A stretch of 42,391 bases of DNA. It comes from Nitrosopumilaceae archaeon (lineage in GTDB: Archaea > Thermoproteota > Nitrososphaeria > Nitrososphaerales > Nitrosopumilaceae). Of the stretch, positions 1 through 42,391 are shown one piece after another (position 1 is the stretch's first letter; every line of letters begins with the position of its first letter). A model generated the notes under the pieces. That model had not been told where the DNA came from and made no database searches. It was given only the letters and a program-made list of their open reading frames with translations. The stretch covers positions 1-42,391 of the forward strand of contig JAHELB010000010.1 of the NCBI GenBank assembly GCA_024644385.1. Reading direction: 5' to 3'. The translations under genes were made by a program, and so were the position numbers.

Positions 1-842
1 GACCACTAAAATTCGAAGAGTTTGAAGAATATATAAAAAACACATTGTTTGTCTCAGCCACACCTGGGGAATATGAAAAGAAAATTTCATACCAAATTGC
101 AGAACAATTGGTTCGACCAACAGGATTGCTAGATCCAGAAGTTGAGATTAGACCAACAAAAAATCAGATGGATGATTTAATTCAAGAAATTAGCGATAGG
201 GCAACAAAAAATGAGCGTGTTCTAGTCACGACGTTGACTAAGCGAATGGCCGAAGATCTCGCAGAATATCTCTCCAAAAAGCAGATTCGTGTGCGCTACA
301 TGCATTCAGAGATTGAGGGATTGCAGAGAACAGAGATAATCAGGCAACTAAGACTAGGTGAATTTGATGTGCTAGTTGGAATCAATTTGCTCAGAGAGGG
401 ACTTGACATCCCAGAGGTTTCACTAGTGGCAATCTTGGATGCAGACAAGGAAGGATTTCTCAGAAACTTTACCAGCTTGATTCAGACATTTGGCCGTGCA
501 GCACGCAATGTCAATAGTTTTGTGATAATGTATGCAGACCACACAACTGATTCTATGAAGCGTGCAATGGAGGAAACCAAAAGACGTCGAGAAAAACAAA
601 TCCGTTACAACAAAAAACACAATATTATTCCCCAAACAATAATTAAATCAGTCCCCGAACAAGTAACATCGCTAGATGATTCTAAATTAAAATCTGCATA
701 CGATTTGACTGCAGATATGATAGATTTAGAGGCTCAGATGAAAAAGTATTCTGAGGATTTGGACTTTGAGCGAGCAATTGAATGCAGAGACAGAATAAAA
801 AGATTAGAAAAGGAGATTAAAATAAAAAATGACAGAAAGTAA
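1..842 (+). CDS. uvrB: UvrABC excinuclease subunit B, C-terminal part (left-truncated)
   Basis: UvrB is the damage-verifying helicase of bacterial-type nucleotide excision repair; it is loaded by UvrA and recruits UvrC. The start codon lies left of the window. The frame is open from base 3, so the first in-frame TTG (45) is not the start. Visible are the strand-exchange element leading into [10 protein letters not shown], the helicase C-terminal domain with [15 protein letters not shown] and QTFGRAARN (motifs V and VI), and a C-terminal UVR domain ([18 protein letters not shown]) that in this family binds UvrC or UvrA. The last 14 bases overlap uvrA in another frame, which indicates translational coupling. 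UvrB is of bacterial origin in those archaea that carry it. Identity is certain. Confidence 0.97.
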
Positions 843-3648
843 ATTAAAAATTCGTGGCGCTAGACATCATAATCTAAAAAATATTGATCTTGACATTCCA
901 AAAAACAATTTAATAGTTATCAGTGGTTTGTCTGGTTCTGGAAAATCTACCTTGGCTTTTGACACAATTTATGCCGAAGGGCAAAGACGATACGTAGAGT
1001 CTCTCTCAGCTTATGCAAGACAGTTCCTAGAAATGATGGACAAACCTGATGTAGATTCAATTGAAGGATTGTCTCCTGCAATTTCTATTCAACAAAAAAC
1101 AACTAGCAAGAATCCTCGTTCAACTGTTGGCACTACAACTGAAATCTATGATTACATGAGATTACTCTTTGCAAGGATTGGCATTCCTTATTGTACAAAC
1201 TGTGGAAGAAAAATCTCTAGCCAATCAATTGAGCGAATATGCGATTCTGTTCTCAAAGATTTTGAAGGCAAAAAAATTCTCATCCTTGCTCCAATTATTC
1301 AAAGGAAGAAAGGAACTTATGAAAAATTATTTGAGCAGATAAAAAAGGATGGATACTCTAGAATTCGCCTTAATGGCGAAATTTTGAGCCTAGATGAGGA
1401 GATTCCTCCGCTAGACAGACAAAAATGGCACAATATTGAGATTGTCGTGGACAGAATCCAGACTGAAAAATCAGAAAAATCCCGATTGTTTGAGGCAATA
1501 CAAACTGCCATAAAATCCGCAAAAGGCGATGTGATGATTGCATCTGAAAAGCAAGAAAAAATTTTCTCTCAAAATAATGCATGTCCGTATTGTGGTTTAA
1601 CAATTGGAGAGTTGGAACCTAGAACTTTTTCGTTTAATTCACCATTTGGAATGTGCAAGGCATGTAATGGCCTTGGAGTAAAGATGGAGTTTGATGCTGA
1701 TTTGGTAATTCCAGACAAGAGCAAATCCATCTTGGATGGAGCAATTGTTCCATGGAGTGGAAGGTTTTCTTCCTTTAGAAGACAAGCACTTCGTGCAGTT
1801 GGGAAAAAATTTGGATTTGATTTAATGACACCTATTTCAAAAATTAAACCTAAACACTTGAAAATAATTTTACACGGAACTGATGACATGATTGATTTTG
1901 ACTATCGGTCTAAATCTGGAGATTCGTCTTGGCAGTACACCAATGCGTTTGAAGGAGTACTTGAAAACCTCCAACGTGTTTTTATGGAAACTGATTCTGA
2001 ATCAAAGCGTGAATGGCTAAAGCAATTCATGTTAGATACGCCTTGTAATGCATGTAATGGAAAAAAACTAAAACCAGAATCCCTGGCAGTCAAAATTAAT
2101 GACAAAGGAATTATGGAGATTTGCGACATGTCAATTGATCACTGTTATGATTTCTTTTCTACTCTGAGTCTCTCAGAGAACGAACAATACATTGCAAGAG
2201 ATGTCCTAAAAGAAATAAAGGAAAGATTAGAATTTCTAATGAATGTAGGACTAAACTATTTGACTTTGAATAGACTAAGCTCTACGTTATCTGGTGGAGA
2301 ATCTCAGAGAATTCGTCTTGCCACCCAAATCGGCTCTAATCTTACAGGTGTACTGTATGTTTTAGATGAGCCCACGATAGGTCTTCACCAACGTGATAAT
2401 GAACGACTCATAAAAACGCTAACAAAGCTACGAAATCTTGGAAATACTGTAATTGTAGTAGAGCATGACGAGGAAATAATACGAAAATCAGATTGGATTG
2501 TAGATCTCGGTCCTGGTGCTGGGGTTCATGGTGGAAGTGTAGTTTTTGAGGGAACCGTTGATAAAATTCTCAATGGACACAAATCCATAACAGGAGATTA
2601 TTTAAAAAATAAATCACTCATTACACTCAAAGACAAAGTTCGAAATCGTTCTGGATCATTGATTGTTAGAGGAGCTTCGAAAAATAATTTAAAAAACATT
2701 AATGTAGAATTTCCTTTAGGTTTTTTCATCTCAGTAACTGGTGTTTCAGGTTCTGGAAAATCCACCCTGATTAATGATATTTTGTTAAAATCTTTGGAAA
2801 GTCATTTTTCAAAATCATCTCTAAAATCTAAAAGCCAGGTTGAAATTAGCGGTTTAGAGAATATTGACAAAGTAATTGCAATAGACCAATCCCCTATTGG
2901 CAGGACTCCACGTTCAAATCCTGCTACATACATTGGAGTATTTACTCATATACGGGATCTTTATGCAAACACTGAGCTTTCAAAAGAGCGAGGATATGCT
3001 CCTGGACAATTTTCCTTTAATGTAGCTGATGGTAGATGTTTTGCATGTGAGGGAGATGGAGTAAAAAAAATTGAAATGCAATTTCTATCTGATGTTTATG
3101 TAAAATGCGATGAATGTAAAGGAAAACGTTACAACTCTGAGACTCTATCAGTTCTGTACAAAGGCAAAAACATTTCTGATATTTTAGGAATGACAGTTTA
3201 CGAGGCCTTGAATTTCTTTGAGAACATTCCTTCTATAAAGAGAAAATTACAAACAATCTTTGATGTTGGCCTGGGCTATATCAAACTAGGACAATCCTCT
3301 ACTACATTGTCTGGTGGCGAGGCACAACGTGTAAAACTTGCATCAGAATTATCAAAACGTGGGACTGGCAGAACCTTCTATATTCTTGATGAGCCAACCA
3401 CTGGATTGCATTTTGCTGATGTCCAAAAACTACTTGATGTTCTAAACAGACTGGTTAATCTTGGCAACACTGTAGTCGTAATTGAGCACAATATGGATGT
3501 CATAAAAAACTCTGATTGGATAATTGACCTCGGACCAGAAGGTGGTGATGAGGGAGGGCAATTAGTTGCCACAGGCACTCCTGAAAAGATATCCAAGGCC
3601 CCAGGGAGTTACACTGGAAAATATCTAAAAAAATTAATTAAAAAATGA
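829..3648 (+). CDS. uvrA: UvrABC excinuclease subunit A
   Basis: UvrA is the dimeric ABC-type ATPase that finds bulky DNA lesions and loads UvrB. At 939 residues it has the normal family length. The first Walker A is GLSGSGKS at residues 33-40 and the second, GVSGSGKS, is near 638. Both halves carry an LSGGE signature ([13 protein letters not shown] and [13 protein letters not shown]) and a DEPT Walker B. Zinc-binding CxxC pairs occur near residue 122 (CTNC), near 253 (CPYC/CKAC) and near 740 (CFAC/CDEC). The ATG lies inside the end of uvrB, and the TGA overlaps the uvrC start in ATGA, so the three genes form one tight operon. No damage to the reading frame is visible. Confidence 0.98.
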
Positions 3649-5231
3649 CCTTCGATATTTCCAAAATTCGTATCCCTCCAAGTCCCGGAATCTATTTGAT
3701 GAAAAACTCTGATCAAAAAATTATATACATTGGAAAAGCAAAGAATCTCAAAAATCGGGTAAAGTCATATTTTTTAAAAAATCAAAACTACAAAACAACA
3801 AAACTAGTAGAAAATATTTCTGATATAGAATTTGTTTTAACTGATAATGAAAGCGAAGCCTTTCTTTTAGAATCAAACATGATTAAAAAATATAGGCCAC
3901 AATATAACATTGAACTCAAAGACCAACAAAGGTACACATATCTTAGAATCTCTAATGAAAAATATCCAAGACTATTGGTTGCAAGACGAACAAGAGAAGG
4001 AAAATTTTTAGGCAAAGGAAAATTTTTTGGGCCCTTTACTCAGGGGAGCTCTAAATTATTAACGATAGGAACTCTGAGAAAATCCTTTCAAATTAGAATT
4101 TGTACACAATTACCAAAAAAAGTATGTCTGGAGTATCATCTTGGTAATTGTGAAGGACCATGTGAGTTTAAAGACGCACAAAAACAATATCCAAAGCATG
4201 TAGCCGCATTAGAGGAGGTTCTTAAAGGAAAAAATCAAACAAAAATTTTCATACAAAAATTAAAGGACGAAATGAAGCATGCTGCAAATTTACAACAATA
4301 TGAGCGTGCAAAAGACATTCGTGATACATTGATACGCCTTGGAAGCCTCCAAACGAAACAAAAAATGGAATATGTGGATAATTCTGATGAGGAATATTTT
4401 GGAATTGGTGAACAAGATCAAACTGCTACGGTGATGAACTTTAGAATGATTAATGGTGTTATTAGGGATAGTGATAAGTTCTTTTTTGATCTGGTAGGTG
4501 ACAATACTTTTTCTAATTTCATTTTTCAATACTATTCAACCCACAAAATCCCAAAGGTGATTCTAGTAAGTGAATTTCCTGGGAATCAAAAACTTTTAGA
4601 ATCCCTATTATCCGACCAAGCAGGATTTCAGGTCCAAATACTTTGCCCTACCAGAGGAAAAAGAAAAGAAATCATTAATTTAATTTTAAAAAATATTCAG
4701 TTGATTCATAATGCAGGCGGGGATCCTGGTTTAATTGAACTCCAAGAGATACTAAATTTATCAACAATTCCAAAAATCATAGAGTGTTTTGATATTTCAA
4801 ACCATGGAGAAGATTTTGCAGTAGGTTCCATGTCGCGATTTGTTGATGGCAAACCCGATAAATCCGGTTACAGAAAATTCAAAATTAAAACAATTTCAGG
4901 TAGGGATGATTTTGCAATGATTGGAGAGATAATAAAAAGAAGATATTTTAGATTACTTGAAGAGAATTCAATATTGCCTGACCTAATTGTAATTGATGGT
5001 GGTAAGGGTCAACTAAACTCTGCCCTCAAATCTTTGCAATCTCTAGGGTTAAAAACAAACTGCATATCTCTGGCAAAAGAGAACGAAGAGGTCTTTATTG
5101 CAAAACAGAAAAATCCAATTATAATTCCCAAGAACAAGCAATCTCTCAAAATTCTACAATACGCAAGAGATGAAACGCACAGGTTTGGGGTAGCCTACAA
5201 TAGGGCATTACGCAAAAAGCAACTAAAATAA
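3645..5231 (+). CDS. uvrC: UvrABC excinuclease subunit C, lacking the C-terminal HhH domain
   Basis: UvrC makes the dual incisions of excision repair. The GIY-YIG nuclease domain (PGIYLMK, YIGKAKNLKNRVKSYF) sits at about residues 13-45, the zinc/Cys region around CLEYHLGNCEGPC at 160-172, and a UVR motif at about 205-240 to contact UvrB. The RNase H-like domain shows its acidic residues in FDISNHGED (near 382), IVIDGGKGQ (near 448) and DETHRFG (near 510). The protein stops at residue 528, just after the RNase H-like fold, where bacterial UvrC continues with tandem helix-hairpin-helix motifs. It overlaps uvrA by 4 bp. Short UvrC forms are known in some archaea, so this is probably functional. 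Confidence 0.97.
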   Translation: MTFDISKIRIPPSPGIYLMKNSDQKIIYIGKAKNLKNRVKSYFLKNQNYKTTKLVENISDIEFVLTDNESEAFLLESNMIKKYRPQYNIELKDQQRYTYLRISNEKYPRLLVARRTREGKFLGKGKFFGPFTQGSSKLLTIGTLRKSFQIRICTQLPKKVCLEYHLGNCEGPCEFKDAQKQYPKHVAALEEVLKGKNQTKIFIQKLKDEMKHAANLQQYERAKDIRDTLIRLGSLQTKQKMEYVDNSDEEYFGIGEQDQTATVMNFRMINGVIRDSDKFFFDLVGDNTFSNFIFQYYSTHKIPKVILVSEFPGNQKLLESLLSDQAGFQVQILCPTRGKRKEIINLILKNIQLIHNAGGDPGLIELQEILNLSTIPKIIECFDISNHGEDFAVGSMSRFVDGKPDKSGYRKFKIKTISGRDDFAMIGEIIKRRYFRLLEENSILPDLIVIDGGKGQLNSALKSLQSLGLKTNCISLAKENEEVFIAKQKNPIIIPKNKQSLKILQYARDETHRFGVAYNRALRKKQLK

Positions 5232-5252
5232 GAAAAAAAGAAAAAATTTTGG
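5232..5252 (-). terminator. T-rich terminator shared by convergent uvrC and cupredoxin gene
   Basis: The 21-bp gap between two converging stop codons reads, on the minus strand, as two T-tracts separated by a C. This is a typical archaeal oligo-T terminator for the upstream cupredoxin gene. A near-copy follows the second cupredoxin gene at 6631-6650. Confidence 0.45.
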
Positions 5253-6557
5253 TTAGTTCACTTGAACGGTTCCAATCATCCATGGATGTACCATACAGAA
5301 ATATTTGTAGCTTCCAGCGTCGTTAAATGTATACGAATACGCTGCACCGCCTAAAACTAGACTGCTATCAAATACGCCTGAGGGACCATCTGCTGGACTT
5401 CCACCTGTTACTGTATGTGCTGCAGTGTCTAAGTTTTTCCAATCTACTGTATCACCTTTATTTATCGAAACAGTTGGTGGAAGATAACATTCGTTTGTCT
5501 CTTCACATCCTGGAACCGCGGTTCCTGCTGGAATATCAACACTTACTGTTTTTGGTTCAGAGGGTTTAACTGGTACTGGTTTTTCCATTTCCTTAGGAGC
5601 TGATTTTTCCATTTCCTTTGGAACTGGTTTCTCAGTTACCATCGAGCTTACAGAATAACTTACTGTAAACTGTGTTGGATTCATTGTATGAACTGCAACT
5701 GCATTTCCCGAGAATTTCCATGATCCCATTTTGGTATTTCTATCTACAAAGGTCAATTCATAAATTGTATCTCCATCAGGTGTCCATGTTTTTTCTGGCT
5801 TTTCATTCGGACCTATTGGACCTCTTAAGGAAACCAATTGAATGGGTTCCGAAGCTGAATAGGAAAGAATTCCTGAATACATCCCACTTGCTGGAGCTAG
5901 TATAACTGCCAACTGGTGAGATTCATGTCCTTTTCCTGGGTCCTGCATTGATTGAATTGTGCCTGTCTTTACAGTATCTGACTTGGATTTTTCTGTATAG
6001 TCAACTTTGTAGTCCACTATGAATGGTGTTGGATTCATTGTATGAACAGCTAATGCATTGCCTGAAAATCTCCATTCACCGGAAGCACTTTTCTGATCAA
6101 CAAATGTTAATGCAAACTTTGTCTTCCCATCCGGAGTCCATGTAGATTGTCCTTTGTCATCTCCTTCTGCTAGCGGCCCGTGCAGTGTAACAAGTTGTAT
6201 ATTTTCTGATGCGTCATACATTAGAGTACCAGAATAAACGTTGCTACTAGGTGGCAAAATGATAGCTAATTGATGCTGTTCATGTCCGACACCGGGGTCT
6301 TGTGCAGATTCCATTCTATCCCATCCTGCTTTCATTGCTTTTGCTGGGGCTCCTTCCTTCACCTTTTCCGCAATACCTGCAAACGGATCTGCTGGAGCTT
6401 TTGGCTCTTCAGTTGGTGCTATAGGAGTTGGGGCAGAAACGACTGGAGGAGATACAACGGGAGCACTTTGAACACTTTCTCCCATGAATGCAAATCCTAC
6501 GCCAATAGCTACAATTGCAATTGTAAATCCAATTGCAGCTTTGTCTATACTTGCCAT
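5253..6557 (-). CDS. Membrane-anchored plastocyanin-like protein with two extra tandem domains
   Basis: Residues 7-25 form a single hydrophobic N-terminal segment (anchor or uncleaved signal), so the rest is outside the cell. A Pro-rich linker follows, then two homologous domains of about 100 residues (about 82-185 and 203-302), each with H-E/S-x-H-Q-L-A near the start and GNA.AVHTMNPT near the end. A KPVPKEMEK-type linker leads to a C-terminal type I copper domain (about 337-434) with ligands H381, C421, H424 and M427 in AAHTV and FCMVHPWM. In ammonia-oxidising archaea such cupredoxins are thought to carry electrons in place of cytochrome c. The twin domain is not one I recognise. The gene is a tandem paralog of the next minus-strand gene, with the same N-terminus and promoter. 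Confidence 0.93.
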   Translation of the reverse strand: MASIDKAAIGFTIAIVAIGVGFAFMGESVQSAPVVSPPVVSAPTPIAPTEEPKAPADPFAGIAEKVKEGAPAKAMKAGWDRMESAQDPGVGHEQHQLAIILPPSSNVYSGTLMYDASENIQLVTLHGPLAEGDDKGQSTWTPDGKTKFALTFVDQKSASGEWRFSGNALAVHTMNPTPFIVDYKVDYTEKSKSDTVKTGTIQSMQDPGKGHESHQLAVILAPASGMYSGILSYSASEPIQLVSLRGPIGPNEKPEKTWTPDGDTIYELTFVDRNTKMGSWKFSGNAVAVHTMNPTQFTVSYSVSSMVTEKPVPKEMEKSAPKEMEKPVPVKPSEPKTVSVDIPAGTAVPGCEETNECYLPPTVSINKGDTVDWKNLDTAAHTVTGGSPADGPSGVFDSSLVLGGAAYSYTFNDAGSYKYFCMVHPWMIGTVQVN

Positions 6558-6581
6558 AATTGATCGATTGCCTTTTACATA

Positions 6582-6590
6582 CTAAATAAA
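6582..6590 (-). promoter_or_regulatory. TATA box of the larger cupredoxin gene
   Basis: On the minus strand this reads TTTATTTAG, with 24 nt between its end and the ATG. That spacing predicts a leaderless transcript. The same box in the same context stands before the second cupredoxin gene. Confidence 0.55.
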
Positions 6591-6630
6591 TCTAATCTTA
6601 CTACCTGGAAACCAGCTAGCGAAATCCGCA

Positions 6631-6650
6631 TAAAAAAAGAAAAAATTTGG
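6631..6650 (-). terminator. T-rich terminator of the smaller cupredoxin gene
   Basis: Directly after the stop codon the minus strand carries two T-tracts split by a C. The sequence is nearly identical to the region after the first cupredoxin gene, so the duplication included the terminator. Confidence 0.4.
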
Positions 6651-7328
6651 TTAGTTCACTTGAACTGTTCCAACCATCCAAGGATGTACCATACAGAAAT
6701 ACTTGAAGTTTCCCGCATCTGCAAAGGTGTTGGAATATTGTGCTCCGCCTAAAATGAGACCACTATCAAATGCCCCTGAAGGGCCATCTGCTGGACTTCC
6801 AGCCGTCACAGTGTGAGCAGCGGTGTCTACGTTGTCCCAATTTACGGTATCACCTTGATTGATTGTAACTGATGGTGGGAGATAACATTCGTTTGTCTCT
6901 TCACATCCTGGAACGGCAGTTCCTGATGGAATTTCAACACTTAGAGTTTTCGGACCGGAGGGAACAACTTCTTCAACTACGTCTTTCATTTCCTCTCCTA
7001 CGTCTTCCATTTCTTCAACTATGGCTTCAACCTTTTCTGATGTTTTTTCCATAGCTTCTTCCACTTCAGTTGCAACTTCTTCAACTACGTCTTCCATTTC
7101 CTCTCCTACATCTTCCAGTTCTTTTGTTACTGCAGATTCTTTCACTTTATCTGCAATATTTGCAAATGGATCTGTTTGCTGTCCTGGTTGTTCGGTTGTG
7201 GGTGAAGAAACAATTGGAGGAGAAACCATCGCAACATTTTGACTGCCCTCTCCTACAAATGCAAATCCTACGCCAATAGCTACAATTGCAATGGTAAACC
7301 CAATTGCAGCTTTGTCTATACTTGCCAT
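6651..7328 (-). CDS. Membrane-anchored plastocyanin-like protein with acidic helical linker
   Basis: Residues 1-24 match the larger paralog except at residue 25 and carry the same membrane segment. A Pro-rich stretch leads to a strongly acidic, low-complexity helix (about 70-122) built from EDVGEEMEDVVEE-like units that occur twice, 36 codons apart at DNA level. The C-terminal cupredoxin domain (about 127-225) has ligands H172, C212, H215 and M218. Compared with its neighbour it lacks the two extra domains and has the acidic stalk instead. Its likely role is extracellular electron transfer at the membrane surface; the partner is unknown. It has its own TATA box and terminator, so it is probably transcribed alone. 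Confidence 0.93.
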   Translation of the reverse strand: MASIDKAAIGFTIAIVAIGVGFAFVGEGSQNVAMVSPPIVSSPTTEQPGQQTDPFANIADKVKESAVTKELEDVGEEMEDVVEEVATEVEEAMEKTSEKVEAIVEEMEDVGEEMKDVVEEVVPSGPKTLSVEIPSGTAVPGCEETNECYLPPSVTINQGDTVNWDNVDTAAHTVTAGSPADGPSGAFDSGLILGGAQYSNTFADAGNFKYFCMVHPWMVGTVQVN

Positions 7329-7352
7329 AATTGATCGATTGCCTTTTACATA

Positions 7353-7361
7353 CTAAATAAA
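7353..7361 (-). promoter_or_regulatory. TATA box of the smaller cupredoxin gene
   Basis: TTTATTTAG on the minus strand ends 24 nt before the ATG. The sequence from inside the gene through this box is almost identical to 6485-6599, a duplicated promoter with start region. Confidence 0.55.
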
Positions 7362-7370
7362 TCTAATCTT

Positions 7371-8010
7371 GTTTTTTACCCTAGTGATATAAAATTCAAA
7401 AATTTTTCTAAATAAAAAGTTCTGGGGGGAACCTTTTGTTTTGTGTGTTATTTCTTTTCTAGTTTTTATAGAATTTATACAAATTATTCCAAACCTATGA
7501 AAATTTTTTATTATCACTTTAATTCATTTTTTCATTAGTCAATGAAAATGAACATATAATTCTTTTACGAGCCTAATACTTTATGACTTTTAATATGGCA
7601 TCAGGACTGTCACCAAGCAACTTTCGTTTTTGGTCTTAAGTCCATTTGCCTTTTACTTTTATTTTTCCAAATTTTCTTGAGGCATAAATCTCAAAACATA
7701 TTTTTAATTTCTTAATACTAATAAAAAAAAATTCTCGTATTAAAAAAATAGTTTAATCTACTGTTATCTCTAGTAAGATGATTAGTTATAGATTAGAAAA
7801 TAAAATTAATCCACAGCTAAATTGTCACCAAACAAAAAATCTTGACTTAATAAAATTTATCTAATCGATTTAGTGTTATTTGTAAATTAAATAAAATAAA
7901 TTATTGAAAGTTTATTTTTATTCTGATTCAACTTTTTTAATTCGTCATTTCTTTTTTTGAAATTTCATCGAGAAAAAAAACATTCCTATTGTCAACCAAA
8001 AAGGGGTTTT
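7371..8010. other. AT-rich intergenic region, 640 bp, no gene seen
   Basis: Stops are frequent in all frames and I see no tRNA or clear RNA gene. A G-run with a short inverted repeat (GTTC, six bases, GAAC) lies at about 7420-7433, upstream of the cupredoxin promoter. The motif TGTCACCAA occurs twice, near 7607 and 7824. Near 7908-7920 an AT-rich stretch (GTTTATTTTTAT) could be the TATA box of the next plus-strand gene. Confidence 0.4.
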
Positions 8011-8271
8011 TTGTCTATAAAAATTGAATCTCTTCCTTATGATCAAAGATTGGAACGTTTTATCATGCTTGAATCACACGCTTTTTTTTCCAAAATGGTT
8101 GACCAACTAGTTGAATTTGCTGAATATGATCCTGAGTTAGCTGATGGAATTAAATGGTTAGACGAGCAGGCACAAAAAAAAGGAGTTACATTTTATGATA
8201 TGGTCTTTGAAGTTTTGTATAAACATGATGTCAACGCAAAAGCCAAAGATTGGTTGAAGACTAGAAACTAG
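8011..8271 (+). CDS. Small conserved-looking helical protein
   Basis: I do not recognise a named family. The confident part runs from the ATG at 8065 (MLESHAFFSKMVDQLVEFAEYD, partly quoted) to the stop and is helical and acidic. The frame is open upstream to 7957, and SLPYDQRLERF just before the ATG looks coding, so I chose the TTG at 8011, which follows an AAGGGG stretch. Starts at 7957 (TTG) or 8065 (ATG) are also possible. It converges on citrate synthase with a 3-nt gap between stop codons. There is no membrane segment and no cysteine cluster. Confidence 0.65.
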   Translation: MSIKIESLPYDQRLERFIMLESHAFFSKMVDQLVEFAEYDPELADGIKWLDEQAQKKGVTFYDMVFEVLYKHDVNAKAKDWLKTRN

Positions 8272-8274
8272 AAA

Positions 8275-9450
8275 CTATTTTCTCAAATCCAAAGTTTTGT
8301 ATTCGCATCCTTCTGGTCCGCAATATTTCCCAACGTATACTGCTTTTGGTCTATAGAGGGCAGGCTTTGGTGCAGCTTCGGCAAATTTTTCCTCGATGAT
8401 GTGCGCTGCCCATCCAACTACACGCGATATTGCAAAAATTGGAGTATTCAAATCCATTGGAATTTTTAGCATGTAATAGAGTGAAGCGCTATAGAGGTCA
8501 ACATTAGGATAAATATCTAATCCTTTTGTTCTTTTAATTTCTGAAATGGTTGTCTTTTCGACTTTTTCTGTTATATCAAACCATGGCTCTCCTGTTTTTT
8601 GAGCTAGTTTTCTTGAAAGTTCTTTTAGAACCTGTGCTCTTGGGTCATAGGTTTTGTAAACTGCATGACCCATTCCCATTATCCGCTCTCCTTTTGTTAT
8701 TCTTTCTTTAATCCATGGTTCTACTTTTTCAATGTCCCCAATTTCCAAAAGCATTTTCATTACCTCATAGTTCGCTCCTCCATGGAGTTCACCGCTTAAA
8801 GCTCCAATTGCAGCGCTTGCTGCCGAATACATATGAGCTCTTGTAGATGCTACTTGTCGTGCAGTAAATGTAGATGCATTAAATGTGTGATCAGCATGTA
8901 ATATTAGGCAGATATCAAAAATTTTTTCAACCTCTTTATCTGGTTTCTCGTTGAACATCATATACAAAAAATTTGCTGCATGGTCTAATTCTGGGCTGGG
9001 GTCGATAATTTCTAAACCATTTCTAATTCTATGCCAACTTGCAACTATAGTAGCAGTTTTTGCAATTAAATTAATTGCCTTGTCATAACTTGATTCTTTT
9101 GAGGAAAATTCCTCATCATAGTATCCTGCTAGAGCAGAAACAAAAGCCTGTAACATGTCCATAGGATCTGCATCCTTTCTCCAATTCCCCATGTTGGCCT
9201 GCATCTGCTTTGGAATATTTCTTGCATCCTTTAGTTTGGCCTTAAACTCGTCTAATCCTCCTTTAGTTGGCAGGTCATCATGTAAAAGCAAATACGCGGT
9301 TTCCTCAAATGATGATTTTTTTGTTAAATCAAGAATATCGTAGCCTCTGTAAATTAGCTTTCCTCTTTCTCCATCTATATTTGATATTTTGGTATCAGCT
9401 ACCTCTATTCCACGTAAACCGATGTTTTTTGTTTCCATGCTATTGTTCAT
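8275..9450 (-). CDS. gltA: Citrate synthase
   Basis: It condenses acetyl-CoA and oxaloacetate to citrate, the entry to the oxidative branch of the TCA cycle, which in autotrophic thaumarchaea mainly supplies 2-oxoglutarate. The family's catalytic triad is visible: H224 in ELHGGANYE, H263 in GMGHAVYKTYDPRA and D319 in YPNVDLYSA (numbering from the upstream TTG at 9453). About 390 residues is the normal length for archaeal and Gram-positive type citrate synthases; a 2-methylcitrate synthase activity cannot be excluded by sequence alone. I start at ATG 9450; ATG 9438 (METKNIGLRG) would also keep the conserved N-terminus. The gene stands alone. Confidence 0.95.
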   Translation of the reverse strand: MNNSMETKNIGLRGIEVADTKISNIDGERGKLIYRGYDILDLTKKSSFEETAYLLLHDDLPTKGGLDEFKAKLKDARNIPKQMQANMGNWRKDADPMDMLQAFVSALAGYYDEEFSSKESSYDKAINLIAKTATIVASWHRIRNGLEIIDPSPELDHAANFLYMMFNEKPDKEVEKIFDICLILHADHTFNASTFTARQVASTRAHMYSAASAAIGALSGELHGGANYEVMKMLLEIGDIEKVEPWIKERITKGERIMGMGHAVYKTYDPRAQVLKELSRKLAQKTGEPWFDITEKVEKTTISEIKRTKGLDIYPNVDLYSASLYYMLKIPMDLNTPIFAISRVVGWAAHIIEEKFAEAAPKPALYRPKAVYVGKYCGPEGCEYKTLDLRK

Positions 9451-10074
9451 CAAAATCTTTTATTATATTTTCCCGAGGAATGACGTTTGTTTAGTTTAGA
9501 ATTTTGTCGCTAAGGCTGTCCCGATAGCTAGAATTTTGCCATTTTGGTACGTATTTTAGTCAGATTAAGGAAAACCGAGAGATTAAAAAAGCCTTTTGAA
9601 GGACAGATCCCTCCAAATCAGACAATTTTTTTCTTTTTGTATTTTCATTTTTTTGATTGGGAATAATAGATGTCTTGATTGTCTTTCTGCAAATTGGTTG
9701 AGAATATTGTCTGTATAATTATGCCTATTCACAAGTAGAGGGGAAACTGTTTTTTCTGTTATTTAAAAAACCAGTTGTTTTAAAACTTTAGAATACGACC
9801 TTGAAATAATTGCTATGCTTTTAACTTATTTTATCAATAAGTGATTGAACGGAGATTTTTTTAGGCTCTTTCCATAATCGTCCAGATTTTCGTTCTTAAT
9901 TTATTTAATTCGAATTGTTGCTCAAAATTGATTTAATTTAGTATTATTTTTTGGAAGGATTCTTCTAAAATCCGGAAATAAAATTATTAAAAATTTTACT
10001 TTTATTCTAATTTCAAAGAACAAGATTCAAGAATCAACCTATCTAATATTAAGGAAATGTGAAATGCCTCATTA
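9451..10074. other. Intergenic region, about 620 bp, one hairpin, no gene seen
   Basis: The region is AT-rich with stops in every frame. The only clear structure is a 9-bp hairpin at 9949-9970 (TTTTGGAAG, loop GATT, CTTCTAAAA, with one G-T pair), about 105 bp before the next gene. I see no tRNA-like B box. Confidence 0.4.
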
Positions 10075-11643
10075 ATGAAAAATGTTATACAAATGACTTG
10101 CCTTACTTCTTTGTTCATTTTATCAATTTTTTCATTAGCTGGATTCGATAAAGTATATGCGGCAGATTACAAAATGGCTGAAAATGTTCAGGCCAATTTT
10201 ACCTTTACATATAGGGATGGGGTAGAAGTTTATCAATTCCCAGTTTTCAAAATGACTTCAAACTATGTATCAAATGGTGGCACCACATTTGAGATTGAAG
10301 GGATAATAGGAAAATCACCTCTTTTATACAAGGCTATGGATGATTCATACAAAAATCGATTAATGACTTCGACCGGTGCAAGTAGCTTTGAGTATAATTA
10401 CAGGTTCTTTGATGTTGATGTGGATTTAGCTAGAGAAGGACAAACGGTCAGAACAATTCATTACTATAATTGTGAGATTTTGAATTACGAAGCTCTTGCC
10501 TTGAATTCAGGAGACTATGAAAGTTATACCTCTTCCAAAAGTGGATTTTCAGTAGTTGATAGAATCGAATTTAGGTGTGGTGGAATTCAATCTGAATCCC
10601 CAAAAAATACTAAATTTCAGAATATCGATTACGGAGAAATCTATACATTTGCAGAAAATGTACGGACATTTGTAACCTTTGGTTTTGATGATGGAGAAGA
10701 GAAGATAGAATTTACAACCTTTGAATTAACATCAGGATTTGAAGAGTCTGATGATGCTGTTTCTCCCAGTTTTAGCGTCGAAGGAGTTGTAAATCATTAT
10801 CCTCTATTGTACAAGGCAATTGACAATTCCAGAAAGGTTTCAGGTTTAGGTACTGCCTCTAACTATGATTTTAATGCTCTAGTAGAATTTTCAAACGGTG
10901 AAAAAATTCTAAGATCACTTGATTTTAGAGACTGTAGAGTTTCAGGGACAATTATCAACACCGAATCAGACAAAGAGGAAGGGTTTACTGGAAAAAGTGG
11001 GTTTGCTATTGTAAATGAGATAGACTTTGATTGTGCAGGTTTGAAACCAATCAATCCCCAATATTCCAAAATATATGGGGAATCTCCAACCTGGCAAACA
11101 TTTTTTGTGGAAAATGTTCAACCAAATGACCGATTACTAATGGGAGGTGGACCAAAAATAATGACTACATTTACGTTCAACAATGGAGTTGAAAAGCTAC
11201 AATTTCCAATATTTCGACAGGGTGATGTTCTTTCAAGGGCAAACCCAACCTTTGAGTTGCAGGGAGTTGTTGGAGACTATCCACTGCTTTACAAAAGAGT
11301 AGATGAGAACATGAAGCTTCAAAGTGTCTCAGGTGCCAATTTGATGACAGAACTTTTCGATGTGGATGTTAATTTAGTCCATGAAGAGATGGTGCGGGGA
11401 TTTAATTATTCAAATTGTCGCGTAGTAGATTACCACATTGGATCTGCTATGAACAAGGAAGAAAATTACATTAAGGGATTATTTGTATTGGAAAACACTT
11501 TTAGTTTTGAGTGTCAAGGGTATCATCCAAATAATCCAATGTATGATATGATGTTTAAAACCCACACCAAAGCTAACACCCAAAGTACAACGGATCTTCG
11601 TAATACGTCTAGTTGGGGTCCAGGGTTTACCATGGAAAACTAA
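10075..11643 (+). CDS. Secreted protein of three Cys-paired repeats
   Basis: Not a family I can name. A signal peptide spans about residues 1-29 (cleavage near VYA-AD). Three homologous repeats follow at about 35-182, 193-332 and 345-490. Each begins with a (A/V)ENV strand, then FTF..GVE..QFP.F, then FE.(E/Q)G(I/V)(I/V)G..PLLYK, and ends with a YxNC or FRDC half and an FxC half. The two cysteines are 32-35 residues apart in every repeat (C133/C168, C287/C320, C448/C480), so each repeat probably holds one disulfide. No C-terminal membrane anchor is visible. It is probably an extracellular or pseudo-periplasmic protein; ligand and function are unknown. It stands alone between long intergenic regions. 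Confidence 0.9.
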   Translation: MKNVIQMTCLTSLFILSIFSLAGFDKVYAADYKMAENVQANFTFTYRDGVEVYQFPVFKMTSNYVSNGGTTFEIEGIIGKSPLLYKAMDDSYKNRLMTSTGASSFEYNYRFFDVDVDLAREGQTVRTIHYYNCEILNYEALALNSGDYESYTSSKSGFSVVDRIEFRCGGIQSESPKNTKFQNIDYGEIYTFAENVRTFVTFGFDDGEEKIEFTTFELTSGFEESDDAVSPSFSVEGVVNHYPLLYKAIDNSRKVSGLGTASNYDFNALVEFSNGEKILRSLDFRDCRVSGTIINTESDKEEGFTGKSGFAIVNEIDFDCAGLKPINPQYSKIYGESPTWQTFFVENVQPNDRLLMGGGPKIMTTFTFNNGVEKLQFPIFRQGDVLSRANPTFELQGVVGDYPLLYKRVDENMKLQSVSGANLMTELFDVDVNLVHEEMVRGFNYSNCRVVDYHIGSAMNKEENYIKGLFVLENTFSFECQGYHPNNPMYDMMFKTHTKANTQSTTDLRNTSSWGPGFTMEN

Positions 11644-11695
11644 TTTTTAATTAATTTTATTTTTAACTGACCACTGGAAATCCAAATTCTTGCCT

Positions 11696-11815
11696 TTAAT
11701 GCTCTATTTTTGTAGAAAGCAACTGTCCTCCACTTGTCTGAAGTCTTGGGAATGTTCTTCTTGGATCAATTCCAAATCTAAAAGAGGAACACAAAATTGA
11801 CACAAAAACCGTCAA
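11696..11815 (-). pseudogene. Possible short gene or gene remnant
   Basis: On the minus strand a frame from TTG 11815 (or GTG 11803) to TAA 11696 encodes 35-39 residues including RFGIDPRRTFPRLQTSGGQ. Its codons (AGA, GGA, CCA, ACA) resemble those of the real genes here, unlike normal spacer DNA. No promoter or ribosome site is evident. It could be a tiny gene, the tail of a lost gene, or chance. Confidence 0.2.
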
Positions 11816-11903
11816 AAAGCTTCAAACTACTAACATTTTCCTGAGTAGCTTGTCTAATATGGCAACTCTGACCAATAAATCTAAATTTTTAATCAAATAA
11901 TAA

Positions 11904-12101
11904 ATGACTCCTGCTGAGCGAACACTTCTTGATAAACTCGATAAATTAGTCCTGAACTCCTCAGGAGAGGAATTTAAAAAAATCCAGGAAATTGATCTTT
12001 TAACTCAGATGGATGGAAAATCCCTTTATGATTCATATGATAATTCCTTTACTTTGGAAAATCAAAACATTGAACATAAATCCACAGAATCCCAAAAATA
12101 A
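11904..12101 (+). CDS. Small hypothetical protein, 65 residues
   Basis: A soluble, charged protein whose N-terminal half is predicted helical (AERTLLDKLDKLVLN) and whose tail is polar. I recognise no family. The ATG follows an AT-rich box (about 11873-11882) at leaderless distance. It is followed after 42 bp by the DHH phosphoesterase, which has its own TATA box, so co-transcription is possible but not required. Codon use matches neighbouring genes. Confidence 0.6.
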   Translation: MTPAERTLLDKLDKLVLNSSGEEFKKIQEIDLLTQMDGKSLYDSYDNSFTLENQNIEHKSTESQK

Positions 12102-12110
12102 TTCATTCTT

Positions 12111-12119
12111 GATTTAAAT
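12111..12119 (+). promoter_or_regulatory. TATA box of the DHH phosphoesterase gene
   Basis: GATTTAAAT ends 24 nt before the ATG at 12144, the spacing seen for other leaderless genes here. Confidence 0.45.
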
Positions 12120-12143
12120 GAGGGTCTCAAAATTATTGGCATA

Positions 12144-13274
12144 ATGGTTACAAAGACTACAAAAGCAAAGACTACAAAAGCAAAGACTACAAAAGCAAAG
12201 ACTACAAAAGCAAAGACTACAAAAGCAAAGACTACAAAAGCAAAGACTACAAAAGCAAAGACTACAAAAGCAAAGACTACAAAAGTTTCCAAAACATTAA
12301 GAACTAAAATAATTTGTATTTCTCACAAAGAAGATGCAGATGGCATCAGCTCTGCTGCACTAATCCGTCAAGCCTTTGGAGGCGAGTCAATCTTGGTTGA
12401 TTATCCGGGTCAAATGGAGGCATTGAGGCAAGTAGTTACAGATGAAAAATTAAAATCATTATACATATGTGATTTGGGTCTTAGTAAAAAAACCCAGGAT
12501 GAATTTGTTGACATTCTTACAACCTTACGGAAAAAGAGAATTTCAGTTACTTACATTGATCATCATGATATTGATCCTAATGTTATAAAGTCATTAGAAA
12601 AAATCAAAGTAAAAATTATTCATGACGTTAACGAATGTACTGCTGTCCAAGTTTATTCTGCATTCAAATCAAAATTATCAGATCACTCTTCTTTCATTGC
12701 AACTTGTGCTGCCATTACTGATTATATGGAAGATAGACCGATTGGCTCTAAACTACTTCAAATCTATGACCGACAATTTGCCTTGATTAGTGCAACTGTT
12801 CTTACCTATAATATAGTTGGACATCAAAAAGATCCAGATTACCTTCTTTATTTGGTGGAAGAATTATCTGACTCCAAATTCCCACATGAAATTCCTAATA
12901 CTTTTGAATTTGCCCAAATACAAGTTGAAAAACTATCGCAAATGATTGCCAAAGTAAAGGCTGGAATGAAAACTATGAAAAATCTAGGTTATATGGAAAT
13001 TTTGGATGCTGGAGCAAGCGGTGCAGTTAATTTTGTTTTGGGATTATCTGGAAAAAATGTAGGAGTTGCCTATAAAGAAAGAGTTGATCATGGCATATAT
13101 GCCGTTTCGATTCGTGGCTCAAAATCATTAAAAACTCATCTTGGAAAAATCGTAAACATATTGGCATCTGATCTTGGGGGTTCAGGTGGAGGACATGACA
13201 AAGCATGTGGAGCGGTGATTCCAAAAGAAAAAATTTTAACCTTTGTAAAAGAATTAAATAAAAAATTAAATTAA
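12144..13274 (+). CDS. DHH-family phosphoesterase with Lys-rich TTKAK repeat tail
   Basis: The protein belongs to the DHH/DHHA1 superfamily (RecJ, nanoRNase, oligoribonuclease-like), metal-dependent phosphodiesterases. The catalytic domain starts at about residue 53 with ICISHKEDADGISSAALI, followed by a DLGLSKK segment and YIDHHDIDP, the namesake motif; the C-terminal DHHA1 domain ends with GGSGGGHDKACGAVIP. Residues 5-48 are eight perfect TTKAK repeats plus a partial one, a basic, disordered tail resembling histone H1 tails, which could bind nucleic acid. Whether it acts on single-stranded DNA, short RNA or cyclic dinucleotides cannot be told. Its stop is 1 nt from the stop of the opposing DoxX gene. 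Confidence 0.9.
   Translation: MVTKTTKAKTTKAKTTKAKTTKAKTTKAKTTKAKTTKAKTTKAKTTKVSKTLRTKIICISHKEDADGISSAALIRQAFGGESILVDYPGQMEALRQVVTDEKLKSLYICDLGLSKKTQDEFVDILTTLRKKRISVTYIDHHDIDPNVIKSLEKIKVKIIHDVNECTAVQVYSAFKSKLSDHSSFIATCAAITDYMEDRPIGSKLLQIYDRQFALISATVLTYNIVGHQKDPDYLLYLVEELSDSKFPHEIPNTFEFAQIQVEKLSQMIAKVKAGMKTMKNLGYMEILDAGASGAVNFVLGLSGKNVGVAYKERVDHGIYAVSIRGSKSLKTHLGKIVNILASDLGGSGGGHDKACGAVIPKEKILTFVKELNKKLN
12156..12285 (+). repeat. 15-bp minisatellite, eight perfect units plus a partial
   Basis: The unit ACTACAAAAGCAAAG repeats without a mismatch eight times (12156-12275), followed by a 10-bp partial copy. It is in frame and encodes TTKAK. Perfect identity suggests recent slippage or homogenisation, so copy number may differ between strains or be mis-assembled. 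Confidence 0.98.
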
Positions 13275-13275
13275 A

Positions 13276-13698
13276 TTATTGTAAATATTTTGGAATCCTT
13301 TTAACCACATGGGATATTGAAACTCTTCCAGGCCCAACTGCAATTATTGATAAAACGGCTGCCAACATTACAAGATCCCATTCCCATCCTCCTTCGGAAA
13401 TAAAAAATCCATTATCCCATCTAATGTAAAAAATTGCCCCGAGTAATATTATTGAAAATATTGATGCTGTAATTCTGGTCAATACTCCACTGATGAGAAA
13501 CATTCCTCCAATTAATTCAGCTAACGCAATAGGTAATTGCAATTCAGGGGGAATCCCCATTTTGATTAACCATTGTTGCCAACTAGGATCAAATTTTTTC
13601 AAACTATGAACTAGGAAGATTGCCCCTAATGAGGCTCTAATGCCCCAATTAGTAAGATCATGAAATTTAGTTCCGGTAAGTATGTCTTCTACTTGCAT
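13276..13698 (-). CDS. DoxX-family membrane protein
   Basis: Four hydrophobic segments and the family-typical pattern WGIRASLGAIFLVHSLKKF, ELIGGMFLISGVLTRITA and a final WDLVMLAAVLSIIAVGPGR identify a DoxX-like protein. DoxX relatives are small membrane proteins often linked to thiosulfate or quinone redox chemistry or oxidative stress; no substrate can be inferred here. I start at ATG 13698; a TTG at 13704 is two codons upstream. It converges with the DHH gene with a 1-nt gap. Confidence 0.85.
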   Translation of the reverse strand: MQVEDILTGTKFHDLTNWGIRASLGAIFLVHSLKKFDPSWQQWLIKMGIPPELQLPIALAELIGGMFLISGVLTRITASIFSIILLGAIFYIRWDNGFFISEGGWEWDLVMLAAVLSIIAVGPGRVSISHVVKRIPKYLQ

Positions 13699-13772
13699 GC
13701 CCAAATCCTTTTAATTTTGAATAAAAGGATTTATCCAAATTTCTGAAGAATCATTTTCAAAATTGGAACAAT

Positions 13773-13781
13773 TTTTAATAA
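13773..13781 (+). promoter_or_regulatory. TATA box of the DUF3179 gene
   Basis: TTTTAATAA ends 23 nt before the TTG at 13805 and supports that TTG as a leaderless start. Confidence 0.45.
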
Positions 13782-13804
13782 TTTTCTCCGTAAATTAAAC
13801 TGAA

Positions 13805-14920
13805 TTGAAACCTAAAATTCTTGTCCCTGTAATTGCAATAGGCATTTTTGTGGTATTAATTACGGTTTTACTCTCTGGTAATTTTACACAAACATCAATT
13901 ATTTCAGATTTGCCTAAAAATAATTCAAACCTCACCCCTGCTACCTTTTCTATTATGGAGACCAATGGTATGAAGCACCTTATTCCACTTGATAAAATAA
14001 AGGGAGGAGGTCCACCCAAAGACGGAATCCCATCTATTGATATTCCTAAATTTGCCCAAATCAAAGACTCTCAATTTATTTCTGATTCTGATGTTGTTAT
14101 TGGTTTGGAAATAAACGGCGAGGCAAAGGCATACCCACTTTTCATTTTAGTATGGCATGAAATTGTAAATGATACAGTGGGTGGTGTTCCTGTTGCAGTA
14201 ACATATTGTCCATTATGCTATACAAATCAGGTGTTTGAGAGAACAATAAATGGAACTAAGGTGGAATTTGGGACTTCGGGGAAATTATACAATAGTAATT
14301 TGTTAATGTATGATAGATTAACTGAATCATACTGGAGTCAGGCTTTAGGCTTGGCAGTAACGGGGGAACTTACTGGAATGAAATTAAAAACAATTCCCTT
14401 TGATGTGATTACTTGGAGTGATTGGAAAAAACTTTATCCCAATACTTTGGTTTTAACAACAGATACTGGCCATCTTCGGTCGTATGCAACTGATCCTTAT
14501 GGTGATTATTACACTGATCCTAGAATAATTTTTCCAGTAGAAAATAATGATGATAGAATGGATCCAAAAGAAATCATTATAGGATTTCATGAAAATGGAG
14601 TTTACAAAGCTTACAAACAGAATGATGTAGAGCGTTACACAATTATCAATGATGAGATTGGAGATACTTCAATATTACTTGTTTCACAATTTTCCCAAAA
14701 CTCTAGAGCATTTGATAGAAATCTGAACGGAGAAGTTTTAGTGTTTGAAATAAAGGATGGACTAATAATGGATTCTGGAACTAAATCCAAGTGGAATTAT
14801 AATGGTGTTTCAATATCTGGACCCTTGGAGGGAAAAAAACTTTCTAGAATGTCAATCGAGCCTGGTTTTTGGTTTGAATGGGTTGCCTTTCATCCCGACA
14901 CAGAAGTATGGGGAATCTAA
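13805..14920 (+). CDS. DUF3179 domain-containing secreted or anchored protein
   Basis: After an N-terminal hydrophobic segment (about residues 5-24) the protein matches the DUF3179 family: GLEINGEAKAYPLFILVWHE, then VTYCPLCYTNQVFER, FGTSGKLYNSNLLMYDRLTES, YWSQ and TDTGHLRSYA. The function of DUF3179 is unknown. The CPLC pair and the conserved His and Asp residues suggest a redox or metal site outside the membrane. The TTG start is supported by a TATA box 23 nt upstream. Its TAA shares an A with the ATG of the next gene (TAATG), so the two are translationally coupled and probably act together. Confidence 0.88.
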   Translation: MKPKILVPVIAIGIFVVLITVLLSGNFTQTSIISDLPKNNSNLTPATFSIMETNGMKHLIPLDKIKGGGPPKDGIPSIDIPKFAQIKDSQFISDSDVVIGLEINGEAKAYPLFILVWHEIVNDTVGGVPVAVTYCPLCYTNQVFERTINGTKVEFGTSGKLYNSNLLMYDRLTESYWSQALGLAVTGELTGMKLKTIPFDVITWSDWKKLYPNTLVLTTDTGHLRSYATDPYGDYYTDPRIIFPVENNDDRMDPKEIIIGFHENGVYKAYKQNDVERYTIINDEIGDTSILLVSQFSQNSRAFDRNLNGEVLVFEIKDGLIMDSGTKSKWNYNGVSISGPLEGKKLSRMSIEPGFWFEWVAFHPDTEVWGI

Positions 14921-15408
14921 TGAATGCAATTCAAAAATCGGTTCTGGTTGGTGCTTTAACAATCATAATCTATCTATCTGTGGTTATTATCACGACTCCT
15001 GCCCTGGGACCGCTTGATGCAATTAATGCTGCCTTTCAACTAAATGCAATAGTAATTTTTGGAATGGGTATTGGAGTTGGGGTACAAATTTTTCTCTCTG
15101 AGAAAAGTAAGTTACTTGGTTGCAAACTAAATATAAAGAAAAAAGCATTTGGTGGCAACTCTGGGAGCACAGCTGCTACATCGTTTTTCTCCTTTTTCTC
15201 CCTTGTTCCATTGGGTTGTTGTGGTTGGTGGCTCTATGCACTTTCTCTTCTTCCAAGTGTTGTTGGGACAGGAATTTCTGCCGTACTAATCGAACATAGT
15301 CAAATCCTTGCATACTTGGGTTTGGCAATAATTTTTAGTTTTAATGGTTTAACCGCTTTCAAGTTAAGAAAAGAAAAAAGAGCACAAAAATCTGAAACCA
15401 TCAAATAG
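14920..15408 (+). CDS. Small four-helix membrane protein with Cys-Cys motif
   Basis: About 162 residues with four hydrophobic stretches (roughly 6-26, 37-57, 84-113 and 128-147). The third contains LVPLGCCGWWLYALSLLPS, an adjacent cysteine pair at a helix-rich turn with Pro and Gly. Paired cysteines in this setting occur in metal-transport and thiol-redox membrane proteins (for example MerT), but I see no full match to such a family. I start at ATG 14920, in the TAATG overlap with the DUF3179 gene, not at the in-frame ATG 14878. The C-terminal tail is basic. Its 3' end overlaps the opposing Cys-rich minigene by 8 bp. Confidence 0.8.
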   Translation: MNAIQKSVLVGALTIIIYLSVVIITTPALGPLDAINAAFQLNAIVIFGMGIGVGVQIFLSEKSKLLGCKLNIKKKAFGGNSGSTAATSFFSFFSLVPLGCCGWWLYALSLLPSVVGTGISAVLIEHSQILAYLGLAIIFSFNGLTAFKLRKEKRAQKSETIK

Positions 15409-15559
15409 TGTTTTTGTTTTTCAATTTCCTCTTTAATTTTATTATTTGTCTATATCCTAAAACTGGAATAATGCAATAAAGACAACCTATTTTATCAATG
15501 GGACAACAACAATAACAATCACATTTTCCTTTTTTATGATTACATTCTAGGCAATTCAT
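15401..15559 (-). CDS. Cys-rich 52-residue miniprotein
   Basis: The minus-strand frame from ATG 15559 to TGA 15401 encodes 52 residues: MNCLECNHKKGKCDCYCCC, then PIDKIGCLYCIIPVLGY, then a basic tail. Nine of the first 29 residues are Cys (CxxC, CxCxCCC, CxxC), which suggests a zinc or other metal site. The ATG lies inside the end of the upstream zinc-ribbon gene (20-bp overlap), implying coupled translation. It also overlaps the 3' end of the convergent membrane-protein gene by 8 bp. I recognise no named family. The Cys density makes a chance frame unlikely. Confidence 0.6.
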   Translation of the reverse strand: MNCLECNHKKGKCDCYCCCPIDKIGCLYCIIPVLGYRQIIKLKRKLKNKNTI

Positions 15560-15737
15560 GTCTTTTGGTTCTTGGATTAGATCTTAGTTTTGTTTTACAG
15601 CATTGACAAACATATTTTTCTGTTTGAAAAAATAATGCACAAAGAGAACACCATTTTTGTCCAGCTTGATATCTTAAATTATTTGAAATTCTCTGAGGTT
15701 TTAGTCGTTCACATAAACCTGTACATGTTTGGGCCAT
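15540..15737 (-). CDS. Small zinc-ribbon-like protein, 65 residues
   Basis: It contains C5, C9 (CTGLC), CSLC and CQCC: three Cys clusters typical of a small treble-clef or zinc-ribbon protein. The pattern TCTGLCERLK, then NNLRYQAGQKWCSLCALFF, then CQCCKTKLR resembles small proteins I associate with ammonia-oxidising archaea, where they are uncharacterised. It is basic overall, consistent with nucleic-acid binding. ATG 15737 is the only good start. The 3' end overlaps the following Cys-rich minigene by 20 bp. Confidence 0.78.
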   Translation of the reverse strand: MAQTCTGLCERLKPQRISNNLRYQAGQKWCSLCALFFQTEKYVCQCCKTKLRSNPRTKRHELPRM

Positions 15738-15786
15738 TACTTCATGACGTAAAAAAATCTATTTAAGAAAATTTCCAAATCTTACG

Positions 15787-16242
15787 TTATTCAGAAATTT
15801 CAATTATTGCATCGATTTCAGTCATTGAATTCAATGGTAAATTGGCAACCCCAACAGCAATTCTAGAATGCTTTCCTTTTTGACCAAAAATTTCAAAAAA
15901 CATATCTGATGCAGAATTTATCACTTTTGGATGCTGTGAAAACTCCGGTGCAGAATTTACAAACCCTGAAAGTTTGATGATCTTTGAAACCTTGTCTAAA
16001 TTCCCAACCTCTCTTTTTATTTGAGCGAGAATATTGATTGCACATATTTTAGCTGATTTTTGAGCTACTTCCAAATTTTTGTCTGAAACCTTTCCCTTGT
16101 ATTCGACTTTCCCATCCACGATTGGAATTTGACCCGAGATATAGAGCAATTTTCCACTTCTGACGGCTGGAATGTACGATCCAGCTGGAGTTGGAGGAGT
16201 TGGAAGGGTAATCCCTAGAGTTTTTATTTTTTCTTCAATCAA
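15787..16242 (-). CDS. RidA/YjgF/UK114 family protein
   Basis: RidA proteins hydrolyse reactive enamine/imine intermediates released by PLP enzymes such as threonine dehydratase. The sequence shows the family features GKLLYISGQIPI near residue 30, a central helix, and RIAVGVANLPLNSMTEIDAI at the C-terminus (the usual R.AVG...LP....VEI pattern). At 151 residues it is longer than classical RidA (about 128) and belongs to a divergent YjgF subgroup, so deaminase activity is not assured. The start is a TTG. It is followed by the TrmB gene end after about 30 bp; both are on the minus strand, with TrmB upstream. Confidence 0.88.
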   Translation of the reverse strand: MIEEKIKTLGITLPTPPTPAGSYIPAVRSGKLLYISGQIPIVDGKVEYKGKVSDKNLEVAQKSAKICAINILAQIKREVGNLDKVSKIIKLSGFVNSAPEFSQHPKVINSASDMFFEIFGQKGKHSRIAVGVANLPLNSMTEIDAIIEISE

Positions 16243-16271
16243 AGTTGCTTGAGACTAATTTTGGTCTGATT

Positions 16272-17429
16272 TTAGTTTTTAGATATCTTGATGTGGGTCT
16301 TTTCACCCTTTGAATTGTTTTGAAAAATCATTCTTGTTTTGTAACCCTTTTTCTGCAGATACCCATTTAAAATTGAGACCCAAGGCAGAGAATGACCGCT
16401 ATTTAATTTTGATTCTACTGTTATGGTATTGCTGTTTGACTCAAAGTTGATATGTCCAGAACACATTATTTGCATCGTAGCATCCAACATTTCAATTACA
16501 TCATCTATTGTTTTTGATTTTAAATTAATTCCACTTTTCTCTAAAAGGCTTAACAAATCTGTGTCAAGTTTTCTTGAAACCATTGCCAAATTTAAAACAT
16601 GATTTAATCCATTCTCGTTTACTAATTTCATGAGTTTGTATGTTTCTTGAGCCTCTGATTTTGTCATGTCTGCCAGACATTTGGTCTTAATTGATCTATT
16701 CCAAATATTTGAGAATAATTTACCTTGATTATTGCCCAAAATTTCAGTAGAAGAGAAGTTTACTCCTTTTCCATTCTCATCATTTACGATTAGAACTTCT
16801 GTTTCATCAAAAATAAAACAATCTTGGACCACATCTGATGCCCTAATTTTTATTCCATCAGGAAGCCCTCTGTATTCGTTTGAACCAATTTGAGAAGGTG
16901 GAATTATTAATTTTACATCTAGATTTCTTCTAATCACTGAAAGTAATTGATCCTTACATTCCGATAGTAAGCCCAAACCCCATTGACCAATTGTTATTTG
17001 TATTGAGGATTTTGATCCATCAATCATAGTTTGTAATTTGCTAAGAACATTGTTCGCGCTTAACTGGTGGTATCTCTTTTCCTCGGAGCCTCTTGATTTT
17101 CTGCTCTCCTCACTTGTTTTTTTTAATTTTGCAACTAAGGTATTCATGGCATTAACTTTGTTAATTTGCTCATGAATTATTGAATCAAATGCATCTTCCG
17201 GTGCAATAGCCGTACACATAATGGGTTTGCTTTTAGAAATAATGACCAATTTTTTATTTTCTAATTTTAATAAGGTGGGGTAAATCTTTGTCCTTGGAAG
17301 ATCCGAAAAATATGCAAGCTCACTTGCAGAGATAGTCCCTTTTGAGAGCAGGGTTACATATGCTTGGGCTTCATATCTGCTTAATCCAAACTCTTCCAAG
17401 CTTACAGTAAGGGCATGTGCATTTGCCAT
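16272..17429 (-). CDS. TrmB-type transcriptional regulator
   Basis: The N-terminal 80 residues form a TrmB-like winged helix: LEEFGLSRYEAQAYVTLLSKG, ISASELAYFSDLPRTKIYPT, LENKKLVIISKSKP. A coiled helix (about 85-115) for dimerisation follows, then a C-terminal effector-like region (about 130-250) resembling the phospholipase-D-like domain of archaeal TrmB proteins (SSIQITIGQWG, LDVKLIIPP, DETEVLIVND). In other archaea TrmB proteins sense sugars; here the ligand is unknown. It is divergent from the cdv operon (98 bp between the ATGs at 17429 and 17528), so it might control either itself or that operon. The RidA-like gene lies 30 bp downstream and may be co-transcribed. Confidence 0.85.
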   Translation of the reverse strand: MANAHALTVSLEEFGLSRYEAQAYVTLLSKGTISASELAYFSDLPRTKIYPTLLKLENKKLVIISKSKPIMCTAIAPEDAFDSIIHEQINKVNAMNTLVAKLKKTSEESRKSRGSEEKRYHQLSANNVLSKLQTMIDGSKSSIQITIGQWGLGLLSECKDQLLSVIRRNLDVKLIIPPSQIGSNEYRGLPDGIKIRASDVVQDCFIFDETEVLIVNDENGKGVNFSSTEILGNNQGKLFSNIWNRSIKTKCLADMTKSEAQETYKLMKLVNENGLNHVLNLAMVSRKLDTDLLSLLEKSGINLKSKTIDDVIEMLDATMQIMCSGHINFESNSNTITVESKLNSGHSLPWVSILNGYLQKKGYKTRMIFQNNSKGEKTHIKISKN

Positions 17430-17534
17430 GCATTTAGTTGATAATTACTTAGGTAAAATCGAGAGCTAAATTCCTTTACACAAATACTCAAAAAAAATCC
17501 AAATTGTATCCACAGGTAATTGTGACTATGGTTA

Positions 17535-18131
17535 ATGATTTCCCTGAGACATGGCACTCAAATACAAATTTTAAACAAACTATTTGACATGAGTGGGCAA
17601 TACAGTTTATCTCTAAAATCTACAAATATTTCTCAAATCAGAACCATTGTTCCAAGACTTTGTTATTCTAATAAATTACTTGGAAAAATTATTAATTTTT
17701 TGGAAAAAAAGGAAGCAAATTTACGAAAATCAAATAAATTAATATCAATTGAATCCGATACAGATCCTACATCTACGAACCTAATTGATCAGGAACGAAC
17801 GATTTCTTTTTCTAATGAGACCTTATTTCAAATACAAAAAAAGATTAATGAAATTTCCAAAATTGATGAAATTCCCAAAGTTTTTCCACCCTTAATTCCT
17901 ATCATACGAACGATTAGTGCAAAATTAGTGGAAATTTATCCAGAATCAAGCCAGCAACTATCAGAACTATCTGTTCATTTGGGAAGTATTGTATTGGATG
18001 CTGCTATCATAACTAAAGCCCATTTTGATTTTAGCCAGTCAAATCTCGAATCATCGTTATTTTTAGATGAAGTAAAATTGATTGTAGACTCTAAAATAAG
18101 TAAGCAGTACCCTCATCTTGAATTTTTTTGA
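17535..18131 (+). CDS. ESCRT-III/CdvB-like protein, apparent N-terminal frameshift
   Basis: The body resembles thaumarchaeal CdvB: a first helix (NISQIRTIVPRLCYSNKLL, then IINFLEKKEANL) like ESCRT-III helix 1, and a later block IPKVFPPLIPIIRTISAKL, then EIYPESSQQLSELSVHLGSI, matching the CdvB segment with Pro, a basic helix and PE..........I. This is by memory of the family, not alignment. The in-frame ATG 17535 gives an unlikely N-terminus. Another frame from ATG 17528 reads MVNDFPETWHSNTNFKQTI before a TGA at 17585, and its F..TW beginning looks like a CdvB start; a +1 shift at ATT-TGA-C would join the two. It is the first gene of an operon ending in cdvC. Likely role: membrane-remodelling filament partner of CdvC. 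Confidence 0.62.
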   Translation: MISLRHGTQIQILNKLFDMSGQYSLSLKSTNISQIRTIVPRLCYSNKLLGKIINFLEKKEANLRKSNKLISIESDTDPTSTNLIDQERTISFSNETLFQIQKKINEISKIDEIPKVFPPLIPIIRTISAKLVEIYPESSQQLSELSVHLGSIVLDAAIITKAHFDFSQSNLESSLFLDEVKLIVDSKISKQYPHLEFF

Positions 18132-18142
18132 GTAATTGACGC

Positions 18143-18637
18143 TTGACGTTTATAAAATCTCGAAGAGGGTTTTCAAAGGATTTAGAGTTTGTCCGAAATA
18201 TTTCCAATAAAATTGACATAAAACTAACAAAATCAAATATTTCCAATAAATCAAGAATCGACAAATTATCTATTGAGGAACTTCAGGATATTAGGAAGAT
18301 AGCAAATATTGCGGATTTTATGCTCTGCAAATATGCCGACAAAAAAGAGACTTGCTCTATTTTAGAGTATTTTGTTTCCATTATACGTGAATCAACTGAA
18401 TCGATTGAAGAAATTGACGATGAGGTATCAGAAATGATAATATCAGCTGAGGACTCTATCAATAAAGTAAAAGAAATTCATACCAATATTTCAGAAAAAT
18501 ATGATTTTGAAAAACCTCAAATTAAAACCAATGATACCTTGAAAAATAGTTCAAATTATTTAACCAATTCCGTCATAGAGATTAACTCCCTAGAATACCA
18601 ACAAAATTCTAAAGAAGAGGATGCACAGGTAATATAG
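18143..18637 (+). CDS. Helical, acidic protein upstream of cdvC
   Basis: Not a recognised family. The 164 residues are almost entirely predicted helix and coiled coil, basic in the first 40 residues and strongly acidic afterwards (ESTESIEEIDDEVSEMI), an ESCRT-III-like charge layout. The segment SIEELQDIRKIANIADFML recalls the ESCRT-III helix 2-3 pattern, but weakly. The first possible start is TTG 18143, 11 bp after the previous stop. Its TAG directly abuts the ATG of cdvC, so the two are almost certainly translated from one mRNA. It could be a divergent ESCRT-III subunit or a CdvC adaptor. Confidence 0.7.
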   Translation: MTFIKSRRGFSKDLEFVRNISNKIDIKLTKSNISNKSRIDKLSIEELQDIRKIANIADFMLCKYADKKETCSILEYFVSIIRESTESIEEIDDEVSEMIISAEDSINKVKEIHTNISEKYDFEKPQIKTNDTLKNSSNYLTNSVIEINSLEYQQNSKEEDAQVI

Positions 18638-19831
18638 ATGAGTTTAGCTCCCCAAGAATTAGAAAATAACGCTAGTAAATATGCCTCAGAGGCAATTAAA
18701 CTTGATTCACAAGGTGCAAGAGGAATGGCAATTGCCAATTACCAAAAGGCAATCGATTCTCTAGTAAAGTTACTCCAGTTGTATCCCTCAAGCAAACTAA
18801 ATACCCTGTACAAGGAAAGATGCAATTCCTACAATAGTAGAATCAAATCTTTACAGGAATCAAGTGGAGTAGAACCTGCAGTAGATCCCAAAGCAACTCC
18901 ACAGGAGCAAAAAGCTTCTGTTGAAAGACAAGAAGATGAAAATGATTTTGAAGAACTGGTAATGAAAGAAAAACCCAATATTAGCTGGAATGAGGTTATT
19001 GGTTTAGAGGATGCAAAAAGTGCCTTGCGTGAGTCTATTGTGTATCCTACAAAAAGACCTGATTTGTTTCCTTTAGGATGGCCAAAAGGAATGTTGCTTT
19101 ATGGACCCCCAGGAACTGGAAAAACAATGCTTGCAGCAGCTACTGCAAGTGAAATGGATGGTTATTTTATCAATGTTGATGCATCATCAATGATGAGTAA
19201 ATGGTTAGGTGAGGCTGAAAAAAATGTTTCAAAATTATTTAGGATGGCAAGGAGGTATGCTGAAAAGGAAGGTAAACCTGTAATTTTATTTGTAGATGAA
19301 GTCGATTCGCTATTAGGCTCTAGAAATAGCGAAGTTGGAGGAGAGGTGAGAACAAAAAACCAATTCTTAACTGAAATGGATGGAGTCAATGGCAAAGGAA
19401 AAGATTTGATGATGTATGTGATTGGTGCGACCAATAAACCTTGGAGTCTTGATTGGCCCTTTCTTAGAAGATTCCAAAAAAGAATCTATGTCTCACTTCC
19501 AACTCAAGAAGCAAGAGAGAGTTTGTTCAAACAATATACTTCTGAACTTTCTCTAAGTCCCAGAGTAAATTCAGGAGAATTGGCAAAAATGTTTGATGGT
19601 TATAGTGCAAGTGATATTAAAGATGTTTGTCAGGCAGCTCACTTAACTACGGTTCATGAATTATTTGACTCTCCAACTTATCATGAACCCGTGGAGGGGG
19701 AAGTGCCAGAAAAACCCCGAATTCTCACCACCGCAGACTTTAGATCAATCATGGCTAGGAGGAAACCAAGCGTCTCAACAGAAATGGTTCGTGCTTATCA
19801 CAAATGGAGTGAAGAATTCCGAGCACTTTAA
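18638..19831 (+). CDS. cdvC: Cell division protein CdvC, Vps4-like AAA ATPase
   Basis: CdvC disassembles or remodels ESCRT-III (CdvB) polymers during archaeal cell division. An N-terminal three-helix MIT domain (about residues 5-75) binds proline-rich tails of CdvB proteins; a linker follows, then the AAA domain. Walker A is GPPGTGKT (156-163) and Walker B FVDEVD (218-223), followed by the arginine-finger region WPFLRRFQKRIYVSLP and a Vps4-type C-terminal helix (MVRAYHKWSEEF). 397 residues is normal. The protein lies directly behind two helical genes with no gap, an operon not usual for thaumarchaeal cdvC, whose known cdvA and cdvB genes lie elsewhere. Confidence 0.95.
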   Translation: MSLAPQELENNASKYASEAIKLDSQGARGMAIANYQKAIDSLVKLLQLYPSSKLNTLYKERCNSYNSRIKSLQESSGVEPAVDPKATPQEQKASVERQEDENDFEELVMKEKPNISWNEVIGLEDAKSALRESIVYPTKRPDLFPLGWPKGMLLYGPPGTGKTMLAAATASEMDGYFINVDASSMMSKWLGEAEKNVSKLFRMARRYAEKEGKPVILFVDEVDSLLGSRNSEVGGEVRTKNQFLTEMDGVNGKGKDLMMYVIGATNKPWSLDWPFLRRFQKRIYVSLPTQEARESLFKQYTSELSLSPRVNSGELAKMFDGYSASDIKDVCQAAHLTTVHELFDSPTYHEPVEGEVPEKPRILTTADFRSIMARRKPSVSTEMVRAYHKWSEEFRAL

Positions 19832-19983
19832 TTTTGTACAAATCAAAATTTCCCAAATTTAAATTCTAGATCAAATCATTCAAAAAATATAATTTTAAAA
19901 TTTTTTATTATATGTATTTAATTATTTTCTGTGAAATGCGATCAAATTTTACTTTCTTTATCTCTCACAAAATTTAAATCACG

Positions 19984-19992
19984 AATTATAAA
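19984..19992 (+). promoter_or_regulatory. TATA box of carA
   Basis: AATTATAAA predicts a transcription start about 20-25 nt downstream (about 20010-20016), close to the presumed leaderless start of carA at 20005-20011. Confidence 0.4.
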
Positions 19993-20004
19993 CACTTTAC
20001 GAGG

Positions 20005-21162
20005 GTCACAATAACTACAAAGAAATCAAACCACGCAAATAAATTTGGAAAGCTGGTTTTCGATGATGGAACTGTTCTTGATGGTAAGGGATTTGGTTAT
20101 TCTACAACAGTTTTTGGTGAAATTGTCTTTAATACTGGAATGGTGGGATACCCTGAAACCCTTACGGATCCCTCTTATAGTGGTCAAATTTTAACCCTGA
20201 CTTACCCTCTAATTGGAAATTATGGGGTTCCAGATCCATCAATTAAAGACCACGACGGGATCTCTAAATTTTTCGAATCTGAAAAAATACAAGTTCGCGG
20301 ACTGGTGGTTCATGAATTATCTCATACTGCAAGTCATTGGAATCTTTCTATGACCCTTGATGAATGGCTGTATAATGAAAAAATTCCAGGAATTTCGGGA
20401 ATTGATACTAGGGCTTTGACAAAAAAGTTACGAGATACGGGGGTGATGATGGCAGCTCTTGTAGTATCTGATAGTGAAATTGATTCTAATGACATCAAAA
20501 AACAGCTAGCATCTGCACCTCATTACAATTCTGAAAAATTTATGAATACAGTTTCAACCAAACAAGATGAAATATTTGGTACTGGTGAAAAAACTGTGGT
20601 TGTTATTGATACTGGGGTAAAAAATGCAATTTTAAGAAATATTATAAATCTCGGTTACAAGGTGGTTAAATTACCTTGGAATACCTCGTTTAAAAAAATC
20701 ATGTCCTACAATCCTCAGGGTGTGATAATTAGTAATGGTCCTGGCGATCCTCAGAATTGCCCTGATACTGTAGAGACTGCAAAAAAACTAATTGAAAATA
20801 ATATTCCCACATTAGGAATATGTTTGGGCGCTCAAATTATTGGTCTTGCAGGAAATACTAAAACTTACAAACTAAAGTATGGACACAGAGGGCAAAATAA
20901 ACCCTGTGTTAATTTAGACAATGACCAAATTTATGTTACAAGCCAAAATCATGGATATGGAATTAATCCTGATTCGCTAAAAAATTCTGAATTTAATTTA
21001 TGGTTTAGAAATGCTGATGATAAAACAGTTGAAGGAATTAAACACAAAACAAAAAATTGTATCGCCGTTCAGTTTCATCCAGAAGCTTCTCCCGGTCCAT
21101 ATGATTGTAAATTTGTTTTTGAGGAACTCGGTCACCTAATGGGGGAGGAAAAAGCTGCCTAA
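20005..21162 (+). CDS. carA: Carbamoyl-phosphate synthase small (glutaminase) subunit, unusual start
   Basis: CarA releases ammonia from glutamine for carbamoyl phosphate (arginine and pyrimidine synthesis). The N-terminal domain begins KFGKLVFDDGTVLDG and runs through FNTGMVGYPETLTDPSYSGQ; the class I amidotransferase domain has the nucleophile in GICLGAQIIG and the His-Glu pair in FHPEASPGP. The conserved frame is open from 19978, but no ATG, GTG or TTG occurs before ATG 20140, which would delete about 40 conserved residues. The likely start is GTC 20005 (a GTG in relatives, from memory) or ATA 20011, at leaderless distance from a TATA box. The 3' end overlaps carB. Confidence 0.92.
   Translation, partial: VTITTKKSNHANKFGKLVFDDGTVLDGKGFGYSTTVFGEIVFNTGMVGYPETLTDPSYSGQILTLTYPLIGNYGVPDPSIKDHDGISKFFESEKIQVRGLVVHELSHTASHWNLSMTLDEWLYNEKIPGISGIDTRALTKKLRDTGVMMAALVVSDSEIDSNDIKKQLASAPHYNSEKFMNTVSTKQDEIFGTGEKTVVVIDTGVKNAILRNIINLGYKVVKLPWNTSFKKIMSYNPQGVIISNGPGDPQNCPDTVETAKKLIENNIPTLGICLGAQIIGLAGNTKTYKLKYGHRGQNKPCVNLDNDQIYVTSQNHGYGINPDSLKNSEFNLWFRNADDKTVEGIKHKTKNCIAVQFHPEASPGPYDCKFVFEELGHLMGEEKAA
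21143..21148 (+). promoter_or_regulatory. Ribosome binding site before carB CTG start
   Basis: GGGAGG lies 6 nt before CTG 21155, within the end of carA. It is one of the best Shine-Dalgarno sites in the window and argues for initiation at the CTG. Confidence 0.55.
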
Positions 21163-24100
21163 GAATGAGTCGATAAAAAAAATTCTTGTACTTGGAAGTG
21201 GGGCAATAAAAATCGGAGAAGCCGGCGAGAGTCGCTAAAACGACCGTCAATTTGACTACTCCGGAAGCCAATGCCTCAAAGCAATACATGAAGATGGATT
21301 GAAAAGTACTTTAATCAATCCAAACATTGCGACAATTCAAACCGATACACGGTTTGCAGATCAGGTGTATCTTCTTCCTGTTACTCCCGAGTATGTCGAA
21401 TCTGTTGTTGAAAAAGAACGACCCGATGGGATAATGCTTGCATATGGAGGTCAAACGGCGCTCAATTGTGGAGTTAAATTAGAGGAGGCAGGAATTTTAC
21501 AAAAATATGGTATCAAAGTACTTGGAACTCAAATACCAGGAATTCAGAAAACTGAAGATCGACAATTGTTCAAAGATTCAATGGGTCAATGTGGGGTCCC
21601 TGTACTTAAAAGTAAAACCGTGAGAAACTTTGATGACGCAAAAAAAACTGCCGAAGAATTAGGCTATCCAGTAATAATTAGAGTTGCCTATACTTTGGGT
21701 GGACGAGGTGGAGGGGTTGCCTATAATGAAATTGAACTTCATGAAATCGTTGAAAGAGGACTAAAGGCAAGTATTGTTGGACAAGTTTTAATTGAGGAAT
21801 ACATTGGGCATTGGAAACAAATTGAATATGAAGTAATGCAAGATTACGATGGAAACAATATCATAGTTTGTAATATGGAAAATGTGCTTGCAATGAAGGT
21901 CCATACCGGAGATAATATTGTAGTTGCCCCTTCTCAAACACTTGATAACCATGAATACCATATGCTACGTTCTGCAGCATTAAGAGCTACAAAGCATGTG
22001 GGGATTGTTGGGGAATGTAATATTCAATATGCGCTAGAACCCAATTCTGATAGATATGTCGCGATAGAAATCAATCCTAGATTATCAAGATCATCTGCAC
22101 TTGCAAGCAAGGCAACTGGTTATCCTCTAGCATACATGTCAGCCAAAATAGGACTAGGATATAATTTATCAGAACTTGTTAATAGAATTACAAAAAGTAC
22201 CACTGCATGTTTTGAACCATCATTGGATTATATCGTCTGTAAACATCCTAGATGGGATTTTTCAAAATTTGAATTGGTTAATAGAAAACTTGGACCTACA
22301 ATGAAATCAGTTGGTGAAGTGATGGCAGTGGGGAGAACGTTTGAAGAATCTTTTCAGAAATCAATTCGTATGTTGGATATTGGAAACGACGGTCTTGTAT
22401 TAAACAGAGCAAATGGAAAATCATTTGATGATGAAGAATTGGAAAATAAACTGTCTCATCCAGATGACAAAGTTTTGTACTATGTTGCAGCAGCACTCAA
22501 GGCAGGATTTTCTGTAGAAAGAATAAACAATCTCTCTGCAATAGATCCTTGGTTTATAGAAAAAATCAAAAATATCGTACTCTTAGAAGAAAAAATAACT
22601 AAAGAAGATTTAGGAAAATCTCTTTTATTCGAAGCTAAAAAATTGGGTTTTTCCGATAAACAGATTGCCCGTGCAAAGAACAAAAATCCTGATGACATAC
22701 GCAAATTACGCAAGGAATATGGAATTGTACCTTCAGTAAAACAGATTGATACCCTTGCAGCAGAATGGCCGGCTGTTACCAATTATCTTTATTTGACATA
22801 TGGTGGAAATTCTCATGATATTGTAATAAATCCAGAAGAAAAAGGAATCGTTGTCCTTGGGGCCGGCCCCTATAGAATTGGGAGTAGTGTAGAATTTGAT
22901 TGGGGTACTGTCAATATGGTTTGGGGGTTGCAAGAAAATGGTGAAAAAAACATCTCCGTTGTGAATTGCAATCCAGAAACAGTTTCAACTGATTATGATA
23001 TTTGTACAAGATTATATTTTGAAGAATTAACTCAAGAAAGGATATTAGATATCACAGAATTTGAAAATCCCAAGGGTGTAATTACTTGTGTTGGGGGACA
23101 AACCGCAAACAATCTTACACTTGGATTATCTAAACATGGCATCAACATAATGGGAACAAGTGCTCAGGATGTTGACAGAGCTGAAGACCGTTCAAAGTTT
23201 AGCGCAGAATTAGATAAATTACACATACAACAACCTCGTTGGCAAGCATTCTCCAATCTTACTGAGGCAAAAAACTTTGCACAAGAAGTTGGGTTCCCTG
23301 TAATTGTTAGACCTTCGTATGTTTTATCTGGAGCGGCAATGAAAGTAGTTTGGTCGCAAGACGAATTAAAAACATATGTCAAAGAAGCAACAGACGTTTC
23401 TCCTGATCATCCCGTTGTAATTTCAAAATTCATGTTAAATTCACTTGAGGTAGATGTTGATGGAATTAGTAATGGACAGGAAGTAATAATTGGTGCTATA
23501 GTAGAGCATATTGATAGCGCAGGGGTTCACTCTGGTGATGCGATGATGTGTATTCCTCCGTGGCGTCTAAATAATAAAACTATTGAAACAATTACAGAAT
23601 ATACTACTAAAATTGCTACTACCTTTAATGTTAAAGGGCCATTCAATTTACAATTCCTAGTACACGATAATCATGTATATGTAATTGAATTAAACATTAG
23701 GGCCTCTCGTTCTATGCCTTTTGTTTCAAAGCTTGTAAAGATTAACTTGATCTCTTTAGCTTCAAAAGCTATTTTGGGAATTCCACTACCCAAAATTACA
23801 AAAAACAAATGGCAAAAAATCCAGAATTATGGAATAAAAGTACCTCAGTTCTCCTTTATGCAATTGGATGGAGCAGATATTGCCCTAGGTGTGGAAATGC
23901 AATCCACAGGTGAGGCTGCTTGTTTTGGGAGCAGCTTTTATGATGCTCTATCGAAGGGTCTTACTTCTGTTGGTTATAATTTACCTCAAACTGGTGCTGC
24001 ACTTGTCACTGTGGGAGGGTCTCAAAACAAGGAAAAATTACTCCAATCAATTGCAACATTAAAAAATTTGGGGTTTAAAATTTTTGCAACAGAACATACG

Positions 24101-24418
24101 GCTGAATTCTTTGAAGAAAAAATTGGCGAAATTGAGGTCGTCCACAAAATATCTGAACCCCAAAGAAAACCCAATATCTCAGATTTATTATATGAAAGAA
24201 AAATAGATTTTATAATAAATATTCCAAGTACATCCACACTTGAGAAATATGTTGGGATGTTAGATGATGAGTATCAAATTCGAAGGAAATCTCTAGAACT
24301 TGGGGTTCCTGTACTTACCACAATTGAGCTTGCTGATTCCTTTGTAAAAACATTGGATTGGTTAAAAAACAATAAACCTACGATTGATCCTATCGAGCCT
24401 TATGATCCTATTGATTAA
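21155..24418 (+). CDS. carB: Carbamoyl-phosphate synthase large subunit, 5' end interrupted
   Basis: CarB makes carbamoyl phosphate from bicarbonate, ammonia and two ATP, using two ATP-grasp halves. Both halves are intact: preATP-grasp GAGPYRIGSSVEFDWG in the second, GGRGGGVAYN in the first, and an MGS-like C-terminal domain. The N-terminal frame begins upstream of any ATG: CTG 21155 gives LPKNESIKKILVLGSGAIKI and stands 6 nt behind GGGAGG. It breaks at 21230-21250, where seven extra codons, the third a TAA (21236-21238), separate GEAGE from FDYSGSQCLK. The next in-frame start, TTG 21299, would lose the first nucleotide-binding strand. It could be an assembly error, a short intron-like insertion, or a real lesion. 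Confidence 0.9.
21230..21250 (+). other. 21-bp in-frame insertion with stop codon inside carB
   Basis: The conserved GEAGE-FDYSG motif of CarB is split by seven codons reading S-R-stop-N-D-R-Q. The insertion contains GTCG, six bases, CGAC (a small hairpin), and its right junction makes GTCAATTTGAC, a second short inverted repeat. Confidence 0.85.
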
Positions 24419-25164
24419 AGTACTTGTTTTAAAATAGTTTCATCTCCAATAATTGTTCCATCGAGGGTAACTATTTTGGCTGATGACACATGTTTTATCT
24501 TTTCAATAATTGGTGAAATTGATTTTTTATATTTTTTTTTATTTATCGAATTAAAATACTTGTTAAATGATGGAACAATTATGATTTCAATCTCACCTTT
24601 TTCCCTAGGAAAAATATATTCCTTATCTGTCTTTAGAGAAATCCATACTCTTTGCCCATTAACTATGGACTCTTCTTGAAAAAATACTGGATGTACATGA
24701 CCCATTATTATTTTTTTAACATGGGAAAAATTTTCTGGAGGTAACCTATGGCCGTGAGTAAACAAAATGTTATTCTCCACCATGCCAGTAGAGCTAATCA
24801 AAGAAATATTATCTGGAGCAAGTTTTTGAATATTCGCATCATGATTTCCAGGAATTAATATTATTTGACATTTTTCTCTTATTTTTTTAAAAAACAATGG
24901 AACATCACTCCATTCTGTTTTGGAAATATTTTTGATACTGGATTTAATATCACCTAACAGTATAACTGAATCTGGGCTCTCTACCTCTATTATTTCTAAT
25001 AGTTCATCAATTGTCTCATTTATGCTAGTATTTTTCCCGATAAAAATCTCATTTGAAACAAGATGGGATTCAAACCCTATATGCACATCACTGATAACTA
25101 GGTACTTCTTTTGTCCTTCGAATAATAATGCGGGTTTACTGGGGATTATTCTTTCTTGTGCCAT
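24415..25164 (-). CDS. Metallophosphoesterase, YfcE/MJ0037-like
   Basis: It has the binuclear-metal phosphoesterase motifs in order: SDVHIGFE (about 27-34), LLGDIK (about 70), PGNHDAN (about 106), FTHGHRLP (about 134) and GHVHPVFF (about 155). Archaeal and bacterial relatives of this subgroup are often linked to Lhr-type helicases; none is in this window, so the substrate is unknown. I start at ATG 25164; a TTG lies one codon upstream. Its stop overlaps the carB stop in TTAA (convergent, 4-bp overlap). It diverges from the SWIM protein with only 33 bp between starts. Confidence 0.88.
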   Translation of the reverse strand: MAQERIIPSKPALLFEGQKKYLVISDVHIGFESHLVSNEIFIGKNTSINETIDELLEIIEVESPDSVILLGDIKSSIKNISKTEWSDVPLFFKKIREKCQIILIPGNHDANIQKLAPDNISLISSTGMVENNILFTHGHRLPPENFSHVKKIIMGHVHPVFFQEESIVNGQRVWISLKTDKEYIFPREKGEIEIIIVPSFNKYFNSINKKKYKKSISPIIEKIKHVSSAKIVTLDGTIIGDETILKQVL

Positions 25165-25197
25165 CAAAGATATACTATGGGTTTAGCTTAAATTCTT
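25165..25197. promoter_or_regulatory. Compact divergent promoter region
   Basis: Only 33 bp separate the ATGs. GATATACTAT (25169-25178) is positioned as the TATA box for the plus gene, and AATTTAAGC on the minus strand (25186-25194) for the minus gene. Each box therefore lies inside the other promoter, and simultaneous use seems sterically impossible. Confidence 0.4.
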
Positions 25198-25500
25198 ATG
25201 ACTCAAAATTCTGATCGTGTAAAGTCCCTTGTATCTGAAAAACGGGTTAAATTACATATTTTTGAACCAAGTAAACGAGAATTCTGGTCAGTTGTAGGTA
25301 AAGGAAAAGAACATTGGTTAGATCCTGATGGTGAATATTGTTCGTGTTCAGGATACTATTTTGGAAAACTTTCTGGAAAGAAATCTTGCTATCATTTAGA
25401 TTCAGTCCTTTTAGCAAAAAAAGAAGGCCAGATTGAAAAAATTATTTTCTCAGATGAAGAATATGAGGAATTTCTTGTTGGGTTGATTTCTGATTTGTAA
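25198..25500 (+). CDS. SWIM-type zinc finger protein
   Basis: The 100-residue protein contains YCSCSGYYFG and SCYHLDSVL, the CxC...CxH pattern of SWIM domains, which bind zinc and are associated with DNA or protein interaction (as in archaeal recombinase-linked SWIM proteins and Shu2/Sws1). The N-terminus (RVKLHIFEPSKREFWSVVG) resembles the strand that precedes SWIM motifs in archaea. It is a stand-alone finger with no helicase domain. It is divergent from the metallophosphoesterase and followed by another small gene at 25551. Confidence 0.85.
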   Translation: MTQNSDRVKSLVSEKRVKLHIFEPSKREFWSVVGKGKEHWLDPDGEYCSCSGYYFGKLSGKKSCYHLDSVLLAKKEGQIEKIIFSDEEYEEFLVGLISDL

Positions 25501-25550
25501 TGTTGATACTTGTAGAACTGGTTAATAACTAGAAAAAAATGTTAAAAATT

Positions 25551-25802
25551 ATGAATGAAGAACAACATAACTCTCAAATTGAAAAAATTGCCAATATGAT
25601 GCTTGAAGATAAAATTTCTTTGGATGAACAAGACATAAACAAACTCCAGAAATATAAAAATCAAATAATCTCTGACTATGAATTGAATAATGATGATGCA
25701 ATAAAATTAGTTTATGAGGCACTCCTTTATCTAAAATTAAAAAATTCAGACGGAGAAGATCCAATTCAAAAAGGCGATCAATTTGGTGCTGGCTTTAGCT
25801 AG
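25551..25802 (+). CDS. Small acidic hypothetical protein, 83 residues
   Basis: It is helical and acidic with no Cys and no membrane segment; I recognise no family. An AT-rich box GGTTAATAA (25520-25528) lies about 22 nt before ATG 25551, which is therefore preferred to ATG 25539. The C-terminus GDQFGAGFS is Gly-rich. It converges on the next gene with a 2-nt gap. Confidence 0.7.
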   Translation: MNEEQHNSQIEKIANMMLEDKISLDEQDINKLQKYKNQIISDYELNNDDAIKLVYEALLYLKLKNSDGEDPIQKGDQFGAGFS

Positions 25803-25804
25803 TT

Positions 25805-26104
25805 TTATTCTAAAGAAATAGACTCCAAATCATCTTTTGAGACGCCTTTCCAAAGCCCTGCCATTCCCTCTGGTTCTACTTTTTCGACTTTTGTTATTTG
25901 TTGAATCTTGATTTGATCAGGATTTGGGGGCCTCCACAGCATTGCGACATAGTCTCCAACCTCTCCTACCTTTGATGGTAGCGCCATTACAAATTTTTCC
26001 TTTGAAAATCCTTTGGCAACCAACGCATTTTCTAATTTTTCTTTTAGATCCATTCTTCCATGGGTAAAAAGATAAACGTTTTTTTGTGTATCAAATTCAG
26101 CCAT
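25805..26104 (-). CDS. Small hypothetical protein, 99 residues
   Basis: A soluble, lysine-rich protein with predicted alpha/beta content: NVYLFTHGRMDLKEKLENAL, then EKFVMALPSKVGEVGDYVAMLWRPP. The first strand-helix pair resembles a Rossmann-type beginning, but no known motif is present and I cannot assign a family. It diverges from the ATPase F gene (90 bp between starts) and ends 2 nt from the opposing gene. Confidence 0.7.
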   Translation of the reverse strand: MAEFDTQKNVYLFTHGRMDLKEKLENALVAKGFSKEKFVMALPSKVGEVGDYVAMLWRPPNPDQIKIQQITKVEKVEPEGMAGLWKGVSKDDLESISLE

Positions 26105-26194
26105 AATTTTGTTGGTGATTCTAAACTAAATCAATCTTTCCTGATCTTTTACCTACCAAAAAGGGTTAAATTGCCATGAACAAAATTTTGATCT

Positions 26195-26488
26195 GTGAAA
26201 ATATTTACCGTGGGCAGCAAATCCTTTGTAACAAGCTTTCAGCTAGCTGGAATTCCCGGTATAGTATCCCCTACCTCGGAAAAGGCCCTTGCGGAAATTA
26301 AAAAATTAACCGATGACTCTGATGTTGGCTTGGTTCTAGTAAGTGATGATATCACAGAATCTATTAATGATGAATTAACAGAACTAAGAGCTGAAAAATC
26401 AACTCTGGTATTTGCTCTTCCTGCAACTGGAAGTAAGAAAACTGAAGTTGATTATAGGGTAATGCTAAAAAAAATTCTCGGTGTTTAA
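26195..26488 (+). CDS. atpF: A/V-type ATP synthase subunit F
   Basis: Subunit F sits in the central stalk of the archaeal ATP synthase. The 97 residues match the family: MKIFTVGSKSFVTSFQLAGI at the start, DVGLVLVSDDI in the middle, and VDYRVMLKKILGV at the end, with normal length. The start is GTG 26195. No other ATPase subunit gene is adjacent, although the rest of the complex is normally encoded in one cluster; the gene seems to have moved away from it. The function should be the usual coupling role. Confidence 0.9.
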   Translation: MKIFTVGSKSFVTSFQLAGIPGIVSPTSEKALAEIKKLTDDSDVGLVLVSDDITESINDELTELRAEKSTLVFALPATGSKKTEVDYRVMLKKILGV

Positions 26489-26526
26489 TTTTTAATCTAC
26501 TTATAATCAAAATTATTAAAGTTGAC

Positions 26527-27555
26527 ATGAAAACCGCCATTGTAAAAGCGCCATCAATAATATCGATAGAAGAAACAGCCAAACCCGTATTGGCTTCTGG
26601 AGAACTTTTGATCCAAATGCGTGCCTGCGGAATATGTGGGTCTGATTTAGAAAAAGTTTTTGGAAAATATGGAAAACCTTCTATGCGCCTTGGTCATGAA
26701 CCATCTGGAATCGTTCTAGATGTTGGTTCCAATGTTAAGGGATTTAAAACAGGCGATAGGGTTTTTACTCACCACCATGTTCCTTGCTATTCTTGTCATT
26801 TTTGCAAACATGGAAATGAAACAACTTGTGAAAAATACTCTGAAACAAATCTTTCTCCATGTGGATTATCAGAAGAGTATGTAGTTCCAGAATGGAATGT
26901 TTCTCATGGTGGTGTTCTAAATCTTCCTGATTCCATGACATTTGAAGAAGCAGCGATGATAGAACCTCTAGCCTGTTGTGTTCGAGCTTGGAGTAAATTT
27001 GAATATCATAAAGATGATTCTGTGGCTATTTTTGGTGTTGGCCCTACTGGAATGATGCATGTAATGCTTGCCCAATCAAATAATCTCTCGAACATTTTCT
27101 GTTTGGATGTCAATGATTTTAGGTTAGAATTTGCAAAAAAGTTCAAGGTCTCAGAGACAATTAATCCCAATGATGAAAAAAAAATGGAAAAAATTTTCAC
27201 ACATACGGGTGGCAGAGGTGTTGATCTTGTCATCGTATCTACCAGTAGCTTACGAGCACTAGAAGGTGCAATTGACATAGTTCGAAAGGGTGGGTCAGTC
27301 ATGATGTTTGGAGTCCCACCAATGGGGGCAACTATCAACTTAGATATGAGTAAAATTTACTCAAAAGAGATTTCTCTACTTACAAGCTATGCTGCTTCAG
27401 ATCAAGATACTCAGGAGGCCCTTCGATTAATCGCCTCATCAAAAATCGATGTACAAAAACTAATTACTCACACATATCCAATATTAGATTCTCAAAAAGC
27501 ATTTGATCATGCTAAAAGTGGTAAGAATGCCATGAAAATAATTATTACAAAATAA
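26527..27555 (+). CDS. Zinc-dependent MDR alcohol/polyol dehydrogenase
   Basis: A medium-chain dehydrogenase of the sorbitol/threonine dehydrogenase type. Catalytic zinc ligands are C37, H57 and E58 (CGICGSD, RLGHEPS); the structural zinc loop has C87, C90, C93 and C101. The Rossmann fold shows FGVGPTGMM (about 169) with an acidic residue after the second strand (CLDVND), which suggests NAD preference. The substrate is unknown. It is followed 45 bp downstream by an LsrF-like aldolase on the same strand, so the two may act on one sugar-phosphate-type intermediate. Confidence 0.92.
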   Translation: MKTAIVKAPSIISIEETAKPVLASGELLIQMRACGICGSDLEKVFGKYGKPSMRLGHEPSGIVLDVGSNVKGFKTGDRVFTHHHVPCYSCHFCKHGNETTCEKYSETNLSPCGLSEEYVVPEWNVSHGGVLNLPDSMTFEEAAMIEPLACCVRAWSKFEYHKDDSVAIFGVGPTGMMHVMLAQSNNLSNIFCLDVNDFRLEFAKKFKVSETINPNDEKKMEKIFTHTGGRGVDLVIVSTSSLRALEGAIDIVRKGGSVMMFGVPPMGATINLDMSKIYSKEISLLTSYAASDQDTQEALRLIASSKIDVQKLITHTYPILDSQKAFDHAKSGKNAMKIIITK

Positions 27556-27600
27556 AAAGGCTTAAGAAAGGTATATTTTTTCTGTCAAATTCGAAGTACT

Positions 27601-28482
27601 ATGGATTGGGGATTAGAAAATCGACTAGCAAAAATAATCAACCCAAGAAACAACCGCGCATTAATGTTAGCAGTAGATCATGGTTATTTTTTGGGACCTA
27701 CCGAAAAATTAGAAAACCCAAAAAAAACTATAACTCCTTTACTAAAATACTGTGATTCTTTAATGCTCACCCGCGGTGTTCAGCGAAACTCTGTAGATCC
27801 AACCACTTCAGTTCCGATGGTATTACGTGTTTCAGGCGGTTCAAGTATAATTGGTGAGGACTTGTCTCAAGAACAAATCACAGTTTCTATGAAGGATGCA
27901 CTTCGACTTAATGCAAGTGCTGTTGCAATGTCCATGTTCGTAGGTTCTAAATTTGAAAACCAAACAATTGTTAATCTCGGAAGGCTAGTAAATGAGGCTG
28001 AAGAATATGGGATTCCAGTTCTTGCAGTCACTGCCGTCGGCAAAGACCTTGGAAAGGATGCAAGATATCTATCTCTTGCGTGCAGAATTGCAGCAGAGCA
28101 AGGGGCTCATGTTGTAAAGACATACTACTGTGATCATTTTGAAAAAGTTGTAAATTCTTGTCCAGTTCCAATTATTGTTGCAGGTGGTAAAAAAATACCA
28201 GAACGAGATGCAATGCAACTAACATACAATTCCATTAAAGGTGGTGCTGTAGGAGTAGATATGGGAAGAAACATTTGGCAATCACAAAATCCCGTTCCGA
28301 TGATTCGTGCGATCCGTTCTATCGTCCATGGTAATGCAAACGTAGAACAAGCCTTCAAACTTTATACAGATTTGTGTAGAGAGAATAAATCATTAAAACA
28401 ACAAAATAAACCCAAAAATCAACACAAGATAAAATCAAACAAGGCAAACTCAAATAAATCCAAAACACCAAGTGGAAATTAA
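27601..28482 (+). CDS. LsrF/DhnA-type class I aldolase
   Basis: The sequence follows bacterial LsrF (3-hydroxy-5-phosphonooxypentane-2,4-dione thiolase) closely from memory: MDWGLENRLAKIINPRNNRA, LAVDHGYFLGPTEKLE, LMLTRGVQRNSV, VGKDLGKDARYLSLACRIAA, HVVKTYYCDHFEKVV, VAGGKKIPERDAM and GVDMGRNIWQS. The Schiff-base lysine should be that of VKTYY. In bacteria LsrF ends AI-2 degradation; no lsr partners are visible here, so the native substrate is probably another phospho-ketose. The C-terminal 35 residues are a Lys/Asn/Ser-rich disordered tail outside the fold. A TATA-like GTATATTTT (27571-27579) lies about 21 nt before the ATG. Confidence 0.88.
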   Translation: MDWGLENRLAKIINPRNNRALMLAVDHGYFLGPTEKLENPKKTITPLLKYCDSLMLTRGVQRNSVDPTTSVPMVLRVSGGSSIIGEDLSQEQITVSMKDALRLNASAVAMSMFVGSKFENQTIVNLGRLVNEAEEYGIPVLAVTAVGKDLGKDARYLSLACRIAAEQGAHVVKTYYCDHFEKVVNSCPVPIIVAGGKKIPERDAMQLTYNSIKGGAVGVDMGRNIWQSQNPVPMIRAIRSIVHGNANVEQAFKLYTDLCRENKSLKQQNKPKNQHKIKSNKANSNKSKTPSGN

Positions 28483-28512
28483 GTCAAAATATCTCAAGAA
28501 TCTAAAAAATAT

Positions 28513-28917
28513 TCAACCATTAATCCTTGACATATGAATATGAACTATTTTCCAAGTGGGAAGTTTTACCAGAACAAAAGTTGCTCTGCCCTCAATTGAT
28601 AAATGCTCTCCGGTAAAGGCTTTATTATTCACTAACATTCCTTTTTGATTCAACTCCAGGGCAACCACGGCGGTATTTCCATATACTGCAATCTTTGGCT
28701 TTTTAACTTCATAACTGTAATCAGAAATGCTGATAAATTTCAATTGTTCTAGATCCAACGTAGTTTGAAAATCTTTGAGGTCATACGGTGGTAAATCACT
28801 AAAACTAGAAAATTTTGAGTCATTTAGATGAATTTCCTTTAGATGTGAGAAATCTTTTGTTTTTCCAGACTCAAAAAAAGCCTCGATTATTTTGATAATT
28901 TCCTCGTTTTCAGACAA
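28513..28917 (-). CDS. NTF2/SnoaL-like protein
   Basis: The 134 residues follow the SnoaL/DUF4440-type pattern: an N-terminal helix (NEEIIKIIEAFFESGKTKDF), a curved sheet, and closing strands GRATFVLVK..WKIVHIHMS. Such domains form cone-shaped pockets in enzymes or binding proteins; the ligand is not predictable. The start is a TTG. It converges with the aldolase gene (30-bp gap). Confidence 0.78.
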   Translation of the reverse strand: MSENEEIIKIIEAFFESGKTKDFSHLKEIHLNDSKFSSFSDLPPYDLKDFQTTLDLEQLKFISISDYSYEVKKPKIAVYGNTAVVALELNQKGMLVNNKAFTGEHLSIEGRATFVLVKLPTWKIVHIHMSRING

Positions 28918-29005
28918 AATGGTTACTGATTTTTACGAAAATTATTGGTTTAAGTCTTGTGAAAATTTATCTCTTACAAAATTCTGATTATTTTGTTGAG
29001 AATCT

Positions 29006-29014
29006 TTATTAAGA
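29006..29014 (+). promoter_or_regulatory. TATA box of the ilv-leu operon
   Basis: TTTATTAAG ends 27 nt before ATG 29042. This predicts transcription starting at or near the leader ORF, about 90 nt before ilvB. Confidence 0.45.
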
Positions 29015-29041
29015 CTTAATGAGATTAATTTTTGAAATTAG

Positions 29042-29101
29042 ATGAGCGAAAAATTACAAGACAAATTTGAAAGTTTGTTACTAGTTAATACAGTGCTTTA
29101 A
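29042..29101 (+). CDS. Possible Leu/Val-rich leader peptide of the ilv operon
   Basis: A 19-codon ORF, MSEKLQDKFESLLLVNTVL, ends 29 bp before ilvB. Seven of its 19 residues are Leu or Val, and six of the last eight, which resembles bacterial ilv and leu attenuator peptides. A TATA box stands 27 nt upstream. Its end lies in a 6-bp hairpin (CAGTGC 29091-29096, GCGCTG 29103-29108) that overlaps the stop codon. No T-tract follows, so a classical terminator is absent. It could also be a chance ORF. Confidence 0.35.
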   Translation: MSEKLQDKFESLLLVNTVL

Positions 29102-29130
29102 GGCGCTGAGAATCTTAACACATTAAAATT

Positions 29131-30843
29131 ATGGCGAGTGATTTGGTAAATAAAATGGAAACAATGACAGGGGCAAAAGCCTTGATGACTGCTTTGGAAA
29201 AAGAAGGAGTAAAAGAGGTATTTGGTTTACCTGGGGGTGCCAACCTTCCAATGTATGATGAATTTGCAAGATGTAACATTAGGCACATCTTAACAAGACA
29301 TGAACAATCAGCTGCTCACATGGCAGATGGATTTGGAAGAGTAAGCAGAAAACCAGGGGTATGTTTTGCAACTTCTGGTCCTGGCGCTACTAACATCTTG
29401 ACTGGTATTGCAACTGCACAAGCTGACTCTGCACCAATGGTTGCAGTGACAGGACAAGTACCAGTAGCAATGATTGGGCGAGATGCATTTCAAGAAAGCG
29501 ATATTATTGGAATGGCAAATCCTGTAGTAAAATATGCATTTCAACCAAGACATGCAAATGAAGTTCCTGAAGCAGTAAGAAAGGGATTTTTCATTGCAGA
29601 GACTGGCAGGCCTGGCCCAGTATTAATTGATATTCCAAAAGATGTTCAAACAAACGAAGCTGAGATGACTTTTCCTGACGAATTTAAAATTAGAGGTTAT
29701 CATCCATGGGCAGATCCTGATATGGTTAATGTTGAGAAAGCAATAGATATGTTGCTAAACTCAGAAAAACCAGTAATCCTGGCTGGTGGTGGGGCAATTA
29801 TCTCATCAGCATTTGCAGAATTGCAAGTAATTGCAGAGTTGTTAATGATTCCAGTTGTAACTACCTTTAAAGGAAAAGGATCATTTCCCGAAAATCATCC
29901 ATTATCTCTTGGCCCAATTGGAATGCATGGTCATGCAGAGGCAAATAAAATAATGACTGAAGCTGATTGCGTTTTAGCAATTGGTACTCGTTTCTCAGAT
30001 AGATCAGTTGGGACCTTTGAGGCATTTGAGAAGAGATTAAAGATTATACATATGGATGTGGATCCTGCCGAGATTGGAAAAAATCAAACTACTTCAGTTG
30101 CAGTTGTAGGAGATGTTAGAGCTTCTCTTAGAATAATGGTAAAAATGTTAACGCAAAAGGCCATTAAAAAAACTGAAGATAGCATCTGGCTCAAACATGT
30201 TAGGGAGACAAAAGAGTATTGGAAAGAAAATTTAAAACTCCATCCAGGAGAGATGGGCGCAGCAAAAATTTTGAGGAAACTTCGAGAATTATTACCTCAC
30301 GAGTCAATTGTAACTACAGAAGTAGGTCAGCACCAGATGTGGGCATCATTGTTCTTTGATGTTATTCAGCCAGGAACTTTCTTTAGTTCAACTGGCCTTG
30401 GAACCATGGGTTGGGGATTTCCAGCTGCAATTGGTGCCAAAGTTGCAAAACCCACCGTTTCAGTAGTAGACATTGCAGGTGATGGAAGTTTTTCCATGAC
30501 AGAAAATTCACTTGCAACTGCAGTTCTTGAAGACATCCCTGTAATTGTATTTATTTTAAACAATTTTAGTTTGGGGATGGTTGCTCAATGGCAGAGAACA
30601 TTCTACGGGAGAAGAATGATTGGTGTTGACCAAAAAAATTGCCCCGATTATGTTAAACTTGCAGAATCATATGGTGCGCAAGGACTTCGAGCACAATCAA
30701 TGGATGAGCTAGACCGAGCAATAAAGACTGCATTAGGTAGCGACGTTGCTACAGTAATTGATATACCAATAGATCCTGAGGAGGACGTTTTACCATTTGT
30801 GGCTCCTGGAACTTCGCTTTCAGATATGGTGTTACCGTCTTAG
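29131..30843 (+). CDS. ilvB: Acetolactate synthase large subunit
   Basis: It forms 2-acetolactate or 2-acetohydroxybutyrate, the first common step of valine, leucine and isoleucine synthesis, using TPP and FAD. Seen are the PYR-domain glutamate in LTRHEQSAAHMADGFGR (about residue 55), GPGATN, the FAD region GPIGMHGHAEAN, and the TPP-Mg motif IAGDGSFSMTENSL..NN (about 450-480). 570 residues is normal. ATG 29131 gives MASDLVNKMETM; ATG 29155 is an alternative. First structural gene of the ilvB-ilvN-leuA-leuB operon, preceded by a possible leader peptide. Confidence 0.96.
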   Translation: MASDLVNKMETMTGAKALMTALEKEGVKEVFGLPGGANLPMYDEFARCNIRHILTRHEQSAAHMADGFGRVSRKPGVCFATSGPGATNILTGIATAQADSAPMVAVTGQVPVAMIGRDAFQESDIIGMANPVVKYAFQPRHANEVPEAVRKGFFIAETGRPGPVLIDIPKDVQTNEAEMTFPDEFKIRGYHPWADPDMVNVEKAIDMLLNSEKPVILAGGGAIISSAFAELQVIAELLMIPVVTTFKGKGSFPENHPLSLGPIGMHGHAEANKIMTEADCVLAIGTRFSDRSVGTFEAFEKRLKIIHMDVDPAEIGKNQTTSVAVVGDVRASLRIMVKMLTQKAIKKTEDSIWLKHVRETKEYWKENLKLHPGEMGAAKILRKLRELLPHESIVTTEVGQHQMWASLFFDVIQPGTFFSSTGLGTMGWGFPAAIGAKVAKPTVSVVDIAGDGSFSMTENSLATAVLEDIPVIVFILNNFSLGMVAQWQRTFYGRRMIGVDQKNCPDYVKLAESYGAQGLRAQSMDELDRAIKTALGSDVATVIDIPIDPEEDVLPFVAPGTSLSDMVLPS

Positions 30844-30847
30844 GTGA
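30842..30847 (+). promoter_or_regulatory. Ribosome binding site of ilvN
   Basis: AGGTGA overlaps the ilvB stop codon and lies 6 nt before the ilvN ATG, fixing that start and showing that internal operon genes use Shine-Dalgarno initiation while operon-first genes look leaderless. Confidence 0.6.
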
Positions 30848-30853
30848 TTAATC

Positions 30854-31336
30854 ATGTGGGCAATTCTGTCTTTATTAGTTGAAAACAAGCCAGGAATCTT
30901 GTTTAAGATAACTCATATGTTTAGATCAAGAAACTTTAACATCGATAGTATTTCAGTAGGAGTTACTGACAATCCTGAATTTTCACGAATGACTATAACT
31001 ACAATTGGCGATGAAAAGAAAGTAGAACAGATAGTAAAACAACTAGACAAAATGATCGATACCATAGAGGTAAAACAACTAGATGAGCACAAAACCGTAT
31101 ACCGCGAACTGAGTATTTTTAAGATTAAACTAAGTAATGCTAATGATAGTATGGAAATAAACAAATTGGCAAACGCATATGGTGGAAAGGTCCATGACGT
31201 CAAAAAGGGTTCTATGATGGTCGAATTGACGGCCACACCTGACCAGATTGAGGCATTTCAGGAATTGGCAAAACCCTTTGGAATACTTGATGTAGCACGT
31301 ACTGGAGTTGCAGCCTTGCAGAGGAGCGGGGCATGA
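30854..31336 (+). CDS. ilvN: Acetolactate synthase small (regulatory) subunit
   Basis: An ACT-domain subunit that stimulates IlvB and confers valine feedback inhibition in the family. The N-terminal ACT domain is typical: LLVENKPGILFKITHMFRSR, then FNIDSISVG and SRMTITTIG. The second half (about 80-160) ends in AKPFGILDVARTGVAALQR, the usual C-terminal signature. 160 residues is normal. It lies 10 bp after ilvB and overlaps leuA by 4 bp (ATGA), so it is translationally coupled on both sides. Confidence 0.95.
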   Translation: MWAILSLLVENKPGILFKITHMFRSRNFNIDSISVGVTDNPEFSRMTITTIGDEKKVEQIVKQLDKMIDTIEVKQLDEHKTVYRELSIFKIKLSNANDSMEINKLANAYGGKVHDVKKGSMMVELTATPDQIEAFQELAKPFGILDVARTGVAALQRSGA

Positions 31337-32850
31337 GAGTACGAGTCTTTGACACCACTCTAAGGGATGGAGAGCAAACTCCAGGAATATCTTTATCTCC
31401 AGATCAAAAACTCTCCATCGCCAAAAAACTTGATGCGCTTGGTGTTGATGCAATCGAAGCTGGCTTTCCTGTAATTTCTGATGGCGAATTAAAGGCTGTA
31501 AAGATGATTACAAGTGAAGGACTAACTGCTGAGATTTGTGGTTTATGTAGAACTCACAAAAAAGATATTGATGCTGCAATTGATGGAGGGCTAAATTACA
31601 TCCACACATTTATTGCAACGTCTGACATTCATTTGGAGCATAAACTCAAGATGACAAGGGAACAGGCACTGGAGAAAGCAATTGAAGCGATAGAGTATGG
31701 TAAATCACATGGATTACAAGTTGAGTTTTCAGCTGAAGATGCAACCCGAACAGATAGAGAATTTTTAAAAAAAGTTTTCAGCGAAGTAGCCAAAGCCGGA
31801 GCTGATAGAATCGACATCCCAGACACTGTAGGATATGCAACACCCGAATACATTTCACAAATTACCAGAGATTCAATTGAAGCTACGCACCTTCCAATTA
31901 GTTTACATTGTCACAACGATTTTGGTCTAGCAGTTGCAAATGCTCTTGCTGGAATTAGAGCAGGGGCACAATGCGCGCATGTTACAATTAATGGAATTGG
32001 AGAGCGTGCCGGAAATGCATCTTTGGAAGAATTTGCAATGGCATTACAATGTTTGCAGTGGGATCAAAAATATGAAACAGGAATAAAGTCTCAATTAATT
32101 TATGAAACGTCTAGGTATGTCTCCAGTCTTGTTGGTGTACAAGTACAGCCAAACAAAGCAATTGTTGGTGATAATTCATTTGGCCACGAATCAGGAATTC
32201 ATACTCATGGTGTGCTGAGTAATCCGTTGACTTACGAACCAATTTCTCCAGAACTTGTTGGGAGAAAACGATGGCTCCAAGTAGGAAAACATGCTGGAAT
32301 TCATGGAATGAATGCAATGCTTGAAGAATATGGAATTAAACCTTCTACAGATCAATCAAAAGAGATTCTTGATAAAGTAAAGATTCTAGGAGACCAAGGA
32401 AAACAAGTTTCTGATGTAGAGTTACTATCAATTGCATCTGAGGTTTTAGGTGATTCGGGAATTAAACGAATAGTTCATCTTACAGGCTTTTCAGTATCTA
32501 CTGGGATTGGAACCATGCCCTATGCTTTTGTTAAACTCAACATTGATGGGGAAGATCACATTGGAACTGATTATGGTGTAGGGCCAGTTGACGCTGCGTT
32601 GAATGCAATCCAAAAGATCACTGGAAAGATTTCTGAAATTAGAATTAAAGACTATGGTTTAGCATCGATTTCTGGGGGCTCTACTGCACTGTGTGAAGTA
32701 ACTGTCAAAGTGGAGGATGCAGATAGAAACAAGGTCTCTGCAAAATCCGTTGGTGAGGATATCGTAACTACAAGTGTTCAAGCAGTAATTGATGGAATCA
32801 ATAGAATTATGCTTAAAAAAATGCTGAAAGAAAAACTAGCTAAAAACTAA
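31333..32850 (+). CDS. leuA: 2-Isopropylmalate synthase
   Basis: It condenses acetyl-CoA with 2-oxoisovalerate, the first committed step to leucine. The HMGL-like TIM barrel shows FDTTLRDGEQTPGISL at the N-terminus and LHCHNDFGLAVANAL near residue 195, with the metal-binding H-x-H; then GERAGNASLEE. The C-terminal LeuA dimer domain (about 380-505) with SISGGSTALCEVTVK is the leucine-sensing part. A (R)-citramalate synthase role (isoleucine from pyruvate) is the main alternative and is hard to exclude by sequence. It overlaps ilvN by 4 bp; GAGGAG stands 6 nt before the ATG. Confidence 0.93.
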   Translation: MRVRVFDTTLRDGEQTPGISLSPDQKLSIAKKLDALGVDAIEAGFPVISDGELKAVKMITSEGLTAEICGLCRTHKKDIDAAIDGGLNYIHTFIATSDIHLEHKLKMTREQALEKAIEAIEYGKSHGLQVEFSAEDATRTDREFLKKVFSEVAKAGADRIDIPDTVGYATPEYISQITRDSIEATHLPISLHCHNDFGLAVANALAGIRAGAQCAHVTINGIGERAGNASLEEFAMALQCLQWDQKYETGIKSQLIYETSRYVSSLVGVQVQPNKAIVGDNSFGHESGIHTHGVLSNPLTYEPISPELVGRKRWLQVGKHAGIHGMNAMLEEYGIKPSTDQSKEILDKVKILGDQGKQVSDVELLSIASEVLGDSGIKRIVHLTGFSVSTGIGTMPYAFVKLNIDGEDHIGTDYGVGPVDAALNAIQKITGKISEIRIKDYGLASISGGSTALCEVTVKVEDADRNKVSAKSVGEDIVTTSVQAVIDGINRIMLKKMLKEKLAKN

Positions 32851-32882
32851 TCATTTAAACTTCAAGGAATGGGAAAACACAC

Positions 32883-33896
32883 ATGTACAAAATATCATTA
32901 ATAACAGGAGATGGTATTGGCCCAGATCTTTCTAATTCTGCAGTTTCTATACTAAATACCATAAACGATAAACTTGGTTTAAAATTTGATATAAAAAATT
33001 TGCAGGCAGGGGACAAGGCCTTAAAAGAAACAGGAAAGGCCCTTCCCGATGAAACAATAAATGCCATCAAAAAATCTGATGCATGTCTTAAAGCACCCGT
33101 AGGTGAAAGTGCCGCAGACGTTATTGTTGCTTTGCGGAGAATGCTTGATCTTTATGCAAACATACGACCAGCAAAATCATACCCTCACATGCCCGCTTTG
33201 CAGAATGATATAGATCTGGTTATTGTAAGGGAAAATACTGAGGATCTCTACACTGGTAAAGAATTTAGCCTAGGAGATTCCGCTGTTGCCTTGCGTATAA
33301 TTTCAGAAGCTGCATCCAAACGTATTGCAAAATATGCATTTGAAACTGCCAAGCAAAGGGATTTAATGAAAAAGGTAACGTGTGTACATAAATCTAATGT
33401 TATGAGAATAACTGATGGATTATTTGCAAAATCATGTTCAGAAATTGCTAAAAAATATCCAAATATTCATTTTGAAGAAATGTATGTAGACGCATGTGCC
33501 ATGAATTTAGTACGTCAACCAAATCAGTTTGATGTTATAGTTACTACCAATTTATTTGGAGATATTTTGTCAGACGAATCATCGCAGGTCGTCGGCGGTC
33601 TGGGGATGGCTCCAGCAGCTAATATTGGAGATAATTTTGCATTGTTTGAACCTGTACATGGGGCTGCTTTTGATATAGCTGGTAAAAACATTGCAAATCC
33701 ATCTTCTTTTTTGTTATCCATTAAACTTATGCTTGATTGGCTTGGAGCAAAAAACGACGATTCAAAATGTATTGAAGTTGGAAAAAGATTAGAATCCATA
33801 ATTTTTAATTTAGTTAAAGATGGGATTAAAACTAAAGATATTGGGGGAAATAAAACAACATCTGAATTTACAAAAGAAATAACTGATAAATTCTAA
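32883..33896 (+). CDS. leuB: 3-Isopropylmalate dehydrogenase (isocitrate/isopropylmalate DH family)
   Basis: A beta-decarboxylating dehydrogenase: ITGDGIGPDLSNSAV at the N-terminus, ALRRMLDLYANIRPAKSYP with the substrate-binding arginines, VRENTEDLYTGKE, KSNVMRITDG with the catalytic Lys, and NLFGDILSDESSQVVGG with metal-binding Asp. 337 residues suits archaeal IPMDH. EPVHGAAFDIAGK fits an NAD-type pocket. Position as fourth gene of the ilv-leu cluster favours LeuB, but homoisocitrate or isocitrate specificity is possible. No ilvC, ilvD or leuCD genes are in the window. Confidence 0.9.
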   Translation: MYKISLITGDGIGPDLSNSAVSILNTINDKLGLKFDIKNLQAGDKALKETGKALPDETINAIKKSDACLKAPVGESAADVIVALRRMLDLYANIRPAKSYPHMPALQNDIDLVIVRENTEDLYTGKEFSLGDSAVALRIISEAASKRIAKYAFETAKQRDLMKKVTCVHKSNVMRITDGLFAKSCSEIAKKYPNIHFEEMYVDACAMNLVRQPNQFDVIVTTNLFGDILSDESSQVVGGLGMAPAANIGDNFALFEPVHGAAFDIAGKNIANPSSFLLSIKLMLDWLGAKNDDSKCIEVGKRLESIIFNLVKDGIKTKDIGGNKTTSEFTKEITDKF

Positions 33897-33915
33897 AAAT
33901 CATAATTGTAAGGTG

Positions 33916-35316
33916 TTAATCGTTTATTAGGGCTATTTTTTTATATTGTTCATATATTGTTTCGATATAGTCATTGTCATTTTTCGTAAAGACTCCTTCA
34001 GTTATCAGTGATTCTTTAATTGTTTCTAATCTAGTTTTATCTCCAATTTTATATTCTTCTAATTTTAAAATTAGGTGAAGTTTATTCTCTATAATTAGTT
34101 CTGGGTCTATGCCTTTCACTATTTCAGGTTGCGAATTTCCAAATCTATCATGAATTTTTTGTGTAATGGATTTTTTTTCCTTTCTAATCATCTTTTCAGA
34201 TTCTTTCTCATTCTCAGAACTTACAGTAATTCTACTATATTTCCTACTGACCAATAATTTAATTGAAATTACTCCTACAATTACGACTGTTACTATTATT
34301 CCAAAATAGGTGAGAACTTCTTGTGAGATTTGACTAGATTTTTCAGTTATTTGAAGGACGACAGGTGCACCGGACCCCTCAATTTTTTTTACTGATTCTA
34401 TTTCTTTTGGAATTTCTAATCTCTCTGATTTTTGTGAAGCTACCGACTTGAGAGGAATTCCTATTTCTGATTGTCCTGGGCCTTCTCCGATAAATGAAAT
34501 AATGTCACCATTGGACTTTGCAACAAGGATCGTATTTGCGTGAGAATTTATTGCCACCGTCCAAGCACACTCCTCTAAAACGATAGAATTCTCCAAAATA
34601 TTGGAAAATCCGTTAATAACCGAAATGGTACTAGCTTCATAAAAACAGCTTACTGAGTAGATTGTGTTTGTTTGTGGATTTACCGCAATACCAAATGATC
34701 CATCTGGGACCACAATGGTATCTACCACTGTGTTATTAGATCCATCAATAACTGAGATGGAATCCTCCAAGGGATTTGTTACATAGATTGTGTTTGTTGT
34801 GGGATTTACCGCAATACCTCTAGGCAAAGTTCCTGTGTTGATTGTATCTGTTATTGAGTAGGTCCTTTCGTCAATAACTGAAACTGAATTCTCTGATGGA
34901 TTAGTCACATAGAGTGTGTTTGTTGTGGGATTTACCGCAATACCTCTAGGTAGAGGTTTAACCTTGATAGTATCTACCACTGTGTTATTAGATCCATCAA
35001 TAACTGAGATGGAATCCTCCAAGGGATTTGTTACATAGATTGTGTTTGTTGTGGGATTTACCGCAATACCTCTAGGAAAAGTTCCTGTATCAATAGTTTC
35101 TAAAATGTCATTATTATTGTCATCTATAACCAACACTGTATTTTCATGATTGGTAACATAGATTGTGTTTGTTGTGGGATTTACTGCAATCTGAATGGGA
35201 GAAGTTCCAACACTTATAGAATCAATAGCATCCACAGCCAATACATCGGGTATTACAATTATTTGTAAAATAAAAAGACTAACAACCCCTGACAACAATA
35301 AATTTTTCTTTAACAT
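33916..35316 (-). CDS. YVTN beta-propeller membrane protein with cytoplasmic tail
   Basis: A signal peptide (1-27) is followed by six or so 42-residue YncE/YVTN-type propeller units (about 30-290) such as GIAVNPTTNTIYVTNPLED, then VIDGSNNTVVDTI. A stalk (to about 335), one transmembrane helix (about 336-356) and a basic then acidic C-terminal tail of about 100 residues (LEEYKIGDKTRLETIKESL) follow. This gives a type I membrane topology with the propeller outside, resembling a receptor or adhesion protein. Two blades form a near-perfect DNA duplication. Its ligand and whether the tail signals are unknown. It converges with leuB (19-bp gap). Confidence 0.88.
   Translation of the reverse strand: MLKKNLLLSGVVSLFILQIIVIPDVLAVDAIDSISVGTSPIQIAVNPTTNTIYVTNHENTVLVIDDNNNDILETIDTGTFPRGIAVNPTTNTIYVTNPLEDSISVIDGSNNTVVDTIKVKPLPRGIAVNPTTNTLYVTNPSENSVSVIDERTYSITDTINTGTLPRGIAVNPTTNTIYVTNPLEDSISVIDGSNNTVVDTIVVPDGSFGIAVNPQTNTIYSVSCFYEASTISVINGFSNILENSIVLEECAWTVAINSHANTILVAKSNGDIISFIGEGPGQSEIGIPLKSVASQKSERLEIPKEIESVKKIEGSGAPVVLQITEKSSQISQEVLTYFGIIVTVVIVGVISIKLLVSRKYSRITVSSENEKESEKMIRKEKKSITQKIHDRFGNSQPEIVKGIDPELIIENKLHLILKLEEYKIGDKTRLETIKESLITEGVFTKNDNDYIETIYEQYKKIALIND
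34718..35088 (-). repeat. Direct repeat of about 119 bp in propeller blades
   Basis: 34718-34836 and 34970-35088 are almost identical (one mismatch seen, near 34825) and lie 252 bp apart, which is 84 codons or two blades. The spacing shows duplication of a two-blade unit. Confidence 0.85.
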
Positions 35317-35641
35317 TTTCTGCTCAACTCTTTATTTTAAATTAGAATTTTTATCTCCAAAAAAATACCATTATGTTCCATAACATCTGTTAAAACAAAT
35401 ATCGCCCAATTCATAATTCAAAATATTATTTGATGTTACTTAAGCCAATTCCTCTGTAATATTGCTTTATTACACATTTAAATAAAAAACCATGATTAAA
35501 ATTCAAAATGTAAAATTCTTTTGTTACACTATTCAGTAATTAATTATTTTGAATTTTATTTTAAAAAATTTATTCTTTAGGGTGGTAAATCCACACTGAT
35601 CCTTGTATGTAAAATAAAAATAAACTAAATTTTTTTCACAA
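35317..35641. other. AT-rich intergenic region, about 325 bp, nothing recognised
   Basis: Stops occur in all frames and I see no hairpin or RNA gene. T-rich minus-strand sequence just after the next minus-strand gene (35631-35638) could terminate it. Confidence 0.35.
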
Positions 35642-35998
35642 CTAATCCTTTCTTTTTTTAACATCTGATTTGGGTGGATTTAGTGACCAGAAAAACAATG
35701 CAAGTCCAATTGGTATCATGATCAATAATGCAGTAACTAGCGAAATTGTGTAAAAAGTAGGGTCAAGTCCTGGAAAAAATGGTCCAGGGAAAACTGCGTA
35801 TATCCATAAAAATCCTATAAACATAAGGACCACTTTGTTTTTTTTTAGAATTTTTTTTACGCTTAACTTCCTTTTTTTAATATAGCATTCCTTACATCGA
35901 GTTTTATCGTCGATCATACAAGAGGTGCAGCAATTCTTTTCACAGAAATAACAAATTCTATCCCCAAAGGAAGATCCACAAAAATCACATTTGTACAC
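35642..35998 (-). CDS. Zinc-finger protein with two membrane helices
   Basis: The first 40 residues carry nine cysteines (C4, C7, C16, C19, C23, C24, C27, C35, C38), a pattern like a B-box or FYVE-like cross-braced zinc finger. A basic linker (KKRKLSVKKILKKNK) follows, then two transmembrane helices (about 56-75 and 82-105) and a basic tail. The zinc domain is probably cytoplasmic. The start is GTG 35998. I know no assigned function; small membrane-attached zinc proteins are common in ammonia-oxidising archaea. Confidence 0.8.
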   Translation of the reverse strand: MYKCDFCGSSFGDRICYFCEKNCCTSCMIDDKTRCKECYIKKRKLSVKKILKKNKVVLMFIGFLWIYAVFPGPFFPGLDPTFYTISLVTALLIMIPIGLALFFWSLNPPKSDVKKRKD

Positions 35999-36047
35999 TA
36001 GAATAGATCCCTCTCTTTGAATTTATCCTTTTTTGATAAATGGCAAA

Positions 36048-36056
36048 TTTTTATTA
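36048..36056 (+). promoter_or_regulatory. TATA box of the 43-residue zinc protein gene
   Basis: TTTTTATTA ends 24 nt before ATG 36081, matching the leaderless spacing found elsewhere in the window. Confidence 0.45.
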
Positions 36057-36080
36057 GATGCAGTTTGGTTGCAAGAATAA

Positions 36081-36212
36081 ATGACTGACTGCTGTATTTG
36101 CAAGGTAAACAAAGCAACTCTAAAAATTACGGATGGGAATCCCAAATACAAAGGAAAACCCATATGCAAGGAGTGCCAAGGGTATAGGAAACTATTGCTT
36201 GAAACTAAATAA
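36081..36212 (+). CDS. Zinc-ribbon miniprotein, 43 residues
   Basis: The frame from ATG 36081 to TAA 36210-36212 encodes MTDCCICKVNKATLKITDG, then NPKYKGKPICKECQGYRKLL and a short tail. C4/C5/C7 and C29/C32 form a CxxC-CxxC zinc ribbon, and the sequence is basic. A TATA box lies 24 nt upstream. It overlaps the end of the convergent gene by 8 bp. I cannot name a family; ribosome-associated or nucleic-acid-binding roles are common for such ribbons. Confidence 0.68.
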   Translation: MTDCCICKVNKATLKITDGNPKYKGKPICKECQGYRKLLLETK

Positions 36213-36462
36213 CTTCATCTGATTTTGGATTTTTGTTTTTTTCCACCCACTCTTCATACATTTTGATTAAATTATCTACGTCCTGATTATTTTCAGAATA
36301 GGTCAGAATTATTCCAAATGCTCCTTTTGTATCGTGCCCTCTTGCAAAATAACCCCAAAATGAATCGGGAAGTTTTTGGAAATTTTTAGCATCATGTGAT
36401 ACTCCGATTAGGTTGTTTCCAATCACTTCTACTACTTTTTTTGCATCTTGTTTTTCAATCAT
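36205..36462 (-). CDS. Small hypothetical protein, 85 residues
   Basis: A soluble acidic protein with mixed alpha/beta prediction: AKKVVEVIGNNLIGVSHDAK, SFWGYFARGHDTKGAFGIIL, then a C-terminal amphipathic helix. I recognise no family. The ATG (36462) lies 59 bp downstream of aspS on the same strand, so it may be the last gene of the nusA-like/aspS unit. Its 3' end overlaps the opposing zinc miniprotein by 8 bp. Confidence 0.7.
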   Translation of the reverse strand: MIEKQDAKKVVEVIGNNLIGVSHDAKNFQKLPDSFWGYFARGHDTKGAFGIILTYSENNQDVDNLIKMYEEWVEKNKNPKSDEVI

Positions 36463-36521
36463 GTAGAAATTGACCTTATTTCTAATAAAAATCTGATTTT
36501 TAAAATTTTTTTGAAGCCTAT

Positions 36522-37817
36522 TTATGGTTTCAATCTATCCGGGTCTCTTGGATACAACACAACTTCCCTTACATTGTCAATTCCAATAAGGGTCGTCATG
36601 AGTCTATCTAAACCCAACCCCCATCCTGAGTGAGGTGGCATACCCCAATCAAAAGTCTGCAGATGGTCTGAAAATTGTGTAGGATCCAAACCCTGCTCCT
36701 TGAGCCGTGATTTAATAATCTCTGTGTTGTGTAACCTTGTGCCACCGGATGATAACTCTAGATAACCATATTGAAGGTCAAATGAACGTGATAGTGTTGG
36801 GTCTTCATCTTTTTCCCGTATGTAAAATGGTTTTAATTTCATGGGCCAATCAACAAGAAAATAAAAACCAGGATGTTTGTCTCCGATGATTCTTAGATGA
36901 GAATCAAGCAAGTCATCACCAAATTCTACTTCTTCTCCTTCTTGCTTTAGTTCTTCTACTACTTGACTATATGATATTCTCTCAAATGGAAAGGATGGAA
37001 TTTTAATTGAATTACCAATTTCTTTTTGTTCTTGTTTGCAATTCTCTGAGGTGTATCTGTATACTTCCACAATCAAAGTTTCTAAAACATCCATTACGTC
37101 ATGATAATCCATAAACGCTGCTTCAATGTCGACACTTGTAAATTCACTTAGATGACGACCAGTATGTGATTTTTCAGCTCGGTAGAAATTAGATATCTCG
37201 TAGACTCTTTCTAATCCTATTGTCATTTGTTCTTTGTATAACTGGGGACTTTGAGCAAGATAGGCTGTCTGTCCAAAATAATCCAATGAAAATAAATCAG
37301 CACCACCTTCACTCGCACTTCCAATAATTTTTGGAGTTGTAATCTCAATGAATTTTTTTTTTGCTAAGGTACTTCGTATTGTTTCTAAAACATGATGGCG
37401 CAATTTAAAAATCGATGCAGTCTTTTGGTTTCGCATATCAAGTGCCCGATAATTTAATCGTGTATCAATATTGCTTTCTACTCTTCCAATTGGGTCTACT
37501 GGTAATGGATGAATTGCCTTTGCTAACACATCAATCTCCTCTGCTTTTATCTCAAAATTAAAATCACGTGCCTTGGTTTCTTGCACAATGCCTTTTACGC
37601 TGACAACACTCTGTCGATTCAATTCTCCTAATTTCTCATTTAATTCCCCCTTTACAATCACCTGTGAAATTCCAGATACATCTCTAAGAGTAATAAAGGT
37701 CATTTTTCCTAATTTACGAAGGTCTTCAATCCATCCTCCTAAAACAACTTGGTTTCCAATTAAATCGGGGTTTAAATCCGAGATATCATGTGTCTTTACA
37801 AATCCCAATTGAATCAC
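36522..37817 (-). CDS. aspS: Aspartyl-tRNA synthetase, archaeal type
   Basis: It charges tRNA(Asp), and in the non-discriminating archaeal form also tRNA(Asn) for later amidation. The N-terminal OB-fold (about 15-100) binds the anticodon; the class II core shows motif 2 in FYRAEKSHTGRHLSEFTSVD and motif 3 in GWGLGLDRLMTTLIG. 431 residues is normal for archaeal AspRS, which lacks the bacterial insertion domain. The start is GTG 37817, overlapping the stop of the upstream KH protein (GTGA). Whether it is discriminating cannot be settled here; no asparaginyl-tRNA synthetase or gat genes are in the window. Confidence 0.95.
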   Translation of the reverse strand: MIQLGFVKTHDISDLNPDLIGNQVVLGGWIEDLRKLGKMTFITLRDVSGISQVIVKGELNEKLGELNRQSVVSVKGIVQETKARDFNFEIKAEEIDVLAKAIHPLPVDPIGRVESNIDTRLNYRALDMRNQKTASIFKLRHHVLETIRSTLAKKKFIEITTPKIIGSASEGGADLFSLDYFGQTAYLAQSPQLYKEQMTIGLERVYEISNFYRAEKSHTGRHLSEFTSVDIEAAFMDYHDVMDVLETLIVEVYRYTSENCKQEQKEIGNSIKIPSFPFERISYSQVVEELKQEGEEVEFGDDLLDSHLRIIGDKHPGFYFLVDWPMKLKPFYIREKDEDPTLSRSFDLQYGYLELSSGGTRLHNTEIIKSRLKEQGLDPTQFSDHLQTFDWGMPPHSGWGLGLDRLMTTLIGIDNVREVVLYPRDPDRLKP

Positions 37818-38329
37818 ACTCTATTGCTCTCAAATTCAATCTCAATTTCTAAATTTCGAGCATTTTTTACAATCTGAATAACGGTTTCTGTATTGATTGG
37901 AAATCTTGGTGTCCATTTTCCCGAAACTACTGCTTTAGTTTTTTGAATTCCACCAGGAGCCCAAACTGAGTTTATTGATAAAATTTTTGTTGGAAAGAAC
38001 ATGTCTTCAATGAATTTTTTGTCATTTTCATCTGCTTCAACAAGCCAAATTTTTCCTTCAAACTGATCCTGAAGAAGTCTATAGAAAACTCTGCTCTGTC
38101 TGATTGTCAAAATATCATTTTTGGAAAAGGAAAGGACAAAATTTCCATTAAACTCTTTACAAGAATAGAGAAAAAATTTTTCGATCTCTGGATGTATTTT
38201 GGCTAATTTTGCCAATTTGATCGATGCATCAACATCAGCTTTTGTAATTTCTCCCACATCTACCTTTTTTTCACATTGTGGACACAAAATAGAATTTTTT
38301 GCATCAAAGGTACATATTGGAAGTTTCAT
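37814..38329 (-). CDS. NusA-like KH domain protein
   Basis: The protein fits the archaeal family of NusA-related, zinc-motif plus KH proteins: MKLPICTFDAKNSILCPQC, then an acidic helix and two KH-like units (NFVLSFSKNDILTIRQSRVF, and KKFIEDMFFPTKILSINSVW). The zinc site keeps only C6, C16 and C19; the fourth position reads D9. It is thought to act in transcription elongation or RNA binding. It is the first gene of an operon with aspS (4-bp overlap). The ATG is at 38329, divergent from the ABC ATPase gene (83 bp). Confidence 0.8.
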   Translation of the reverse strand: MKLPICTFDAKNSILCPQCEKKVDVGEITKADVDASIKLAKLAKIHPEIEKFFLYSCKEFNGNFVLSFSKNDILTIRQSRVFYRLLQDQFEGKIWLVEADENDKKFIEDMFFPTKILSINSVWAPGGIQKTKAVVSGKWTPRFPINTETVIQIVKNARNLEIEIEFESNRV

Positions 38330-38412
38330 GTAAGTCGACTTTATACATTCTAGTAAAGTTGCTTATATCCTTTAATGAAAAGCACAAATCATAGAACCGA
38401 TCAATAGATACT

Positions 38413-39375
38413 GTGAAAATTTCTGTTAGAGATCTAACTGCTAGATATTTTTCTTCAAACGGTCCTGTACATGCTGTAGAAAATGTAAACTTTGATTTGA
38501 ATGAAGGCGAATCAATTGGAATTGCAGGAGAAAGTGCCTGTGGGAAAAGCACACTTGGACTTTCAATTATTAGAATGCTCTCTGGAGGAAAGGTGGAAGG
38601 AAAAATAATCTTAGATGATGATTCAATTTTGGATCTTTCCGAGTCAGAATTTAATGAAAAATTTAGATGGAAAAAAATATCTATGATCTTTCAGGGTGCC
38701 ATGAATTCTCTGGATCCTGTTTTTACAATTCAGGATCAGTTTGAAGAAGTTTTAAAACAGCATAAATTCAAGGGTAATTTTGAAAAGACCATTAATGATG
38801 CGATTCATTCGGTCAGTTTGGATGAAGTGGTTTTAAAAAAATATCCTCATGAATTAAGCGGTGGAATGAAACAAAGAGTAGTTATCGCAATGGCCTTACT
38901 CTTAAAACCGAAATTTGTTATCGCTGATGAACCTACAACAGCGCTGGATGTATTAATTCAGGCACAAATCATTAACCTACTAAAAAAGCTCAAAAGAGAG
39001 GGAATGTCGTTTATGTTCATTACCCATGATTTGGCCGTACTCTCTGAAATTTCTGATAAAATAGGGATAATGTATGGAGGGCAATTAATAGAGTTTGGCT
39101 CTTCATTTGAAATTTACAAAAATCCAAAACATCCTTACACACAAGGATTGCTAAAATCTATTCCAACCCTAAAAGGAGATGCGCCATCATATATCAAAGG
39201 AGTCCCTCCTAGTTTATTGCAGCCACCAACAGAATGCAGATTTATCGAAAGATGTCCCCTTGCAATGGAAAAATGTAAAAAACTCCCGCCTAACTTTGAA
39301 ACAAAGTCTGGTTTTGTCCAGTGTTGGTTATATGAAGATGAAAAATTATTACAATTAAGCCAAGAAAATATGTAA
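38413..39375 (+). CDS. Oligopeptide/nickel-type ABC transporter ATPase, orphan
   Basis: An OppD/DppD-like ATPase: Walker A GESACGKS (about 41-48), Q-loop IFQGAMNSL, signature HELSGGMKQR, Walker B FVIADEPTTALD and switch His in FITHD. The C-terminal oligo_HPY region (about 240-310) has the family's cysteine cluster (CRFIERCPLAMEKC, later QCWLY), which can hold an iron-sulfur cluster in relatives. The start is GTG. No permease or binding-protein gene is next to it on either side, so the transporter must be completed by genes elsewhere. Confidence 0.92.
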   Translation: MKISVRDLTARYFSSNGPVHAVENVNFDLNEGESIGIAGESACGKSTLGLSIIRMLSGGKVEGKIILDDDSILDLSESEFNEKFRWKKISMIFQGAMNSLDPVFTIQDQFEEVLKQHKFKGNFEKTINDAIHSVSLDEVVLKKYPHELSGGMKQRVVIAMALLLKPKFVIADEPTTALDVLIQAQIINLLKKLKREGMSFMFITHDLAVLSEISDKIGIMYGGQLIEFGSSFEIYKNPKHPYTQGLLKSIPTLKGDAPSYIKGVPPSLLQPPTECRFIERCPLAMEKCKKLPPNFETKSGFVQCWLYEDEKLLQLSQENM

Positions 39376-39688
39376 TTTTTTAAGACAAACTATTTGGAAA
39401 AATAATAAAACCATAAAATTAACTTTTCAATTTATTTTTTCACCAGTAAATCATTTCCATTATGTTTTAAGATTAATTTTTTTTAATCATTCCTAACTAA
39501 GAATTCTTATTTTTTTTGGTGTGATGCTTACCACTAGCTACACCTCATTCTCTAATCTTATTTACTGTTTCAAAATTTATAAGAATTAAAAATCAAGATA
39601 CCTAATCTATCCTCACATTTTGTTTTGTTGGGTCTTGTTCATTCTTAATTAACATGCATCAATTTTATAACTAACAACTTTTTAGATA
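39376..39688. other. AT-rich intergenic region, about 313 bp, nothing recognised
   Basis: I see several T-tracts that could terminate either convergent neighbour, but no ORF, hairpin of note or RNA gene. Confidence 0.35.
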
Positions 39689-40072
39689 TTATCTGTTATC
39701 AGTATATTTTTTCACAATTGGCAGACATGAATCGATTATCCTTAACACCTCTGTTCTAATTACTTTTTTATCAATTGAAATCCAAACTCGTAATTTTCCA
39801 ATTGAAAACGAAATGGTTTGAACTTTTTTTCTTTCCTCCCAGGCAAACTCGATTTCTCCTAGACTCTCATCAAAAAAACTCTCCAAGTCAGTTTTAATGG
39901 CAATATGTGAAAATTGGTATTTAGTGTTGGCAGCATCTAAGAGTGGCTCCAAATTGTCTCGTCTTCTGTACGCGATTAAATTTCCTCGTTCCCCTATCAC
40001 TCCTACAAACCTAATGTATGGACTAATTAGGGCTATATTTTCACAAATTACTGTATAATCACTCCGTTCCAA
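39689..40072 (-). CDS. Small protein, possibly roadblock/profilin-like fold
   Basis: The layout helix (YTVICENIALISP), strand (IRFVGVIGERGNLIAYRRR), helix, three strands (KKVQTISFSIGKLRVWISID) and final helix suggests a roadblock/LC7-like or PAS-size alpha/beta domain. The 127-residue protein has no Cys cluster or membrane segment. It may match a thaumarchaeal DUF family, but I cannot name it with certainty. The start is TTG 40072, and the gene is divergent from the VTT protein gene. Confidence 0.72.
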   Translation of the reverse strand: MERSDYTVICENIALISPYIRFVGVIGERGNLIAYRRRDNLEPLLDAANTKYQFSHIAIKTDLESFFDESLGEIEFAWEERKKVQTISFSIGKLRVWISIDKKVIRTEVLRIIDSCLPIVKKYTDNR

Positions 40073-40152
40073 TTGATTCAGCTCAAAGAATATGGTATTT
40101 TAATGATTATACTTCTTAAAACCAGATTTTATGAAAAAACTAGCGACTTCGG

Positions 40153-40161
40153 TTTTAATAA
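40153..40161 (+). promoter_or_regulatory. TATA box of the VTT membrane protein gene
   Basis: TTTTAATAA ends 25 nt before GTG 40187, supporting GTG as a leaderless start. Confidence 0.45.
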
Positions 40162-40186
40162 ATAATCCAAAAACTGAGCTTGAATT

Positions 40187-40825
40187 GTGGATTTTTCAGC
40201 CATTTTTCCTTTTGCTCCTGAGATAGGTTATATCGGATTAACTTTGGTAAGCTTTTTTGGATCGTTAATCCCCTTTGTTCCTTTACCTTCTTTTCTGCTT
40301 TTGGCTACAATGTCAGTGGGTGATCAATTTAATTTACATGCCTTGGCAATAATTTCTGCAGTAACTGCCACTGGGGCCAAAGTCATAGTTTTCTCAGTAA
40401 GTTATGGTGGACGACGAATAATTGGTGAAAAATCCCGAAAACGTATGCGTCCTTTTGAGCGACTAGTGAAAAGATACGGGGCAGGTGCTGCATTTTTTGC
40501 AGCAGCTACACCGATGCCTGATGATTTAATTTATGTTCCATTGGGTCTTGCAAAATATAACCCAAAACGGTTTTTTATTGCAACCCTGACTGGAAAAATT
40601 GTTCTAAGTTATGCTATTGTCTTTGCCTCTCATTATATGGGATTGTCTATCGTGGAGCCTTATCTTGAGGATGTAGAAGATGTAACTACTATCTATATTG
40701 GAATAGCTATTTTTGCAGCAATGATGACATCTATTGTCATTTTACTTCTCAAACTAGATTGGCAACGAATTATGGGACGATTTGCTCCGTGGACACTAGA
40801 TGAAAATAATGACACTGAGAAATAA
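40187..40825 (+). CDS. VTT/DedA-type (SNARE-associated) membrane protein
   Basis: It resembles YqaA/DedA family proteins: an N-terminal re-entrant hydrophobic region (IGYIGLTLVSFFGSLIPFVP, PSFLLLATMSVG), then FFAAATPMPDDLIYVPLGLAKY, where the conserved Pro and acidic residues lie, and two further membrane helices up to residue 192. DedA/VTT relatives act in lipid flipping or ion and small-molecule export; the substrate here is not predictable. 212 residues is normal. The start is GTG 40187. Confidence 0.85.
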   Translation: MDFSAIFPFAPEIGYIGLTLVSFFGSLIPFVPLPSFLLLATMSVGDQFNLHALAIISAVTATGAKVIVFSVSYGGRRIIGEKSRKRMRPFERLVKRYGAGAAFFAAATPMPDDLIYVPLGLAKYNPKRFFIATLTGKIVLSYAIVFASHYMGLSIVEPYLEDVEDVTTIYIGIAIFAAMMTSIVILLLKLDWQRIMGRFAPWTLDENNDTEK

Positions 40826-40983
40826 TTGATATAATATCAATTAGGGGTTCATATTTTATCTGAATATGGTAGCGTTAACAAAATCGATCAAATAAAAAAA
40901 AGAGATCAAAAAAGTATGGTTTTAAAACTTTACTGATGTTTTGATTTTAGAGTTTTTTTATAAAAATGAAACATGGTGAATAA

Positions 40984-41319
40984 ATGCAAAATGAGCAATG
41001 TGGATTTTGTTGGGATTTGAAATTTGATAACCAAGGAAACGACACCCACGATTTAAAATATCTTCATGATTTTACGCCTATTGATTACTGCACAATATGT
41101 AGTAAATCAAAATACGACACGAATGGGATTCCAACTCACCCAGAAGGTAAGAGCAATTTTTCAGACTCTCAAAATAATCAAATAACTCACAAATTTGTTT
41201 CAGGAATTAATACAAAGCATGATGAAACAAACAGGAAGAAAAAAAATGTTCTTTTTTATATTGTTTTAACTTCTGGTTGTGCTGCTTTAATTTATAATAT
41301 GATGAATATTATTTTTTGA
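40984..41319 (+). CDS. Tail-anchored Cys-motif protein
   Basis: An N-terminal pair CGFC (6-9) and a second CTIC (36-39) form a likely zinc site. A polar linker follows, and one C-terminal transmembrane helix (about 90-108) preceded by RKKKN gives a tail-anchored topology with the metal site in the cytoplasm. GGTGA lies 5 nt before the ATG, so this start uses a Shine-Dalgarno site. An upstream mini-ORF (MKHGE) ends in TAA directly before the ATG. No family known to me. Confidence 0.72.
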   Translation: MQNEQCGFCWDLKFDNQGNDTHDLKYLHDFTPIDYCTICSKSKYDTNGIPTHPEGKSNFSDSQNNQITHKFVSGINTKHDETNRKKKNVLFYIVLTSGCAALIYNMMNIIF

Positions 41320-41409
41320 TTTTTTTTAATTCTAATGTCTTTACAAAAAAATACAAATTGTAAAAATTTTTTGTTACAGTTGAAAACCCTTAATAAAAAA
41401 AATTTTTTT

Positions 41410-42391
41410 ATGAAAATGTTGATAATTAAATTTTCAATTTTATTTCTAGTTTCCACGTTAATTTTTACATCATTTGGATTGCCTCTTGATTCTTTAGCAC
41501 AAACTCCTGAAGAATTACCCTCTCAAATCCATGCACCTGATAGACTAATTGTGAAATTTAATCCGGGAATTTCTGACAATCAAAAAAACTCCATCCTTTC
41601 TGCTCAATCTGCTGAGGTTTTGGATCATCTTCCCTTATTGGATGTAAAGATTATTTCTGTTCCCGAACAAGCCCTTGATGCTGTAAAAAATGCTTTATCA
41701 AAAAATCAATCTGTAGAATACGCTGAATATGATATTGCAGTACCCCCAACCACAATTCCAAATGACACTAGTTATGGGAATCAATGGTATCTTCCAATGA
41801 TTAATGCTCCTGAGGCATATGATATTACCCATGGCGATGGGTTCCCAATTGTAATTCTTGATTCCGGAATAGACATGAATCATTCTGACCTTTCATCCAA
41901 GATTATCTATCCATACAATGGTATAACACAAGTTGCAGGACCTGTAGACCACCAAAATGGCTGTGGTCATGGAACTCCAGTAGCTGGATCAGCAGCTGCA
42001 ATCACCAATAATGCAAACGGTGTTGCAGGGGTCGGTTGGGGGACTCAAATTATACCAGTAAAAATTACCGATGATACTGCAAGTGGTTCCACTCAGTGTT
42101 ATGGTTGGAGCAATGGCGTTCTAAAGGGTGTTGAATGGGCAGTCAGTCATAATGCCAAAGTAGTAAATCTTAGTTATGGTTTTAGTGCTTCAGGTGCAAT
42201 TTTAACAGCAGCTCAATTACTTCAGGATAATGATGGATGGCTTGTAATTTCCGCTGGAAATGATGGTGGTCAAATCACCAAAGCAGATGATCCTAGAGTA
42301 ATTTTTGTCTCCTCAACTACATCTAGTGACAATCTGTCTGGATTTTCATCTTATGGTGATTTTGTGGATATGTCTGGTCCAGGAAGTAGTA
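41410..42391 (+). CDS. Subtilisin-like (S8) serine protease, right-truncated
   Basis: The ATG at 41410 opens a frame that runs to the window edge. A signal peptide (about 1-30) is followed by an inhibitor-I9-like prodomain (DRLIVKFNPGISDNQKNSIL, VEYAEYD at its end, about 43-105). The catalytic domain then shows Asp in IVILDSGIDMNHSD (about 150), His in GCGHGTPVAGSA (about 186) and the oxyanion Asn in VISAGNDGG (about 280); the Ser lies beyond the window. It is an exported protease, probably active on the cell surface. Because it lacks a stop codon in the window, its C-terminal domains are unknown. Confidence 0.93.
   Translation, partial: MKMLIIKFSILFLVSTLIFTSFGLPLDSLAQTPEELPSQIHAPDRLIVKFNPGISDNQKNSILSAQSAEVLDHLPLLDVKIISVPEQALDAVKNALSKNQSVEYAEYDIAVPPTTIPNDTSYGNQWYLPMINAPEAYDITHGDGFPIVILDSGIDMNHSDLSSKIIYPYNGITQVAGPVDHQNGCGHGTPVAGSAAAITNNANGVAGVGWGTQIIPVKITDDTASGSTQCYGWSNGVLKGVEWAVSHNAKVVNLSYGFSASGAILTAAQLLQDNDGWLVISAGNDGGQITKADDPRVIFVSSTTSSDNLSGFSSYGDFVDMSGPGSS

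Follow-up and report, generated by a model that had tools for sequence, protein, structure and literature searches.

A conserved Leu/Val-rich leader ORF upstream of the ilvBN-leuAB operon in Nitrosopumilaceae: a putative archaeal attenuation-type leader

Upstream of the branched-chain amino acid genes ilvB, ilvN, leuA and leuB of a Nitrosopumilaceae archaeon we found a 19-codon open reading frame (uORF) that is almost certainly a real, translated regulatory leader, as judged by comparison with related genomes. We consider it likely that this uORF encodes the leader peptide of the ilvBN-leuAB operon and that expression of the operon is controlled by how ribosomes advance through the Leu/Val codons at its end, and very likely that such control would be exerted by charged Leu/Val-tRNA. 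The analysed stretch of 42,391 nt is referred to as the window. The DNA upstream of ilvB was compared in 181 genomes of the window's class, whose genera and families are labelled g and f (g1, the window's genus; g14, Nitrosopumilus).

The leader ORF is located on the forward strand at positions 29042-29101, with its ATG at 29042 and its TAA stop at 29099-29101, and its predicted product is MSEKLQDKFESLLLVNTVL. Its assignment was based on conservation of the ORF, in-frame gaps, conserved second codon positions and a shuffle control. Direct reading bore out the 19 codons with Leu or Val at six of the last eight positions that the initial annotation had described. The putative regulatory Leu/Val codon block (29075-29098, forward strand) was delimited by the family-wide profile of last codons and by CTA/CTG enrichment. 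A TATA box had also been reported ahead of the ORF and was recovered as TTTATTAAG (P1, 29005-29013, forward strand), preceded by a conserved GAGAATC. The distance from the start of this box (29005) to the leader ATG is 37 nt in the window, and the spacing between TTTAT and uORF start is kept in most of the family (interquartile range 36-37 nt among 113 leaders). Transcription from P1 is predicted to start at about 29033-29036, and because the uORF begins 36-37 nt from the TATA box the 5' UTR would be only about 6-9 nt long. The constant spacing agrees with the prediction of a leader transcribed from an upstream promoter, to which a second, downstream promoter is likely to be added. Also conserved among relatives was the promoter-proximal GAGAATCTTTATTAA, and GAGAATCTT, which lies upstream of the ORF as part of the promoter, was present in 38 of 71 relatives. 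The sequence TGAGAATCTT, previously noted as a repeat flanking the ORF, was rejected as a regulatory repeat; its copy after the stop codon occurs in the window only and the repetition is fortuitous.

A hairpin around the leader stop codon is present as had been proposed, with 7 bp including one G-U pair instead of 6 bp. This stem, CAGTGCT-TTAA-GGCGCTG (29091-29108, forward strand), has its arms at 29091-29097 and 29102-29108 and encloses the stop codon with the loop TTAA; counterparts were found in other genera. The fold of the whole window leader was not unusually stable (z = -0.6), so support for structure rests on comparison. In the whole window no match to Rfam exceeded the gathering score, either for the T-box or for any other curated leader family.

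The genes downstream, all on the forward strand, were identified as ilvB, acetolactate synthase large subunit (29155-30843; TIGR00118 above cut-off), ilvN, the small subunit (30854-31336; TIGR00119), a leuA-like 2-isopropylmalate synthase gene (31333-32850; NF002085 and TIGR02090 above cut-off) and a leuB-like isopropylmalate dehydrogenase gene (32883-33896; TIGR02088 above cut-off), and the leader codons thus match the pathway. The aligned frame upstream of METMTG contains in-frame stops in g4, g5, g11, g13 and g16, and ilvB therefore probably starts at 29155 and not at the ATG at 29131. With this corrected start the ORF, which had been placed 29 nt before ilvB, sits 53 nt upstream. The ATG at 29131, likely the ilvB start in automatic annotation, overlaps the end of a second TATA-like element and is probably no start codon.

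This second element, TTAAAATTA (P2, 29123-29131, forward strand), keeps a constant spacing to the ilvB ATG across genera. It was found 30-33 nt before the ATG in most marine genera (most genomes of g1, g4, g5, g9, g11, g14 and g17 and about half of g13), was retained in some genomes without the leader, and matches in look and place an element before ilvD. P2 is probably a second promoter giving a leaderless ilvB transcript. Genera g15, g16, g18 and g20 have no P2 and often carry a sequence resembling a Shine-Dalgarno (SD) motif in its place. In a Nitrosopumilus subgroup without leader (L041, L058, L059, L062, L063, L066, L070 and L074), TTTTAAATTATGG or a similar sequence precedes ilvB, as though expression had passed to a leaderless promoter.

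Within the window's family the leader ORF was present in 129 of 151 genomes and in 15 of 19 sampled genera, mostly with a length of 17-20 codons. Its consensus tail, running up to the stop codon, is (I)LLLVDLVL, with LLLLVDLVL in the window's genus and VLLLVDLVL, ILLLVDLLL or LQVVVLL elsewhere; family-wide, Leu prevails at codons -7, -6, -3 and -1, Val at -5, Leu or Val at -2 and Asp, Glu or Val at -4. Candidatus Nitrosotalea devanaterra (LN890280.1) also carries a leader (MTKVDSTSISSILLQVELVL). Among the Leu codons, those rare in the genes of the window were enriched in the leader (CTA 0.32 vs 0.14, CTG 0.21 vs 0.05). Other families of the order (f4, f5, f8, f9, f11, f13 and f14) have ilvB leaders that are likewise rich in Leu, Val or Ile and whose sequences clearly differ, e.g. 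MPHTGSERSRHKVKILVLLLLA, MLSTYSETTSLPVGLLLLVVLLD, MNSIEDIYKRQSGILYLVLLLKVVLLSSVVLQ and MKVVSGCLPNSRLGLTVFVGLTPLVLVVV, each followed by a stop codon. At least six Leu, Val or Ile residues in the last nine codons were found in 64% of the 181 genomes vs 2.7% of dinucleotide shuffles, when the best count among the short ORFs that end shortly before ilvB was taken, with identical selection for the shuffles. As a negative control, no Leu/Val-rich ORF was found before ilvD, a gene of the same pathway, in 26 genomes. The leader has been lost in about 15 of 61 Nitrosopumilus genomes and in g3, g7, g8 and g22, and no obvious ilvB leaders were seen in Methanosarcinaceae relatives. The comparison across Nitrosopumilales suggested in the initial annotation thus found the ORF, its Leu/Val tail, its distance from the promoter and a stem that spans or follows the stop codon all kept. 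On this comparative evidence neither the leader ORF nor the hairpin across its stop codon is a product of chance; both are real.

The pattern of change in the uORF is that of a translated sequence. Gaps within it are multiples of three, while the spacers outside vary freely. Single-base codon changes among close relatives fell on codon positions 1, 2 and 3 in the numbers 61, 11 and 54, and 60 of these 126 were synonymous (0.48 vs 0.35 expected, p = 0.002, with pairs that are not fully independent). Averaged per changed codon, the BLOSUM score was +0.53 in frame; the two other frames scored -1.67 and -1.07, and permuted columns gave -0.81 ± 0.45. Comparison thereby showed the leader ORF to be under selection as a coding sequence.

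Two alternative stems tie the sequence after the stop codon to the uORF. In stem A the post-stop sequence pairs with the uORF start, as GAGCACA/TGTGCTC and variants in Nitrosopumilus, g11 and g5, and in g4 (GACCACA/TGTGGTC) and g17 (GACTGA/TCAGTC) it is remade from different bases immediately ahead of the start codon. Covariation of stem A in Nitrosopumilus and its neighbours was strong: its positions were paired in 83% of cases vs 77% in shuffles, with 30 double-changed cells vs 11 ± 3; neither value was reached in any of 2000 controls in which partners were shuffled between species, a control that does not remove relatedness between species. In stem B, which takes the place of stem A in the window's genus, Nitrosotalea and others, the post-stop sequence pairs with the last codons and the stop codon (GCTGTA/TACAGC in g2, g13, g15, g16 and g18), scoring above shuffled sequence in g2, g13, g15 and g16. 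The two stems share the post-stop arm and usually one of them is strong in a given genus. The GTGC/GCAC core of the window hairpin recurs in about half of the g1 species; the simple stop-hairpin score of g1 was not above shuffles, in a scan that did not pick up g1 hairpins with an earlier-ending 5' arm. Covariation of the stem, proposed earlier as a check, was thus seen as compensatory changes in several genera, but the form of the stem varies by genus and is moderately conserved in the window's own. Consensus folds per genus gave weak support for a further hairpin inside the coding part (g15/g18, g16), and in g15 and g16 the GAC/GAG codons encoding Asp or Glu at -4 are part of a helix predicted for the leader. 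For whole leaders, folding stability mostly lacked significance (z between +0.7 and -2.6) and was therefore not used as evidence.

A run of at least four T within 30 nt after the stop codon followed 55% of leaders vs 21% of shuffles. The terminator arrangement of a hairpin with a U-run is present in form in g16, where GCGCTGTA/TACAGCGC is followed by ATTTTTG, and in part in most genera. The absence of a T-tract, remarked on in the initial annotation, applies to the window and to most members of its genus but not to most genera; without a U-run, the window does not show the stable hairpin plus U-run of a terminator.

Taken together, the conserved ORF, the Leu/Val tail, the promoter spacing and the stem support the earlier reading of an attenuation-type leader, and we propose the following course of events. 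Comparison places the uORF close to the 5' end predicted for P1 transcripts, with a stem tying the post-stop sequence to its last or first codons. When charged Leu- and Val-tRNA are ample, the ribosome would finish the uORF and leave, the stem would form, and in most genera RNA polymerase would terminate at the U-tract behind it. Under a shortage of Leu- or Val-tRNA, the ribosome would stall in the last 5-8 codons and cover both the stop region and an arm of the stem with its footprint, and transcription would run on into ilvB. In the window's lineage a basal level of ilvB would come from the leaderless promoter P2, which, being downstream of the leader, would dilute leader control. The anatomy fits this course, with Leu/Val codons packed against the stop, a suitable stall distance, rare Leu codons and a U-tract. 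Against it count the lack of a U-tract in the window and in the greater part of g1, the fold z of -0.6, the g1 hairpin score, the variable form of the stem and the loss of the leader in some lineages. For the controlled step we give transcription termination an even chance, and regard translation or RNA stability as a somewhat doubtful, still sizeable possibility. That the outcome is premature termination and not altered translation is something we infer, most weakly for the window itself.

An attenuation of translation, in which a stalled ribosome refolds the RNA and frees the ilvB start or its SD sequence, or in which reinitiation takes place, would need no termination at all. It would suit the window, which has no U-tract, and the SD-like GGTGA that leader transcripts of g2, g5, g16, g17, g18 and g20 would carry ahead of the ilvB start as corrected. 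We nevertheless think it rather unlikely, since the SD and start lie outside stems in the folds made, some 30-70 nt separate the uORF stop from ilvB, which is far for simple coupling, and a U-tract is present in most genera. The peptide itself might instead be the signal, as a nascent-chain arrest peptide or small protein, which would account for the conserved acidic residue in LLLV(D/E)LVL; of about 129 leaders, 66 have Asp or Glu at codon -4. Yet the leaders of other families have Leu/Val richness in common and not sequence, the position is Val in many Nitrosopumilus, and the location of the GAC/GAG codons within the predicted helix of g15 and g16 may itself explain their conservation; a role of the peptide as such is therefore improbable.

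Two further explanations would leave the uORF without a function. If it were an inert by-product of short-UTR transcription from P1, with ilvB expressed mainly from the leaderless P2 transcript, the constant spacing of P2 and its retention in some leader-less genomes would be expected, but the conserved Leu/Val codons, the covarying stems and the leaders of genera without P2 (g15, g16, g18 and g20) would go unexplained, so that we hold it to be very improbable. Barely credible is a conserved block that acts as DNA operator for a transcription factor with an incidental ORF: the conserved promoter-proximal sequence and the short repeats of the window could be read in this way, but substitutions are structured by codon, uORF gaps come in threes, changes keep the pairing between two distant arms, and the second repeat copy exists in the window only. 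A leader read by the ribosome remains our preferred reading.

Outside the window we made related observations at trpE and hisG. In 48 of 51 trpE genes sampled over the class a start codon opens a mini-ORF, mostly MG(D/G/E)xxW, of the form ATG-GGT-Gxx-xxx-xTT-TGG in frame 0, while the TrpE frame is open from TTT-GG in +1; the xTT-TGG of the mini-ORF coincides with the TTT-GG that opens the conserved TrpE frame one base ahead. Loci with this arrangement include L223, L224, L225, L233, L237, L280, L284, L286, L291, L295, L298 and others. Eight of these genes (f5, f9 and f14) lack any ATG, GTG or TTG in the frame of TrpE, and in six of the eight a stop codon immediately precedes TTT-GG. In all eight a +1 frameshift at the Trp codon seems to be required; in the remaining genes the GTG within ATGGGTG could be an in-frame start. 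Such a frameshift would make TrpE synthesis sensitive to Trp-tRNA, and the site is a candidate for Trp-sensing programmed +1 frameshifting. The accessible part of a large frameshifting review (PMC5009743) does not mention trpE. Several genera share a recurrent palindrome ahead of trpE, AAAGGTACCGTAC(T/C)ATACCGTAA (e.g. L232, L233, L241 and L246), which is possibly a regulator site. ORFs with at least two Trp codons before trpE were absent except for one, probably a piece of an upstream gene, and ORFs with at least three His codons before hisG were absent except for one in family f5. Upstream of hisG in L198, L217 and L220 (genomes G309, G377 and G318) we found the mini-ORFs MEDYLHKK..., MRDYLHTR and MGDYVHKL, the latter two complete to the stop codon, with His at codon 6, which in these deeper lineages of the order may be His-sensing leaders.

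For bacteria, leader-peptide attenuation is textbook knowledge. In the literature searched, which included few subscription journals, it was found for bacteria only and for no archaeon. If our reading is true, the ammonia-oxidising archaea, which are among the commonest microbes of sea and soil, use translation-dependent control, suggesting how amino-acid synthesis could be regulated without a dedicated repressor. The region offers a concrete RNA element that can be tested, and in nature both the U-tract and the leader itself are present in some genomes and missing from others. In archaea, transcription terminates at uridine-rich tracts, intrinsically or dependent on aCPSF1, and a hairpin is no strict requirement (PMC7515710). 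The U-tract that most genera carry behind the leader would be a terminator of this kind, with the difference that termination would here be conditional on uORF translation, a use not found in the literature searched. Bacterial translational attenuation as in ermCL/ermC (PMC10219788) is alike in that stalling on a uORF would remodel the RNA before the main gene, but there the stalling depends on a drug and here it would depend on amino-acid codons, and SD sequestration was absent in the folds made. With the bacterial ilv/leu attenuators (ivbL, ilvL, leuL and ilvBNC of C. glutamicum; PMC11857589) the leader shares a short upstream ORF with clustered end-product codons, here conserved under coding selection, as well as a predicted upstream promoter, a stem at the ORF end and the same operon. 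It differs in its archaeal TATA promoter, its predicted very short 5' UTR, its terminator-like element, which is weaker or, in the window, absent, and its stem, which pairs with the uORF start or end; no Rfam family matches. We do not assign it to that class, because the terminator feature is lacking in the window and the regulation is putative; that the archaeal leader works like a bacterial ilv/leu attenuator is nonetheless the best reading of the sequence evidence. It is an evenly balanced proposition that the class reads its amino-acid supply via translating ribosomes at several loci, through the ilvB leader, the trpE +1 frameshift and the hisG mini-ORFs. If true, this would represent an archaeal counterpart of bacterial attenuation that is built from different parts.
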